This document shows, piece after piece, positions 1 through 64,000 of a DNA stretch of 64,000 nt. Position numbers and translations under genes: made by a program. The stretch lies in the NCBI RefSeq assembly GCF_000607165.1, contig NZ_JFZG01000006.1:62001-126000 (forward strand), read 5' to 3'. The DNA comes from Ralstonia pickettii. GTDB lineage: Bacteria > Pseudomonadota > Gammaproteobacteria > Burkholderiales > Burkholderiaceae. Below the pieces are notes generated by a model, which worked only from the letters and a program-made list of their open reading frames with translations, was not told the DNA's origin and searched no databases. Position 1 is the first letter of the stretch; every line of letters starts with the position of its first letter.

Positions 1-249
1 CTTCTTCTCTGCCGTGATGAAACGATCGGCGCCGGCCACATCGATGGTCTGCAGGCGCTTATCCATGAACACCACGTTCTGCAGCGGCGGCGGAAGCTTG
101 AAGTGCAGCCCCGGCTCCTTGATGACCTGCTTGATCTCACCAAAGGCGAACACCACGGCGTACTGCCGCTGGTCCACCACGAACACCACCGACGAGAACA
201 CCGCCAGGGCAATGACCAGCGCCACGAAGGCCGAAATCAGACGATTCAT
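1..249 (-). CDS. hflC: HflC, FtsH protease modulator (3' part outside the window)
   Basis: Only the first 83 codons are visible. HflC pairs with HflK in a large SPFH/band-7 complex that surrounds and modulates the membrane AAA protease FtsH. The visible part starts with a hydrophobic anchor at about residues 4-24, followed by the start of the SPFH domain (QYAVVFAFGEIKQV) and a proline-rich PGLHFKLPPPLQ segment typical of HflC. The ATG at 249 follows an AGGAGG-type ribosome site, and only a few bases separate it from the hflK stop. It is the last visible gene of the der-hfq-hflX-hflK-hflC series. The C-terminus lies beyond position 1. Confidence 0.95.
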   Translation of the reverse strand, partial: MNRLISAFVALVIALAVFSSVVFVVDQRQYAVVFAFGEIKQVIKEPGLHFKLPPPLQNVVFMDKRLQTIDVAGADRFITAEKK

Positions 250-261
250 AGTGCCCTCCTG

Positions 262-1638
262 TTAGCGCGAATCGCGGTCACGGTTGCGCAGTGCTTCGCG
301 CGAGCGCGAGTCTGCGTCATTGGCCGGTGACGGGTTGGAGGGAGTCGGCACGCCCTGCGCAGAACCACTGTCCTGAGGCGACGCACCCGGCGCGACAGCG
401 GGACGCGATGTATCGCCCTGCGTCTGCGCGATCAGCTTGTCCAGCGGCAAATACAACAGGCTGCCGTTGCTCTGGTCGACCAGCACCTTGGTCGAGTTGG
501 CGTAAATGTCCTGCATGGTTTCCAGATAGATACGGTCGCGCGTGACCTGCGGCGCCTTCGCGTATTCGCGCTGCACTGAGGCAAAGCGAGCCGCGTCACC
601 TTCCGCACGTGCGATGACCCGTGCCTTGTAGCCTTGCGCCTCTTCACCCAGACGTGCGGCCGTACCCTTGGCGCGCGGCACCACGTCGTTGGCATACGCC
701 TGACCTTCGGAGATAGCACGCTCGCGGTCTTGGCCCGCCTTGGTCACATCGTCGAACGCAGCCTGCACCTGCTCGGGCGGCTGCACGCTCTGCACGTTGA
801 CGCTAAGGATTCGGATGCCAGTCTTGTACGCCGACAAGATGCGTTGAATCGATTCGGCCAAGTTGCGGCCAACGGCATCGCGACCTTCGTACAGCACCGC
901 GTCCATCTTGTTACGGCCGACGATCTCGCGCACCGACGTCTCAGCCGCCTGCGTCACCAGTTCTTCATCGCCGCCGCGGTCCGTACGGTTGTAGAACAGG
1001 TAGTCGACCGGGTTGGCAATGTTGTACTGGACCGAGAACCGCACGTCGACGATGTTCTCGTCCTGCGTGAGCATCGACGAGTCTTTCAGGTTCGTGTCCT
1101 TGATCTGCGTCGTACGACCGATTTCAAGCGTACGCACACCCGACAGGTTCACGATCTCGTGCGATTCGATCGGATACGGCAGGCGCCAATTGATACCCGG
1201 CGTTGCCAGATACTTGAAACGGCCGAACTGCAAGATCACGCCCGTCTGGCCTTCCTGCACGATGAAGAAACCGCTGGCCAGCCACAGACCAACGAGCACC
1301 GCCAGCAGCACGCCGACGCCCAGGCCCGAACCACCTCGGCCGTTACCCGGACGCAGCGGCGTGGGGCCGTCATTACCGTTACCGCTGTCCTTGCGACCGA
1401 ACAGGTTGTTCAGCCGGCGATTGAAGTCGCGCCACAACTCGTCGAGGTCCGGGGGGCCTTCCTGAGGCGGCTTGCTTTGACGCTTCGGTTCGTCTTTGTC
1501 TTCGCGCTCGGCGTTGTTGTCATCGCCGCGACCCCAGCGCGGATCGTTCAGCGAAAGCAGCACACGCAAGCGGTGCCACAAACCTCGCACGTTACGCGGC
1601 GAGGCCATGGAAGAAGACTGGGTCGAAATCTCGGGCAT
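262..1638 (-). CDS. hflK: HflK, FtsH protease modulator
   Basis: HflK is the partner of HflC in the FtsH-modulating SPFH complex of the inner membrane. The protein is 458 residues with this start. It has a charged, glycine- and proline-rich cytoplasmic N-terminus (NDPRWGRG near residue 31), one transmembrane segment at about 105-126, then the SPFH domain beginning VQEGQTGVILQFGRF, and a long helical C-terminal region. The start is uncertain. The ATG at 1638 has a weak ribosome site, while an in-frame ATG at 1689 (18 more residues) has GAGGG about eight bases upstream, inside the end of hflX. It lies between hflX and hflC and is probably cotranscribed with both. Confidence 0.93.
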   Translation of the reverse strand: MPEISTQSSSMASPRNVRGLWHRLRVLLSLNDPRWGRGDDNNAEREDKDEPKRQSKPPQEGPPDLDELWRDFNRRLNNLFGRKDSGNGNDGPTPLRPGNGRGGSGLGVGVLLAVLVGLWLASGFFIVQEGQTGVILQFGRFKYLATPGINWRLPYPIESHEIVNLSGVRTLEIGRTTQIKDTNLKDSSMLTQDENIVDVRFSVQYNIANPVDYLFYNRTDRGGDEELVTQAAETSVREIVGRNKMDAVLYEGRDAVGRNLAESIQRILSAYKTGIRILSVNVQSVQPPEQVQAAFDDVTKAGQDRERAISEGQAYANDVVPRAKGTAARLGEEAQGYKARVIARAEGDAARFASVQREYAKAPQVTRDRIYLETMQDIYANSTKVLVDQSNGSLLYLPLDKLIAQTQGDTSRPAVAPGASPQDSGSAQGVPTPSNPSPANDADSRSREALRNRDRDSR

Positions 1639-1693
1639 GAGCGGTCGGGCTTGTCCTGATTGGCTGACTGCGAAGGAGTAACGGGGCATTCTA

Positions 1694-2947
1694 TCAGCCC
1701 TCTTCGTCACCTTTGGCGGAAGAAGCGCTGCTCGGCAAGCTTTGCGACAGTTCGTCACGGTGCGCGGGCAGCGAATCACGACGGGTATCGAAGCGCGGAT
1801 CGAAATCGTCACCATGCGACGCAGGGTTCTCCCGCAGGCGGATCGCGGTCTCGACCAGCGCCTCGCGCAATAGATCAAGCCCGCTGCCTTCGATAGCAGA
1901 AACGAACACACGCCGCACGGCGCCGGTTTCGTCGCGCTCGATGCGCGGGCCAGCCGCACGCAACTCCTCCGCCGCGTCGATCTTGTTCATCACCAAAATC
2001 TGCGGGATGCCACTGGCGTTGATTTCATCCAGCACGCGATCGACCTGCTCCATCTGCTCGTGCTTGACGGTGCTGGCGGCGTCCACCACATGCAGCAGCA
2101 CGTCGGCGTGGACGGTCTCTTCCAGCGTGGCGCGGAAAGCAGCCACCAGTTGCGTAGGCAAATCGCGGATGAAGCCGACCGTATCCGACAGCACCACATT
2201 GCCCAGCCCTTCCAGGTACAGCCGGCGGGACGTCGTATCCAGCGTGGCGAACAATTGGTTGGCCGCGTACGCACGTGCCTTGGTCAGCGCATTGAACAGC
2301 GTCGATTTGCCGGCGTTGGTATAGCCGACCAGGGAGACAGAAAACGCGTCGTTGCGGCTGCGCGAACGGCGCTGCGTGTCATGCTGACGCTGCAGCTTGT
2401 CCAACTCGGACGACAGCCGTTTGGCGCGTTCATCCAGCATCCGCCGGTCCAGTTCGAGCTGACGCTCGCCCGGGCCGCCGCGCAGGCCGACCCCGCCTTT
2501 CTGGCGCTCCAAGTGGCTCCACGCCCGCACTAGGCGGGCCGCCTGATATCGCACACGCGCAAGTTCCACCTGCACCTTACCGACGTGGCTTTGCGCGCGC
2601 TGGCTAAAAATATCGAGGATGAGGCCGGTCCGGTCCACCACGTGGCGCCCGAAAAAGCGCTCAAGGTTACGCTGCTGAGCAGGACTCAGCGCGTGGTTAA
2701 AGATGACGATTTCCGCGTCTTCCTCGTCTGCGGCAATCCTCACCTCTTCTGCCTTGCCTGCGCCGATGAACAGCGCTGCATCAGGCCGGGAACGCTTGCC
2801 CGTAACCGCGCGCACAGGTTCAGAGCCCGCTGTGGAGGCTAGCAGCGCCAGTTCACTCAGACTTTCCTGGAAATCGTGTTTGCCGAAATCGACAGCGACC
2901 AAGATAGCGCGCGTCGGCTCCGAGCTGGAGGTGGGATGAGATGCCAA
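1694..2947 (-). CDS. hflX: HflX, ribosome-associated GTPase
   Basis: HflX is a GTPase that splits stalled or heat-damaged ribosomes. The 417-residue protein has the N-terminal HflX domain with the glycine-rich GGPGERQLELDRR linker (about 157-169). The G domain follows: G1 GYTNAGKS at 208-215, G3 DTVG at 255-258 and G4 NKID at 321-324. The frame has no ATG before the RRMLDER segment, so translation most likely begins at the TTG at 2947, which has no clear ribosome site. It follows hfq on the same strand and precedes hflK, the usual arrangement in this group. The only odd point is the TTG start. Confidence 0.95.
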   Translation of the reverse strand: MASHPTSSSEPTRAILVAVDFGKHDFQESLSELALLASTAGSEPVRAVTGKRSRPDAALFIGAGKAEEVRIAADEEDAEIVIFNHALSPAQQRNLERFFGRHVVDRTGLILDIFSQRAQSHVGKVQVELARVRYQAARLVRAWSHLERQKGGVGLRGGPGERQLELDRRMLDERAKRLSSELDKLQRQHDTQRRSRSRNDAFSVSLVGYTNAGKSTLFNALTKARAYAANQLFATLDTTSRRLYLEGLGNVVLSDTVGFIRDLPTQLVAAFRATLEETVHADVLLHVVDAASTVKHEQMEQVDRVLDEINASGIPQILVMNKIDAAEELRAAGPRIERDETGAVRRVFVSAIEGSGLDLLREALVETAIRLRENPASHGDDFDPRFDTRRDSLPAHRDELSQSLPSSASSAKGDEEG

Positions 2948-3020
2948 ACGGGGAAATAGAGAAGGGAGAAACGGGGTTGGTGCGTCCCGCCGCGCGGACG
3001 GCGGCGGGAGCGAGGCAGAA

Positions 3021-3260
3021 TCAGGCGTCAGGCGCTTCGTCCACGCGGAAATTCACGGCACGGGCCGGCACCACGGTGGAGATCGCATGCTTGTACACCA
3101 TCTGCGTCACGGTATTACGCAGGAGCACGACGTATTGGTCGAACGACTCGATGTTGCCTTGCAGCTTGATACCGTTGACGAGGTAGATCGACACCGGCAC
3201 ATGCTCCTTACGCAGCGCATTCAGAAACGGGTCTTGTAGCAATTGCCCTTTGTTGCTCAT
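3021..3260 (-). CDS. hfq: RNA chaperone Hfq
   Basis: Hfq is a hexameric Sm-like protein that anneals small regulatory RNAs to mRNAs. The 79-residue product has the complete Sm fold. Sm1 runs from about residue 8 ([27 protein letters not shown]) and the Sm2 signature is [11 protein letters not shown]. The start ATG at 3260 is preceded by a GGAG ribosome site. The tail after Sm2 is short, as is common in betaproteobacteria. It sits between der and hflX on the same strand, with about 300 bases of noncoding DNA upstream that could hold its own promoter. Confidence 0.98.
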
Positions 3261-3561
3261 GGCACACTCCAGATTTATAGGTTTAGTGATGGGTTATGGG
3301 GCTAGGAAGCCCGGGTTCAAGCAGGCGACGCAAAAAAAGTTCGTCAAAAAGAGTCGGCCAGACGCGTCCAAATGACGCCGATGGCGCCTGGGTTTGCAGA
3401 CACCAAGCGCCATGTCTCGAGAATTTAGCCTTAGAAATCAGGGAAAGCAAACGGAAAACCGATGACCCCGCCATATGAAATGGCTCGGCCATTTTGGTGA
3501 TCCCCCGTTCGAATGCCCCCGCGTCACACGCCCCCGCCGTCGAGCACCGCCCGTGCGATGC
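3261..3561. other. Noncoding gap between der and hfq
   Basis: About 300 bases contain no credible gene; the short ORFs here have no ribosome site or recognisable product. The stretch is less GC-rich than its surroundings and probably carries hfq promoter elements. The palindrome near 3561-3578 falls on the der stop codon and has no T-run on the der strand, so I do not call it a terminator for der. Confidence 0.6.
3293..3320 (-). promoter_or_regulatory. Possible sigma-70 promoter of hfq
   Basis: On the minus strand TTGAAC (3315-3320) is followed after 16 bases by CATAAC (3293-3298), about 33 bases before the hfq start codon. The match is moderate. An alternative -10 (TATAAA) lies slightly closer to the gene. 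This is inference from spacing only. Confidence 0.35.
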
Positions 3562-4905
3562 TCAATCGTTCGATTGAGCGTACGGGTTTTTGTTCGTACG
3601 AAATTCGATCCGAAGCGGCGTGCCTTTCAGTTGGAAGGCCTCGCGGAAACGCCCCTCCAGGAAGCGGCGATAGGTCTCGGGGATATTCGACAGCGCGTTG
3701 CCGTGAATCACCACGATCGGCGGGTTGGAACCGCCCTGGTGCGCGTAGCGCAGCTTCGGCCGCGAGACGCCTGCGCGACGCGGTTGCTGATACTCCACCG
3801 CCTCCATCAGCACGCGCGTGAGCTTGGGCGTCGGCAGCTTGACCATGGCGGCTGCGTAAGCGGCGTCCACGGACTTCATCAGCGCGCCAATGCCCGTGCG
3901 CTCCTTGGCCGAGATGTAATGCACGTTGGCAAACGACAGGAACTGCAGCTTGCGCTCCATATCGTGCTTGATTCGATCGCGAGCATGGCCGGTCAGACCA
4001 TCCCACTTGTTCACGCCAATCACCAGCGCGCGCCCGGACTCGACGATGAAACCAGCGATATGCGCGTCCTGGTCGGAAATGTCCTGCTGTGCGTCGAGGA
4101 TCAGCACAACCACGTTAGCGTCGGCAATCGACTGCAGCGTCTTCACCACCGAGAATTTCTCGATTGCCTCGAACACCTTGCCACGCTTGCGCAAGCCGGC
4201 CGTATCGATGAGCGTGTAAGGCTTGCCGTTACGCTCGAAATCCACGTAGATGGCATCGCGCGTAGTGCCCGGCATATCGAACGCGATCACGCGCTCTTCG
4301 CCGATGAGGGCGTTCACCAGCGTCGACTTACCGACGTTCGGACGGCCAACGATGGCAATACGAGTGCCGTGGTTGTGCGCGTCGGCTGCCTCGGCAAGCT
4401 CGGGGCGCTCGGCAAACGCCAGGTCGAGCGCTTCGGCCACCAAGTCATTGACACCATCACCGTGCGCCGCCGAGATAGCAGCCGGATCGCCCAGACCAAG
4501 TTCGTAAAAATCGCTGGCGACGGCGGTGTAGCGCATGCCTTCAGCCTTGTTGACGGCCAAAAGGATGCGGCGCCCGGTTTTGCGCAAGTAATCGGCAATC
4601 ACGCGATCCTGCGGCGCCAGCCCCAGACGACCATCGACGATGAAGATCACGACATCGGCTTCAACCACGGCCTGGCGCGTTTGCTTCGCCATCTCCGCAA
4701 CGATGCCGTCCTTGGCGACGGGTTCGAAGCCCCCGGTATCGATGGCGATGAACGGACGGTCGCCCACACGGCCTTCGCCGTAGTGACGATCGCGCGTCAG
4801 GCCAGGGATATCCGCGACCAACGCGTCACGCGAGCGCGTCAGACGGTTGAAGAGGGTCGATTTGCCGACATTCGGCCGCCCTACGAGGGCAATGACTGGT
4901 TTCAT
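3562..4905 (-). CDS. der: Der (EngA), double-domain ribosome assembly GTPase
   Basis: Der is an essential GTPase for 50S subunit maturation. The 447-residue protein has two tandem G domains, each with a [10 protein letters not shown]-loop (the first at residues 9-17, the second in mid-protein), each followed by DIPGLTRD or DMPGTTRD switch regions and an NK-D motif. A KH-like C-terminal domain ends in [13 protein letters not shown] chose the ATG at 4905 because the protein then begins directly with the first G domain ([16 protein letters not shown]) and has the family's usual length; the longer upstream frame is not Der-like. It lies between bamB and hfq. Confidence 0.97.
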
Positions 4906-5100
4906 GCTTGTGTGCCGCACGCGAATGGCGCCACGGCAAATTCTGATTGTTGCAACTGCGGTTGGCATCTGCACGGCTGAATGCCTGATGACACAGATGC
5001 AAGACGCCCGCGGAGTACGCGGGCGCAAGTCCAAGGCGGCGATGCCGCCCCGATGTGATGCGTGTGCCGCCACAGCCCATCCGGGCCGCGGCGGCCAATG

Positions 5101-6297
<1,197 letters not shown>

Positions 6298-6327
6298 TTA
6301 TGCGTTGAATTGCACCGGGTGCCCCAA

Positions 6328-6963
6328 TCAGGCGCCGCCCAGGGCATCCAGCTTGAACTGCACGATCTGGCGCGCGGAAGCGTCGGCCGGACCAAACTTT
6401 TCCAGCGCCAACTTGTAGGCAGCACGGGCGTCTTCGTTCTTGTTCTGCGCGGCCAACAGGTCACCGCGACGATCGGCGTACAGCCCGGCGAACGCCGGCG
6501 CAACGTCGCCGGAGACTAGCGCGATGCCCTGATCGTAGGCTTTCTCGTCGAGCAGAAGGCCAGCCAGGCGCAGCTTGGCGAGCGCCTTGTATTCATCGTC
6601 GCGCGCATGATCAACCGTCCATTGCAGTTGCGCCTTGGCGCCCGCCGCATCGTTGGATTCGTACAGCGCCTTGGCTGCGGCCAGCGCGCTCATCTGCGCG
6701 TAGGCCGTGCCGCCAAACTTGGCTTCCATGTCAGTCGCGGCGCGCTTGATCTTCTCAGCGTCCTTGCCATCAACGGCCTTCTGCACCTGTTCGTACAGCA
6801 CGGACGCTTCGCCGGCCTGCTTGCGCTGCCAGTTTTTCCAGCCAAACCAGCCCGCCACAGCAAGCAGCACCACGATGGCGATCCACGTGATCACGTTGCC
6901 GTTATCACGCCACCAGTGCTTGAGACTCTCTATTTGTTCCTGTTCTTCGAGATCGTAGGCCAT
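6328..6963 (-). CDS. YfgM-like TPR membrane protein
   Basis: This 211-residue protein has a short cytoplasmic N-terminus (MAYDLEEQEQIESLKHWWRD), one transmembrane segment at about residues 23-42 and a periplasmic region of TPR-like helices rich in alanine. It matches the YfgM/DUF2133 family, which in E. coli associates with the SecYEG translocon and periplasmic chaperones. The start at 6963 was chosen because the conserved N-terminus begins there; the longer frame upstream runs into hisS. It lies directly between hisS and bamB. The function in this organism is inferred from the family. Confidence 0.88.
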   Translation of the reverse strand: MAYDLEEQEQIESLKHWWRDNGNVITWIAIVVLLAVAGWFGWKNWQRKQAGEASVLYEQVQKAVDGKDAEKIKRAATDMEAKFGGTAYAQMSALAAAKALYESNDAAGAKAQLQWTVDHARDDEYKALAKLRLAGLLLDEKAYDQGIALVSGDVAPAFAGLYADRRGDLLAAQNKNEDARAAYKLALEKFGPADASARQIVQFKLDALGGA

Positions 6964-7027
6964 GCTTTGCAGAGCTTGAATATTGGATGTGGGTCGCGGT
7001 GGTTCGCTGCCGAACGCACTGCCGCGG

Positions 7028-8350
7028 TTAGTCGTTGTTGGCCACCATGGCATCGATCAGGCGGTCGACCAGTTGGTCCGACGGCACGGTCTGCTGGGCA
7101 TCCGCGGTCGGATCGCCACGCAGCGGCTTGATCTGCGCAACACCTTGGGTGACTTCATCGTCGCCAATGATAACCGCATAGGATGCGCCACTTGCGTCAG
7201 CGCGCTTGAACTGCGACTTGAAGCTACCGTTGCGGCCTTCCGGCGAGGCGTGAAGGATGACGTCGAGGCCGGCATCGCGCAGTCGCTCTGCCGCGATCAG
7301 CGCCTGCACCTGCGCCTCATCGCCCTGGTGGACGATGTAGACGTCACAGCCTTGCGCTTCGGGCTCAAGCTTTTCCTCACGCAACAGTTCGATGATGCGT
7401 TCTACCCCCATCGCCCAGCCGCATGCGGGGGCAGGCTTCCCGCCGATCTGCTCGATCAGCGGGTCATAGCGGCCGCCGCCGGCCACCGTTCCCTGCGCGC
7501 CCAGCTTGTCCGTCGTCCACTCGAAGACGGTGAGGTTGTAGTAATCCAACCCCCGCACCAGGCGCGGATTGATGGTGAACGGAATGTTGTTCGCCTTGAG
7601 CAGCTTCTGCACGCCTTCAAAGTGCGCGCGCGACTCGTCGCCCAGGTAGTCGATCAGCTTCGGCGCGCCGGCGGCCATTTCCTGCAGCGCCGGGTTCTTC
7701 GTGTCGAGTACGCGAAGCGGGTTGGTGTACAGGCGGCGCTTACCGTCCTCATCCAGAATATCCTGGAAACCTTCCAAGTACTTGATCAGGTCAGCACGGT
7801 GCGCGGCGCGCTCCTCTGCCTGGCCAAGCGAGTTCAGCTCCAGCTTCAGGCCGACGAGGCCGAGGTCGTCCCACAGGCGCTGGCACATCAGGATGACTTC
7901 TGCGTCGATGTCCGGGCCCGCAAAGCCAAGCGCTTCCACGCCAACCTGATGGAACTGGCGATAGCGACCGCGCTGCGGACGCTCGTGGCGGAACATCGGG
8001 CCGGTGTACCACAGGCGCTTCGGACCGTCGTACAGCAGGTTGTGCTCGATCACGGCGCGCACGGCGGCAGCGGTACCTTCGGGGCGCATGGTCAGTTGCT
8101 CGCCGTTCAACGCATCGGTGAAGGTGTACATCTCCTTCTCGACGATATCCGTCACCTCGCCGATGCCACGCACAAACAATTGCGTCTGCTCGACGATCGG
8201 CGTGCGAATCTGCTGGTAGCCATAGGCGCGCAGCATGCTGCGCACCGCGTTATCAAAGTGCTCCCACAGGGGGGCGTCACTGGGCAGCAGGTCGTTCATG
8301 CCTTTGACGCCGGCGATCTTCTGCACGCGTTGTTTTTGTGTATCGCTCAT
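7028..8350 (-). CDS. hisS: Histidyl-tRNA synthetase
   Basis: HisS charges tRNA-His with histidine in the cytoplasm. The 440-residue protein has class II motifs: GMNDLLPSD near the N-terminus, motif 2 around [17 protein letters not shown], the RPEGTAA segment, the histidine-binding signature [15 protein letters not shown], motif 3 near [13 protein letters not shown], and the C-terminal anticodon-binding domain. The start ATG at 8350 gives [20 protein letters not shown]; longer in-frame sequence upstream is not HisS-like. It is separated from ispG by about 97 bases that contain a terminator-like hairpin. Confidence 0.98.
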
Positions 8351-8361
8351 GATGTCACGTT

Positions 8362-8398
8362 GAAAACCGGCTCTCGCATCTACCTCAATGCGGGCCGG
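8362..8398 (-). terminator. Terminator-like hairpin between ispG and hisS
   Basis: On the minus strand a GC-rich stem (CCGGC pairing with GCCGG, extended by GCAT pairing with ATGC across an interior mismatch) is followed by TTTTC. It lies only about 12 bases upstream of the hisS start codon. It could attenuate read-through from ispG into hisS. The U-run is short and the stem has an internal loop, so efficiency is uncertain. Confidence 0.45.
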
Positions 8399-8447
8399 TC
8401 GGTCGTTTCGTGCTTCGGCTTCGGGCTCCGAAGCCTGATGCTGCCAT

Positions 8448-9734
8448 TTAGACCGTCGCCGGAGCCTGTGCGCCGTAATGCGTGCGCACGTACTCATCGA
8501 CGATCGTCTGGAATTCTTCTGTGATGCGTTCGCCGCGCAGCGTTTTCACCTTCACGCCGTCCACGAACACCGGCGCCGCCGGAGATTCGCCCGTGCCTGG
8601 CAGCGAAATGCCGATGTTGGCGTGCTTGCTCTCCCCGGGACCGTTGACGATGCAGCCCATCACGGCCACGTTCATCTCTTCGACGCCGGGGTACTGCATC
8701 TTCCACATCGGCATCTGCTCACGCAGGTATGACTGGATGCGCGCCGCCAGCTTCTGGAACACCGTACTGGTCGTGCGCCCGCAACCCGGGCACGCGATCA
8801 CCATGGGGGTGAAATTACGCAGGCCCATGGTCTGCAGAATTTCTTGCGCGACGATGACTTCCTTCTCGCGTGGCGCACCCGGCTCCGGCGTGAGCGAAAT
8901 GCGGATCGTGTCGCCAATGCCTTCCTGCAGCAGCACCGACAACGCCGCCGTGGAAGCGACGATGCCCTTGCTACCCATGCCGGCCTCGGTCAGACCCAGG
9001 TGCAGCGCGTAATTGCAGCGACGCGCCAGCTCGCGGTACACAGCAATCAGATCCTGCACTGCCGAGACCTTGCATGACAGGATGATCTGGCTGCCTGGCA
9101 AGCCCAGTTCTTCAGCCTTCTGCGCGGACTGGATCGCCGAGGTAATCAACGCCTCAACCATCACGGCACGGGCATCCCACGGAGATGCGCGTTGCGCGTT
9201 CTCGTCCATGATGCGGGCGAGCAAATCCTGATCGAGGCTGCCCCAATTCACACCGATACGCACCGGCTTGTCGTAGCGGCAGGCGATCTCGATCATCTGC
9301 GCGAACTGCGTGTCGCGCTTGGCACCCTGCCCGACATTGCCCGGGTTGATGCGGTACTTGGACAGCGCCTGCGCGCACTCCGGATAGTCCTGCAGCAGCT
9401 TGTGGCCGTTGTAGTGAAAATCCCCCACCAGCGGCACATCCACACCCATGCGGTCGAGCTGCTCGCGGATGGCCGGCACCGCCGCGGCGGCGGCCGGCGT
9501 ATCCACTGTGATGCGCACCAACTCAGAGCCGGCACGCGCCAGTTCCTTTACCTGGATTGCGGTACCGATGGCGTCCGACGTGTCGGTATTCGTCATCGAT
9601 TGCACACAGACCGGCGCGTCGCCGCCAACATGCACGACGCGATCGCCCCAACGGATTTCCGCAGCGCGCGAGTTCCGGCGCGGCAACGGGCCCACCAAGG
9701 CTGGAGCGCAATCGAGAGGCGTGGTGATTTCCAT
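8448..9734 (-). CDS. ispG: IspG, 4-hydroxy-3-methylbut-2-enyl diphosphate synthase
   Basis: IspG catalyses the reductive conversion of MEcPP to HMBPP, the penultimate step of the MEP isoprenoid pathway, with a [4Fe-4S] cluster. The 428-residue protein has the TIM-barrel N-terminal part ([38 protein letters not shown]) and the C-terminal cluster-binding part with [13 protein letters not shown] and [16 protein letters not shown], which supply the three cysteines. I chose the ATG at 9734. A GTG eight codons upstream (9758) is possible. It lies between rodZ and hisS. Confidence 0.97.
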
Positions 9735-9784
9735 GATCAGACAAGGCGCGCCGCCCACAGGTGCCGCGCCATTTACAAAACGGT

Positions 9785-10867
9785 TCAGGGCAACGTAGCC
9801 CGTGCCACGCGATTGCGGGCGTACTTCTGAAGATCGACGGTGGCACCGCCCACAGCCAGCGATTCAACGGCTTCCGCATTGCCGAAGACGACCTTGAATG
9901 GCGGCGTACCGGTCAGATCGCGTGCGTCACCTTCCTTGGAAATGCCACTGGCAAGCGTCTTCCCAGTCTTGTCCTTGATCTCGTACCAAGACGAACCGGA
10001 GAAGCGTACCGAGACCGTACCGCCGCCCGATTCAGCCGGCTTGGCGGCTTCCGGCGGCAGAACGGAGACCGGTGCGTCGACGTTGATCACAGCCGGCTTG
10101 GCACCCGCAACGGCTACAGCGGGCGCCGGCGCGGCGCCATTGTCCGAACGCGGCAGCGTGGGCGGCGGCGCCAGCGGCGCAGTCACCACACCGGAGGCCG
10201 GAGCGGCCGGCGTAACGGGCGTCAACGGTGTCGGCATCGAAGCGGCCGGCGTTTCTGCCGGAGCCTGCTCAGCCGCTGGAGCCACTTGCGCGGGCGCGGC
10301 TTGCTCCACCGCCGGTGCTTCCTTCGCGGTGGAGTCGGTGTTTTGCGTAGCCGCGGTTTGCGTGGCAAACCACTGCTTGAGACGATCCATACCGACCAGC
10401 GCGCCGGCCGCCACAATCACCGCAACCAGCACGCCGATCAGCCAGCGGCCACTGCCGCTCCGACGCTTGGCAAAGCTCGGTTTGTCGGAGAACGATTCAC
10501 CGAGCCCACCCTCGGGACGCAAGCCAATGTTGGTGACCGGCGCACGCGCGTTCAAACGCGCAAGCTGATCATCGACATCGACCTGCAAAGCGCGCGCATA
10601 GGCACGGATGAGCCCCTTGGTAAACGTCATGTCGGGCAATGCTCCGACATCTGCCGATTCCACCGCCAACAACTTGCCCGGCGCCACTTTCAAGCGCGTG
10701 GCCAGATCGTCGACCGTCAGACGCTGATGCTCACGGCCGGCGCGCAGACGTTCGGCAATCTGACGCAACGCATCGTCGCGCTCAGGCGACGCGGCGGCAG
10801 GCGGATTCGAGGCAGGCGCCGTGCCGTGAGAGAGGTCGGCAGCGCTTGCCACGTCGCGGTCAGTCAT
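9785..10867 (-). CDS. rodZ: RodZ-like cytoskeletal membrane protein
   Basis: This 360-residue protein has the RodZ architecture. An N-terminal helix-turn-helix domain lies at about residues 33-110 ([25 protein letters not shown]). One transmembrane segment follows at about 142-161, then a long alanine/proline-rich periplasmic linker at 170-280. The C-terminal DUF4115 domain starts around 284 with [15 protein letters not shown]. RodZ links MreB to the cell-wall elongation machinery. The ATG at 10867 has GGAG upstream and overlaps the end of pilF by eight bases, suggesting translational coupling. The symbol follows domain order and the pilF-rodZ-ispG context. Confidence 0.9.
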
Positions 10868-11657
10868 CCCAGGCTCCTCGTTCGAATGCCGCCTCTTCGG
10901 GCGCATTGGGGAAACGGCGCTGCAATTGCGCGCTCCACGCGTTCTGCTGCGAAGCGTCACCCAGGCGGCGCGCGATGCGAGCGCCCAGCCACAGGCTTTC
11001 CGCCGTCGCATTGCCACGACCATTCACACGTTCGATAAACGGCATGGCACGCGCATATTCGCGGCGTTTGTAATAAAGCTGCGCCAACGTGAGGTTGGTC
11101 AGCAGATTGTTTGCGTCGATGTAGGTGGCGCGCGTCAGGCTCTTCTCCGCGCCATCCAGATCGCCTTGGCGCATCTGGCAAACACCCAGGTTCGTCCACG
11201 GCTTGGCCGGGCTGGCGGCGGCCGGCGCCTCGATAGCCTGGCGCAGCATCGTCATGCCTTGATCTGGCTTGCCGCCTTGCGAGCACAGGAACCAGCCGTA
11301 GTTGTTCAGCAGGTCACCGTCTTGCGGTGTCGCGGCCAGAGCGCTGCGGAAACTCTCGTCAGCTTGTTCGCGTTGACCGAGATTCATATAGGCCAGCGCG
11401 CGGATGTGATACGCATTCGGGACGTTCGGATCGATCGCGATGGCGTTCTTGATTTCCTCAAGCGCTGTCGCATTCTGGCCGGCTTCCAGGTATTGCGTCG
11501 CGAGTTGCAATCGGATCGCGGCCCGGCGACCGGCGTCGGCCTTTTGATCGGGTACTGTTGTAACTTCTCGTGTCTGTGTCTGGACCGGCGGCGACAACGC
11601 GCACCCGGCGGCTGCCAGCGTGAAGACCAGACTGACAGCAGTCGACCAACGCTTCAT
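10860..11657 (-). CDS. pilF: PilF/PilW type IV pilus biogenesis lipoprotein
   Basis: PilF (PilW) is a TPR lipoprotein pilotin that promotes outer-membrane assembly of the PilQ secretin. The 265-residue protein has a lipoprotein signal with Cys19 (LAAAGC), followed by several TPR repeats, e.g. [27 protein letters not shown] and the segment around [15 protein letters not shown]. It starts inside the last codons of rlmN and ends inside the start of rodZ, so the three genes are tightly packed. The rlmN-pilF-rodZ-ispG order is the classic context. Assignment is by family and context. Confidence 0.9.
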
Positions 11658-12805
11658 GCGGTACCCATGCGGTGAGTTGAGTCGGCCCCGACCACGGGGA
11701 TCTCGACGATCTTGCCGAACTTGCCGCGCTCGGCCAGGCGTGTGCGATCTTTGACCTCGCCAGCGAGCTGGCCGCAGGCCGCATCGATGTCGTCGCCACG
11801 CGTCTTGCGGATGGTGGTGACAATGCCAGCATCCAGCAGCACTTGTGAGAAGCGGCGGATCTGCTCATTGTTCGAGCGCTTCAACCCTGATTCCGGGAAC
11901 GGGTTGAACGGGATCAGGTTGAACTTGCACGGCACGTCAGCCACGACGCGCAACAGTTCACGGGCATGCTCGACGGTGTCGTTGACGCCATCGAGCATGC
12001 AGTATTCAAAGGTGATGAAATCGCGCGGCGCGAACTCAAGATAGCGGCGGCAGGCAGCCATCAGTTCGGCCAGCGGGTACTTCTTGTTGAGCGGCACGAG
12101 CATGTCGCGCAACGCATCGTTGGACGCATGCAGCGACACTGCAAGCGCCACGGGCACATCGCGCGCAAGACGGTCCATCATCGGAACCACGCCGGAGGTG
12201 GATACGGTTACGCGCCGGCGCGAAAGGCCATACGCGTTGTCGTCCAGCATCAAAGCCAGCGCCGGCACCACGGCGTCGTAGTTCAGCAGCGGCTCGCCCA
12301 TGCCCATCATCACCACGTTGGTGATGACGCGGTCGTCCTTGGGGCCGCGACCGAGTTGCTTGCGCATGGCGAACTCGGCCATCCACAGCTGACCGATGAT
12401 CTCGCCAGTGCTGAGATTGCGCGAGAAGCCCTGCTTGCCGGTCGAACAGAACCGGCAGTTGACGGCACACCCCGCCTGAGACGATACGCACAACGTGCCA
12501 CGCGTCTCTTCGGGGATGTAGACCGTCTCGACGGCATTGCCCTGCCCCACGTCGACCAGCCATTTGCGCGTGCCGTCCGACGATAGGTGATCGGTAATGA
12601 CCGCCGGTGCCTGGACGTTAGCGCGGGTCGCGAGCTTTTCGCGCAGCGACTTGGCGAGATCGGTCATCTCGCCAAAATCGGACGCGCCCGACTGGTGAAT
12701 CCAGCGCTGCAACTGCTTGGCGCGAAACGATTTCTCACCCAGACTCTCGCAGTACGCGAGAAGACCCTGTGCGTCGAAATCGAGGAGATTCACCACATCG
12801 TTCAT
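11654..12805 (-). CDS. rlmN: RlmN, dual-specificity rRNA/tRNA adenine C2-methyltransferase
   Basis: RlmN is a radical-SAM enzyme that methylates C2 of A2503 in 23S rRNA and A37 of some tRNAs. The 383-residue protein carries the radical-SAM cluster motif CAVNCRFC (Cys113, Cys117, Cys120) after TLCVSSQAG, the GMGEPLLN segment, and the C-terminal [16 protein letters not shown] containing the methyl-carrying cysteine. I chose the ATG at 12805 ([11 protein letters not shown]); a TTG three codons upstream is in frame. It lies downstream of ndk and overlaps pilF by four bases. Confidence 0.97.
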
Positions 12806-12848
12806 GACTTGCAACCCGAAACCACCAATTCCAGTCTAGTGTTGACGC

Positions 12849-13274
12849 TTAGCGGCTGTAAATGTTCAAGCCCGGGAAGAAGAAAGCGACTTCCACGGCA
12901 GCCGTTTCAGCAGCGTCCGAACCGTGCACGGCGTTGGCGTCGATACTGTCAGCGAAGTCGGCGCGGATCGTGCCCTTCTCAGCCTTCTTCGGATCGGTTG
13001 CACCCATCAGGTCACGGTTCTTGGCGATTGCGTTTTCGCCTTCCAGCGCTTGCACCATCACCGGGCCCGAGATCATGAAGTCCACCAGATCCTTGAAGAA
13101 CGGGCGCTCCTTGTGCACGGCGTAGAACTGCTCGGCTTCTGCGCGCGACAGGTGGATCATCTTGGCTGCGACGATCTTCAGGCCTGCACCTTCGAAGCGG
13201 GCGTAGATCTGGCCGATGACATTCTTGGCCACGGCATCCGGTTTGATAATCGACAAAGTGCGTTCGAGCGCCAT
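12849..13274 (-). CDS. ndk: Nucleoside diphosphate kinase
   Basis: Ndk balances nucleotide pools by transferring the gamma phosphate from NTPs to NDPs through a phosphohistidine. The 141-residue product is exactly the usual bacterial length. It has the [12 protein letters not shown] start and the active-site segment NAVHGSD with His117. The ATG at 13274 has GGAG upstream; an ATG four codons earlier is less family-like. It is the first gene of the minus-strand housekeeping block, with 369 noncoding bases separating it from the divergent Bax-inhibitor gene. Confidence 0.98.
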
Positions 13275-13643
13275 CAAAAACTCCAAAAAATGAAGGTGTT
13301 ACGTGAAAGATAAACGTTAGATTCTAACACGGGAGGGAGCCAGATTGGATGTCGAGCGGTGCAACCCGACGCCGCGCATGCCGGGAGAGACGGGAGGCGC
13401 AACGATCACTTCGCACTGAGCACGCTGCCAGCCCGATGTACCCGCCTTAGGATCCCCTTATTGGGGGTACGGAAAGTCACCTGCAAAGAACACTTTCCGC
13501 CGCGATTGCCGGCCAGCGACCGGAACCGCGTGGCATGCTGACTCTCCAAGTAAGGACGGCGCGGCTTGCAAAAGCCTGCTTTGGATGCCACATTCGCTGT
13601 GTCGTCGCATTGTCTGCAATGTCATTCACCCCAAGGAGTTCGC
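13275..13643. other. Divergent intergenic region, ndk / Bax-inhibitor gene
   Basis: No convincing gene is present. The region should hold the promoters of both divergent genes. Two small inverted repeats are visible: CCCCTTATTGGGG near 13454-13467, and a 7-bp arm pair GGAAAGT (13471-13477) with ACTTTCC (13492-13498). Neither is followed by a T-run, so they are more likely protein-binding or leader structures than terminators. Confidence 0.5.
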
Positions 13644-14345
13644 ATGGACAACCAACTCAACACGTACGGTTTTGGCGCTTCCGGCACCGCCGGCGCGTTG
13701 GCCGTCCGCAACCGCGTGCTGCGCAATACCTATTGGCTGCTCGCGCTTTCCATGATCCCCACCATCCTCGGTGCCTGGATCGGCGTCGCTACCGGCTTCA
13801 ATCTGATGGGGCGTAACCCGCTGATGGGTTTCGTCATCTTCATGGCAGTGGCCTTTGGCTTCTTCTACGCCATTGAGCGCTTCAAGAACAGTGGCTTGGG
13901 CGTAGCGCTGCTGCTCGGTTTCACGTTCTTCATGGGGCTGATGCTGTCGCGGCTGATCGGCATGATTCTGGGCTTCTCGAACGGCGCGTCGCTCATCATG
14001 ACGGCGTTCGGCGGAACAGCGATCATCTTCGGCGTGATGGCAACGGTGGCCACGGTCAGCAAGCGAGATTTCTCGGGCCTGGGCAAGTGGCTGTTCATGG
14101 GCGTGCTGGTGCTGATCGTTGGCTCGGTGGCCAATATCTGGCTGCAACTGCCGGCGATGATGCTGACGATCTCGGTGCTGGCCATCGCGATCTTCTCTGC
14201 CTACATCCTGTTCGACGTGCAGCGTATCGTGAACGGCGGCGAGACCAACTACGTGACCGCCACCTTGGCGATCTATCTGGACGTCTACAACATCTTCACG
14301 AACCTGCTGGCGATCCTGGGCATCTTCGGCGGGAATCGCAACTGA
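13644..14345 (+). CDS. Bax inhibitor-1 (YccA/YbhL) family membrane protein
   Basis: The 233-residue protein has seven hydrophobic segments separated by short loops and ends in the family's typical IYLDVYNIFTNLLAILGIFGGNRN. Mid-protein it has SAYILFDVQRIVNGGETNYV, the conserved acidic end of Bax-inhibitor-1 proteins. Bacterial members include YccA, which restrains FtsH, and YbhL; some relatives act as pH-sensitive calcium leak channels. The ATG at 13644 follows a perfect AAGGAG site about six bases upstream. It stands alone and ends in a strong bidirectional terminator. The exact role here is unknown. Confidence 0.9.
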   Translation: MDNQLNTYGFGASGTAGALAVRNRVLRNTYWLLALSMIPTILGAWIGVATGFNLMGRNPLMGFVIFMAVAFGFFYAIERFKNSGLGVALLLGFTFFMGLMLSRLIGMILGFSNGASLIMTAFGGTAIIFGVMATVATVSKRDFSGLGKWLFMGVLVLIVGSVANIWLQLPAMMLTISVLAIAIFSAYILFDVQRIVNGGETNYVTATLAIYLDVYNIFTNLLAILGIFGGNRN

Positions 14346-14390
14346 GCCAAATTTGGCCCGCAACGCGCTAGCAATAGCGCGGAGTAACTA

Positions 14391-14421
14391 AAAAACCGGC
14401 GCTTGGTGCGCCGGTTTTCTT
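14391..14421. terminator. Bidirectional terminator, Bax-inhibitor gene / rlmD
   Basis: A perfect GC-rich stem (CCGGCGC pairing with GCGCCGG around a five-base loop) is flanked by A-runs on the left and TTTTCTTTT on the right. It can terminate the plus-strand membrane-protein gene and the convergent minus-strand rlmD. Confidence 0.9.
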
Positions 14422-14448
14422 TTGCACGCAAGACTACGTGACGAACGG

Positions 14449-15939
14449 TCAGACTCGCTCGAATACCGCCATCGATTCCACATGTGATGTGTGCGGGAAC
14501 ATGTTCACTACGCCCGCGCCGGCCAGCCTGTAGCCCGCTTCATGCACAAGCAGACCCGCGTCGCGCGCCAGCGTCGCCGGATTACATGACACGTAAACAA
14601 TGCGCTTCGGCAGCAAATCGGCCGCCTCGCCGCCGCGCTGAGACAACTCGGCCAGCGCCTTGGACACGGCCAGCGCGCCTTCGCGCGGCGGATCGATCAG
14701 CCAACGATCAAACTTGCCCAGCGCGGCAATATCGTCAGCCGTCACTTCGAACAGATTGCGGCAAGCGAATGTCGTCTTCGCGTCCAAGCCGTTGTGCTGG
14801 GCGTTGGCAAGCGCACGCGTCGTCAACGCCTCGCTGCCTTCGATCCCCATCACCTCGCGGGCACGCGTAGCCATTGGCAGCGTGAAGTTGCCGATACCGC
14901 AAAACAGGTCAAGCAGCCGATCGCCCGGTTGCGCGTCAAGCAGCTTCAGCGCCCGCGACATCAGCGCCCGGTTGATCTGGTGATTGACCTGCGTGAAATC
15001 CGTCGGCTTGAACGGCATGGTGATGCCGAACTCGGGCAGCGTGTACGTCAGCGTACGATCGAGCGGATGGAACGGATAGACCGTATCCGGCCCCTTGGGC
15101 TGCAGCCAGAACTGAACGTTGTGATGATCGGCGAAAGCGCGCAGTTCCGCCTCATCTTCAGCGGTGATTGGCTCCAGGTTACGCAACACCAGCGCGGTCA
15201 AATCCTGGCCGACTGCCAGCTCGATCTGCGGCATACGCTGCACGATCGACAGGCGCCCCACCAACTCGCGCAACGGCACCAGCAGCGCGGACACGTGCGG
15301 CGGCAACACCTCGCACGACGTCATGTCGGCCACATAGCTGCTTTTGCGCTCGTGAAAACCCACCAGCACGCCACCTTTGGCCGCAACATGGCGCACAGTC
15401 AATCGCGCGCGATAGCGGTAGCCCCAATCCGGGCCGGCAATGGGTCGGAACACCACGTCCGGGCGCAGCTTGGCCAAATGCCACAGATCGTCTTCCAGCA
15501 CACGCTGCTTGATCGCAACCTGCGCGCGCGAATCCAGATGCTGCATCGAGCAGCCACCGCACACCCCGAAAAACTTGCACCGCGGCGTCACGCGCGAAGC
15601 GGACTGGCGCAGAATGTTCACGACACTCGCCTGCTCGTACGACGACTTGACGCGGTGACTGCGGTACATCACCCGCTCGCCCGGCAATGCGCCTTCCACG
15701 AAGACAACCTTCCCCGGCGTGCCATCCTCGTTCATCAAACGCCCGACGCCCCGCGCTTCGCCATCGAGCGAGACGATGTCCAATGGGCCCGCCACGGACA
15801 TTTCGGGCTTACGGCGCCCACGGGTTTTGGCCGGCGGCGTGTCCGGCGCGACCGTTGCTGGAGCGGAAGAGGAAAGCGTGACGTTGGGTGCAGCTTGAGA
15901 CACGAGCGAGCCTGGACAAAATGAGGACAAGGGCGGCAT
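14449..15939 (-). CDS. rlmD: RlmD (RumA), 23S rRNA m5U1939 methyltransferase
   Basis: RlmD uses SAM to form 5-methyluridine at position 1939 of 23S rRNA. The protein has an N-terminal TRAM domain ([16 protein letters not shown]), an iron-sulfur motif [10 protein letters not shown] with a further cysteine upstream, a SAM-binding [16 protein letters not shown], and the catalytic [13 protein letters not shown]. The start is uncertain. The ATG at 15939 gives 496 residues with an unstructured N-terminus of about 55 residues. A GTG at 15903 (484 residues) and an ATG at the [10 protein letters not shown] segment are alternatives. None has a strong ribosome site. It is divergent from the hydrolase gene at 15962. 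Confidence 0.92.
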
Positions 15940-15961
15940 TGTAAGACACCGGAGGACCAGC

Positions 15962-16825
15962 ATGGGCACCGTCATCCTGACGTGGAATATCCAGTGGGGC
16001 CGTGGCGCCGACGGGCACGTCAGTCTCGCGCGCCAACTTAAGCAAGCGCGGGAGATGGCCGAATTCGACGTGCTGTGCCTGCAGGAAGTCACCTCCGGCT
16101 TCAGCGATCTGCCGGGCCGACCGGGCATCGACCAATGGAGCGAGCTCGCCGACGCGCTTGGCAGCGAGTACACCGTCATCACTGGATTCGCGCTGGAGCG
16201 CCACAACCGCGCGCATGCGCAGCGCTTCGGCAACGCCATTGCCACGCGCCTGCCCGTGCATTACATCCGGCGCCACGCATTGCCCTGTCCGCCCGATGCC
16301 ACACCGTACATGCCGCGCATGGCCATTGAGGCGGTCGTGCAGGCACCGTTTGGCGCGTTGCGCGTCGTCACGACGCATCTGGAGTACTACTCGGAGCCGC
16401 AGCGTGCGGCGCAAATCGATGCGCTGCGAGCGATCCACACGGAAGGTTGCGCGCGTACGAATCAACCATCCGTGCTTGGCACGGAGCCCGAAGTCGGCCC
16501 TTTCCGCCCGCTAGCGCAGACCACGGCAACCATCGTCTGCGGTGATTTCAACTGCAAGCCAGATTCCATGCCCAAGCGCTTGGCCACCGTGCCATTCACT
16601 CGCGAACCTGCTTTGCATGATGCGTGGGAGATTGCGCACGGCACGACGCCGCAGCCACCGACTTTCGGTGTGCACGACCGCGCTGGCTGGACCGAACCGG
16701 CCTACGCGTGCGATTTCATGCTGATCAGCGAGCCACTGAAGCCGCGCGTGCTGCGCCTGGAAGTCAATAGCGCGACCCAGGCGTCGGATCATCAACCGAT
16801 ACTGCTGGAGCTTCGAAACGACTGA
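15962..16825 (+). CDS. Endonuclease/exonuclease/phosphatase (DNase I fold) family protein
   Basis: This 287-residue cytoplasmic protein (no signal peptide) has the family's metal-dependent catalytic motifs: WNIQWGRG near the N-terminus, CLQEVTSGF with the catalytic Glu, [20 protein letters not shown], and a terminal [10 protein letters not shown]. Members hydrolyse phosphodiesters in nucleic acids, inositol phosphates or sphingomyelin; the substrate here cannot be told from sequence. The ATG at 15962 has a GGAGGA site about six bases upstream. It lies between divergent rlmD and convergent rpoS. Confidence 0.88.
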
Positions 16826-16860
16826 AGAAGAGGAAGGAGAGACAAAGAGACAGCAGCGCT

Positions 16861-17997
16861 TTACAGCACCGCGTCCTTGCGCACGCCCTGCGAGGCGAAA
16901 TGACGCTTGAGCTTGACCAGCGCCTCCTGTTGGATCTGACGCACGCGTTCACGCGTCAAACCCATCTCCGCGGCAAGTTCTTCCAGCGTGGCGGGCTCGA
17001 TGTAGTTAAGGCCAAAGCGGCGCTCAACCACATAGCGATGCTTGTCAGACAAGCGTGCGAGCCACGACTTCATCAACAGCGACAGCTCGCGATGTGCCAC
17101 CTCCTGATCGGGCGAGGCGCCATGCTCGTCCGACAGGAAATCGAGCAGACTCGTGCCGGGATCAAGATCGAACGGCGTATCCAGCGAAGTCGTGTGCTCG
17201 TTGAGCGAGAGCACGTCCTGCACCTCCTCCGTCGTCTTGCCGAGCAGGTGAGCGATATCTTCGAGGCTTGCGTCGCGGCCATCCACGCCGCTCTTTTCCA
17301 GATGACGCTTGGCGCGCAGCACCTGGTTGAGCTCGCGAATCACGTGCACCGGCAAACGAACCGTGCGCGCCTGATTCATGATCGCGCGCTCAATGCTCTG
17401 GCGGATCCACCACGTTGCATACGTGGAGAAGCGGAACCCGCGTTCCGGATCGAATTTTTCGATCGCGTGCATCAGACCCAGGTTGCCCTCTTCGATCAGG
17501 TCGAGCAGCGGCACACCGCGATTCAGATAGCCCTTGGCAATGCTCACTACCAAGCGGAGATTGCGCTCGATCATGACTTGGCGCGCTGCAAACTCGCCCG
17601 CCTTGGCCAGCGTCGAGAAATGCAGTTCCTCGGCCGGCGTCAGAAGCGGCTTGATGCTGATGCGATTCAGATAGTGCTGAACGGTGTCGGCGGCCAGTTC
17701 GGCCTGCAGCACTTTGCGGAAATCTTCCTCGGGTGCGGCTTCCTCTGCCTCTTCAGCCTCCTCCTCTTCTTCATCGGGCTCGTCTGCACTGTCCGACGTG
17801 TCGTTGAGCTCGGCGGAATCGGAAGCAGGCAGGTCGTCGACGAGCGCGTCGACGACTTCGATCTCTTCAGCGGGGGGCTGTGCCTCGCCGCGCGCACGCC
17901 GCCCAGCGCGCCCATTCGGGGTGCGCTGGCCCTCTACAGCAGCGTCGATGTTGTCATCGGCGGGGGTGACGGGCGTGGCGGCTTTCTGGCGCGGCAT
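16861..17997 (-). CDS. rpoS: RpoS, stationary-phase sigma factor
   Basis: RpoS directs RNA polymerase to stationary-phase and stress genes. The 378-residue protein has sigma region 1.2 ([18 protein letters not shown]), region 2 ([15 protein letters not shown], then [16 protein letters not shown]), region 3 ([13 protein letters not shown]) and region 4 ([22 protein letters not shown]). The N-terminus before region 1.2 is longer than in E. coli and very acidic at residues 43-92, with runs of glutamate, as in other Ralstonia and Burkholderia RpoS proteins. It follows nlpD on the same strand in the conserved surE-pcm-nlpD-rpoS cluster, so transcription may start within nlpD as in E. coli. Confidence 0.96.
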
Positions 17998-18005
17998 GCA
18001 TTCCT

Positions 18006-18812
18006 CTATTGAGGCGGCAAGTAGCGCATCGGATCGACCGGCTTACCATTGCGGCGCACTTCAAAATGAAGCTTCACGCGATCCGCATCGGTACTGCCCA
18101 TTTCGGCGATCTTCTGCCCTTTCTTGACCGTGGATTGCTCGGTGACCAGAACCTTATCGTTGTTGCCGTAGGCGGTCAGGAACGTGTCGTTGTGTTTGAT
18201 GATGACAAGATTCCCGTACCCACGCAAGGGTCCAACGTGGATCACTTTTCCATCATCGGCAGCGACCACCGCGTCACCGCGTTTGCCACCAATGTCGATA
18301 CCCTTGTTGCTCTTGTCATCGAAACGGTTGATGAGCGAGCCGCGTGCCGGCCAGGCCAGCGAGATTGCGCTGTCAGTTGCCCCGGCAGGAGCGCCGGACG
18401 ACGCTGCGGACGCCGGCGTAACCGGTGTGGAATCGGCCGGCGGCGTGGTCGTGTTGGCCGGGCGAACCGGCGTGACCACGGCCCCGGTGTTGCTGACATC
18501 CGCATTCGGTGGAACGACACGTAGCAGCTGATCGACTTCGATCTGATTCGGGTTGGCGATGTTGTTCCAGGCCACCAGGTCGCGCGGCGCTTGGCCGTTA
18601 CGCAAGGCGATGCTGTACAAGGTATCGCCACGCTTGACCCGATAGTAGCCGGGGGGCGGCGGCTCTTGCGACACGGTGCCAGCGCTGCCGGCACGCGAGG
18701 TGCGATCGAGAACAGGGGCTTGGTTGCCGGAGGATGCGCAAGCCGCCAGTAATGCGGCCGACACCATCGCCACGGCGAGCCGGCCTGCGCGTGCGGGGCT
18801 TGGACGGTTCAT
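18006..18812 (-). CDS. nlpD: NlpD-like LysM/M23 murein-hydrolase activator lipoprotein
   Basis: NlpD activates the amidase AmiC at the division septum. The 268-residue protein has a lipoprotein signal (LLAAC), a LysM domain ([18 protein letters not shown] up to LLRVVP), an Ala/Pro/Thr-rich linker and a C-terminal M23-like domain. The zinc-ligand positions are degenerate: the usual H in HxGIDI is K, the middle histidine is missing (FLTAYGNND), and only LHFEVR remains. That points to an activator rather than an enzyme. An ATG seven codons upstream (18833) has a reasonable AGGA site. It lies between pcm and rpoS. Confidence 0.92.
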
Positions 18813-18834
18813 GGAGCTCCGGGAAATGAACATG

Positions 18835-19779
18835 CTAAACAGTTCCTGATTTTAACGGGACAAAGAAAACGCCTTCAAGCGCGGTACTGTGAAACTGGAA
18901 GCGGCTGCGGCGCTCGATGAGAACGAGCTGCTGCGCGGGGCCGCTGTTGCGATCGGTAGCCACCGGGGCGATCAGCCGTCCGCCGACGGTCAGCTGGTCG
19001 AGCAGCGCCTGCGGCACCTCCAGACCCGCCGCAGCCAGGATGATGGCGTCGAACGGCGCGGCCTTCGGCAGCCCCAGCATGCCGTCTCCATAGTGCAGAC
19101 GGATGTTTGGCACGCGGAGTGGCCGCAAGTTCGCTTTGGCTTTTTCATGCAGCGGGCGGACGCGCTCGATCGAGTACACCTCGTCGGCCAGCTGTGCCAG
19201 AACGGCTGCCTGGTAGCCGCAGCCGGTGCCAATCTCCAGCACGCGAGCGAGCGGCATGCCAGTGCGGCCGGACCGTCCACTCAACAACAACTCGATCATC
19301 CGTCCGACCACTGACGGCTTGGAGATCGTTTGCTGATGACCGATTGGCAAAGCGGAATCTTCATATGCCTGCGAGGCAAGGCCGGCATCGACAAACAGAT
19401 GGCGCGGTACCGTGCCGATTGCAGCGAGCACGCGCTTATCACTCACGCCTCCCGCCTGCACACGGCCAACTAACGCCTGACGCGCACGGTCCGATGCCAT
19501 GCCGCCGGCAGCCGCGTGCGCTGCCGCCGTGCGTGCCTGTACAGCGCTCGCGGCGACAGCGCCGACAACAGCGTCGACACCCGCCACACGCTGTGGCGCA
19601 GGTGCAGGAGCGGATGCAGGCGACGCGCGCTCAACGGATACCGCACGCACCGGCGTGGGGCGTGACACCGCGCTCACTCCTGACGAGATACGCGTTTCAC
19701 GCTGGCGCTCCACGGGCTTGCGCTCGACCACTGCGTCAAGCGTCAACGGAAAGCGCCGGTCTCGCGGGCGTTCAGACAT
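18835..19779 (-). CDS. pcm: Protein-L-isoaspartate O-methyltransferase with long N-terminal extension
   Basis: Pcm repairs isoaspartyl residues in aged proteins using SAM. The catalytic domain occupies about residues 95-314, with [33 protein letters not shown] (SAM site) and LHYGDGMLG. The first 95 residues are an Ala/Pro/Arg/Val-rich low-complexity extension that the roughly 208-residue E. coli enzyme lacks; a start near the [14 protein letters not shown] methionine would give a canonical length. I keep the long frame because the ATG at 19779 lies 15 bases after surE and no better ribosome site was seen downstream. It is followed by nlpD. Confidence 0.92.
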
Positions 19780-19794
19780 GAGCCACCGTGACGA

Positions 19795-20550
19795 TCATGG
19801 CGTCTGCCAGCGGCGCACGGTGCGCAGTTGGGCCGTATCGGTCAGATCGAGCTGCAGCGGTGTCAGCGAAACGAAGCCATGCGCGACGGCATGGAAATCG
19901 GTGCCCTCGCTGGCGTCTTTCGCATCGCCGGCGGCACCGACCCAGAAGATCGGCTCGCCGCGCGGATTGGCTTGGCGGATCACCGGCTGCGATTGGTGCC
20001 GCTTGCCCAGACGCGTCGCGCGCCAACCAGCCAGCTCGGCGTACGGCAGATTCGGGATATTGACGTTGAGCAGGACCGGGCCGTCCAGCGGATCGGACAG
20101 ATAGCGCTCGACCACCTCGCGGGCAACACGCTCGGCAGCGTCGAGGTGCGTCCAGCCCTTGTCGGCCTGCGAGAACGCAATCGACGGAATACCAAACAGA
20201 TAGCCCTCGATGGCAGCGGCGACGGTGCCGGAATACAGCACGTCTTCGCCCATGTTCTGACCCTGGTTGATACCGGAGACGACCAGATCGGGCTTCTCTT
20301 CAATCATGCCGGTGAGCGCGATGTGCACGCAGTCTGTCGGCGTGCCGTTGACGAAGCGAAAGCCCTTCTGGGCACCGTCGGTCGCTTCGAACACCGAAAG
20401 CGGTCGCTGCAGCGTGAGCGAGTTCGACGCGCCGCTGTGGTTCTGCTCCGGTGCGACCACCGTCACGCGGCCCAGGGGGCTCAGCGCACGATGCAGCGCC
20501 GCGAGCCCGGGCGCGAGGTATCCGTCGTCGTTGGCAATGAGAATATGCAT
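19795..20550 (-). CDS. surE: SurE, 5'/3'-nucleotidase and exopolyphosphatase
   Basis: SurE is a metal-dependent nucleotidase linked to stationary-phase survival. The 251-residue product begins with the hallmark [15 protein letters not shown] (metal-binding Asp pair). It continues with [30 protein letters not shown] and [23 protein letters not shown]. The ATG at 20550 fits the conserved N-terminus exactly; the frame extending 16 codons upstream is not part of the family. It is the first gene of surE-pcm-nlpD-rpoS and is divergent from the quinone oxidoreductase gene across about 210 bases. Confidence 0.97.
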
Positions 20551-20760
20551 GGCGCGGATTGTAACCGAGCAACGTTCGCGAATCGTGCTCGCGCACACGT
20601 TCTATACGCTTACAAAAATTGCATCGACAAGCCGAACGATTCATCGCATCCGGCCAAATCGAACGACCGTGCTTTTATTCGGTTACACTGCCAGCCGAGA
20701 TCGCGTGCAATGCATGCGAGATGGCGAACAATCCAACGCAAAACTGTTGAGGAGACACTG

Positions 20761-21735
20761 ATGAAAGCCGTCGTCTGCAAGACCTGGGGCCCGCCCGAAT
20801 CGCTGGTGATCGAAACGCTGCCGGACCTCTCGCCCGGTGCCGGTGAAGTGGTTATCGACGTGAAGGCTGCGGGGGTGAATTTCCCTGACGTGCTGATCAT
20901 CCAGAACAAATACCAGTTCAAGCCGGAGTTGCCGTTTACGCCCGGCTCGGAAGTGGCGGGCGTTGTTAATGCCGTAGGCGAAGGCGTGTCGCACCTCAAA
21001 GCCGGCGACCACGTGATCGCCTTCCTCGGCCAGGGCGCCTTTGCTTCACAGGTCAAGGCGTCGGCCAAGGTGGTGATGCCGATGCCGCCGGGCATGGCGT
21101 TCGACACCGCAGCAGCATTCACGCTCACGTATGGCACGTCGCACCACGCGGTGGTCGATCGCGGGCAACTGAAGGCCGGCGAGACAATGCTGGTGCTCGG
21201 CGCGGCCGGCGGCGTCGGGCTGGCGGCCATCGAGATCGGCAAGGCGATTGGCGCACGCGTGATCGCGGCGGCATCGAGCGACGAGAAGCTGGCGGTCTGC
21301 AAGGACCACGGCGCCGATGCGCTCATCAACTATTCGACCGAAGACCTGCGCGAGCGCATCAAGGAACTGACCGACGGCAAAGGCCCCGACGTGATCTATG
21401 ACCCGGTCGGCGGAATCTATGCGGAACCGGCGTTCCGTTCGATTGCCTGGCGTGGCCGCTACCTCGTGGTCGGATTTGCCAATGGCGAGATTCCGAAGAT
21501 GCCGCTGAACCTGGCGTTGCTCAAAGGTGCGTCGCTGGTTGGCGTGTTCTGGGGCGAGTTTGCACGTCGCGAGCCGAAGGCGAATCTGGCGAACATGATG
21601 CAGATGCTCGGCTGGATGCAGGAAGGCAAGATTCGTCCGCATATCTCGGCGCGCTATCCGCTGGAGCAGACGACACAAGCGCTGCTGGACATGGCGGCGC
21701 GCAAGGTGACGGGCAAGGTGGTGATCCAGCCTTAA
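20761..21735 (+). CDS. NADPH:quinone oxidoreductase, zinc-free MDR family
   Basis: This 324-residue protein is a medium-chain dehydrogenase/reductase of the quinone oxidoreductase type, which reduces quinones or enals with NADPH. It has the GroES-like N-terminal domain (GEVVIDVKAAGVNFPDVL), the Rossmann motif LGAAGGVGLAAIEIGKAIGA at about 140-160 and the C-terminal KVTGKVVIQP. The cysteine and histidine zinc ligands of alcohol dehydrogenases are absent. The ATG at 20761 follows GAGGAG. It converges on an OYE-family reductase gene and may belong with it to an electrophile detoxification response. Confidence 0.9.
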   Translation: MKAVVCKTWGPPESLVIETLPDLSPGAGEVVIDVKAAGVNFPDVLIIQNKYQFKPELPFTPGSEVAGVVNAVGEGVSHLKAGDHVIAFLGQGAFASQVKASAKVVMPMPPGMAFDTAAAFTLTYGTSHHAVVDRGQLKAGETMLVLGAAGGVGLAAIEIGKAIGARVIAAASSDEKLAVCKDHGADALINYSTEDLRERIKELTDGKGPDVIYDPVGGIYAEPAFRSIAWRGRYLVVGFANGEIPKMPLNLALLKGASLVGVFWGEFARREPKANLANMMQMLGWMQEGKIRPHISARYPLEQTTQALLDMAARKVTGKVVIQP

Positions 21736-21753
21736 AAAACACACGCTGGAGAC

Positions 21754-21793
21754 AAAAAAGCCGCGCAGGTTGATCGCCTGCGCGGCTTTCTCT
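21754..21793. terminator. Bidirectional terminator, quinone oxidoreductase / nemA
   Basis: A long perfect stem (AAAGCCGCGCAGG pairing with CCTGCGCGGCTTT, loop TTGATCG) is flanked by A- and T-rich sequence on both sides and separates two convergent genes. Confidence 0.92.
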
Positions 21794-21809
21794 TTGGTGC
21801 AACGGATTA

Positions 21810-22916
21810 TCAGGCTGCTTCTTCCAGCGTCGGATAGTCGGTGTAGCCCTTTTCCTGGCCGCCGTAGAACGTTGCGCGATCCGGCTGGTTGAGCGATGCG
21901 CCGGCACGGAAGCGCTCCACCAGATCGGGGTTCGCGATGAACGGACGACCGAACGCAACGGCATCAGCCAGACCGGAGGCAATCATCTGCTCGCCCTCCT
22001 CCGCCGTGTATTGGCCGCACACGATGAGCGTGCCCTTGAAGGCGTCGCGGAGTTGGCGGCGGAAATCGTTGGTCAGCTCGGGACCGCCGGCCCAATCGGG
22101 CTCGGCGATATGCAAATAGGCGATGCCACGCTTGGTCAGCTCGCGGGCGAGGTACAACGCGCTTTCTTCGGCTTGTGCGTCGGCAATGTCATGCGCGACG
22201 AAGTGCGGCGACAGGCGGATGCCGACGCGGTCTGCACCAATCTCGGCGATGGCGGTATCGACCACTTCGAGAATCAGTCGGGCGCGATTTTCCAGGGAGC
22301 CGCCGTACTGGTCGGTGCGCTGGTTGCTGTTGGTCGACAGGAATTGGTGCAGCAGGTACCCGTTGGCAGCATGGATTTCAACAAAATCGAAACCAGCGCG
22401 ACGTGCACGCAGCACGGCTTGACGATATTGTGCGATCACGCTAGGGATTTCTTCCGTGGCGAGAGCGCGCGGTTCGCTGGTCGGCACATTGGCGGGCGTG
22501 CCGTCGGGCTGCACGACAAAGCTCTGCGCCCCCTTGGCGACGAGGGCCGACGGCGCGACAGGTGCCTGGCCGTTTTCCTGCAGCAACGTATTGGAAATAC
22601 GACCCACGTGCCAGAGCTGTTGCGAGATGCGGCCGCCCTTGGCGTGCACAGCATCCACCACCGCCTTCCAGCCAGCTTCCTGTGCGTCGGTGTACATGCC
22701 CGGCGTCCAGGCGTAGCCCTGGCCCTGGCGGGAAATTTGCGTCGCCTCCGTAACGATCAGGCCCGCGGTTGCACGCTGCGCGTAGTAAGTCACGTTCAGT
22801 TCGGTCGGCACGTCGCCCGGCTGGCCAGCGCGCGAGCGCGTGAGCGGCGCCATCACGACACGATTGGCGAGGGTCGTACGTCCGGTCTGGACCGGGGACA
22901 GCAGTTGTTGGGTCAT
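21810..22916 (-). CDS. nemA: NemA-like alkene reductase, old yellow enzyme family
   Basis: This 368-residue FMN-dependent TIM-barrel reductase belongs to the old yellow enzyme family, whose members reduce N-ethylmaleimide, alpha/beta-unsaturated carbonyls and nitrate esters with NAD(P)H. Visible motifs are VVMAPLTRSRA near the N-terminus, GRISQQLWHVGR, and the substrate-binding His/Asn pair in EIHAANGYLLHQFLSTNSNQRTDQYGGS. The start ATG at 22916 follows AGGAG; a longer frame to 22952 is not family-like. It lies downstream of a TetR-type regulator on the same strand, separated by a terminator and an operator-like palindrome. Confidence 0.92.
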   Translation of the reverse strand: MTQQLLSPVQTGRTTLANRVVMAPLTRSRAGQPGDVPTELNVTYYAQRATAGLIVTEATQISRQGQGYAWTPGMYTDAQEAGWKAVVDAVHAKGGRISQQLWHVGRISNTLLQENGQAPVAPSALVAKGAQSFVVQPDGTPANVPTSEPRALATEEIPSVIAQYRQAVLRARRAGFDFVEIHAANGYLLHQFLSTNSNQRTDQYGGSLENRARLILEVVDTAIAEIGADRVGIRLSPHFVAHDIADAQAEESALYLARELTKRGIAYLHIAEPDWAGGPELTNDFRRQLRDAFKGTLIVCGQYTAEEGEQMIASGLADAVAFGRPFIANPDLVERFRAGASLNQPDRATFYGGQEKGYTDYPTLEEAA

Positions 22917-22940
22917 ATCAGCTCCTGGAAGAGGCACTAT

Positions 22941-22955
22941 TCGACCGGTCATCTA
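22941..22955. promoter_or_regulatory. NemR-like operator upstream of nemA
   Basis: The 15-base sequence TCGACCGGTCATCTA matches the palindrome upstream of the TetR gene (23662-23676) at 11 of 15 positions. It lies 25-39 bases before the nemA start. It sits within the spacer of a possible minus-strand promoter: TTGATT, 18 bases, then TCGAAT. Confidence 0.55.
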
Positions 22956-22970
22956 GAACCGGAATCAAAG

Positions 22971-22993
22971 AAAAAGCGAGGAACATGCCTCGC
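22971..22993 (-). terminator. Terminator of the TetR (nemR-like) gene
   Basis: On the minus strand GCGAGG pairs with CCTCGC around a six-base loop and is followed by TTTTTCTTT, directly after the TetR gene stop. It implies that nemA has its own promoter. Confidence 0.8.
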
Positions 22994-23014
22994 CGGCAAT
23001 GGTTTGGGTTGCAA

Positions 23015-23644
23015 TCAGTGTTTGGGCTTGGCCAGCAGGATTTCCGTTTGCGCCACACAGCTCTTGAACGCGGCGACAGTGCGATGCGACTTGGCCAACA
23101 GCGCGCCGCCCATCCACATGGCGTACAGCCCTTCGGCCAGATGGTGTGCATTCTCTACAGGTGCCAAGGAGCCGTCGGTGACGCCTGCCTCGATTGCCGT
23201 AGCGATACGCTCGACCATGCGCGTCATGCCGGTCGAAAGCACCTTGCGCATCGGCTCGGAGAGGTCCGACACCTCCCCCGACAGCTTGACCGCTAGGCAG
23301 GTGACCTCGCACGCGCTGCGCTCATGCAGATCGATCCAGGCCATGAAATAGCGCAGCAGCCGCTCGCGGGCGGTAATGCGCGTGTCGTTGAACAGGCTGA
23401 CAACGCCCGCGTCGTAGTCCTGGAAATAGCGCTCCAGCATGGCGACGCCAAAGTCTTCCTTCGACCCGAAATAGTAATAAAACGAGCCTTTGGGTACCTG
23501 AGCGCGGCCGAGGATTTCCGCCAAGCCGACGGCCGAGAACCCGCGCCCGAGGATCAACTCGGCACCGGCGTCCAGAATGCGGTCGCGGGTGTCGTGCCGG
23601 GCTTCGGCGCCTTCAGCGGTGACGGGTTCGGGGTGCTTGCTCAT
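23015..23644 (-). CDS. nemR: TetR-family repressor, NemR-like
   Basis: The 209-residue protein has an N-terminal TetR helix-turn-helix at about residues 19-66 (DTRDRILDAGAELILGRGFS and VPKGSFYYYFGSKEDF) and an all-helical sensor domain. Cysteines at 112, 116 and 196 could serve in redox or electrophile sensing, as reported for E. coli NemR. The start is uncertain: ATG at 23644, or 23656 four codons upstream. It precedes the OYE-family reductase gene, and a near-perfect palindrome lies just upstream. Assignment to NemR rests on this context and the operator pair; a general TetR protein is the fallback. Confidence 0.85.
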   Translation of the reverse strand: MSKHPEPVTAEGAEARHDTRDRILDAGAELILGRGFSAVGLAEILGRAQVPKGSFYYYFGSKEDFGVAMLERYFQDYDAGVVSLFNDTRITARERLLRYFMAWIDLHERSACEVTCLAVKLSGEVSDLSEPMRKVLSTGMTRMVERIATAIEAGVTDGSLAPVENAHHLAEGLYAMWMGGALLAKSHRTVAAFKSCVAQTEILLAKPKH

Positions 23645-23661
23645 GATGGATCGCATTGTAG

Positions 23662-23676
23662 TAGACCGACCGTCTA
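23662..23676. promoter_or_regulatory. NemR-like operator upstream of the TetR gene
   Basis: TAGACCGACCGTCTA is an inverted repeat (TAGAC arms pairing with GTCTA). It lies 18-32 bases before the TetR start and directly next to a TACAAT -10 element (minus strand, 23655-23660), so a bound repressor would block its own promoter. Confidence 0.6.
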
Positions 23677-23735
23677 GTTGCATGACCCTGCTATGAGCAG
23701 GGTCGATGTGACGTTCGCGTCGTTGGCGCGCTCGC

Positions 23736-24527
23736 TCAGAGCTTCTCTGTCTCGCCGCTCTTCGGTTGCCAGCGCATCAGGCGTTTTTCCATCAAGCCGA
23801 CGAGCCAGTCGAGCACCAGCGCAAAGACCGTCAACACGACGATGCCCGCAAACACGGTATTGATGTCGAAAGTGCCTTCGGCCTGGAGGATCAAGTAACC
23901 GACACCGCGGGCCGAGCCGAGATACTCCCCCACCACCGCCCCCACGAAGGCCAGACCCACCGACGTATGCAGCGACGAGAACACCCAGCTCGTCGCGCTC
24001 GGCAGGTAGACAAAGCGCAGCAGTTGCCGCTGCGATGCGCCCAGCATGCGCGCATTGGCCAGCACGACCGGGCTCACTTCCTTCACGCCCTGATAGACGT
24101 TGAAGAAGACGATGAAAAACACCAGCGTCACCGCCAGCGCCACCTTCGACCAGATACCCAGTCCGAACCACACGCCAAAGATCGGCGCCAGGATCACGCG
24201 CGGCATCGAATTGGCAGCCTTGATGTACGGATCAAGCACCGCCGATGCGGCCGGGCTCAGCGCCAGCCACAGCCCCGCCCCCAGGCCAGTGGCCGTGCCG
24301 ATGGCAAATGCCAGCACCGTCTCGGCCAGCGTCACGCCAAGGTGCTGATAGATATCGCCTTCGGTGACGAACCAGGCCCAGACGCGCTGGGCAACGATGA
24401 GCGGTTCCCCGAAGAAGAAAGCAACTTCCTGCGAGCGCGTGGCGAAGTGCCACACGCCCAACGTGACGACCAGCAGGCCAAGCTGCCAGGTGCGCAGCGC
24501 GAATAGAGAAAGCGGACGGTTAGCCAT
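23736..24527 (-). CDS. ABC importer permease, SsuC/TauC type
   Basis: This 263-residue inner-membrane permease has about six hydrophobic segments and the BPD-transport EAA-type loop (YIKAANSMPRVILAPIFGVWFGLG), which contacts the ATPase. It resembles permeases for nitrate, taurine, sulfonates and thiamine precursors. The TGA stop is at 23736. It lies 23 bases downstream of its ATPase gene and after the binding-protein gene, in the order binding protein-ATPase-permease. The transported substrate cannot be decided from sequence. Confidence 0.92.
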   Translation of the reverse strand: MANRPLSLFALRTWQLGLLVVTLGVWHFATRSQEVAFFFGEPLIVAQRVWAWFVTEGDIYQHLGVTLAETVLAFAIGTATGLGAGLWLALSPAASAVLDPYIKAANSMPRVILAPIFGVWFGLGIWSKVALAVTLVFFIVFFNVYQGVKEVSPVVLANARMLGASQRQLLRFVYLPSATSWVFSSLHTSVGLAFVGAVVGEYLGSARGVGYLILQAEGTFDINTVFAGIVVLTVFALVLDWLVGLMEKRLMRWQPKSGETEKL

Positions 24528-24550
24528 GGATGCAATCGATCAGATTCAGG

Positions 24551-25363
24551 TCAAGCCACGCGGCGGTGCTGCGCATAGCCCTTGAGCACTTCTTCGCGCA
24601 GCACATCCCAGATGCGCGAATGCAGGTCGACAAAGCCGGCCTGGTCGCGAATCTCGGCCACATCGCGCGGGCGCGGCAGGTCGATCGTGAATTCGCCGAT
24701 CGGGTGCGTGCCGGGGCCGGCGGCCAGCACGACCACGCGGTCGCTCATGGCAATGGCTTCATCCAGATCGTGCGTGATGAACAGCACCGCCTTGCGCTTG
24801 GCGGCCCAAAGATCGAGCACCTCGTTCTCCATCAGTTGGCGCGTCTGAATGTCGAGCGCCGAGAACGGCTCGTCCATGAGGATGATGTCGGGATCGAGCA
24901 CCAGCGTTTGCGCCAGGCTCACGCGCTTGCGCATGCCGCCGGAAAGCTGATGCGGATAGCGGTCTTCAAACCCTGCCAGACCCACGCGCGCGAGCCACGA
25001 CATGGCAAGGTCACGCGCTTCCTTGTCGGGCATGCCCCGAAACTGCAGCCCTGCTGTCACATTGTCGAGCGCGCTGCGCCACGGCATCAGCGCCTCTGCC
25101 TGGAACATGTAACCGGCGCGACGGTTGATGCCGAGCAGCGGCTCGCCGAACACCCGCACCTGCCCGGAAGACGGCTGCAACAGGCCCGCAGCCAGATTCA
25201 GCAACGTAGATTTGCCGCAGCCGGTCGGGCCCACCACTGAGACGAACTCGCCGGCCTGCACCTCCAGCGAGGTGTTTTGCACGGCGGTGTAGCGCTGGCC
25301 CGGCGTGTCGGGTGAGATGAACGTACAGGTGATCTGATCGAACGAAAGCGCGGGATGGGGCAT
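24551..25363 (-). CDS. ABC importer ATP-binding protein, SsuB/TauB type
   Basis: This 270-residue ATPase energises the neighbouring permease. It shows Walker A GPTGCGKSTLL, Q-loop FQAEALMPWRSALDNV, signature LSGGMRKRVSLAQ, Walker B IILMDEPFSALD and the switch histidine in FITHDLDEAIAMSD. The MPWRS segment after the Q-loop is typical of the nitrate/sulfonate/taurine subfamily. The start ATG is at 25363. It lies between the binding-protein and permease genes on the same strand. Confidence 0.94.
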   Translation of the reverse strand: MPHPALSFDQITCTFISPDTPGQRYTAVQNTSLEVQAGEFVSVVGPTGCGKSTLLNLAAGLLQPSSGQVRVFGEPLLGINRRAGYMFQAEALMPWRSALDNVTAGLQFRGMPDKEARDLAMSWLARVGLAGFEDRYPHQLSGGMRKRVSLAQTLVLDPDIILMDEPFSALDIQTRQLMENEVLDLWAAKRKAVLFITHDLDEAIAMSDRVVVLAAGPGTHPIGEFTIDLPRPRDVAEIRDQAGFVDLHSRIWDVLREEVLKGYAQHRRVA

Positions 25364-25427
25364 GGTCTGCGGTCCAAAAGCAATGCGCCCGGGCGGAACC
25401 GGGCGCGTTGCTGAAAGCCTGTCGAAA

Positions 25428-26477
25428 TTACTTGTACTTGGCGTTGGCCTTCTGCACGAAGGCGTTGGTGAAGGTCTGGTCGAGCTTGATCTGCTTGCCC
25501 TTCACTTCCGCATCAAACTCCGACAGCGTGCGCAGTGCTGTGGCGGGGCCGTCGACGGGCATCGTGCCATCCGGCGAGATGGCCTCGCGCACCTTGTCCC
25601 ACGCCGCCAGATACAACGCGCGGTCACCCAGCAGATAGGCTTCCGGCACCGTCTTGACGATGTCCGAGGGGCCCGCCTTCTGCAGCCACTTGAGCGCGCG
25701 CACCATGGCGTTGGTCATCGCCTGTGTCGTGTTCGGATTCTTCTGGATGAACGCGGTAGATGCATACAGGCAGCCGGCCGGCATGTTGCCGCCGAATACC
25801 GCCTTGGTATCGGCCAGCGTGCGGGTATCCGAGACCACGCGCACTTCATTCTTCTGCGTGAGCATCGACATCACTGGGTCCAGGTTGGCCAGGGCGTCGA
25901 TTTGGCCCGCACGCACGGCGGCAATCGCCCCACTGCTCGGACCCACGCCAATGATCGACACTTCGTTCGGCTTGATGCCGGCGCGCGCCAGCACGTAGTT
26001 GACCATGATGTTGGTCGACGAACCCGGAGCTGTCACGCCGATCTTCTTGCCTTTCAAGTCGGCAATCGACTTGTAGTTGGGCATCGTCTTGTTGTTGACC
26101 GCCAGCACGATCTGGGGCGCCCGCCCTTGCAGCACGAACTCCTGGTACATCTGGCCCTTGGCCTGCAATACCAGCGTGTGCTCATACGCGCCGCTCACCA
26201 CGTCGGCGCTGCCACCAACCACGGCCTGCAGGGCTTTCGCGCCACCGGCAAAGTCGACGATTTCAACGTCCAGACCTTCGTCCTTGAAGTAGCCCAGGCG
26301 CTCGGCAATCGTCAGCGGCAGGTAGTAGAACAGCGCCTTGCCGCCCACCGCGATGGTGATCTTGCTCTTTTCAGGCTTGCCCTGTGCCAGAACGGCGGGG
26401 CTGGCAGCCACCAGGCTCGTCGCGCACAGTGCTGCGCCCATCCATTTTGCCCAGCGCCCAATGACTCGTGTCCCCAT
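25428..26477 (-). CDS. Periplasmic substrate-binding protein, NMT1/TauA-like
   Basis: The 349-residue protein has a Sec signal peptide ending at about residue 33 (PAVLAQG). A two-lobe binding domain of the NMT1/SsuA type follows, with LGYFKDEGLDVEIVDFAGGAKALQAVVGG, the conserved segment of sulfonate, nitrate and pyrimidine-precursor binders. The ATG at 26477 is preceded by AGGAGA; a GTG nine codons upstream is less likely. It is the first gene of the three-gene importer and follows a CoA-transferase gene, which may point to a carboxylic-acid ligand (inference). Confidence 0.9.
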   Translation of the reverse strand: MGTRVIGRWAKWMGAALCATSLVAASPAVLAQGKPEKSKITIAVGGKALFYYLPLTIAERLGYFKDEGLDVEIVDFAGGAKALQAVVGGSADVVSGAYEHTLVLQAKGQMYQEFVLQGRAPQIVLAVNNKTMPNYKSIADLKGKKIGVTAPGSSTNIMVNYVLARAGIKPNEVSIIGVGPSSGAIAAVRAGQIDALANLDPVMSMLTQKNEVRVVSDTRTLADTKAVFGGNMPAGCLYASTAFIQKNPNTTQAMTNAMVRALKWLQKAGPSDIVKTVPEAYLLGDRALYLAAWDKVREAISPDGTMPVDGPATALRTLSEFDAEVKGKQIKLDQTFTNAFVQKANAKYK

Positions 26478-26566
26478 GCCTGTCTCCTGTTTTGTGGCGT
26501 TCACTGCCTCGGCGGCGATCTTACCGCAACGATTTGCAACACAACATGCGGGATCGTCCTAGCTGT

Positions 26567-27775
26567 TTAGCTTTTGGCTTCGGCAATGATGCCTTGCGAA
26601 ACCAGCGCGTCGATCTGCGCGTCGGTCAGGCCGTGGCCGCGCAGTACGTCGCGCGTGTGCTGACCCAGGCGCGGCGCGCTCGCCTGTACGGCGCCCGGCG
26701 TGGCGGAAAGCTTGGGTACCACGCCCGGCATCTCTACATCGATGCCCGACTGCGCGCGCACCGTTTCGATCACGCCGCGCGCGCGGTAGTGCGGGTCGGC
26801 GGCAATGTCGGCGACGGTGTAGATGGGGCCGCTGGGCACCTCGGCCGCATGCAGCGCGGCCAGCACATCGGCGATGGGCAGCGTGCCCGTCCAGGCGTTG
26901 ATGGCGGCATCGATTTCGTCCGCCCGGGCGGCGCGGCCGTCGTTGCGGGCCAAATCGGGATCGTCGGCCAGGTCTTGCCGGCCCATGTGTTGCATCAGGC
27001 GGCGGAAGATGTTGTCACCGTTGGCGGCAATCAGAACGTATTCGCCACCGGCGCAGCGGTAGGCGTTCGACGGCGCGATGCCCGGCAGCGCCCCACCCGC
27101 GGGCTGGCGAATTGCGCCGAACACGGAGTACTCCGGCAGCAGGCTCTCCGTCAGGTTGAACACGGATTCATACAGCGCCACGTCGATCACCTGCCCCTTG
27201 CCTCCGCGCGCATCGCGTTCGTACAAGGCCAGCAACACGCCTAGCGCGCCGTGCAAGCCGGCGATCGTGTCGCCAAGTGACAGCCCGGCGCGGGCAGGCG
27301 GCCGCCCCGGCTCACCGGTCAAATAGCGCAGGCCGGCCATGGCTTCAGCAATGGCGGCAAAGCCGGGTTCATCGCGTTTGGGGCCCGTCTGGCCATAGCC
27401 CGACACGCGCAGCATGATCAGTTTCGGATTGATGGCGGACAGTGCCTCATACGACAGCCCCCACTTTTCCATCGTGCCGGGGCGGAAATTCTCGATCAGG
27501 ACATCGGCTTCGGCGGCCAGCTTGCGCACGACTTCCTGCCCTTCCGGCACACGCAGGTCCACACAGACGGACTGCTTGTTGCGCGACTGCGCTTCCCACC
27601 AGACTGACGTGCCCTCATGCAGCATCCGCCATTTGCGCAGCGGATCGCCCTGCCCGGGCGGCTCGATCTTGACGACCTGCGCGCCAAAGTCGGCGAGCGT
27701 CTTGGCTGCAAACGGCCCGGCAATCAGTTGCCCGAGTTCGAGCACGCGGATGTCCTGCAAAACCTGTGTCGGCAT
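26567..27775 (-). CDS. CaiB/BaiF-family CoA transferase
   Basis: The 402-residue protein is a class III CoA transferase, which moves CoA between carboxylic acids through an enzyme-aspartyl anhydride. It begins with LQDIRVLELGQLIAGPFAAKTLADFGAQVVKIEPPGQGDPLR. It continues with NKQSVCVDLR and ENFRPGTMEKWGL, and has SLGDTIAGLHGALGVLLAL containing the catalytic aspartate. The start ATG at 27775 lacks a clear ribosome site; a TTG at 27820 would overlap the LysR gene. It lies between a LysR gene and an ABC importer on the same strand. The acid substrate is unknown. Confidence 0.92.
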   Translation of the reverse strand: MPTQVLQDIRVLELGQLIAGPFAAKTLADFGAQVVKIEPPGQGDPLRKWRMLHEGTSVWWEAQSRNKQSVCVDLRVPEGQEVVRKLAAEADVLIENFRPGTMEKWGLSYEALSAINPKLIMLRVSGYGQTGPKRDEPGFAAIAEAMAGLRYLTGEPGRPPARAGLSLGDTIAGLHGALGVLLALYERDARGGKGQVIDVALYESVFNLTESLLPEYSVFGAIRQPAGGALPGIAPSNAYRCAGGEYVLIAANGDNIFRRLMQHMGRQDLADDPDLARNDGRAARADEIDAAINAWTGTLPIADVLAALHAAEVPSGPIYTVADIAADPHYRARGVIETVRAQSGIDVEMPGVVPKLSATPGAVQASAPRLGQHTRDVLRGHGLTDAQIDALVSQGIIAEAKS

Positions 27776-27797
27776 GGTTGTGTAGAAAGCGTTGAAT

Positions 27798-28712
27798 TCA
27801 GAGTGCAGCGGGGTTGCCAAGCAGATACGTCATCAACAGGCGCGCGGAGCTGGTCAGCGCGTCGGGATCGCGCACGCCGACCAACAGGCGGCGATGCGCC
27901 CATTCGTCTTGCAGCGACACCAGTGCTAGACCCGCACCCGGCAGGCTCGATACGTGCCCTTGTGCCGCGATGCGCGGCAACACGCCCACGCCCAGGCCGG
28001 AAGCCACCATGCGGCAGACGGCTTCGAAGCTGCGCACCTGGATGCGCAGCCGCAGCGGCTTGCCCAAGCGCAGGCTTTCGTCGACCAGTTGCGCAGCCAG
28101 CGAGGTGCCCGGCGGCAGGCTGACGAAATCGAAATCCACGGCGTCGGCGAAGTGGACCTGCTTGCGCCCGGCCAATGGATGCCCGCGCGGCGTAACCAAG
28201 GCGAGATCGTCCTCGCGATAGTCGAACGATTGCAGCCCATCGCACGGCGTACCGGCCGCGAAGATGCCAAGGTCTGCCCGATTTTCACGCAGCGCGGCAA
28301 CGATATCGCCGCTGTCCTGCTCTTCCAGCGCGATGCGGATGGCCGGATTGGCCAGCATGAAGGCGGCCAGGTCGTCGGCCAGGAATTGCGTAATCGATGA
28401 GGTGTTGGCCCACACGCGCACCAGCCCGCGCGTGCCGGCGGCAAAGTCCGATAGCGCACCGGCCATACGCTCGACGTCCTGCAGGATGCCCACAGCATGG
28501 CGGAAGCACGCCTGGCCGGCCTCGGTCAGCTCCACGCCGGCGGCATGCCGATAGAGCAACGGCGCGCCCACGGCTGCTTCCAGATCGGAAATCCGCTTGC
28601 TTGCCGCAGCTACAGCCAGGTGTGATTGGCGTGCCCCGGCCGAGATGCTGCCAAGCCGGGCCACCGCCACGAACAAGCCGAGGGTGACAAGATCGAAGCG
28701 GGCGAGATTCAT
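27798..28712 (-). CDS. LysR-family transcriptional regulator
   Basis: The 304-residue protein has the LysR winged helix-turn-helix at residues about 5-65 (LGLFVAVARLGSISAGARQSHLAVAAASKRISDLEAAVGAPLLYR) and a periplasmic-binding-protein-like effector domain. I chose the ATG at 28712; two ATGs upstream (28745, 28757) are in frame. It is divergent from a porin gene across about 165 bases and lies upstream of the CoA-transferase and importer genes, so it probably controls one or both sides. The effector is unknown. Confidence 0.92.
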   Translation of the reverse strand: MNLARFDLVTLGLFVAVARLGSISAGARQSHLAVAAASKRISDLEAAVGAPLLYRHAAGVELTEAGQACFRHAVGILQDVERMAGALSDFAAGTRGLVRVWANTSSITQFLADDLAAFMLANPAIRIALEEQDSGDIVAALRENRADLGIFAAGTPCDGLQSFDYREDDLALVTPRGHPLAGRKQVHFADAVDFDFVSLPPGTSLAAQLVDESLRLGKPLRLRIQVRSFEAVCRMVASGLGVGVLPRIAAQGHVSSLPGAGLALVSLQDEWAHRRLLVGVRDPDALTSSARLLMTYLLGNPAAL

Positions 28713-28876
28713 CGTGGAAAGCTGAAGGTGGGAAATACACAACATCGGATGTGACATCGTGGCACGTTCCGTGCGTGTTTCATCCGGCCGTCACCCGCCC
28801 ACGTTTAACATGGCGGACTTTTGCCGTTCCCGGATCCGAAAAAGGGATTCTAACGGCGTTCTCTCTGCTTGCTGCC

Positions 28877-30235
28877 ATGTTGCTTCCGTTCCGTCTTGCC
28901 CGCTTGACCGCCCTGTGCGCCCTCTCCTTGAGCGCCGGCCATGCCTTGGCAACCCAAAGCAGCACAGGCGACACCGCCAGTTGGGCGATCAACGATCCCG
29001 ACCGCTTTGCCGTGCATGGCCAGGCGACCTACGTGTGGCAGCACGACCTGTCGTTCCACTCGCCGTACAGCGGGCCGAACAGCCTGTCAGCCAAATCGAC
29101 CACAAGCTATTCGGTCACGACGACGCTCGATCTGGGCATGCGCCTGTGGCAAGGCGCTGAAGTGCACATCAATCCGGAAATGGCGCTCGGCCAGCCTTTC
29201 TCGGGTCTGCATGGCCTGGCCGGATTCACCAATGGCGAGCTGGCCAAGACCGCCGGCCCAAACCCGACGCTCTACCGCGCACGCGCCTTCTTCCGCCAGA
29301 CGGTCGGGCTAGGCGGTGGCACCGAAGACCGGGAAGCCGAGATGAACCAGTTTGCCGGCCAGGTCGACAAGCGTCGCCTGGTGTTCACGGCAGGCAACTT
29401 CTCGGTGCTGGACGTATTCGACGGCGTGACCTACTCGCATGACCCGCGCACGCAGTTCCTGAACTGGTCGTTCCTCACGCACGGCGCGTTCGACTACGCC
29501 GCCGATGCGCGCGGCTACACCTGGGGCGCTGCCCTCGAGTATTACGACGGCGATTGGGCCTACCGCATTGGCCGCTTCATCCAGCCGGAAGAATCCAACG
29601 GCCTGCCGCTGGACACGCGTATCGGCCGCCACTACGGCGACGTGTTTGAAGTGGAGCGCAGTCACACACTCGCCGGCCAGCCCGGCAAGCTGCGCGTCAT
29701 GCTCTTCCGCAACAGGACCGACATGGCGCGCTACGACGATGCCCTCGCCCTTGGCCAGTCGACGGGCAGCGCACCGGACATCAGCCTCGCGCGACGCGAC
29801 AACACCAAGGTGGGGATCGGCATTGGCGGCGAACAGCAGATCAACGATGACATTGGCGTCTTCGCACGCGCATCGTGGGCGGATGGCAAGACGGAAACCT
29901 ACGCCTTTACGGAAATCGACCGCTCAGTGTCGTTTGGCACGCTGGTCAAGGGCAGCAAGTGGGGCCGCTCGGATGACACGGTCGGGCTCGCGGCCGCCAT
30001 CAACATGCTGTCGCCGGATCACCGCCGCTACCTGCAGCAAGGCGGCCTGGGCGTATTCCTAGGGGACGGCAAGCTGAACTATGCGCCCGAGCAGATCGTC
30101 GAGGCGTTCTATAGCTTCCAGGCGACCAAGCACCTGTGGATCAGCGCCGACGCGCAATGGATCCGCAACCCCGGCTACAACGCCGATCGCGGCCCTGCGG
30201 TGTTCTTCGGTACGCGCCTGCATACCGAATTCTGA
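28877..30235 (+). CDS. OprB-family (carbohydrate-selective type) porin
   Basis: The 452-residue protein has a signal peptide (MLLPFRLARLTALCALSLSAGHALA) and a predicted beta-barrel rich in aromatic girdle residues. The C-terminus ends in LWISADAQWIRNPGYNADRGPAVFFGTRLHTEF, the strong signature of OprB-type porins, with the final phenylalanine needed for BAM recognition. OprB mediates sugar diffusion in Pseudomonas, but the substrate here may differ. The start is chosen for the signal peptide; the open frame continues 42 codons upstream without a ribosome site. It is divergent from a LysR gene. Confidence 0.88.
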   Translation: MLLPFRLARLTALCALSLSAGHALATQSSTGDTASWAINDPDRFAVHGQATYVWQHDLSFHSPYSGPNSLSAKSTTSYSVTTTLDLGMRLWQGAEVHINPEMALGQPFSGLHGLAGFTNGELAKTAGPNPTLYRARAFFRQTVGLGGGTEDREAEMNQFAGQVDKRRLVFTAGNFSVLDVFDGVTYSHDPRTQFLNWSFLTHGAFDYAADARGYTWGAALEYYDGDWAYRIGRFIQPEESNGLPLDTRIGRHYGDVFEVERSHTLAGQPGKLRVMLFRNRTDMARYDDALALGQSTGSAPDISLARRDNTKVGIGIGGEQQINDDIGVFARASWADGKTETYAFTEIDRSVSFGTLVKGSKWGRSDDTVGLAAAINMLSPDHRRYLQQGGLGVFLGDGKLNYAPEQIVEAFYSFQATKHLWISADAQWIRNPGYNADRGPAVFFGTRLHTEF

Positions 30236-30252
30236 GGTTCGTTTGTGCCAGC

Positions 30253-30873
30253 TCAGAGCTGGCGCCGATCCAGCACCGCGCGAGCAATGGTGCCCGCGTC
30301 CACATATTCCAGCTCACCGCCCACCGGCACACCACGCGCCAGACGCGTCGCCTTGATGCCGCGCGCCTTCAACATTTCGCCGATGTAGTGGGCAGTCGCC
30401 TCGCCTTCGCTGGTGAAGTTGGTAGCAAGGATGACCTCAGCGCAGGGCCCACCCAGCGCAGGGTCAGTGGCGCGGGCCAGTAAGCGTTCGAGGTGAATCT
30501 CTTTCGGGCCGATGTTGTCCAGCGGCGAGAGCCGCCCCATCAGCACAAAATACTGGCCGCGATAGGTCAGCGTCTGCTCGATCATCATCTGATCGGCTGG
30601 CGTTTCCACCACGCACAGCACCGACGCATCGCGACGCGCATCCAGGCAGGTTTCGCAGATTTCCTGCTCGGTGAAGGTATTGCACCGGCTGCAATGCTGG
30701 ATCGATTCCGTCGCCTCGGACAGCGCCTGCGCCAGTTGCGCAGCGCCCTCGCGGTCATGCTGCATCAGGTGATACGCCATCCGCTGGGCCGACTTGGGGC
30801 CGACACCCGGCAGCACACGCAAGGCTTCAACCAGCATCTGCAGCGCCGACGGCGTGCCTGGAGCGTTACGCAT
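30253..30873 (-). CDS. recR: RecR, recombination mediator
   Basis: RecR works with RecF/RecO to load RecA on gapped DNA. The 206-residue protein has the helix-hairpin-helix segment [19 protein letters not shown], the zinc finger [16 protein letters not shown], and the Toprim domain ([17 protein letters not shown] to [19 protein letters not shown]). The ATG at 30873 has GGAG eight bases upstream and overlaps the stop of the preceding ABM-domain gene in a TGATG-type junction. It closes the dnaX-ybaB-(ABM)-recR series. Confidence 0.97.
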
Positions 30874-31172
30874 CACGCATGCTCCAGAACCGTCGTGTGG
30901 TGCAGCACTTCCGGCATCGGGTCATAGAAATGATGCAGCAGCGCTCGCCACCGCTGGTACTCGGGCGACTGCCGAAAGCCGATGGTGTGGTCTTCCAGCG
31001 TCTGCCACTGCACCAGCAGCAGGTAATCGCTGGTCTTCTCCATGCAGCGCGACAGCGACAGCGAAACGAAGCCCCGCATCGCACCGATGATGTGGCGAGC
31101 CTCATCAAAGGCCGCCTCGAAGGCAGTTTCCTGGCCGAGCCTGACGTGCAGCAGCGCGGATTCCAGCACCAT
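30873..31172 (-). CDS. ABM-domain (antibiotic biosynthesis monooxygenase-like) protein
   Basis: The 99-residue cytoplasmic protein has the ferredoxin-like ABM fold signature: [73 protein letters not shown]. Family members include cofactor-free monooxygenases and heme-degrading IsdG types; many are uncharacterised. The TGA overlaps the recR ATG, so the two are translationally coupled, and ybaB lies 23 bases upstream. Whether it has any role in recombination is unknown. Confidence 0.85.
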
Positions 31173-31195
31173 GGCGCGATCCTGATGAGCGTCGT

Positions 31196-31543
31196 TTAGA
31201 ACGGCAGCTTGAAGCCAGGCGGCAGCATGCTGGCCATGCCGCCCAGGCCGGAAGTGAGGGAACCCATCTTTTCTTGCGCGGTGGCCTCGGCCTTGCGCAC
31301 GGCGTCGTTGAACGCAGCGGCGATCAGGTCCTCCAGCAGATCCTTGTCTTCGCCTTCGGCCAGCAGGCTCGGGTCGATCGACACGCGCTTCACGTCGTTC
31401 TTGCAGGTCATCACCACCTTCACGAGGCCAGCGCCGGACACGCCTTCCACCTCGATCAGAGCGAGTTGCTCCTGCGCTTTCTTCATGTTTTCCTGCATCT
31501 GCTGGGCCTGCTTCATCAGCCCGGCGATCTGGCCTTTCATCAT
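31196..31543 (-). CDS. YbaB/EbfC nucleoid-associated protein
   Basis: YbaB/EbfC proteins are small homodimeric DNA-binding proteins. The 115-residue product begins [27 protein letters not shown], contains the conserved [30 protein letters not shown], and ends in a Gly/Met-rich [25 protein letters not shown] lies eight bases upstream of the ATG at 31543. A much longer frame extends upstream into dnaX antisense-like sequence and is not real. Position directly after dnaX is the usual one. Confidence 0.95.
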
Positions 31544-31626
31544 GGTCGTTGCTCCTTGAAATGGGTCATGCAAGACGCGCCGCTCAGCGGTGCGCCGGTG
31601 TTCAATGTTCAGTCTTGGAATGCGAT

Positions 31627-33828
31627 TCAGTGCGCGTGCGGTTGGATCGAACCGGGGACGACCTGCGCGGCAAAGTCCCGGACCAGCGCCTGCACAAACG
31701 GGTTGGCGGCGATGGCATCTTCGGCATTGCGTTGGCGCTCGGCGCGCTGCTCGGCATCGACAGCCGCCGCGGTGGCGCGTGCGGGTCCGATATCGCACGC
31801 CACGCGAACGGGCGTGCCGAAGTGTTCCGTCAGTGCCGCCTCCAGACGCTCGACGACGTTGGCATCGGTGAGGGGGGGCAGCGGCACGCGAAGGCGCACC
31901 GTGACGCCTTCCACGGCTGCCAACTCGCTCTGGTAAGCCAGCTGTTGGGCCAGACCGCGGATCGGCAGGCTCGCTGCCAGCGCCGGCCAATTGCCGTCGA
32001 ACGTGGTAAGACCGCTGGCGCTCAGATCCGGCGGCGTAGCAGCGGCTAGCGGCTCCGGGGCGACCGTCTTGGCCGGCACGGGTGCAGCTGCCGGCGCCTC
32101 GATCTGTGCTGGACGTGTTGCCGGTTCAGACGCGCCGGGGCGCCCGCTCGAAGCGGAATCCCAACCGGCAAAGGCCGCGTCCATCTCTTCAAGCGACGGC
32201 GAAGCAAATTCGCCCGGCATTTCATCCCAGGGCGGCGGGCCATCATCGGCGGGCGTGGCAACTGCAACCGGCTGCTCACGGCGCTGCGGCGGAGAGGCCG
32301 CTGCCGCGGCCGGATTCGGACGCGGGCCCACGACGGGAGCAACAGGAGCAGCAGGACGGGCCACAGGCGCAGGCGCGGCTACCGGTGCAGCAGCAGGCGC
32401 GGAAGCACCACCACGGCCACGGCTTGACGCCTGACGCGCAGCGGCCAACGCTTCCATTGCCGGCGAGCGACGCGCTGGGGCCGCAGCCGGCGTATCTGCA
32501 ACCGCCGCAACGGGCGCTGGCGCCGGCGGAGTCGCCTGATAAGTCGCTCGCGGCGCCTCGACCACCGGCTCCGGACGCATCGCCACCGGCGCAACCTCAG
32601 CAACCGGTGCCGCCACAGGCGTAGTCGCCGTGACCGCTGGACGCGTCGATCCGGCCGGCGTTACCGCCAGCGGCATTGCCCGCTTCCCGCCGCCACCGCC
32701 CGAAGGCGGCGGCGCGTCCCCACCCGACTGTCCGGGCTGGAACGCCAGCATGCGCAGCAGCGTCATCGTGAAGCCGGCGTACTCATCCGGCGCCAGCGCC
32801 AGTTCGTTCCGGCCCAGGTTGGCAAACTGGTAAAACAGTTGCACCGCCTGCGCGTCGAACCGCTCCGCGAGGCGGCGTACATCGTCGGCCTCGGGCCAGT
32901 CGTCCTGCACAGCGGCGGGCACGACCTGCGCCAGCGCAATCTTCTGCAGCAGGGATGCAAGATCCTGCAGCGCGCCCGAGAAGCTCAGACTGCGCCCGGC
33001 CATCTCGTCGGCAATCTCGATGAGCGCCGCGCCGTTCTCGTCGGCCAGCGCATCGAGCAGACGCACGAGGTAGCTTTGATCAATCGCGCCAAGCATGCCG
33101 CGCACGGCAGCCTCACTCACCTCGCCAGCGCTGTACGCGATGGCCTGATCGGTAAGCGACAGTGCATCGCGCATCGAACCCTGCGCGGCGGCCGCCAACA
33201 GACGCAGCGCATTCGGCTCGTGAGCGATGCCCTCTTCGCCAAGAATGCGGTCCAGGTGAGACACGATGTGCCCCGGCGGCATCTGCTTGAGGTTGAACTG
33301 CAGGCAACGCGACAGCACCGTCACCGGAATCTTCTGGGGATCGGTCGTCGCAAGAATGAACTTGACGTGCTCGGGTGGTTCTTCCAGCGTCTTCAGCATC
33401 GCGTTGAAGGCGTGGTTGGTCAGCATGTGCACTTCGTCGATCATGTAGACCTTGAAGCGGCCGCTGGTTGGTGCGTAGACCGCGCGGTCCAGCAACTGCG
33501 CCATCTCGTCGACGCCGCGGTTGGAGGCGGCATCCATCTCGATGTAATCGACAAAGCGCCCGGCATCGATCTCGGTACAGGCGCGGCACACGCCGCACGG
33601 CTGCGCGGTGATGCCGCCCTGCCCATCCGCGCCGACGCAATTGAGCGATTTGGCAAGGATGCGCGACAGCGTCGTCTTGCCGACACCGCGCGTACCCGTG
33701 AACAGGTATGCGTGGTGCAGGCGCTGCTGTTCGAGCGCATGCGTGAGCGCTTTCACCACGTGTTCCTGACCGACCAGCGTGGTGAAATCGCGAGGGCGCC
33801 ACTTGCGGGCGAGCACTTGATAACTCAT
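31627..33828 (-). CDS. dnaX: DNA polymerase III subunits gamma/tau
   Basis: DnaX is the clamp-loader motor that assembles the replisome. The 733-residue protein has Walker A GTRGVGKT (45-52), zinc-binding cysteines 64, 78, 81 and 84, Walker B MIDEVHML, the SRC motif in [12 protein letters not shown], the gamma/tau oligomerisation domain, and a long Ala/Pro-rich linker (about 400-620) before a C-terminal tau domain. I saw no clear A-rich slippery site for a programmed frameshift. The start ATG at 33828 fits the [15 protein letters not shown] beginning. It lies upstream of ybaB. Confidence 0.97.
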
Positions 33829-33940
33829 GCGGCGGATTGTAGCAAAGCGAGGTGGATTTCCGACGCGGTTTCGGTGGGGTCAACCGCCATGCGCGCCGAG
33901 CGAATTGCAAGGATATTCAGGTGGGGACGTGGGAGTCGGT

Positions 33941-33946
33941 TACAAT
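33941..33946 (+). promoter_or_regulatory. -10 element of the 4.5S RNA gene
   Basis: TACAAT lies five bases before the likely 5' end of the 4.5S RNA. The -35 region is weak (TTCAGG about 19 bases upstream). Confidence 0.5.
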
Positions 33947-33950
33947 GGCG

Positions 33951-34053
33951 GTCGGACGGGCCTCCTCGCATGGTGGCGCGGTCAACCTGGTCAGGTCGGG
34001 AACGAAGCAGCCACAGCCGTTTTCCGCCAGTGCCGAGGGTCAGGCTCGTCCCC
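33951..34053 (+). ncRNA. ffs: 4.5S signal recognition particle RNA
   Basis: This RNA binds Ffh to form the bacterial signal recognition particle. The conserved core reads GGTCAGGTCGGGAACGAAGC, containing the GGAA tetraloop and the Ffh-binding asymmetric loop. The 5' segment GGACGGGCCT pairs with the 3' segment AGGCTCGTCC to form the long hairpin. The ends are set from this pairing and are approximate. It lies between dnaX and the addA-like gene, and the 3' end runs into a pyrimidine-rich stretch. Confidence 0.93.
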
Positions 34054-34108
34054 CTTCTCTTTTCCCCTCCGCATCACCCCTCCCCGTTTTTTGTCTGTGC
34101 CGCTCGCG

Positions 34109-37100
34109 TCAGAACAACGCGCCTTGGCTGTCGTCATGTGATGCCTGGACCGGCTTCGGCAACGATTCCAGATCGATCCATTCGCCCTGTGCGGTAGCCA
34201 CGCCTGCGCGCACGGTGCGCCCTGGATACATCGGCGTGACGGCAGCCACGTAGCCGCGCAACTGATCTGCATAGGCAGCGCGTTCGACCGGCAGCAAGCG
34301 CAGCTTGTAATCGACCACCAGGACGTCGTTGCCACGTTCGATCAGGCGATCGATGCGCAACAGCGCACCGTCTGGGCCAAAAAGTTCGATCTCGTTATGC
34401 GCGGCGTCGAAGCGCGCGGGGTCGAAGACATGCGCCAGCGTCTCGGCTGAGAGCATCCGGCGCACGGCTTCGGCGGCGCGTGTGGCGTCGGCTTGCGTGA
34501 CGCCGGTGGCACTGAACCAGCGCGCGATCGTCTCGGCGTCGGGCGCCTGTTCGGGCAAGCCCCGGCGTGTCAGGCGCTCAAGCACCGCATGCAGCAATTC
34601 GCCCTGTGCGACGGCGCCTTGGTCAAAAACGATATCGGCGGCGCCCTCAGCGACAGCGCCGGCAGCACCAACACGCACCGTCACAGTCAGCGGTGCGCGG
34701 AAATCGTGATACGAGACCGCCTCCTGCCCCGCAGCGCTGACAGCCAAATCGGCTGCGCCGTCAACAACCGGAGCGGGTGACGCTACGCCTGCCGCGGCGA
34801 GCAGCGTGTACCAGCTCGCCGTGCCGTCCACCTCAGGCGCATCACCTTCATCGACAGATTGGGCCGCCGTGGCATCACGCTTGTTTGCGACGCCGGAAAC
34901 GATCAGCGCTTGCCGTGCACGCGTCATCGCCACGTAGAGCAGGTTCCAGTTCTCGCGCTCGGCAAGGTCGTTTTCTTGCTTGAAAAGAGGCTCGCGCGCA
35001 AGGCCGCGCTCGGACGTCTTGCCGAACGCGGAAAAATGCGCAGGCGCTTGCGCGCCGGGCGGCCAGTCGATCAGGATGCCGGCCGTATCGACACGCGCGT
35101 CGCTGTGGTGGCTGTCGAGCAGCACGACGAACGGCGCTTCCAGCCCCTTCGAGGCATGCACGGTCAGGATCTGTACGGCATCAAGACCTTCGCTGGCGAC
35201 TTCGGCGTCGATAGCATCCGGCGCGTCCGTGTCGCCCTGCGTGCCTTCGTCAGGGCTTTCATCCTCATCGCCCTGGCGGATGGCGCGCAGTTCGGCCATG
35301 AACTTCGGCAGACTCGGATAGCGGCCGCCGTCCAGATCGAGCGCGAGCTTCAAAAACGCATCCAGGTTGGCGAGCACCTGGTCGCGGTTTGCGGCCGGTG
35401 CGCGCTCGGCATAACGGCGCTTGAGTTCGCCGGTGTAGACGATGTGATCGAGCAAGTCGTGCACGGGCAGCGTGGGCGCCACCGCCAGCCAGCGCGAGAG
35501 CATGCGATGCGCGTGGCGCAAGGTGTCCGCCGCATCAGCCTGGCCGGCCAGCGCTGTCAGCCGCTCCCACCAAGTCAATGCGACCGTGCCTTCGCCAAAC
35601 TGCGCCAGTGCGATGAGGTGGTCGTCCGTGGCGGCGAAGATGGGGCTGCGCAGCACATGCGCGAGCGATAAATCGGCCTGCGGCGTCATCAGAAAATCAA
35701 GCAGCGCGCACAGATCAAGCGCTTCGAGCGTAGCCAGCAGACCGCCACGGCGCGGGCTCAGATACGGCACGCCGGCATCGCGCAGCGCACGCTCGTAATC
35801 GGCGAGATAGCGTTTGCGGCGGACGAGCAGCTGGAAATCGCCCCACCGCACCGGGCGCTCGACGCCGCCTTCGCGAATGCGCTCATTGGCGTGTAACGCG
35901 CGCAGGCAAGCGGCCACTTGGCGGCCCTCAGCATATCGCTGCGAATCGCCGGTCTCTTCGCGCGGTTCGGTGAGCGTATCCCGGGGTGCGGCTTCGTCAG
36001 CCTGCTCGGCTTCGGACACCGGCACCAGCGGCAACAGCAGCGCCTGCCCAATGGGTGCGTCCACGGCGGTACTTTGCTCGGCGTAGATGGGATAGTCGCC
36101 GCGCGCCCGCGCTTGCAGGAACACGGCATTGACCCACTCCAGCACGGCCGGTGCATTGCGACGCGTGCGATTGGTACGCAGCACGGTCGCGTTGAATTCG
36201 GCGACCAGCATTTCACGCGCAGCGTCGAACAGCCGTGCATCGGCGCGCCGGAAACGGTAGATCGATTGTTTAGGATCGCCCACCAGAAACACGCTCGGCT
36301 GCGTGCCAGTGCCCGCGTAGCCTGCCAGCCAACCTTGCAGGATGCGCCACTGCATGGGGTTCGTATCTTGAAACTCGTCGAGCAGCAGATGCTTGTAGCG
36401 CGCGTCGAGCCGCACCTGCAGGTAAGCAGCTGTGTCGTCTTGCTGCATCAGGCGCGCCGCTTCCCATTCGAGATCGGTGAAATCCATCGCGCGCGCCTGG
36501 CGCTTGTACGCCTGATAGCGATCGATCAGTGCGTCGCCCAACGCAAACAATGCTGCGTTGACGGCGCGCACGAGGGCTTCCTGCCGGCGCGCCTGAATTG
36601 TCGTCAGCGCTTCGCATAGCGTGGTGTGCAAGGTCACCAGCGTTTGTGCGTGCTCGTCGCCGATGGCTTTGATGAGCGCCTTGGTCGGCTTGCAGGCGCG
36701 TGCCTTGCCGGCCTGCGTATGGAAGGCGGCGAAGAGCGCATCAAATGCTTGCGCGCGCGCGGCCTCGTCCGACACATTCGTTCCGCGCGCAGCAGTCACC
36801 GCCGACTCGATGGCCACGGCGCGCTTGCCCTCGGCCGCACCACCCTGCCCAAACCAGCCGGACACGCGCAGCATGTCGGCCAAAAACACCGCATCCTGCA
36901 GCGCTTCGATCAACGGATCGACCGTCGCATCATCGCCAAGCAGTGCGTCCAATGCATCCAGCGGACGCCCGCCGGCCTGCGTCTTGTACGCCCACCAGTC
37001 GCTGCGCTGGTGGAACATTGCATCGAGCAGGCGACCGGCCTGGAAATCGCCGACCAGATCGGCAAGCGTTTCATACGCGGCGCGCAAATCAGCATGATCT

Positions 37101-37630
37101 TCGGCCAGCAAGCCGCGCCAGAAAGGCGCCCAAGCTTCACGCCGCAGCCGCCCGGCATCTTCACGCAACGACGCGCCCTGCTGCACGCCAGACGACAGCG
37201 GCGCCCCGCGCAGCAACGACCCAAACCAGCCGTGGAACGTATCGATCGCCATGCGCGACGGCGATTCCAGCACGCGCGCATACAGCCCACGCGCGGTTTC
37301 AATCAGCGCCGGCGCATCGCGCTCATCCACCGTACGCGCGATCAGCTCGCGCACGACACCCTCATCGTCGGCACCGGCCAGTTGCGCGAGGATGTCGAGC
37401 AAACGCTGACGCATCTCTTCGGCGGCCTTGCGCGTGAACGTGATGGCGAGAATGTCCGACGGCGCGGCGCCCGCAAGCAGCAAGCGCAACATGCGAGTGA
37501 CCAGCAACCAGGTCTTGCCGCTGCCCGCGCACGCTTCCACCACGACCGAGCGCTGCGGATCGCATGCGGCGCGCGAAAAGGCCTCGGGCGAGACGGCTGC
37601 GCCGTCGCGTTCGTAAGCGTGATCGCTCAT
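34109..37630 (-). CDS. addA: AddA-like UvrD-family helicase-nuclease
   Basis: This 1173-residue protein combines a superfamily 1A helicase with a C-terminal RecB-like nuclease, the layout of AddA, which with AddB resects double-strand breaks. Visible motifs are Walker A ACAGSGKTWLL (33-43), ITFTRKAAEEMRQR, LLDEFQDTNPMQW, VFLVGDPKQSIYRFRRAD, ILTVHASKGLEAPFVVLLD and NLLYVAMTRAR. Near the end is a nuclease site with GELLHAVLERL, a metal-binding LLRIDRLIE and VVDYKLRLLP. The ATG overlaps the stop of the addB-like gene by four bases. The name follows domain order and pairing. Confidence 0.93.
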   Translation of the reverse strand: MSDHAYERDGAAVSPEAFSRAACDPQRSVVVEACAGSGKTWLLVTRMLRLLLAGAAPSDILAITFTRKAAEEMRQRLLDILAQLAGADDEGVVRELIARTVDERDAPALIETARGLYARVLESPSRMAIDTFHGWFGSLLRGAPLSSGVQQGASLREDAGRLRREAWAPFWRGLLAEDHADLRAAYETLADLVGDFQAGRLLDAMFHQRSDWWAYKTQAGGRPLDALDALLGDDATVDPLIEALQDAVFLADMLRVSGWFGQGGAAEGKRAVAIESAVTAARGTNVSDEAARAQAFDALFAAFHTQAGKARACKPTKALIKAIGDEHAQTLVTLHTTLCEALTTIQARRQEALVRAVNAALFALGDALIDRYQAYKRQARAMDFTDLEWEAARLMQQDDTAAYLQVRLDARYKHLLLDEFQDTNPMQWRILQGWLAGYAGTGTQPSVFLVGDPKQSIYRFRRADARLFDAAREMLVAEFNATVLRTNRTRRNAPAVLEWVNAVFLQARARGDYPIYAEQSTAVDAPIGQALLLPLVPVSEAEQADEAAPRDTLTEPREETGDSQRYAEGRQVAACLRALHANERIREGGVERPVRWGDFQLLVRRKRYLADYERALRDAGVPYLSPRRGGLLATLEALDLCALLDFLMTPQADLSLAHVLRSPIFAATDDHLIALAQFGEGTVALTWWERLTALAGQADAADTLRHAHRMLSRWLAVAPTLPVHDLLDHIVYTGELKRRYAERAPAANRDQVLANLDAFLKLALDLDGGRYPSLPKFMAELRAIRQGDEDESPDEGTQGDTDAPDAIDAEVASEGLDAVQILTVHASKGLEAPFVVLLDSHHSDARVDTAGILIDWPPGAQAPAHFSAFGKTSERGLAREPLFKQENDLAERENWNLLYVAMTRARQALIVSGVANKRDATAAQSVDEGDAPEVDGTASWYTLLAAAGVASPAPVVDGAADLAVSAAGQEAVSYHDFRAPLTVTVRVGAAGAVAEGAADIVFDQGAVAQGELLHAVLERLTRRGLPEQAPDAETIARWFSATGVTQADATRAAEAVRRMLSAETLAHVFDPARFDAAHNEIELFGPDGALLRIDRLIERGNDVLVVDYKLRLLPVERAAYADQLRGYVAAVTPMYPGRTVRAGVATAQGEWIDLESLPKPVQASHDDSQGALF

Positions 37631-40470
37631 GCCGCGCCCTCCGGCTCGCGGGGCGTACCTTCGGTCCAATACCCCTTGCGGCACAGGCCACGCGCCGCGC
37701 AGTAGCGGCACGCCGATTCATCACCGAAGGCCGGCAGCGGCGCACCGGCTGCGAGAGCGGTCATGTCCTTTTGCATCTGTTCGATCAACCAGTCAACGAC
37801 TTGCGTGAAGTCGGGCAACGCAACGTCGCGCTTGTCGCCGCGCGCCTCGCCGTCGAGCGAAACCCAGCCGCCCGAATCTGCGCGCGCATCAAGCACGCCG
37901 TAAAACGGGAGTTGGCAATCCTCAAACGGCGTCTTGGCACGACGCACCAGCACCATTTGCGATTGCGTTTTGTAATCGAGCACTGCCACGCCGTGTTCGT
38001 CATGCACATCAATGCGGTCAATACGGCCGCGCAAGCGCAGCGGACGCTCGTCCGGCAACGTGATGGACGTATCGACTTCGACTTCACCCGCCTCAAAGCG
38101 CCAGCCATCTGCCTCACGCGCGGCCTGCCACGCCAGGTACGACGGCATCACACCGAGCCAGCGCCGATAGAAGCGCAACGCGTTGCCGTCCTCGGCCAAC
38201 AGCGGACCGAACAGTTCGTCGGTAATGCTCTGCAGCAGCCCCTGACGATCGGCCGGATCGTGCATTGGCGCTTCCAGCAACTGCCGGTGAAAGCGATGCA
38301 GGATCGCGTGCAGGATCTCGCCAATGTCGCGTTTCTCCAGCTCGTCGGAAACCTCTTCCAGCTCGCCCAACCGCAGCATGCGACCGACGAAGAACTGGTA
38401 CGGACAGCGGCGCAGGCTGTTGTAAGCGGCTGCACTCAACGTAGACGGCACCAGCGTCGGCGCAGCGGGCGCGGGCATGTCGGTTGGCTGGCTCGTGGTC
38501 TGCAGGCTGGGCAACGTGACTGACGTATCGATACGCACGCCGCTCACCGCAAACCGGCGTTGCAAGCGTTCGAGCCAACCGGAAAGGCGATGCGGCTCGC
38601 CGCGTCCGCCGTGACGTTGCCAGGTCAACACCACCTCGGGCTGATTGAGCAGCACTTCGGCCAGGTCGCGCGCCTGCTGCGCAAAGCGCTGTGCCCGGTC
38701 GGGCAAACCGAGTTCACGTCGCACGTCGTTGGAGAAGAACAGCCACTCCGGCTGCGCCGACGGCAACTGCGCATCATCGCAACCCACCACCACAACGCCA
38801 TCAAACCGCCGCATGCGCGCGCCATTCAGCGGCAGGATGACAACACGCCGATCGGCAGGCGGTGAAGGCTCGCTGAAGACGGCGGACTCAAGCAGCATCG
38901 AGAGCAACGCGCGCCACTCCGTGAGCGAAAAACGCGCGCCCGCATCGGTGCTGCCATGGATGGAGGTCCGCAGGCGGTCAATCCAATCCAGCAACTGGCG
39001 GCCTGCATCGTCGTTCTGCAAACCGGTGCGCATATGCAGACGATCGAGCGTGCCTGCCAGCAGCGTTACCCATGCGTCGAGCGTGGCGCTGCCGGCACGG
39101 CGCCACAGCGCCGCCTCATCAGCCAGCACGCCCAGGCGATCGGCCAGGCGGCTAACCTTGACTTCGCCCTCGGCTTCGTTGGCGGGGCGATCGGCCACTA
39201 GCCGGCGCAACCGTCCCCAGCCACCAGAAACGTTGTGCCGGCGCACTCGGCGCTCCAGTTCGGCAACCCATGCGGGCGTGGCAGTGCCGGCGTCGGCATC
39301 GCGCAAACAGAACGGGCTTTTGATGAGATCGAGCAGCGCTGCGGTATCGCCGTCGCCCTGCACCACGTCGACCCAGCGCATAAGTGCCGCAGCGGCGCGC
39401 GTCGTGGAGAGCTTCCAGCCAGTCTCGTCGCGCACCGGCACGTTCACCCGCGCCAGCAACGCGCGAACACGCCGTGCGACGATGCGATCCTGCGCCACCA
39501 ACGCCAACGAGCGGCGTCCGTCGTTCAACCAATCGACCAGCGTATGCGCGGCGAAGGCGGCTTCGTCCTCAAAGCGCGCAGCGCCGGCAATGCGCAGGGT
39601 TGGTGCGGGAATCTGCGCATCGGCAGCATCATCCGCTGCCTGGGCGGGCGTACCGCATTCGGGCCAGGCGTGCAGCAGCAGATCGCGGAAATCCGCGTGC
39701 GTGGAAGGCGCCGAAGGGGCGCCAGTTTCAGGCGCATTCCAGTCGTAGCCGATGTTGAGCACCGGCACGCGCTCGGCGGCGCGCTGCAGAAAATCCAGAT
39801 CGACTGTCTCGGGATTGGTCGGGCTCATCCATACGATCGGCCCGTGCAGTTCGTCCAGCAGGCGCCGCATGGCGCGCAACCGCATTGGAATCGGGTCCGC
39901 CGCGCCCGAAAGCAACCGCCAGAACGTCAGCACGATGCGCGATTCGGTACCGAGAAAACGTTCGGACAATTGTGCGTAGATACGCTCCAACGCCTCCGCC
40001 AATGCCGACTCCAACTCGTCGGGTCGCCCATCTGCGCCACTGTGTGCTGCATCCAGCGTCAGCCAACGCTGCGACAACTCATCCGACACCGTCACGAGCA
40101 CCTGCGCCACGCCCCATAGAGCGGCATCGTCCTGCGCGCCGAGGGCTTCACGCAGCCATGCCTGCGTCTTGAGGGCCTGCTGCACGGCAAGCAGCCGCGA
40201 CAGCGGCGTGCGCGTGGCGGGTACACCCGCTTCGGGCTGCAAATCGAGCAGCCAATGCCCCAGCGTCAGAATGCGCGGAAGCAAACGCGGCGTGCCGGCC
40301 GCTTGCGCACTGGCATGCAGGGCACTGCGCACCCCCGGAATCTGCGCGGCTGTCGGCACAACAACGGTGGCGGTACCCGAGGATTGGGCGTGCGCATCCA
40401 GAAAGCGCCATGCAGCGTCGGCGGCACGGGAAAGGAATGCTGGGCCAGGCGCGAAGGCAAGCGTCTGCAT
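37627..40470 (-). CDS. addB: AddB-like PD-(D/E)XK nuclease subunit
   Basis: The 947-residue protein has an inactivated helicase-like N-terminal part; the usual Walker A is not visible at FAPGPAFLSRAADAA. The C-terminal PD-(D/E)XK nuclease domain contains RLRGRIDRIDVHD and VAVLDYKTQSQM. Cysteines in RRCPYQFF and in the later CRYCAARGLCRKG are arranged like the four-cysteine iron-sulfur staple of AddB and Cas4 nucleases. I chose the ATG at 40470, since longer frames use TTG. Its stop overlaps the addA start (ATGA). Together the pair should process DNA ends for RecA. Confidence 0.9.
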   Translation of the reverse strand: MQTLAFAPGPAFLSRAADAAWRFLDAHAQSSGTATVVVPTAAQIPGVRSALHASAQAAGTPRLLPRILTLGHWLLDLQPEAGVPATRTPLSRLLAVQQALKTQAWLREALGAQDDAALWGVAQVLVTVSDELSQRWLTLDAAHSGADGRPDELESALAEALERIYAQLSERFLGTESRIVLTFWRLLSGAADPIPMRLRAMRRLLDELHGPIVWMSPTNPETVDLDFLQRAAERVPVLNIGYDWNAPETGAPSAPSTHADFRDLLLHAWPECGTPAQAADDAADAQIPAPTLRIAGAARFEDEAAFAAHTLVDWLNDGRRSLALVAQDRIVARRVRALLARVNVPVRDETGWKLSTTRAAAALMRWVDVVQGDGDTAALLDLIKSPFCLRDADAGTATPAWVAELERRVRRHNVSGGWGRLRRLVADRPANEAEGEVKVSRLADRLGVLADEAALWRRAGSATLDAWVTLLAGTLDRLHMRTGLQNDDAGRQLLDWIDRLRTSIHGSTDAGARFSLTEWRALLSMLLESAVFSEPSPPADRRVVILPLNGARMRRFDGVVVVGCDDAQLPSAQPEWLFFSNDVRRELGLPDRAQRFAQQARDLAEVLLNQPEVVLTWQRHGGRGEPHRLSGWLERLQRRFAVSGVRIDTSVTLPSLQTTSQPTDMPAPAAPTLVPSTLSAAAYNSLRRCPYQFFVGRMLRLGELEEVSDELEKRDIGEILHAILHRFHRQLLEAPMHDPADRQGLLQSITDELFGPLLAEDGNALRFYRRWLGVMPSYLAWQAAREADGWRFEAGEVEVDTSITLPDERPLRLRGRIDRIDVHDEHGVAVLDYKTQSQMVLVRRAKTPFEDCQLPFYGVLDARADSGGWVSLDGEARGDKRDVALPDFTQVVDWLIEQMQKDMTALAAGAPLPAFGDESACRYCAARGLCRKGYWTEGTPREPEGAA

Positions 40471-40686
40471 GCGTGGGGATAAGCGATATACCGGGAATCG
40501 AAGACCTGCGGCTATCGGCGTGATAGGCAGAATCAACGGTTGAATCGGTTGAAAATGAGAGCGTGGGTACTATATCAGCAGCATCCGCGCCGACAGTGGT
40601 CCTAATACACGCCGGTTCGTGTAATCGTGTAATGTATGGGTTCGGCGCACGTCGCCAGCTTTTACGAAATAACAGAGGTTCCCGCC

Positions 40687-41013
40687 ATGAGCGAACAGAT
40701 CAAGTATGTGAGCGACGCGTCCTTCGAGGCAGACGTGCTCAAGTCCGACAAACCCGTGCTGGTCGATTTCTGGGCCGAATGGTGCGGTCCCTGCAAAATG
40801 ATCGCCCCGATCCTGGACGAAGTTTCCAAGGACTACGGCGAGAAGGTGCAGATCGCCAAGATCAACGTCGATGAGAACCAGGGCGTGCCGGCCAAGTTCG
40901 GCATTCGCGGCATCCCGACGCTGATTCTGTTCAAGAACGGCGCTGTGGCCGCGCAAAAGGTGGGCGCACTGTCCAAGTCGCAACTGACCGCATTCCTGGA
41001 CAGCCATCTGTAA
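40687..41013 (+). CDS. trxA: Thioredoxin 1
   Basis: The 108-residue protein has the WCGPC active site (Cys33, Cys36), the buried Asp in VLVDFWAEW and the cis-proline in [14 protein letters not shown]. It is a general cytoplasmic disulfide reductant. The ATG at 40687 has AGAGG eight bases upstream; an in-frame upstream ATG is not thioredoxin-like. It lies just before rho, the same order as in E. coli and many proteobacteria, and is divergent from the addB-like gene. Confidence 0.98.
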
Positions 41014-41134
41014 GCTCTTTTTCGGCTGAGGGCGACCCTTCGCGTTGCCCCTCACCCACGCTGGCGCACTTCCGCCTGGAAGCTCGCCAGCGTTGTGCTA
41101 AGATTGCAGCCAATCTGTTTCTCCGAGCGTTCGC

Positions 41135-41202
41135 TCGACCTTTCCCCCTCCCCCCGTTTCTCGTTTCGCCGCCCGTTCGGGCCCTTCCCTCATCTTTCGT
41201 CT
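41135..41202 (+). promoter_or_regulatory. Pyrimidine-rich leader of rho (possible rut site)
   Basis: The last 65-70 bases before the rho start are almost only C and T with scattered G and very little A. Unstructured C-rich RNA is what Rho binds, and rho is autoregulated by attenuation in its leader in E. coli. The assignment as a rut site is inference from composition. Confidence 0.45.
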
Positions 41203-42465
41203 ATGCATCTGACAGAACTGAAATCCTTGCACGTGTCCCAATTGCTGGAAATGGCGGGGCAGTTGGAGATCGATAACGCCCAACGCATGCGCAAACAGGA
41301 ATTGATGTTTGCCATCCTGAAAAAGAAGGCGAAACAGGGGGAAACGATTTTCGGTGACGGCACACTTGAAGTGCTGCCCGACGGCTTCGGTTTTCTGCGC
41401 TCGCCGGAAACCTCGTATCTGGCCAGCACCGACGACATCTATATCAGCCCGTCACAGATCCGCCGATTCAATCTGCACACCGGCGACACCATCGAAGGTG
41501 AAGTCCGCACGCCCAAGGATGGCGAGCGCTACTTCGCGCTGGTGAAGGTCGACAAGGTCAACACGCAGCCTCCTGAGGCGGTCAAGAACCGCATCATGTT
41601 CGAGAACCTGACGCCGCTGCATCCGAACAAGCCGCTCACGCTCGAACGCGACATCAAGGCCGAAGAGAACATCACCGGCCGCATCATCGACATGATTGCC
41701 CCGATTGGTCGCGGCCAGCGCGCGCTGCTGGTGGCAAGCCCGAAGTCGGGCAAGACCGTGATGCTGCAGCACATTGCGCACGCCATCGCGACCAATCATC
41801 CGGAAGCCGAGCTGTTCGTGCTGCTGATCGACGAGCGCCCGGAAGAAGTGACCGAAATGCAGCGCACCGTGCGCGGCGAAGTGGTCGCCTCGACGTTCGA
41901 CGAGCCTGCCGTGCGTCACGTGCAGGTGGCCGAAATGGTCATCGAAAAGGCCAAGCGCCTGGTCGAACTGAAGAAGGACGTGGTGATCGTGCTGGATTCG
42001 ATCACGCGCCTGGCACGCGCCTACAACACCGTGGTGCCAACCTCTGGCAAGGTGCTGACCGGCGGTGTCGACGCCAACGCGTTGCAGCGTCCGAAGCGTT
42101 TCTTCGGTGCTGCACGTAACCTGGAAGAAGGTGGTTCGCTCACCATCATCGGCACGGCGCTGATCGAAACCGGCAGCCGCATGGATGACGTGATCTACGA
42201 AGAATTCAAGGGCACCGGCAACATGGAAGTGCACCTGGAACGCCGCCTGGCTGAGAAGCGCGTCTACCCTGCCATCAACCTGAACAAGTCAGGCACGCGC
42301 CGCGAAGAACTGCTGATCAAACCGGACATCCTGCAGAAGGTGTGGATCCTGCGTAAGTTCATCCATGACATGGATGAAGTCGAGGCAATGGAATTCCTGC
42401 TCGACAAACTCAAGACGACGAAGAACAACGCCGAGTTCTTCGACATGATGCGACGCGGTGGCTAA
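41203..42465 (+). CDS. rho: Transcription termination factor Rho
   Basis: Rho is a hexameric RNA translocase that ends transcription. The 420-residue protein has the N-terminal Rho domain ([21 protein letters not shown]), the cold-shock-like RNA-binding domain with GFGFLRS at 61-67, Walker A SPKSGKTV near 179-186, [14 protein letters not shown], Walker [17 protein letters not shown] and the Q/R loops in [14 protein letters not shown]. The start ATG at 41203 matches the family's usual length. It follows trxA, and its leader is strongly pyrimidine-rich. Confidence 0.98.
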
Positions 42466-42484
42466 GTCTCCTGCCTGCATAGCG

Positions 42485-42515
42485 AAAAGCGCACCCATTG
42501 TGGTGCGCTTTTTTA
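42485..42515 (+). terminator. Terminator of rho
   Basis: A ten-base stem (AAAGCGCACC pairing with GGTGCGCTTT, loop CATTGT) is followed by a run of Ts about 20 bases after the rho stop. Confidence 0.9.
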
Positions 42516-42732
42516 TTGCTGAGTCAACTGCCTGTTTTTCCAGCGGATTTTCTCGCCAAAGTTGTGAAATTCGCTAGTTCATTTGCATTACAGGGCTCGC
42601 GCGCAAGCGTTTGCTTCCATCGTCCTTAAACTTCATCGCAAAACAGAAACCCGGCAACCATACTGCAAGCCTGCCCTGGCCGAGCCGCCTCGGCAAAGAA
42701 CGAACCACACCAAGAATGGAACGGGGGAAACC

Positions 42733-43068
42733 ATGCGCGAAGAGTCGCTGGAATGTACTGCTGCGTGCCGAACCGTCGTGGTGGCGTCGCGCGCGGGGAT
42801 GGGGGAGATTGACGAGACGATTCTGGGTGCGGAGTGGCACGTGCGGCGCGTAACGTCGATGCGTGAACTGGGTTGCGCCATTCGCGACGGCGTTCCCGTG
42901 GCGGGGTTGGTCGATTTCAGCAGCGCGTTCTCGGCTGCGGAGCTGGATTTGCTCGAACGCTGCATGCAGGTCTCGCACGTGGGTTGGGTGGCAGCGCTGC
43001 CGCCAGCCATGCTGAACCACGAGCGCGTACGCCAGCTGGTGCGCGATTACTGCGTGGACTACGTCTAG
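42733..43068 (+). pseudogene. VpsR-type sigma-54 regulator, N-terminal part cut by an amber codon
   Basis: These 111 codons encode a receiver-like domain (REESLECTAACRTVVVASRAG to LVRDYCVDYV) that stops at TAG (43066-43068). The frame continues without shift into the AAA+ and DNA-binding parts of the same protein, starting at the very next codon. In VpsR-type proteins this domain runs on for about 25 residues into a helix matching the downstream EAAYSLRHAWGMASL. The stop therefore falls inside one domain, which points to a nonsense mutation or sequencing error. GGGGGAAA provides a good ribosome site before ATG 42733. The full frame would be 457 residues. Confidence 0.75.
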
Positions 43069-44106
43069 ATGCCGCTGCGTACGGACGAGGCTGCGTATTC
43101 GCTGCGTCACGCCTGGGGCATGGCATCGCTCGCCCAGGAAGCCACGCCGGCGCCCAAGGCAAATCATGCGCGCATGCTGGGTGAGTGCCCGGTCATGCAT
43201 AACCTGTTCCGCGCCATCCGCAAGGTCGCGCAGAACAGTGCGCCAGCCTTTATCGCGGGCGAGTCTGGCACCGGTAAAGAGCTGACTGCGCAGGCCATTC
43301 ACGAAGCTTCTTCGCGCGCAAGCGGGCCGTTCATCGCCATCAACTGCGGGGCGATTCCGCCGCACCTGATCCAGTCCGAATTGTTCGGCTACGAAAAAGG
43401 CGCATTTACCGGCGCGCATCAACGTCATATCGGCTGGGTCGAACATGCCAATGGCGGCACGCTGTTCCTCGATGAAATCGGCGACCTGCCGCTCGAGAGC
43501 CAGGTCAGCCTGCTACGTTTCCTGCAGCAAGGCACGATCACGCGGCTCGGCGGGCATCAGGCGATTCCGCTGGACCTCCGCATCATCTCGGCAACGCACG
43601 TGGATCTGGAAGCGGCCCAACATCACGGCGGATTCCGCACCGACCTGTTTCATCGACTGTGCGTGCTGACCTTGTCGGTGCCACCGCTGCGCGAGCGCGG
43701 CAGCGACATCGTGTTGCTGGCAGAACATATCCTCGCCCAGCACGCCAGCGAAGCGTCGCACCGCATCCGCGGGTTCACGCCCTGCGCGTTGCACGCGATG
43801 ATGCATTACCCATGGCCGGGCAACGTGCGCGAACTCATCAACCGCGTGCGCCGCGCGCTGGTGATGACCGACAACCGCAAGATCTCCGCCGCTGACCTGC
43901 ACCTCGAAGGCTATGCATCCGTGTCGGGCCAGACGCTGGAAGAAGCGCGCGAAGGCGCCGAGTCGGATGCCATCCGCACGGCCATCGCGCGCAACGGCTT
44001 CCATATGGGCATGACGGCGCGCGAATTGGCAGTGTCTCGCGTCACGCTGTATCGGCTGATGCAGAAGCACGGCATTCGGGCAGAGCATCCGCTGCATACG
44101 GCCTAG
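43069..44106 (+). pseudogene. VpsR-type sigma-54 regulator, AAA+ and DNA-binding part
   Basis: This 345-residue frame continues the preceding one after a TAG. It holds the last helix of the receiver-like domain and a complete sigma-54 AAA+ domain: Walker A GESGTGKE (64-71), the sigma-54-contacting GAFTGA loop (111-116), and Walker B GTLFLDEIGDL. A WPGNVRELINRVRRAL segment and a Fis-type helix-turn-helix near the end (MTARELAVSRVTLYRLMQKHGI) follow. The ATG directly follows the stop (TAGATG), so reinitiation could make a receiver-less, possibly constitutive activator. No strong ribosome site precedes it. Relatives activate exopolysaccharide or biofilm genes; the target here is unknown. Confidence 0.75.
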
Positions 44107-44134
44107 GCTCGGTCTCATCGGTTTGATTCCTCCA

Positions 44135-44163
44135 AGGGGCGTAGCAAGCGTGCTACGTCCCCT
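44135..44163. repeat. Long hairpin downstream of the VpsR-like gene
   Basis: AGGGGCGTAGCA pairs with TGCTACGTCCCCT around the loop AGCG, with one bulged base. No T-run follows on either strand, so it is not a standard terminator. It lies about 30 bases after the stop of the sigma-54 regulator gene. Confidence 0.6.
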
Positions 44164-44269
44164 AGACGTGTTCTTGGGAAAGCAGGGGGCGGCTGGACAG
44201 GGCCCACTTCCAGCACTGCTCATCCCATCCGACCTATCAATACTTGGTTCAGTACACTGAATTCTGCGG

Positions 44270-44298
44270 CTGGCGCCTGAAGGAACCGGAGGCGCCAG
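44270..44298. repeat. Perfect 9-bp inverted repeat
   Basis: CTGGCGCCT and AGGCGCCAG form a perfect stem around an 11-base loop. No T-run follows. It lies in the gene-poor region between the VpsR-like gene and the LuxR gene, close to the 3' end of the unrecognised ORF. Confidence 0.55.
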
Positions 44299-44312
44299 CG
44301 CTGCAAACGCTG

Positions 44313-44891
44313 TCAGATTGACTTGCATCGGGATCCCGCTCGAGGATGGCTATTGAGAAAAGAGTGCCCGCCGGGGGACGGAGCACGAAACCGTTGAACA
44401 GCCGCCATGTCGGGCTGTTCGGCGTACGTTGCGAAAGCGCCACATTTTGGTGCACCTAGGGCCGCGCAACCAGCGACAACCTTTGCCAAGAGACTGTTGC
44501 GGCGCAGGCAATCTGGCGCGGTAGCTGGCACATACCCGGCAGCACCCCACTTCCGGGGGGATTGCGCAAGCCACGTCGCCGTTGGATTGTTAAGCCACGC
44601 ATGCGACGTACTCAGTTCGCCGTCCGTGAGTGCGGACACGACAGAACAGGTGGATGGATCGAATGCGCGGGTGGGAATGAGACCGAATGCGAGTCGCGCC
44701 GGCAACGTATCGGCGAGAACGCTTCGAAGGGCGATCAGCAGCGTGATTGCACGCCGCACGACGAGATCCCCGTCTACCGCGAGCACCGGCATCATGACGA
44801 TCATGGCCGTGCGATTCGCGACCACTCCGGTCTTCTCGACCGTCCACCCGAACGGCAAACGTCGAGCACAGCGCTGCGCGATTGTCGGCAT
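44313..44891 (-). CDS. Unrecognised 192-residue ORF
   Basis: I do not recognise this protein. It is supported by a strong GGGGAGGAG ribosome site seven bases before ATG 44891 and by codon third positions that favour G/C in its first half, like its neighbours. The N-terminal half is hydrophobic in patches (TAMIVMMPVLAVDGDLVV, AITLLIALRSVLADTLPARLAFGL). The C-terminal half is rich in Cys, Pro and Ala and less protein-like. It runs opposite to the regulators on either side. A competing plus-strand frame (44407-44943) has no ribosome site. It may be a small accessory protein or a decayed gene. Confidence 0.4.
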   Translation of the reverse strand: MPTIAQRCARRLPFGWTVEKTGVVANRTAMIVMMPVLAVDGDLVVRRAITLLIALRSVLADTLPARLAFGLIPTRAFDPSTCSVVSALTDGELSTSHAWLNNPTATWLAQSPRKWGAAGYVPATAPDCLRRNSLLAKVVAGCAALGAPKCGAFATYAEQPDMAAVQRFRAPSPGGHSFLNSHPRAGSRCKSI

Positions 44892-45267
44892 GGCTCGCTC
44901 CTCCCCGACGGGTATAGAGCGACATCTATGCCATGACGGCTAACGCCTTGTTTTAACGGGATATTTTCCATACGGAGAAACGCCCAACCCGGCATGGCAT
45001 GCGATTTTTGTGTCGCGACTGAAACAGCTGTCGCCATAAAAACCGCTGTTAGTGGACGCGGGTTCTCCGGTGGTCGAATTGCTCGCCCTGGCAAACGCTG
45101 GGCTACAGTACCCAGAACGCAGCAATGAGGGTCCCGAGGCATGGCCGTGGCGCCTGTCATTTTTGACTTCCGCCACTAAAATGATTCGGAACGGGGGTCT
45201 GCTCCGGCCTGCATCTCGCCTGGGCGACAAGGATGTTCGCAAGATCGGTAACAGGTCGAGAACAACG
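44892..45267. other. Noncoding region upstream of the LuxR-type gene
   Basis: About 375 bases hold no recognisable gene. The stretch should contain the promoters of the divergent 44313-44891 ORF and of the LuxR-type gene. It is relatively AT-rich around 44941-45050 (for example TTTTAACGGGATATTTTCC), which fits a promoter region. A short minus-strand frame through it has no recognisable product. Confidence 0.5.
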
Positions 45268-45936
45268 ATGAACACTGTTTTGATCGAAGCCCATCCGTTG
45301 GTGCGTACAGGCATTGCGCACCTGCTACGGACGCTCAAAGGCGTCACTGGCGTCACAGTCGTCGAACCGGACGAAGGGATGTTCGACGCCATCGAAACCA
45401 ATGCCGACGCCGGTCTTCTTGTGATCGGCCTGCCGCTGCCACATCTGGACGAGTTGTCGGCCATCGGCGAGATCATGCACCGGCCGCACGCGCGCCACGT
45501 GGTCGTGCTGGCCGAATCCGAATCGCCCGACATCATCCGCACGCTCATGCAGATGGGCTTGTCAGGCTACACACTCAAGCACTCGCCGGGCGAAGTCATC
45601 GCAGCTTCGCTGGAGCTGGTTCTGGTGGGTGGTCAATACATTCCGGCCAGCGCGCTGCTGCCGGAATCACGCCTGGACGGCGCGCCCAACCCGGCGCTCG
45701 CGGGCGATCCGCAGACCGATCCGAAGCTGCTCGGCATTACGCCGCGGCAGTACGAGATTCTGGTGCTGCTCTCACGCGGGCATCCGGTCAAGACCATCAG
45801 CCGCATGCTGAACATCTCCGAGGCAACAGCCAAGGCGCATATCAGCACGCTGTATCGGCGCCTTAAAGTCCGTAGCCGCACCGAGGCCGTGTATGTCGCC
45901 AATCAGCGCGGTGCACGACTCCTCTCAGTCGCCTGA
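45268..45936 (+). CDS. LuxR/NarL-type regulator with atypical receiver domain
   Basis: The 222-residue protein has a receiver-like domain (1-130) and a LuxR-type helix-turn-helix (about 155-215, ITPRQYEILVLLSRGHPVKTISRMLNISEATAKAHISTLYRRL). The receiver lacks the phospho-acceptor: the canonical Asp before xxxP is Gly54 in LLVIGLPLPHL. The second residue of the acidic pair is Ala8 (IEAHPLVR), and the Thr/Ser switch position is Ala82. Lys104 is kept in GYTLK. It probably acts without phosphorylation. No sensor kinase lies beside it. The start ATG at 45268 has a weak site; it follows the VpsR-like locus and precedes mtfA. Confidence 0.88.
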   Translation: MNTVLIEAHPLVRTGIAHLLRTLKGVTGVTVVEPDEGMFDAIETNADAGLLVIGLPLPHLDELSAIGEIMHRPHARHVVVLAESESPDIIRTLMQMGLSGYTLKHSPGEVIAASLELVLVGGQYIPASALLPESRLDGAPNPALAGDPQTDPKLLGITPRQYEILVLLSRGHPVKTISRMLNISEATAKAHISTLYRRLKVRSRTEAVYVANQRGARLLSVA

Positions 45937-45999
45937 TCCTCCGACAAGGGCGCAAGCGCGCGTCGCAAAGCTGCAAGCGACGGCCGATATACTGGACGC

Positions 46000-46866
46000 A
46001 TGCTTTCGTCCGTCCTCCGGTGGTTCTCCGGCCGCGCACGCACGCGGCGCCTGACCCGTTACGCCATCTCCGACGCGCTGTGGTCACGTGCGCTCGATGG
46101 CCTGCCCTTCCTACTCGACTGGTCCGACGCGGACCTTGCACGTCTGCGTGAAACGGCCACGCTCTTCATCGCCGAAAAGGAATTCACCACCGCGCACGAT
46201 TTGCCGCTCACCGACGACATGGTGATCAACGTCGCCGTGCAAGCCAGTGTGCCGATCCTGGAGCTGGGCATGTCGTGGTACGGCGGATGGCACGGCGTGG
46301 TCATCTACCCCGGCGAGTTCGTCATCCGCAAAGAAGTCATGGATGAAGACGGCGTCGTGCACAACGTGCGTGAAGAAGCTGCTGGGGAGGCATGGGAGCA
46401 CGGCCCCGTCATCCTCTCGTGGCAGGACATCGAACTCGGGGGCGCACTAGCTGAGCCAGGCGTGCAGCCGTACAACGTGGTCGTACACGAGTTTGCACAC
46501 AAGCTCGATATGCTCAACGGCGAGTCGGACGGCATCCCGGCGTTTTCATCGCGCCTGCATGCCAATGTTGACCGCGAGCAATGGGCCGATGACCTCTATG
46601 CCGAGTACGACGCCTTCGCCAATCGTTGCGAGCAGATTCCGGAGCGCCGGTGGGGCGACGACCCGATCCTTTCATTGCTCGACCCTTATGGCGCACAGCA
46701 TCCGGCCGAGTTCTTTGCGGTAGCGTCGGAAGTGTTCTTCGTTGAACCGGTGGCCTTGCTTGAGACGCTTCCTTCGTTGTACTCGCTCCTGCAAGCCTTC
46801 TACCTGCAAGATCCGGCACGGCGCGTGCTGGACGCTGAGCAACGCCAGGAGGGATTCCTGCCATGA
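46000..46866 (+). CDS. mtfA: MtfA-like zinc-dependent peptidase
   Basis: MtfA is a cytoplasmic gluzincin aminopeptidase that in E. coli binds the glucose regulator Mlc. The 288-residue protein has the zinc motif HEFAH at 163-167, a downstream glutamate ligand in HPAEFFAVASEVFF, and the family segments GVVIYPGEFVIRKE and PVILSWQDIELG. The ATG at 46000 lies just after a TATACT -10-like box. Its stop overlaps the start of an exported protein gene (ATGA), so both are coexpressed. Whether it acts in sugar control here is unknown. Confidence 0.93.
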   Translation: MLSSVLRWFSGRARTRRLTRYAISDALWSRALDGLPFLLDWSDADLARLRETATLFIAEKEFTTAHDLPLTDDMVINVAVQASVPILELGMSWYGGWHGVVIYPGEFVIRKEVMDEDGVVHNVREEAAGEAWEHGPVILSWQDIELGGALAEPGVQPYNVVVHEFAHKLDMLNGESDGIPAFSSRLHANVDREQWADDLYAEYDAFANRCEQIPERRWGDDPILSLLDPYGAQHPAEFFAVASEVFFVEPVALLETLPSLYSLLQAFYLQDPARRVLDAEQRQEGFLP

Positions 46867-47420
46867 CGATTCACCAAGCGCTTCGCACAACGCTGCTCGG
46901 TTGTTGCCTCGCTGCCGGCACCGCATTGGCGCAACCGACCGTGCCTGTGATCCTCAGCGTCACCGCGCAATTCGATGGGCAATCCGAGACCAAACGCGTC
47001 ACGCTTTCGGCCGATACATCCGCCACGGGCCAGCACGTCGCACTACTCGAACGTACCCATACATACGACGTGGGTGGCTCAATGCCTCGCAAAGAATGGG
47101 AGGCGCGCTTCGCCGCCGGCCTGCCCGATGACACGATCCCGCTAGGCTGCGACACCACCACCTGCCAATTCATGCGCCACCGCTGGGCCAAGACCGGCGT
47201 GGACGTCACCCTGCGGCCGATGGTCGTGTCGGGCGAGTTCCAGACGCTGTCCATCGGTGTAACGCTGCATCGGTTCCAGCCGTCGCCCGACACCGATGCC
47301 CCTGCACGCGTCGACACCTGGGCACGCAATCTCGACACCTCGTTGCGCGTCGGCGACACCAAGATCATGGATCTGGACGGCCACGGCGTGCTCACGATCG
47401 AACGCTTGGCCAAACCTTGA
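46863..47420 (+). CDS. Exported protein of unknown function, coupled to mtfA
   Basis: The 185-residue protein has a Sec signal peptide with likely cleavage after about residue 23 (GTALAQ). The mature part is beta-rich (VPVILSVTAQFDGQSETKRVTLS, VDVTLRPMVVSGEFQTLSIGVTLHRF) and has a cysteine pair in CDTTTC that could form a disulfide. The ATG overlaps the mtfA stop by four bases, so translation is coupled. I recognise no domain. The hydrolase partner is cytoplasmic and this protein is exported, so a direct complex is unlikely. Confidence 0.8.
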   Translation: MTIHQALRTTLLGCCLAAGTALAQPTVPVILSVTAQFDGQSETKRVTLSADTSATGQHVALLERTHTYDVGGSMPRKEWEARFAAGLPDDTIPLGCDTTTCQFMRHRWAKTGVDVTLRPMVVSGEFQTLSIGVTLHRFQPSPDTDAPARVDTWARNLDTSLRVGDTKIMDLDGHGVLTIERLAKP

Positions 47421-47483
47421 TCGAAATAGGCTTCCCGAGTCACTTTTCGATGCGCCGGCACGACGGATTTTGCGGCAAGCGCG

Positions 47484-47513
47484 TTGCCCAAGCCTTTGTT
47501 TCTCTGGCATAAT
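47484..47513 (+). promoter_or_regulatory. Promoter of rpmE2
   Basis: TTGCCC (47484-47489) is followed after 18 bases by CATAAT (47508-47513), about 110 bases before the rpmE2 start, leaving a leader of roughly 100 bases that can form a hairpin (47557-47580). Confidence 0.5.
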
Positions 47514-47623
47514 CCTCGTTTCTCCACCCGGCAAGTGATTCGAGGGCTGGTCGCACGGTGGCTCCTACCATGTGAGCACCTGAAGCGCGCCGCGAATTGG
47601 CTACCTCTACCCCAGGGCCCATC

Positions 47624-47884
47624 ATGAAAGAAGGCATTCACCCGAATTACCGCGAAGTCGTGTTCCAGGACATGTCCAGCGACTTCAAGTTCATCACCCG
47701 CTCGACCATCCAGACCAAGGAAATGATCACGCTGGACGGCAAGGAATATCCGCTGGCAAAGATCGAAGTCTCGTCCGAATCGCACCCGTTCTACACGGGC
47801 CAGCAAAAGGTTCTGGACACGGCAGGCCGCGTGGAAAAGTTCCGCAACAAGTTCGGCAGCAAGATCGGCAAGGCTGCCAAGTAA
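47624..47884 (+). CDS. rpmE2: 50S ribosomal protein L31 type B
   Basis: The 86-residue protein begins [28 protein letters not shown] and ends [15 protein letters not shown], as in type B L31. It has none of the CxxC cysteines of zinc-binding type A, so it is the zinc-independent form. An in-frame ATG nine codons upstream would add MATSTPGPI. The ATG at 47624 matches the family. A strong terminator follows. A leader of about 100 bases with a possible hairpin precedes it. Confidence 0.96.
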
Positions 47885-47931
47885 TACCGGCGCCGGAGAC
47901 GGCTCACCAGATGGCCCGTCTCATTGGTCAG

Positions 47932-47958
47932 AAAAAGGCAGCTCCGGCTGCCTTTTTT
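47932..47958 (+). terminator. Terminator of rpmE2
   Basis: AAAAAGGCAGC pairs with GCTGCCTTTTT around a four-base loop and is followed by a T-run, about 50 bases after the rpmE2 stop. Confidence 0.9.
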
Positions 47959-48053
47959 GTTTCTCGGCACATGGTAGGCCGTTGGCTCGGCCCCTCTTTA
48001 CGATCCGCACGTCGCTGTGCAACCCCGACCGGGCTCGCCCGGTCTGACACTCG

Positions 48054-49844
48054 ATGAACACCACCCGCGTCTCGCGCATCCGCCTGACTGCTGCCGCCAC
48101 CCGCGAGTTACCGCGTTGGCTGCTGCTCGCCATCTGCGTGATCTACGGCCTGTCAGGGCTGTTCTCGCGCGACCCGTGGAAGAACGAAGACGCCGCCGGC
48201 TTCGGCGCGATGTGGACGCTGGCCACCGGCAACGCGCAGGACTGGCTAATGCCGAACATCGTCGGGCGCCCCATCGTGCAATCGGGGCCGCTGGTGTTCT
48301 GGATCGGCGGCGCGTTCATTCGCCTCTTCGGACAATGGCTCGGGCCGGCGGATGCGTCGCGCCTGGCCACCGCCCTCTTCTTCTTCGTCACCAGCGCATG
48401 CATCTGGTATGGCGCCTATCTGCTGGGTCGCCGCGCGGAAGTTCAACCGTTTGAATTCGTCTTCGGTGGCCAGCCCAACACGCGCGACTACGGCCGTACG
48501 CTGGCCGATGGCGCGCTGCTGATCTTCCTCGCCTGTGTGGGCCTGGCACAGCGCGGTCACGAAACGACACCGCTGGTCGGGGCGCTGTGCTTCGTGGCGG
48601 TTGCGGTGTATGGCTTGATCCGGGCGCTCGACAAGCCGGTACACGGCAGCCTCATCTATGGCATCGGCATCGGCTGCCTGTCGCTGGCGGGCGGCCCAAT
48701 CCTGCCACTGACAATCATGGTAGCCGTGTTGATCGCCGCGCATGCCACGCGTGTGCTGCCGCTACGGCCGCTTCTGACAGTTGCGCTGCCCGTGTCGCTC
48801 GCGCTGGGATGCTCATGGCCGGCGATGGCGTACTTGCTGGCAAATAATCCGACTGACGCGGTGACGTACGTCCGCGAATGGGCGCGCTTCGATCGCCACC
48901 AATACGCTGGCCCGACGGCTCATTCGCTCGGCTTTGTCGCTCGCAACCTGCCACTATTCGCATGGCCAGTCTGGCCGCTGGCTGCATGGGCGTGGAAGAG
49001 CTGGGGCGGCATGCGCACCGCTCCGCATATCACGTTGCCGTTGGCCGTCCTGCTGCCGCAGCTAGTGCTGCTGCTCATGCAGCCCCACCCGGGCGACGAC
49101 GGATTCCTGCTGCTGATTCCACCGATGGCCGTGATGGCGACGTTCGCGCTGCCGACGCTCAAACGAGGCGCCATCAGCGCAATCGACTGGTTTGCGCTGC
49201 TGGCCTTCACCATCTTGGGCGGGACGCTATGGCTGCTGTGGATCGCCAAGATGACGGGCTTTCCGCCTCAGCTCGCGCGCAACGTGTATCGCATCGTGCC
49301 GGGCTATCGACCCGAGTTCAGTTGGACAGCGCTGATCAGCGCGCTGCTCGTGACCGCGGCGTGGGTGCTCATCGTCGTCTGGCGCACATCGCGGGCGCCC
49401 AAGGCCATCTGGCGTGCAGTGGTGATCTCGGCCGCCGGCACGACACTGATGTGGGTGCTGATGATGACGCTGTGGCTGCCCACCATCAACTACGCCAAGA
49501 CATATCGCGACGTCGCGCAGTCGGCCGCCCTTGCACTGCCGCGTACCTACACGTGCGTGCAGCCGATCCGCATGGGCGATGCGCAACTTGCCTCGTTTGC
49601 GTACTTCGGCCACATCCGTTTTGGTAGCGCCGAAGACAACTGCGACATCCTGCTGCGCCACGACCCGTACGACTACGGCGCACCGACGAGCGTCTCCAAC
49701 TACGAGTGGCGCCTGATCTGGGAAGGCCGCCGTCCCGCCGACCGCGACGAGCACTTCCGCATGTACCGCCTGACCGAGGCTGCTGCCGCCACACATCCGC
49801 CGCCGACACCGGCAACCACACGCCGGCGCAAGCTACGCCAATAA
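48054..49844 (+). CDS. GT-C (ArnT/PMT-like) membrane glycosyltransferase
   Basis: The 596-residue protein has an N-terminal hydrophobic region and the acidic first-loop motif RDPWKNEDAAGFGAMWTLATG, typical of ArnT and other GT-C enzymes that use a lipid-linked sugar donor. About ten further hydrophobic segments follow, then a soluble C-terminal domain after about residue 480 (TYTCVQPIRMGDAQL) with two cysteines. ArnT adds aminoarabinose to lipid A; the sugar and acceptor here are not determined. The start ATG is at 48054. It is followed 18 bases later by a MATE transporter gene on the same strand. Confidence 0.85.
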   Translation: MNTTRVSRIRLTAAATRELPRWLLLAICVIYGLSGLFSRDPWKNEDAAGFGAMWTLATGNAQDWLMPNIVGRPIVQSGPLVFWIGGAFIRLFGQWLGPADASRLATALFFFVTSACIWYGAYLLGRRAEVQPFEFVFGGQPNTRDYGRTLADGALLIFLACVGLAQRGHETTPLVGALCFVAVAVYGLIRALDKPVHGSLIYGIGIGCLSLAGGPILPLTIMVAVLIAAHATRVLPLRPLLTVALPVSLALGCSWPAMAYLLANNPTDAVTYVREWARFDRHQYAGPTAHSLGFVARNLPLFAWPVWPLAAWAWKSWGGMRTAPHITLPLAVLLPQLVLLLMQPHPGDDGFLLLIPPMAVMATFALPTLKRGAISAIDWFALLAFTILGGTLWLLWIAKMTGFPPQLARNVYRIVPGYRPEFSWTALISALLVTAAWVLIVVWRTSRAPKAIWRAVVISAAGTTLMWVLMMTLWLPTINYAKTYRDVAQSAALALPRTYTCVQPIRMGDAQLASFAYFGHIRFGSAEDNCDILLRHDPYDYGAPTSVSNYEWRLIWEGRRPADRDEHFRMYRLTEAAAATHPPPTPATTRRRKLRQ

Positions 49845-49862
49845 CGTTTCCGTAGCACCCAC

Positions 49863-51209
49863 ATGTTTGTCGCCGACGTCCGCCGCATTACCGAACTGGC
49901 TTGGCCGGTACTGATCGGCCAGTTGGCTGTCATCGCCTTCGGCGTACTCGATACAGCGATGGCCGGCCGCGCCTCTGCGGCAGACCTCGCGGCCATCGGG
50001 CTCGGCGGGTCGATCTACGTGACGGTGTACATCAGCTTGATGGGCGTGCTGCAAGCGCTCTCGCCTATCGCCGGACAACTCTACGGAGCGCAAAGGTACG
50101 GCGAGATCGGCGAAGAAGTGCGCCAGGCAGTTTGGCTCGGACTGGTGCTCGCGGCAATCGGCATGCTGATCCTGTGGTTCCCAGCCCCGCTGCTGCAACT
50201 GGCAAACGCCACGCCGGAACTCACCGAGAAAGCCACCGCCTATTTGCGGTATGAAGCGCTCGCATTGCCTGCGGCGCTCGGCTTCCGGATCTACTCTGCG
50301 TTGAACAACGCGCTGTCGCGCCCGGTGATGGTGACGATGCTGCAGCTCGCCGGCCTCGCCATCAAGTTTCCTCTCAACGCCTTGTTTCTCTATGGAGGCA
50401 TGGGCGTCCCTGCGATGGGCGGCCCGGGCTGCGCACTCGCCTCGATGATCATCAGCTGGCTGTGGTTCGTCGCAGCGGCCGCCATCCTGATGCGCAATCC
50501 GGCTTATAAGCCCTTCGCGATTTTCGCGCACTACTCGCCCCCTAACCGTGCGCGGCTGTGGGCACTGGTACGCCTGGGTGTGCCGATGGGCTTCACCTAC
50601 CTGATCGAGATCACGTCGTTCACGTTGATGGCGATCTTCATCGCGCGCCTTGGCACGGTGGCACTGGCCGGGCATCAGATTGCCGCCAACCTTGGAGCGG
50701 TTGCGTACATGGTGCCGCTGTCGCTATCGATCGCGACATCCACGCTGGCAGCGCAATCAATCGGGGCCCGCGATCGCGTAGCAGCTCGGCGCATCTCGCT
50801 GAACGGCATCAAGTTGGCGGTGATGTGTGCGGTCATCGTTGGCGCGGCCGTGTTGTTCTTGCGGCGCGAGTTGGTCAGCCTCTACACGCACGATGCCGCT
50901 GTCCTGGCGATTGCGGTGCCGCTGCTGCCTTTCATCGCCTTCTATCAGATGTTCGATGCGCTGCAAGTCATGACAGCGTTCATCCTGCGCGCATACAAGA
51001 TCGCTCTCATCCCAACCGTCATCTATGCGCTATCGCTGTGGGGTGTTGGCCTTGGTGGCGGCTATGTGCTCGGATTTGGGCTGTTGGGGGACGTTGCCGC
51101 GGCACTGCGCGGGGCAGCCGGCTTCTGGGCCGCCAATGGACTCAGTTTGATGGTGGCTGGCGCGTTGCTGGTCAGCTATTTCAATCGCGTAAGCCGCGTT
51201 GCCGATTAA
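49863..51209 (+). CDS. MATE family efflux transporter (NorM-like)
   Basis: This 448-residue inner-membrane protein has about twelve transmembrane segments and two homologous halves, with conserved MATE segments such as LAWPVLIGQLAVIAFGVLDTAMAGRASAADLAAIGLGGS, LSPIAGQLYGAQRYGEIGEEVRQ and the mid-protein GVPMGFTYLIEITSFTLMAIFIARLG. MATE proteins export cationic drugs and metabolites with sodium or proton antiport. The start ATG at 49863 lies 18 bases after the glycosyltransferase gene, so cotranscription is likely. A strong terminator follows. Confidence 0.94.
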   Translation: MFVADVRRITELAWPVLIGQLAVIAFGVLDTAMAGRASAADLAAIGLGGSIYVTVYISLMGVLQALSPIAGQLYGAQRYGEIGEEVRQAVWLGLVLAAIGMLILWFPAPLLQLANATPELTEKATAYLRYEALALPAALGFRIYSALNNALSRPVMVTMLQLAGLAIKFPLNALFLYGGMGVPAMGGPGCALASMIISWLWFVAAAAILMRNPAYKPFAIFAHYSPPNRARLWALVRLGVPMGFTYLIEITSFTLMAIFIARLGTVALAGHQIAANLGAVAYMVPLSLSIATSTLAAQSIGARDRVAARRISLNGIKLAVMCAVIVGAAVLFLRRELVSLYTHDAAVLAIAVPLLPFIAFYQMFDALQVMTAFILRAYKIALIPTVIYALSLWGVGLGGGYVLGFGLLGDVAAALRGAAGFWAANGLSLMVAGALLVSYFNRVSRVAD

Positions 51210-51283
51210 AGCAAGCCATTCACACTCACTTTAAAGCAGCATCAATCTTGATTGGCTTGCATTGAATGAAAAGCGCAAAAGAA

Positions 51284-51309
51284 AAAACCCGCTGCAAGCA
51301 GCGGGTTTT
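51284..51309. terminator. Bidirectional terminator, MATE gene / tRNA cluster
   Basis: CCCGCTG pairs with CAGCGGG around the loop CAAG, with an A-run before and TTTT after. It can end the plus-strand MATE gene and the minus-strand tRNA cluster. Confidence 0.9.
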
Positions 51310-51313
51310 GATT

Positions 51314-51390
51314 TGGCGGAGCGGACGGGACTCGAACCCGCGACCCCCGGCGTGACAGGCCGGTATTCTAACCGACTGAACTACCGCTCC
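51314..51390 (-). tRNA. tRNA-Asp (GTC)
   Basis: On the minus strand the sequence starts GGAGCGGTAGTTCAGTCGG and folds into a complete cloverleaf. The anticodon loop CTGTCAC gives anticodon GTC, and the T arm GGTTCGAGTCC and encoded 3' CCA are present. It is the last tRNA of an Ala-Glu-Asp cluster and is followed by a terminator. Confidence 0.97.
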
Positions 51391-51454
51391 GTGTCGGTTG
51401 CAAAATCAGCTAGAGACTGATTTTGCTAATGAGCTTCTGGTTAAGCTCTTGTTT

Positions 51455-51530
51455 TGGCGTCCCCTAGGGGATTCGAACCCCTGTACTCACCGTGAAAGGG
51501 TGATGTCCTAGGCCTCTAGACGAAGGGGAC
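51455..51530 (-). tRNA. tRNA-Glu (TTC)
   Basis: On the minus strand the sequence starts GTCCCCTTCGTCTAGAGGCC, with an anticodon loop containing TTC, a T arm GGTTCGAATCC and encoded CCA. It is the middle tRNA of the cluster, just downstream of the tRNA-Ala. The gene for its synthetase, gltX, lies about 300 bases away. Confidence 0.97.
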
Positions 51531-51648
51531 AGAAACTGTTTTGCAACGCTTTCTGTCTTACGCTGCGAAGTCCGCTACTATAACGAACTTTTTTGCGTTT
51601 TGGAAGCCTCTTTTCAAATTATTTTTTGAATCGAATCTTCCGGCATTT

Positions 51649-51724
<76 letters not shown>

Positions 51725-51850
51725 GAGGTACTGCCTTTTACTGCTTGCTTCTCACTGCATTTCGCTTCGTGTTGCAGCGAAAACAAGAGTATAGGGGATG
51801 TATTTAGCGCTTGGCAATACCCTTCCGCAAAATTTTTTGCGCCGCACACA

Positions 51851-53248
51851 TCACGCCGTTAGACGACGCAGAACAACGTCGCGGCCGAACAATTCCAGCA
51901 CCGCATCAATCGAAGGCGTTTGCAGTTGTCCTGCTACCAGCAGGCGCACCGGCATCGCCAGCTTCGGCATCTTCCAACCCTGTGCCGCGAGCACTTCCTT
52001 GAAGGCGGCGCCAATGGCCTCGCGCGTCCACTCGGGCAGCGCGCCGAGCTTCTCAGCCAGTGCGGCAATGCCCGGACGCACATCGTCGGTGAGGTGCTGC
52101 GCAGCCAGTGCCGGATCGACAGCCAGATCCGTGCGATAGAACAGCAGCGCCGTTTGGGCGACTTCACGAAGCGTGTTGGCGCGATCCTTCACCAGCGCAA
52201 TCACGTCGGCCAGCACGGGGCCGCCATCCACCTTGCCACCCAGCTCTTCGATGAACGGCTTCACCAGACCAGACAGACGCGCGTTGTCGGCCTGCTTGAT
52301 GTAGTGGTTGTTCAGCCAGGCGAGCTTCTCAGGGTTGTATTGCGCGGGCGACTTGCCCAGGTGCTCGAGATCGAACCATTCGATGAACTGCTCGCGCGAG
52401 AAGATCTCCGCGTCGCCGTGCGCCCAGCCCAGGCGGGCAAGGTAGTTGACGATGGCTTCTGGCAGATAGCCCGCATCACGATAGCCCGTAACAGCCATGG
52501 CACCGTGGCGCTTGCTCATCTTCTCGCCCTGCTCGTTGAGCACGGTCGGCAAGTGAGCGTAAACCGGCGGCGTACCGCCTAGCGCGCGCAGGATGTTGAT
52601 CTGGCGGGGCGTGTTGTTGACGTGGTCGTCGCCGCGAATTACATGGGTGATCTGCATGTCCATGTCATCCACGACCACACAGAAGTTGTACGTGGGCGTG
52701 CCATCAGGGCGGGCGATCACGAGGTCATCGAGTTCGTCGTTGGAGATCTCGATGCGGCCCTTCACTGCGTCGTCCCACACGACACTGCCCCCGATGGGGT
52801 TCTTGAAGCGGATCACAGGTTGTACGCCCGCTGGCGGCGTCGGCAAAACCTTCCCCGGCGCGGGGCGCCAGGTACCGTCGTAACGGGGCTTCTCGCCTCG
52901 CTCGCGTTGCGCTTCGCGCAGGGCGTCGAGCTCTTCGGTGCTCATGTAGCACGGGTAAGCCAGTTCCTGCTGCACCATCTGCGCGACCACGGCGCGGTAA
53001 CGGTCCATGCGCTGCATCTGGTAGAACGGGCCTTCATCGATGTCCATGTCCAGCCAGTCCATCGCCTCCAGGATCACGTCGACGGCTTCCTGGCTGGAAC
53101 GCTCCACATCGGTGTCTTCGATGCGAAGGATGAAGTCTCCCTTCATCTTGCGTGCGAAGGCCCACGGATAGAGTGCCGAGCGGATGTTGCCGAGGTGGAT
53201 GAAGCCAGTGGGGCTGGGGGCGAAACGAGTGCGTACGCGCTGTGTCAT
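51851..53248 (-). CDS. gltX: Glutamyl-tRNA synthetase
   Basis: GltX attaches glutamate to tRNA-Glu. The 465-residue protein has the class I HIGH motif as [18 protein letters not shown] near the N-terminus and the KMSKS motif as [10 protein letters not shown]. The nucleotide-binding region contains [16 protein letters not shown], and a helical C-terminal anticodon-binding domain follows. The ATG at 53248 gives the family-typical [15 protein letters not shown]; longer sequence upstream is not homologous-looking. It is on the same strand as the Ala-Glu-Asp tRNA cluster. Confidence 0.97.
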
Positions 53249-53452
53249 AGGAATGGCTGAACGAATAAGGCCGCGTGGTCGGACCCTGAGCGCGGATCCT
53301 GAGCGGCCTCTATCAAAACCGAAATTATAGCAACCGCGCCACGCATATCCGGCCGACCTGTCGCTGAACTTTGGCACAATGGCGGCCAGCCGCAGTGCGC
53401 TCGGTTACGACTGAACATCACTGCGCGGCATACCAAACCGCCCAACCTCCTC

Positions 53453-54409
53453 ATGCAACGCCGCCTCTTCCTGGGCGCCGCCGGCGCCTCCGTCCTCTCT
53501 GCCTGCACCGTGACGGGTTTCTCGTCCAGCAAAACTGAAACGCCAGTCACCCCGGCCTCGGCCGTGCTGCCGCCCACGGCCCAGCCGGCCACACAACCCG
53601 TGCGGATCGGGTTGGCACTGGGCGGCGGTGCCGCGCGTGGTTTTGCGCACATCGGCGTCATCAAGATGCTGGAAGCCCAAGGCATTCAGATCGACTTCAT
53701 CACCGGCACGAGCGCGGGTAGCGTGGTGGCGGCGATCTACGCGTCGGGCATGTCAGGGCTGGAAATGAACCGCATGGCGCTCAAGATGGACGAGGCCATG
53801 ATCGCCGACTGGGCGCTGCCCTTCGGCACGCGCTTCGGCGGCTGGCTCAAGGGCGAGGCGCTGGAGAAGTACATCAACCGGCTGGTCAAGCAGAAGCCCA
53901 TCGAACAGATGCACATTCCACTGGGCATCATCGCGACGGACCTGGCGAGCGGCAAGCCGATCCTGTTCCGGCGCGGCAATACCGGGCAGGCTGTGCGTGC
54001 GTCGTGCAGCATCCCAGGCGTGTTCCAGCCGGTAACGATCAGCGGCCGCCAATACGTGGACGGCGGCCTGGTGGCGCCCGTGCCGGTTACGTACGTCAAG
54101 CAGATGGGCGCTACGTTCGTGATTGCGGTGAATATCTCGGCAGACCCGTCCAACCAGGCGGTATCGGGGCAGGCGAGCATGCTGCTGCAGACGACGGCCA
54201 TCATGGGCCAGAGCATCAACAAAACCGAGCTGGCCCAGGCGGATGTGGTGATCACACCGTCGCTGCCGTTCGTTAAGGGCAGCGACTTCACCGCGCGCAA
54301 CGAGGCGATTCTCGCGGGCGAACAGGCCGCCCAGGCTGCCATGCCACTGCTGCGGGAGAAGCTGCATCTGACGCAAACCATCGTCGGCACCCCGCTGCCG
54401 CCGCACTGA
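53453..54409 (+). CDS. Patatin-like phospholipase lipoprotein (RssA-like)
   Basis: The 318-residue protein has a lipoprotein signal with Cys18 (LSAC), a short Ser/Thr/Pro linker, and a patatin domain. The oxyanion loop is ALGGGAARGFAHIG (55-68), the nucleophile is Ser87 in GTSAGS, and the dyad aspartate is Asp203 in YVDGG. It should be a lipid-anchored serine hydrolase of the cell envelope acting on phospholipids or related esters. The substrate and membrane leaflet are unknown. It is divergent from gltX and ends at a strong bidirectional terminator. Confidence 0.9.
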   Translation: MQRRLFLGAAGASVLSACTVTGFSSSKTETPVTPASAVLPPTAQPATQPVRIGLALGGGAARGFAHIGVIKMLEAQGIQIDFITGTSAGSVVAAIYASGMSGLEMNRMALKMDEAMIADWALPFGTRFGGWLKGEALEKYINRLVKQKPIEQMHIPLGIIATDLASGKPILFRRGNTGQAVRASCSIPGVFQPVTISGRQYVDGGLVAPVPVTYVKQMGATFVIAVNISADPSNQAVSGQASMLLQTTAIMGQSINKTELAQADVVITPSLPFVKGSDFTARNEAILAGEQAAQAAMPLLREKLHLTQTIVGTPLPPH

Positions 54410-54427
54410 TACCCCTCACAGGCAACA

Positions 54428-54452
54428 AAAAAGACCGCCAAGGCGGTCTTTT
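54428..54452. terminator. Bidirectional terminator, patatin-like gene / NlpC-P60 gene
   Basis: AAAAGACCGCC pairs with GGCGGTCTTTT around AA and separates two convergent genes. Confidence 0.9.
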
Positions 54453-54471
54453 CTAATTGGGCAGCAGCGAA

Positions 54472-55119
54472 TCAACCGCCGTACATTGCCAGCGGCTTGC
54501 CGGCAGCGTTCGGATCGACGCGCTTGAGTTGCTCGACAAAGTTGTCGGCGCCGTCCTTGATTGCGGCGCCTGAGTTGCCTTCGATGCGGCGAGCGCCGTT
54601 ATAGCGCGTCACCCAGTACGAGGCGGTCATGTCATCCACGCGGATCTTGCTGCCCGTGGACGGCGCATGTACAAACTTGTTATCGCCGATATAGATACCG
54701 ACGTGCGAAAAGGTGTGGCGCATGGTATTGAAGAACACCAAGTCGCCGGGACGCAGTTCAGCTGTTTCTACGCTGGTGCCGACACGGCTCATTTCCACAG
54801 CGCGGCGCGGCAGCAGGAAACCGAAGGTGTCGTTGAAGACGTAGCGGACGAAGCCGCTGCAGTCGAGGCCCGACTCCGGCGTGTTGCCGCCGAAACGGTA
54901 GCGCAGGCCGATCATGCCCAGTGCGTTCATGACCACGTCGCCGGTCTTGCTCATCACGTTCGAGATGAGGCCCGATTTGGCTTCGGGCTTGACGTCGGCG
55001 CGGACTTCCGTGTCCTTGAAGACCGTATCAGCATGCACTGCATTCGACACGATCACGCCGCAGCCGATCACAACCCCTACCGCCAGACGCGCCATGGAAT
55101 GAAGTACGAAATGCTGCAT
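54472..55119 (-). CDS. NlpC/P60 cell-wall endopeptidase
   Basis: The 215-residue exported protein has a signal peptide to about residue 30 (NAVHA) and an NlpC/P60 domain. The catalytic residues are Cys87 (GLDCSGFVRYVF), His139 (HTFSHVGIYIG) and His151 (KFVHAPSTG). It should cleave peptide stems of peptidoglycan in the periplasm, like Spr/MepS. ATG 55119 has GGGAGA upstream; the longer frame to 55170 is not needed. A near-consensus sigma-70 promoter lies 90-120 bases upstream. Confidence 0.92.
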   Translation of the reverse strand: MQHFVLHSMARLAVGVVIGCGVIVSNAVHADTVFKDTEVRADVKPEAKSGLISNVMSKTGDVVMNALGMIGLRYRFGGNTPESGLDCSGFVRYVFNDTFGFLLPRRAVEMSRVGTSVETAELRPGDLVFFNTMRHTFSHVGIYIGDNKFVHAPSTGSKIRVDDMTASYWVTRYNGARRIEGNSGAAIKDGADNFVEQLKRVDPNAAGKPLAMYGG

Positions 55120-55209
55120 TGGTTCTCCCTCGGAAACTCGTAATGATGCGGCCAAGATATGGCACCGCAAATGAGAACAGTCCGAATCTTGTTAAAACAA
55201 TCTCGCAGG

Positions 55210-55238
55210 ATGATAAAAGTGACACTTTGACTTGTCAA
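55210..55238 (-). promoter_or_regulatory. Sigma-70 promoter of the NlpC/P60 gene
   Basis: On the minus strand TTGACA (55233-55238) is followed after exactly 17 bases by TATCAT (55210-55215). The -35 box lies inside a perfect palindrome (CTTTGA and TCAAAG arms, 55225-55240), a possible operator. Confidence 0.7.
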
Positions 55239-55360
55239 AGGTCGTTACAAATTCTCCGGAATCCACAGGCAAATCAGGCACTTAGACATGACTTTAGATG
55301 CGCATTCTTACAAAAACAGCGCATCAGAACTGCACTGATTCGGGGCAAAAGCATTGGGTT

Positions 55361-57016
55361 TTAGGGGTTATCCCGCGCAGGGATGAGTGAGGCAGCCGCC
55401 ATCAGCTTGCAGGTGTAGGGGTGTGAGGGGGACGCCAACACCGCTTCAGTGTCGCCCTCTTCCACCACTTTTCCATCCTTCATCACCACCACGCGATGTG
55501 ACATCGCGCGGATGACAGCAAGGTCGTGGCTGATGAATAGATACGACAGGTTGTACTTTTTCTGAAGGGCGGACAGCAGCGAAAGCACCTGCTGCTGGAT
55601 CGACACATCAAGTGCGGAAGTCGGCTCATCGAGCACCAGCAACTGCGGCTTGAGGATCAGCACGCGGGCAATGGCGACGCGCTGGCGCTGCCCGCCCGAG
55701 AATTCATGCGGATAGCGGCCCAGCGCCGTGCGGTCCAAGCCGACCTCGCGCAGGGCTTCGATCACGCGGTGACGGCGCTCTGTGGCGTTGACATGGGGTT
55801 GGTGCAGCGCCAGCCCTTCGCCGACGATCTCCTCGATCGTCATGCGCGGCGACAGCGAACCGTAGGGGTCTTGAAACACCACCTGCATGCGCGCCCGCAC
55901 AGCGCGACGCTCGTCGCGCGAAATGCGCAGCAGCGAGTTGCCAAGGAAACGCAGGTCGCCGCTCTTTGCCGCTTGCAGACCCAGCAGCGTCTGCGCGAGC
56001 GTGGTCTTGCCAGAGCCCGATTCGCCCACGATGCCGAGCGTCTCGCCTTCACGCAGTTGCAGCGACACGGAATCGACCGCGGTGAACGGATCGGTTCGAA
56101 ACCAGCCGGCAAACCCCGGGCGATGGCGTTCGTAGGTGACCGTCAGCTTGTCGGCTTCGAGCAGCACGGGCGCAAGCGGCACCAGCGGCAGCACGTCACG
56201 CTGCGGGCGGCTCTCAAGCAGGCGCACGGTGTACGGATGTTGGGGCGCGGCAAATACGTCGGCCGTGTTACCGATCTCGACCAGGACGCCCCGCTCCATC
56301 ACGCCAACGCGCTCGGCAAAGACGCGCACCATGTTCAGGTCGTGCGTGATCAGCATGATGGCCATGCCGAACTCGGCCTGCAGCTCGCGCAGCAATTGCA
56401 GGATCTGCATGCGCACCGTCACGTCCAGCGCGGTGGTTGGCTCATCGGCCAGCAGAAGTTTCGGCGAGCACGCCAGCGCCATGGCGATCATTGCGCGCTG
56501 GCGTTGGCCACCCGATAGCTGGTGCGGGAAGGCGTCAAACCGGCGCGGCGCCTCGGCAATGCCGGTGCGTTCCAGCAGCGCAATCGCGCGTGCCTTGGCG
56601 GCGCGCTTGTCCAGGCCTTCGTGCAGCTCCAGCGTTTCGACGATCTGGTTGCCGATCGTGTACAGCGGATTGAGCGCCGTCATCGGTTCCTGGAACACCA
56701 TGGCGACATCGGCCCCACGCAGGCCGCGCATCTCCCGCTCGCTCGCGGCAAGCAGGTCACGGCCTTCGAGCAGGATGCGGCCGCTGTATTGCGCGTCAGC
56801 CAACAATCGCATGATCGATAGCGCGGTCACTGACTTACCCGAGCCCGATTCGCCCACCAACGCGAAGCGCTCGCCAGCGTGCAAGTCGAACGAGACATGC
56901 TTGACGGCTTCCGTAACCTCGCCGTGCTCGGATTCGAAATGCACGCATAAGTCATCCAGCCGCAGCAGCGGGCCGTCGTACTTCGGCGCGGAGGAACGCA
57001 GATCGACGCGGGTCAT
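55361..57016 (-). CDS. yejF: YejF-like double ATP-binding ABC protein
   Basis: This 551-residue protein has two complete ATPase domains of the oligopeptide type. The first has Walker A GESGSGKS (55-62), signature LSGGQRQRAMIAMAL and Walker B LLLADEPTTALD. The second has Walker A GESGSGKTTLAQ, signature FSGGQRQRVAIARVL and Walker B LLVLDEPTSALD. It drives the YejBE permease. The ATG at 57016 overlaps the yejE stop by four bases. With yejA, yejB and yejE it forms a full peptide (microcin C-type) importer. Confidence 0.95.
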   Translation of the reverse strand: MTRVDLRSSAPKYDGPLLRLDDLCVHFESEHGEVTEAVKHVSFDLHAGERFALVGESGSGKSVTALSIMRLLADAQYSGRILLEGRDLLAASEREMRGLRGADVAMVFQEPMTALNPLYTIGNQIVETLELHEGLDKRAAKARAIALLERTGIAEAPRRFDAFPHQLSGGQRQRAMIAMALACSPKLLLADEPTTALDVTVRMQILQLLRELQAEFGMAIMLITHDLNMVRVFAERVGVMERGVLVEIGNTADVFAAPQHPYTVRLLESRPQRDVLPLVPLAPVLLEADKLTVTYERHRPGFAGWFRTDPFTAVDSVSLQLREGETLGIVGESGSGKTTLAQTLLGLQAAKSGDLRFLGNSLLRISRDERRAVRARMQVVFQDPYGSLSPRMTIEEIVGEGLALHQPHVNATERRHRVIEALREVGLDRTALGRYPHEFSGGQRQRVAIARVLILKPQLLVLDEPTSALDVSIQQQVLSLLSALQKKYNLSYLFISHDLAVIRAMSHRVVVMKDGKVVEEGDTEAVLASPSHPYTCKLMAAASLIPARDNP

Positions 57017-58137
57017 TTCACCCCCGCGGGTTTCTGGCGCGTGCGCAGTTGGGCGAACGACAGGCGCGTGTCGAAGGCATCGCGCAGTGCGTCGCCCATG
57101 AAGGTCAGCAGCACGAGGGTCAGCACGAGCACCACGAAAGTCGACAGCGAGATCCACCACGCATCCAGGTTGGCCTTGCCCTGCGCGAGGAGTTCACCAA
57201 GGCTCGGTGTGGATGGCGGTACGCCAAGGCCCAGGAAATCCAGGCTGGTAAGCGCAAGAATGGCCGCGCTCATGCGGAACGGCAGGAAGGTGATCACAGG
57301 CGTCAGGCTGTTGGGCATGATGTGGCGCCACATGATCTGCCAACTGGACAGGCCCATCGCGCGCGCGGCCTTCACATAGTCGAGCGAGCGGTTGCGGTAA
57401 AACTCGGCGCGAACGTAATCCGACAGGCTCATCCACCCGAACAGCGACAGCAGGATGATGAGCAGCCCGAGGCTGGGGGTAAAGATCGACGCGAAGATGA
57501 TCAGCAAGTACAGCTCAGGCATCGAACTCCAGATTTCGATCAGCCGCTGCGACACCATGTCGAAGCGCCCGCCGAAGAAGCCCATCAGCGCGCCAGTCAG
57601 CGTGCCGACCAGCACGCCCAGCACCGTGAGCGCCAGCCCGAACAGCACCGAGACGCGGAAGCCGTACAGCAGCCGCGCGAACACATCGCGGCCACGGTCA
57701 TCGGTGCCGAGCCAATTCTCGGCCGAGGGCGGCGCCGGGTTGGGCTCCTTCGAAAAGTAGTTCAGCGTCTCGTACGAATACGGATTGGGCGGGTAAATCG
57801 CAAAGCTTCCCGGCTCCTTGAACTTGTCTCGGATGAACGGATCGAGGTAATCCGTCGGTGTTGGAAAATCCCCGCCGAAGGTCGTCTCAGGGTATGCCTT
57901 CACGATCGGGAAATACCAGTTGCCGTGATACTTGACCACCAGCGGCCGGTCATTGGAGATGCATTCAGCGCCCAGACTGAGCACGAACAGCACCACGAAG
58001 ATGAGCAGGCTCCAATAGCCAAGCCGATGCTGCTTGAAGCGGCGCCACGCACGCTTGAGGGGCGACGGCGAGTGTCGCACCGGATGCGGCGCTGCCGTAT
58101 TGGATGGATGCGTGGAAGTGCGCGAATACTGGGTCAT
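57013..58137 (-). CDS. yejE: YejE-like ABC permease
   Basis: This 374-residue inner-membrane permease has a cytoplasmic N-terminal extension of about 45 residues and one transmembrane segment. A long periplasmic loop follows (ISNDRPLVVKYHGNWYFPIVKAYPETTFGGDFPTPTDY is the characteristic YejE segment, shown in part). A LGTDDRGRDVFARLLYGFR motif and five more segments with the EAA loop (YVKAARAMGLSSWQIMWRHI) complete it. The start ATG is at 58137. Its stop overlaps yejF. Role: inner-membrane channel for oligopeptides with YejB. Confidence 0.95.
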   Translation of the reverse strand: MTQYSRTSTHPSNTAAPHPVRHSPSPLKRAWRRFKQHRLGYWSLLIFVVLFVLSLGAECISNDRPLVVKYHGNWYFPIVKAYPETTFGGDFPTPTDYLDPFIRDKFKEPGSFAIYPPNPYSYETLNYFSKEPNPAPPSAENWLGTDDRGRDVFARLLYGFRVSVLFGLALTVLGVLVGTLTGALMGFFGGRFDMVSQRLIEIWSSMPELYLLIIFASIFTPSLGLLIILLSLFGWMSLSDYVRAEFYRNRSLDYVKAARAMGLSSWQIMWRHIMPNSLTPVITFLPFRMSAAILALTSLDFLGLGVPPSTPSLGELLAQGKANLDAWWISLSTFVVLVLTLVLLTFMGDALRDAFDTRLSFAQLRTRQKPAGVK

Positions 58138-58151
58138 GGTTGCCGGCCCGC

Positions 58152-59204
58152 CTATCGCCCAACCGAGCCGAAATGGATACGCGGATCGACCAGCACGTAG
58201 CACACGTCGGAAATCAACCGTGCAGCCAGCCCAATCAGCGTGAACAGGTACAGCGTGCCGAGCACGACCGGATAATCGCGCCGCATCACCGCCTCATACG
58301 ACAGCAGGCCCATTCCATCGAGCGAGAACAGTTGCTCGATCAGCAGCGACCCCGTGAAAAATGCTCCAATGAAAGCCGACGGGAAGCCCGTCACGAGCGG
58401 CAGCAGCGCGTTGCGGAAGATGTGCTTCCACAGCACGCGCCGCTCCGACAGTCCCTTGCTACGCGCCGTCAGCACGTACTGCTTGCGGATTTCCTCTAGG
58501 AACGCGTTCTTCGTCAGCATGGTGATGACGGCAAAGCTTCCCACCACCGACGCCATGACGGGCAGCGTGATGTGCCAAAGGTAATCCGTGATCTTGCCGA
58601 GCAGGCTGAGCTGATCCCAGTTGTCGGATGTGATGCCCCGGATAGGGAACCACTGGAAGAACGTGCCGCCGCCAAACAGCACAAGCAGCAACACCCCGAG
58701 CACGAACCCCGGGATGGCGTAACCGACCAACACGATGATGCTTGTCACCAGATCAAACCGGCTGCCCGCCCGCACGGCCTTCGCAATGCCGAGCGGTACC
58801 GCTATCAGATACGTGAGAAAGAACGTCCATAACCCAATCGAAATCGATACCGGCAATTTCGACTTGATCAGGTCCCACACACTGCGGTGCTGGAAATAGC
58901 TCTCTCCCAGGTCGAAGCGCGCAAAACGGCCGAGCATCAGGAAATAGCGCTCGACGGGGCTCTTGTCGAAACCATACAGCGCGCGGATTTCCTTGATCTT
59001 CTCGGGATCGACGCCGCGGCGGCCTCGATAGTCAAACGCGCCGCCACCACTGGCCTCGCCGCCGGCGCCGCGCCCTTTCATCTCCATCATCATCTGTTCG
59101 ACCGGGCCACCGGGCACGAACTGGATCACGACAAACGTGAGCGTGATCACGCCGATCAGCGTCGGGATCAGAAGCAGCAACCGTTTGATCAGGTACGCGA
59201 ACAT
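58152..59204 (-). CDS. yejB: YejB-like ABC permease
   Basis: This 350-residue permease begins MFAYLIKRLLLLIPTLIGVITLTFVVIQFVPGGPVEQ, the usual start of DppB/YejB proteins. It has a YejB-type loop with KIKEIRALYGFDKSPVERY, a GESYFQHRSVWDLI segment and the EAA loop (ILTARSKGLSERRVLWKHIFRNALLPL in the family). The ATG at 59204 lies 16 bases after the yejA stop; yejE begins 14 bases after the yejB stop. It forms the transmembrane channel with YejE. Confidence 0.95.
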   Translation of the reverse strand: MFAYLIKRLLLLIPTLIGVITLTFVVIQFVPGGPVEQMMMEMKGRGAGGEASGGGAFDYRGRRGVDPEKIKEIRALYGFDKSPVERYFLMLGRFARFDLGESYFQHRSVWDLIKSKLPVSISIGLWTFFLTYLIAVPLGIAKAVRAGSRFDLVTSIIVLVGYAIPGFVLGVLLLVLFGGGTFFQWFPIRGITSDNWDQLSLLGKITDYLWHITLPVMASVVGSFAVITMLTKNAFLEEIRKQYVLTARSKGLSERRVLWKHIFRNALLPLVTGFPSAFIGAFFTGSLLIEQLFSLDGMGLLSYEAVMRRDYPVVLGTLYLFTLIGLAARLISDVCYVLVDPRIHFGSVGR

Positions 59205-59220
59205 GGTGTCACCGATGCGG

Positions 59221-61107
59221 TCATTTGGCAGCCGATTGGGCGGATTCCGGTGTCCGCCACCAGGCCGTCAGCACCCAGGCCTCGGCCGAGTAGTAATACG
59301 GCAGACGATCCGGGTACATCAGGTTCTTGTTGTAGGCCACGCGGTGCGAAGCCGAATACCAGTGCGGAATCACATAGCAGCCTTGCATCAATACGCGGTC
59401 GAGCGCGCGCGAAGCGATGATCAACTCGTCGCGGCTGTCAGCGCGCAGCACATCGTCGATCAGTGCGTCGACGGCGGGCGATTTCAGGCCGATCACGTTG
59501 TCCGAGCCAGCCTCGTCAGCCGCAGCCGAGCCGAAGCGGTCCTTCAGCTCATTGCCGGGGCTTTGCGAATCGGGAAAGCGCAGCGAGATCATGTCGAAAT
59601 CGAACTCTTCCAACCGCTTCTGGTAAAGCGCGAAATCGGTCATGCGCTGGTTGACCTGGATGCCGAGCTTCTCAAGGTTGCGCGCATACGCCGCCATGAC
59701 GCGGCTCATGGCGCCGCCGTCGTCGAGCATCTCGAAGACGAACGGTTCGCCCTTGCTGTTGCGCAGCGCGCCGTCAGCGTACGTCCAACCGGCCTGGGCC
59801 AATAGGCGACGCGCCTGCCGCAGGTTGTCACGCAGTGAGCTGGGAGGGTCAGTCGAAGGCGGCGCGGACAGCACGCCAAACACCTCCGGATCGAGCTTGC
59901 TGCGCAGCGGCTCCAGCAACGCCAGCTCGCCCTTGCCGGGCATGCCCGTGAGCGAATCCGACGCGGCCAGTTCGCTATTGGCGAAGTAGCTGTCGAGCCG
60001 GCGGTAGGCGCCATAGAAGAGTTGGCGATTGAGCCATTCGAAATCAAGCGCCAGCGCCAGCGCCTTGCGCACCCGAAGATCCTGGAACAGCGGCCGCCGC
60101 AGGTTCATCACAAAGCCCTGCATGCCCGCGCCGTTGCGATGCGGGAATTCGCTCTTGATCAGCTCGCCGCTGCGGAACTTCACGCCGACGTAACTCTTGG
60201 CCCAGTTCTTGGCGCGGTACTCAACCATGGCGTCGTACTCGCCGGCCTTGAAGGCTTCCAGGCGGGCGGTTTCATCCTTGTAGAGCTTGTACTGGATGCG
60301 CTCGAAATTGAACGAACCACGACGCACGTTCAGGTCACGGCCCCAATAGTCGGGATTGCGCCGAAAGGTAATGCCGCGCGATGGATCGAAACGCTCGATC
60401 ACATACGGGCCGCTGGCAACCGGGTCCTGGAAGGTCAGTTTGTCGAACGCGACATCCTTTCCGCCGTCCGGGTCATCGGGCTTGCCGCTGCCCTTGCCCC
60501 ACTTTGGCGAGAACACCGGCAGCCCACCGACGATGAGCGGCAGCTCCTTGTTCTTGCGCTTGAACTCGTAGCGGATGGTGCTCGCGTCCACCACCGTCAC
60601 CTTGGCCACATCCGCTGTCATGCTGCGGTAGGCGGGGCTCGCGCCCTTGCCCATCAGCATGTCGTAGGAGTACTTAACGTCCGACGCGCGTACGTGATCG
60701 CCGTTGGAGAATCGCGCGCGGGAGTTGATGTGGAACGTAACCGAAAGCTCGTCGGGGGCGACCGTCACATCGTCCGCAAGCAGCCCATAGCCGCTGGCGG
60801 TTTCGTCCCAGCTCGTAATGAGCAGGCTCTCGAAGACAAGCTGATTCAGCCCCGGCGCCGACGTGCCCTTGATCGTGAACGGATTGAACTTGTCGAAGCT
60901 TGTGCGCCGGTCGGGGTTGCCGAGCAGCAGCATGCCTCCGATGGGCGCCTTGGGGTTCAGATAGCCGAAGTTGGAGAAACCGGCCGGATATTTGAGGTCG
61001 CCATATTCGGCGTAGCCATGGGCCGCCCAGGCGGGTGTCGCGCAGATCGCCGCCAGCAGGCTGACCAGCGCTATGGCTCGCTTGTGTGTCGCAACGCGCA
61101 CGCTCAT
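59221..61107 (-). CDS. yejA: YejA-like peptide-binding protein
   Basis: The 628-residue periplasmic protein has a Sec signal peptide to about residue 29 (CATPAWA) and a family 5 solute-binding fold. Characteristic stretches are AEYGDLKYPAGFSNFGYLNPKAPIGG, the FNPFTIKG segment, ITFRRNPDYWGRD, and a C-terminal TAWWRTPES. YejA binds peptides, and in enteric bacteria the system takes up microcin C. The ATG at 61107 was chosen; a TTG at 61125 is possible. It is the first gene of yejABEF and is divergent from fabI. Confidence 0.94.
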   Translation of the reverse strand: MSVRVATHKRAIALVSLLAAICATPAWAAHGYAEYGDLKYPAGFSNFGYLNPKAPIGGMLLLGNPDRRTSFDKFNPFTIKGTSAPGLNQLVFESLLITSWDETASGYGLLADDVTVAPDELSVTFHINSRARFSNGDHVRASDVKYSYDMLMGKGASPAYRSMTADVAKVTVVDASTIRYEFKRKNKELPLIVGGLPVFSPKWGKGSGKPDDPDGGKDVAFDKLTFQDPVASGPYVIERFDPSRGITFRRNPDYWGRDLNVRRGSFNFERIQYKLYKDETARLEAFKAGEYDAMVEYRAKNWAKSYVGVKFRSGELIKSEFPHRNGAGMQGFVMNLRRPLFQDLRVRKALALALDFEWLNRQLFYGAYRRLDSYFANSELAASDSLTGMPGKGELALLEPLRSKLDPEVFGVLSAPPSTDPPSSLRDNLRQARRLLAQAGWTYADGALRNSKGEPFVFEMLDDGGAMSRVMAAYARNLEKLGIQVNQRMTDFALYQKRLEEFDFDMISLRFPDSQSPGNELKDRFGSAAADEAGSDNVIGLKSPAVDALIDDVLRADSRDELIIASRALDRVLMQGCYVIPHWYSASHRVAYNKNLMYPDRLPYYYSAEAWVLTAWWRTPESAQSAAK

Positions 61108-61298
61108 TGCGCCCCTTGCCCCCAATATCCTTGCATGCGTTGATCCGATTGATCGCTGTCTGAAAAACTGTTTTGGACGATTCTAACGCCCTCACACCGC
61201 AATCCCACCAATTCCGGCCCGGGGATCGTCCCGCATTGACAAGGCTGGCAGGGGTTGTGCGGCACTGCGCAAATGCGGAGCCGCCCCTCGCTTTCCGG

Positions 61299-61304
61299 TA
61301 TGAT
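61299..61304 (+). promoter_or_regulatory. Possible -10 element of fabI
   Basis: TATGAT lies about 110 bases upstream of the fabI start in the divergent yejA-fabI region. The -35 match is poor, so this is tentative. Confidence 0.3.
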
Positions 61305-61416
61305 CGCGCCCACCTAATTGCCTCGCGCCCCGGATACCGCCGCTGCGTCACCGCAGTGACGAGTGACCACGGCAACATACGGGCGCGACGTTGCCCCACA
61401 TTTGTACGGAGAAACC

Positions 61417-62211
61417 ATGGGATTCCTCGCTGGCAAGCGCATTCTGATTACCGGCCTTCTGTCCAACCGCTCGATCGCCTACGGCATCGCCAGCGCGTGC
61501 AAGCGCGAAGGCGCGGAACTGGCCTTCACCTACGTCGGCGAACGCTTTAAAGACCGCATTACTGAATTCGCCACCGAGTTCGACAGCAAGCTGGTGTTTG
61601 ATTGCGACGTCGGCAGCGATGAGCAGATCGCCAAGGTCTTCGAAGATCTCGGCCAGCACTGGGACCACTTCGACGGCCTCGTGCACTCGATCGGCTTTGC
61701 GCCGCGCGAAGCGATTGCCGGCAACTTCATGGACGGCCTGTCGCGCGAATCATTCCGCATCGCGCACGACATCTCGGCGTATAGCTTCCCCGCGCTGGCG
61801 AAGGCCGCGCTGCCGATGCTCTCGCCCAATGCTTCGCTCCTCGCCCTGACCTACCTGGGTGCTGAGCGCGTGGTCCCAAACTACAACACGATGGGCCTGG
61901 CCAAGGCGTCGCTCGAAGCGAGCGTGCGTTACCTGGCCAGCGCTCTGGGTCCGAAGGGCATCCGCGCCAACGGCATCTCGGCGGGTCCGATCAAGACGCT
62001 TGCTGCATCCGGCATCAAGGATTTCGGCAAGCTGCTCAAATACATGGAAGACGTGGCACCACTGCGCCGTAACGTCACCATCGAGGAGGTTGGCAACGTG
62101 GCGGCGTTCCTGCTGTCGGATCTGGCCAGCGGTATGACTGGCGAGATCACGTACGTGGACTGTGGCTTCAACGTGACCGCCGGTGTGCCGGACGTCGTCG
62201 GCCAAGGCTGA
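61417..62211 (+). CDS. fabI: Enoyl-[acyl-carrier-protein] reductase (NADH)
   Basis: FabI reduces the enoyl-ACP double bond in each fatty-acid elongation cycle. The 264-residue SDR protein begins [24 protein letters not shown]. It has catalytic Tyr156 and Lys163 in [15 protein letters not shown], plus Tyr146, numbered as in E. coli FabI. Gly93 (SIGFAP), where triclosan-resistance changes occur, is wild-type, which predicts normal triclosan binding. The ATG at 61417 has GGAG upstream. It is monocistronic with a strong terminator. Confidence 0.97.
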
Positions 62212-62277
62212 TGCGTTAATGCACTAACGCATGCGCGCGCCATCTTAGGAAGGCGCACGCGTGCGGAGCAGACAAAG

Positions 62278-62313
62278 AAAAAGCCCGCATGGCGCAAACC
62301 ATGCGGGCTTTTT
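62278..62313 (+). terminator. Terminator of fabI
   Basis: A 15-base stem (AAAAAGCCCGCATGG pairing with CCATGCGGGCTTTTT, loop CGCAAA) lies about 70 bases after the fabI stop. The A-run on the left also allows action on minus-strand transcripts leaving tRNA-Ser. Confidence 0.92.
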
Positions 62314-62395
62314 GACGTGCAGTGCAATGCGAGCCGTCACGTCAGCTCAACTCGCATCCGCCTGTTGTGTGCACTTCCCGCGAGAAGCGCCAAAC

Positions 62396-62489
62396 TGGCG
62401 GAGACGGAGGGATTCGAACCCTCGATCCAGGTTTTGGCCCGGATGCTCCCTTAGCAGGGGAGTGCCTTCGACCTCTCGGCCACGTCTCC
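62396..62489 (-). tRNA. tRNA-Ser (GCT)
   Basis: On the minus strand the sequence starts GGAGACGTGGCCGAGAGGTC. It has anticodon loop CTGCTAA (GCT, for AGC/AGU), a long variable arm typical of serine tRNAs, T arm GGTTCGAATCC and encoded CCA. It lies downstream of lysC on the same strand. Confidence 0.97.
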
Positions 62490-62639
62490 CAAACTTGCGT
62501 CGCACGAAGGAGCCCGTGCAACGAAGCGCGTATTCTAGCCACTTCACCCCACCCGGTCAACGACAACTGCATGACACGCGGTGAGAATCTGTGGCCCACT
62601 GGGGTCGCCACCCCGGCCATCCGGTGCCAGCTCAGCCGA

Positions 62640-63890
62640 TTACGCCTGATCCAGCTCGAACGCCTTGTGGAGCGCGCGCACGGCCAGCTCCATGTACTTC
62701 TCATCGATCAGCACCGAGATCTTGATTTCCGAGGTGGAGATCATCTGGATGTTGATGCCCTCTTCCGACAGCGTGCGGAACATCTTGCTGGCGATACCCA
62801 CGTGCGAGCGCATGCCCACACCCACCACCGAAACCTTCGATACCTTCGGGTCGCCCGACACGCTGGCCGCACCAATATGCGCCTTCACGCTGTCGTTCAG
62901 GATCGCCAGGGCGCGCTGGTATTCGCCACGCGGCACGGTAAAGGTAAAGTCCGTCTTACCTTCCACCGACTGGTTCTGGATGATCATGTCGACGTCGATA
63001 TTGGCATCGGCGACCGGGCCCAGGATCTGATAAGCGATGCCAGGCTTGTCCGGCACACCGATCACGGTGATCTTGGCTTCGTCGCGGGCAAAGGCGATGC
63101 CGGAAATGGCGGCGGCTTCCATGTTCGAATCTTCCTCAAAAGTAATCAGCGTGCCCGAGTTCATCTCGACGTCGAGCGGCATCAGCGGGTCGGTCAGCGA
63201 CGACAGCACGCGGGTCTTCACGCGGTACTTGCCGGCAAACTCCACCGAGCGAATCTGCAGCACCTTGGACCCAAGGCTGGCCATTTCCAGCATCTCTTCG
63301 AAGGTGATCTTGTCCAGGCGACGGGCGTCGTCCACCACGCGCGGGTCGGTCGTGTACACGCCGTCGACGTCGGTGTAGATCAGGCATTCGTCGGCTTCGA
63401 GCGCCGCGGCAACCGCCACGGCCGAGGTATCCGAACCACCACGGCCCAGCGTGGTGATGTGGCCTTCGCCGTCGATACCCTGGAAGCCGGTAATGACGAC
63501 CACGCGACCGGCGTCCAAATCAGCGCGCACGCGCTCATCGTCGATCGACTGGATGCGTGCCTTGGTGTAGGCCGAATCGGTCTTCACCGGCACTTGCCAG
63601 CCCGTGTAGCTGCGGGCATCGATGCCTTCGGCGTGCAGCGCGATGGCCAACAGACCCACGCTCACCTGCTCGCCGGTCGAGGCAATCATGTCGAGTTCAC
63701 GCGGGTCGGGTTGGGCCGAAATCTCTTTGGCCATGCCCAGCAGGCGATTGGTTTCGCCAGACATGGCCGACGGAACGACCACGATCTGGTGACCTGCACG
63801 GTGCCACTTGGCAACGCGCTTGGCGACATTCTTGATGCGTTCAACCGAACCCATCGAGGTGCCACCGTATTTGTGAACGATGAGAGCCAT
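62640..63890 (-). CDS. lysC: Aspartate kinase
   Basis: LysC phosphorylates aspartate at the entry to lysine, threonine, methionine and diaminopimelate synthesis. The 416-residue protein begins [19 protein letters not shown] (KYGGTS at 7-12) and has [29 protein letters not shown] (substrate site) and [17 protein letters not shown]. Two C-terminal ACT domains ([17 protein letters not shown] and [15 protein letters not shown]) usually bind lysine/threonine for feedback inhibition. The ATG at 63890 fits the family N-terminus. Sequence further upstream to 64000 shows no recognisable gene. Confidence 0.97.
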
Positions 63891-64000
63891 CTTGGAAAGA
63901 TCTGGAGGAGGCGGAGCGGTGCAAAAGCCTTTGAAAATACAGCAATTTGCATCGATCGGCAAGCAATCCGCCAGTGACGATGTGTGTCAGGAGGCACTCC

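What the first reader, a model, noticed from the sequence alone, without database searches (positions are those of the whole stretch)
42733..44106. VpsR-type sigma-54 activator split by one in-frame amber codon followed at once by ATG
Seen: two adjacent frames in the same phase are separated only by TAG, and the next codon is ATG. The stop lies within the receiver-like domain, because the next about 25 residues (EAAYSLRHAWGMASL) match the last helix of that domain in VpsR-type proteins. Downstream, Walker A, the GAFTGA loop, Walker B and the Fis-type helix-turn-helix are intact. A single C-to-A change at a Ser TCG codon would explain it. Two readings are possible: a loss-of-function allele, or an activator freed from its sensor domain through TAGATG reinitiation. 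The second would be a simple route to constitutive exopolysaccharide or biofilm gene activation.
Basis: partly seen in the sequence, partly recalled or inferred. Interest (0 to 1): 0.75.

Follow-up and report, generated by a model that had tools for sequence, protein, structure and literature searches.

The report
Regulator gene cut by stop codon
In one Ralstonia genome, a gene-switch protein that its relatives carry whole is interrupted by a single stop codon, most likely a recent loss-of-function mutation; the start codon that happens to follow might still allow a shortened protein to be made, but nothing shows that it is.

Summary
ATG 42733 to TAG 43066-43068 (111 codons) and ATG 43069 to TAG 44104-44106 (345 codons) are one phase, split only by TAG. 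The first piece is a VpsR domain cut at its last strand; the second is an intact sigma-54 activator core plus Fis-type helix-turn-helix. In the genus, 14 of 15 other held genomes carry the orthologue, each in one uninterrupted frame with a sense codon there; the 15th shows no rho match either, so it is uninformative. No tRNA with a CUA anticodon was found. No other gene nearby is shown to be broken. The ATG after the stop is a Met codon present in all 14 relatives, so TAGATG is not a conserved design; about 3% of this gene's codons are ATG. Best reading: a recent, strain-specific nonsense allele, or less likely a consensus error. Reinitiation is possible (0-nt spacing; ribosome site far weaker than the native one). 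A freed, constitutive activator is unproven. An intact VpsR-type paralogue sits beside glycosyltransferase genes, so the exopolysaccharide link of the broken copy is weak. Ordinary.

The parts
42733..43065 (+). First piece: VpsR-type (receiver-like) domain, 111 codons, without its last helix
   Evidence: PF20161 E 3.8e-19, positions 6-107/121; weak PDB match to V. cholerae VpsR 7y19, E 0.0054
43066..43068 (+). In-frame TAG, unique to this genome among the 15 Ralstonia genomes found to carry the gene (own included)
43069..44106 (+). Second piece: last helix of the VpsR domain, linker, sigma-54 AAA+ domain (Walker A, GAFTGA, Walker B), lid, Fis-type HTH; 345 codons plus stop, opens with ATG
   Evidence: Sigma54_activat 222 bits, AAA_lid_14 78.5 bits, HTH_8 27.4 bits
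42713..42732 (+). Ribosome-binding stretch of the native start, G-rich
   Evidence: Anti-SD duplex -8.6 kcal/mol; the ATG start is aligned in all 14 relatives
41095..42465 (+). Upstream neighbour rho, intact (context)
   Evidence: substitutions 3/0/33 by codon position against G001
45052..45936 (+). Downstream neighbour, response regulator with LuxR-type HTH, intact (context; true start probably further inside)
   Evidence: GerE above and Response_reg below its cut-off

Best explanation
A recent, strain-specific nonsense allele of an otherwise intact, conserved sigma-54 activator with a VpsR-type input domain. Translation from the native start ends at the last strand of the input domain. The 111-residue fragment lacks the last helix and probably does not fold stably (inferred). 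The full-length regulator is not made (inferred from the stop and the lack of a CUA tRNA), so its targets should lose normal control. A small amount of a 345-residue, sensor-free AAA+/HTH protein may arise by termination-reinitiation at the adjacent ATG (possible, not shown).
For: 14 of 14 informative same-genus orthologues (95-99% protein identity over the second piece) sit in one open frame of 507-515 codons without a stop, and all have a sense codon at this place. Both pieces align to them without indels, apart from three gapped bases in the second piece of 2 of 14. Of 24 VpsR-domain places in the genus, only this one has a stop inside. Branch-specific changes are as few as in sister species, and dN/dS of both pieces is low and close to that of intact pairs, so the stop is probably recent. 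49 tRNA places in the genome: none read as a CUA anticodon, one undetermined.
Against: One genome only: no second strain of this species and no reads were available, so a consensus error is not excluded. The second piece begins with an in-frame ATG at 0-nt spacing, so some activator core may still be made and loss may be partial. Its ribosome site (-3.0 kcal/mol) is weak beside the native start but lies within the range of the mechanically chosen starts of seven other window genes (-5.9 to +1.6; four of seven are weaker).
Confidence: 0.74

Rival explanations
1. The TAGATG junction frees the AAA+/HTH core: terminating ribosomes restart at the ATG and make a 345-residue activator that works without its input domain, raising expression of its targets.
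For: Spacing is 0 nt. In three E. coli gene pairs a 2-nt spacing cut coupled reinitiation by only 5, 20 and 70% (PMC10666635, passages). The core is complete, two sigma-54 genes are present, and the ribosome site is no weaker than the mechanically chosen starts of four of seven other window genes (some of those starts may be wrong).
Against: Not conserved in any of 14 relatives. Anti-SD duplex at the second ATG is -3.0 against -8.6 kcal/mol at the native start; 25 of 63 internal in-frame ATGs of seven window genes do as well or better. The 60-nt stretch folds at -19.4 against -9.9 kcal/mol at the native start (no wider background computed). In VpsR, D59A is inactive and D59E overactive (PMC7098655, passages), so removing the domain need not activate.
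Confidence: 0.12
2. The stop is a base-calling or assembly error and the gene is intact.
For: A single codon difference, unique to one draft genome of 38 contigs.
Against: Completeness 99.99, contamination 0.3. No other real gene shown to be interrupted over about window 20.4-64 kb against two related genomes.
Confidence: 0.11
3. The stop is read through (suppressor tRNA or recoding), so the full protein is made.
For: Both pieces look unrelaxed.
Against: No CUA-anticodon tRNA among the 49 tRNA places; one anticodon could not be called. The stop is not conserved.
Confidence: 0.02
4. Two separate, conserved genes (a stand-alone VpsR domain and a stand-alone activator).
For: None found.
Against: 14 of 14 informative relatives have a fused gene.
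Confidence: 0.01

Closest known systems
Intact orthologues in other Ralstonia (e.g. Ralstonia sp. A12, L001, beside rho)
   Same: Same place after rho, same domain order, 95-99% protein identity in the second piece
   Different: Uninterrupted; here split by TAG
BerB of Burkholderia cenocepacia
   Different: Intact and next to bep genes; c-di-GMP binding shown there, untested here; its paper reports no N-terminal input domain; BerB's sequence was not compared here
VpsR of Vibrio cholerae
   Same: Receiver-like N-terminal domain of the same Pfam family
   Different: VpsR lacks GAFTGA and acts without sigma-54 (PMC3162934 passages; PMC5552954 passages); this protein has GAFTGA
Translational coupling by termination-reinitiation
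   Same: Stop and start adjacent, a spacing at which coupling is known (PMC10666635 passages)
   Different: Known cases are gene pairs, most often with 4- or 1-nt overlaps; this junction is private to one genome

Membership tests
Sigma-54 enhancer-binding proteins | AAA+ domain with Walker A, Walker B and GAFTGA; Fis-type HTH | tested here: met
   (second piece)
Sigma-54 enhancer-binding proteins | Genome encodes sigma-54 | tested here: met
   Two PF04963 places over the cut-off, no stops
VpsR-domain regulators (PF20161) | Complete N-terminal VpsR domain in the same polypeptide as the activator core | tested here: not met
   On the first piece the match ends at position 107/121; a TAG lies inside the family match
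VpsR itself (V. cholerae) | No GAFTGA, sigma-54-independent | tested here: not met
   GAFTGA present from 43399; VpsR trait from PMC3162934 passages
BerB-like c-di-GMP effectors | Binds c-di-GMP | not testable with these tools
   -
Nonsense allele / young pseudogene | Premature stop where orthologues are intact | tested here: met
   14 of 14 informative relatives intact
Nonsense allele / young pseudogene | Relaxed selection after the stop | tested here: inconclusive
   Too few branch-specific changes
Termination-reinitiation gene pair | Spacing within about -8 to +10 nt | tested here: met
   0 nt; range from PMC10666635 passages
Termination-reinitiation gene pair | Stop-start junction conserved | tested here: not met
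Termination-reinitiation gene pair | Usable ribosome site before the second start | tested here: inconclusive
   -3.0 kcal/mol; 25 of 63 background ATGs as good or better, but four of seven mechanical gene starts are weaker

The most novel reading that the evidence does not exclude
The stop does not kill the gene but converts it: because the next codon is ATG, one substitution splits a sensor-activator into a dead input fragment and a coupled, sensor-free sigma-54 activator, an adaptive gain-of-function seen in one strain.
Probability: 0.1. Interest if true: 0.45.

Novelty: new member of a known kind. Interest (0 to 1): 0.2.

Why it matters
As it stands it is a warning for annotation: the second piece reads as a complete sigma-54 activator, although in every informative relative it is the C-terminal three quarters of a sensor-activator. 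If the reinitiated product were made and active, it would be a clean case of one substitution turning a regulated activator into an unregulated one.

Tried and rejected
Conserved two-gene design: rejected, 14 of 14 informative relatives are fused. Apparent loss in G003: not used as evidence, because a DNA search of the locus there gave no match to the rho part of the query either (40 of 152 candidates scored). Suppression: no CUA tRNA read. A generally bad assembly: of 31 ORFs of at least 100 codons in 40 kb of G001, 7 had stops in the window. Besides this gene, four are wrong-strand or non-coding by codon-position counts (for one of them only the non-overlapping tail was counted), one is antisense to rho, and one has its stop upstream of the first start of the window's own ORF. 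Of 33 such ORFs in 40 kb of G006, 5 had stops: this gene, one in a region already tested, and three low-identity (54-80%) ORFs not tested one by one. One more G006 ORF matched the window in two frames; the extra gap there is in G006 only, G001 agrees with the window, and the stretch shows no coding pattern. Direct exopolysaccharide link: neither of the two next genes downstream is a polysaccharide gene; the intact paralogue at L102 6090-7607 has such neighbours. Naming the species: the plasmid search listed no Ralstonia (its note says that near records may be left out); the only named Ralstonia among the 80 loci is sp. A12. Literature: VpsR + Ralstonia + sigma-54 held 2 papers and Ralstonia + sigma54-dependent + exopolysaccharide + c-di-GMP 9, none about this gene by title; a search for reinitiation after nonsense in response regulators held 0. 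Further searches: (listings only, save the papers cited). Seen but not used: PMC9684580 (passages), PMC4648390 (abstract and introduction, eukaryotic reinitiation). The first pairwise table was wrong for six unoriented loci and was replaced. The script stopped with an error after printing the ATG counts; the rest was redone. The promoter scan of 42300-45300 gave nothing at the second start and no more than chance.

Full report
What is there. Reading the window directly, ATG 42733 opens a frame that ends at TAG 43066-43068 after 111 codons; the next codon is ATG 43069, and that frame runs 345 codons to TAG 44104-44106. The two pieces are in the same phase. Pfam finds only the VpsR domain on the first piece (69 bits, profile 6-107 of 121). 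On the second it finds the sigma-54 AAA+ domain (222 bits), its lid (78.5) and a Fis-type HTH (27.4). GESGTGKE, GAFTGA and LFLDEIGD start at 43258, 43399 and 43462. The predicted structure of the intact orthologue of Ralstonia sp. A12 (mean pLDDT 80.9, pTM 0.60, 14 sequences) puts strand 5 of the input domain at residues 107-112 and its last helix at 117-136. The stop thus falls at the end of strand 5, and the last helix sits on the second piece. In the alignment of 14 relatives the ATG codon corresponds to the column before the invariant Pro at the strand 5-helix 5 turn, where the canonical receivers have Lys; the three nearest VpsR-type rows have Met, Thr or Leu. The Asp on strand 3 is invariant in the 14 rows, while the acidic residues that follow strand 1 in the canonical rows are missing in the Ralstonia row.

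Relatives. The second piece was searched in all 16 held genomes of the genus, own included: 14 of 15 others have an orthologue at 95-99% identity, each in one open frame of 507-515 codons without a stop. The miss, G003, gave no match to the rho part of the locus in a DNA search either, so its assembly probably lacks the region. On a DNA alignment of the locus, all 14 have a sense codon where this genome has TAG, and all 14 have the ATG codon that follows. The first piece has no gap against any of the 14; the second has none against 12 and three gapped bases against two. With the VpsR family, 24 places in 15 of 16 genomes were found, and only this one has a stop inside. In 299 genomes of the family searched the same way, 226 had a match; I saw no stop in the printed rows, but the list was cut by the tool and I did not count the rows.

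Age of the stop. Against three near relatives (L082, L083, L085; not exactly the three nearest), dN/dS is 0.05-0.12 for the first piece and 0.025-0.047 for the second. Among those three it is 0.05-0.10 and 0.01-0.03, so this genome's values are similar and, at their highest, slightly above. Changes unique to this genome, with all others agreeing, are 1 in the first piece (non-synonymous) and 1 in the second (synonymous), as few as in sister species. The gene was under selection until recently; the data cannot show selection after the stop. Substitutions against G001 are 12/3/53 by codon position.

Can the stop be passed or bypassed? 49 tRNA places were found in the genome. ARAGORN read their anticodons; none is CUA and one (L163) could not be called. 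Readthrough by a suppressor is therefore unlikely. Bypass by reinitiation is open. In three E. coli gene pairs, a spacing of 2 nt reduced coupled reinitiation by 5, 20 and 70% relative to the native overlap; 38 nt reduced it by 80-90% in two and abolished it in the third (PMC10666635, passages); here the spacing is 0. The stretch before the second ATG pairs with the 16S tail at -3.0 kcal/mol against -8.6 for the native start; 25 of 63 internal ATGs in seven genes of the window do as well or better; and the 60 nt around it fold at -19.4 kcal/mol against -9.9. Against this, the mechanically chosen starts of the same seven genes score -5.9 to +1.6 and four of the seven are weaker than -3.0, so the site is weak relative to this gene's own start but not outside the range of real starts (some of those starts may be misplaced). 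The ATG is an internal Met codon in all 14 relatives, so it most likely was there before the stop. Of the 455 codons considered in this gene 14 are ATG, so a stop placed at random would be followed by ATG about once in 33 times. The TAGATG motif needs no special cause.

What the second piece could do. It has all parts of a sigma-54 activator, and the genome has two sigma-54 genes. Whether removing a VpsR-type domain activates or inactivates is not known for this protein. In V. cholerae, vpsR-D59A is inactive and D59E overactive (PMC7098655, passages), which suggests a domain that must switch the core on; but VpsR lacks GAFTGA and is not sigma-54 dependent (PMC3162934, passages; PMC5552954, passages), so the comparison is loose. 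BerB of B. cenocepacia is a nearer functional model, RpoN- and c-di-GMP-dependent, and regulates the exopolysaccharide genes next to it (PMC5552954, section 18 and passages); its sequence was not compared here. From recalled general knowledge, some sigma-54 activators become constitutive when the input domain is removed and others become inactive.

Surroundings. Upstream is rho; downstream are a LuxR-type response regulator and a metallopeptidase M90 gene; neither downstream gene is a polysaccharide gene. A second VpsR-type sigma-54 activator (505 codons, intact, about 55% identical over the core) lies elsewhere on the same contig, followed by a GT87 glycosyltransferase and two acyltransferases, with a family 2 glycosyltransferase and another GT87 on the opposite strand. 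If a VpsR-type exopolysaccharide switch exists in this strain, that gene is the better candidate, and it may buffer loss of the broken one (inference).

Quality of the surroundings. Against 40 kb each of two related genomes (G001, G006), covering about window 20.4-64 kb, no other real gene is shown to be interrupted: the other ORFs with stops are wrong-strand, non-coding or start-extension cases where tested, and three low-identity G006 ORFs were not tested singly.

Verdict. The first, loss of function, is the better supported: a recent nonsense allele private to this genome among those held, or less likely a consensus error. The second, a freed activator, is possible in its first step (reinitiation) and unsupported in its second (constitutive activity) and third (exopolysaccharide targets). 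As a biological object it is ordinary.

Noticed in passing
L102:6090-13782 (G000 contig C6, about 618 kb): Intact second VpsR-type sigma-54 activator beside two GT87 glycosyltransferases, two acyltransferases and a family 2 glycosyltransferase; a second, lower-scoring VpsR place of this kind is found in 9 of 16 genus genomes.
   Followed up: partly
L101 (G000 contig C24, 145001-160000): A second sigma-54 gene (match 156518-157108) lies within a few kb of two sigma-54 activator genes (about 152.2-153.1 kb and 154.2-155.0 kb).
   Followed up: no
L163 (G000 contig C28, 47063-47196): tRNA-like gene of low score whose anticodon ARAGORN could not call.
   Followed up: no
G241 contig C2:180910-181272: A strong VpsR-domain match in an open frame of only 228 codons, much shorter than most rows; possibly a stand-alone or truncated form.
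   Followed up: no
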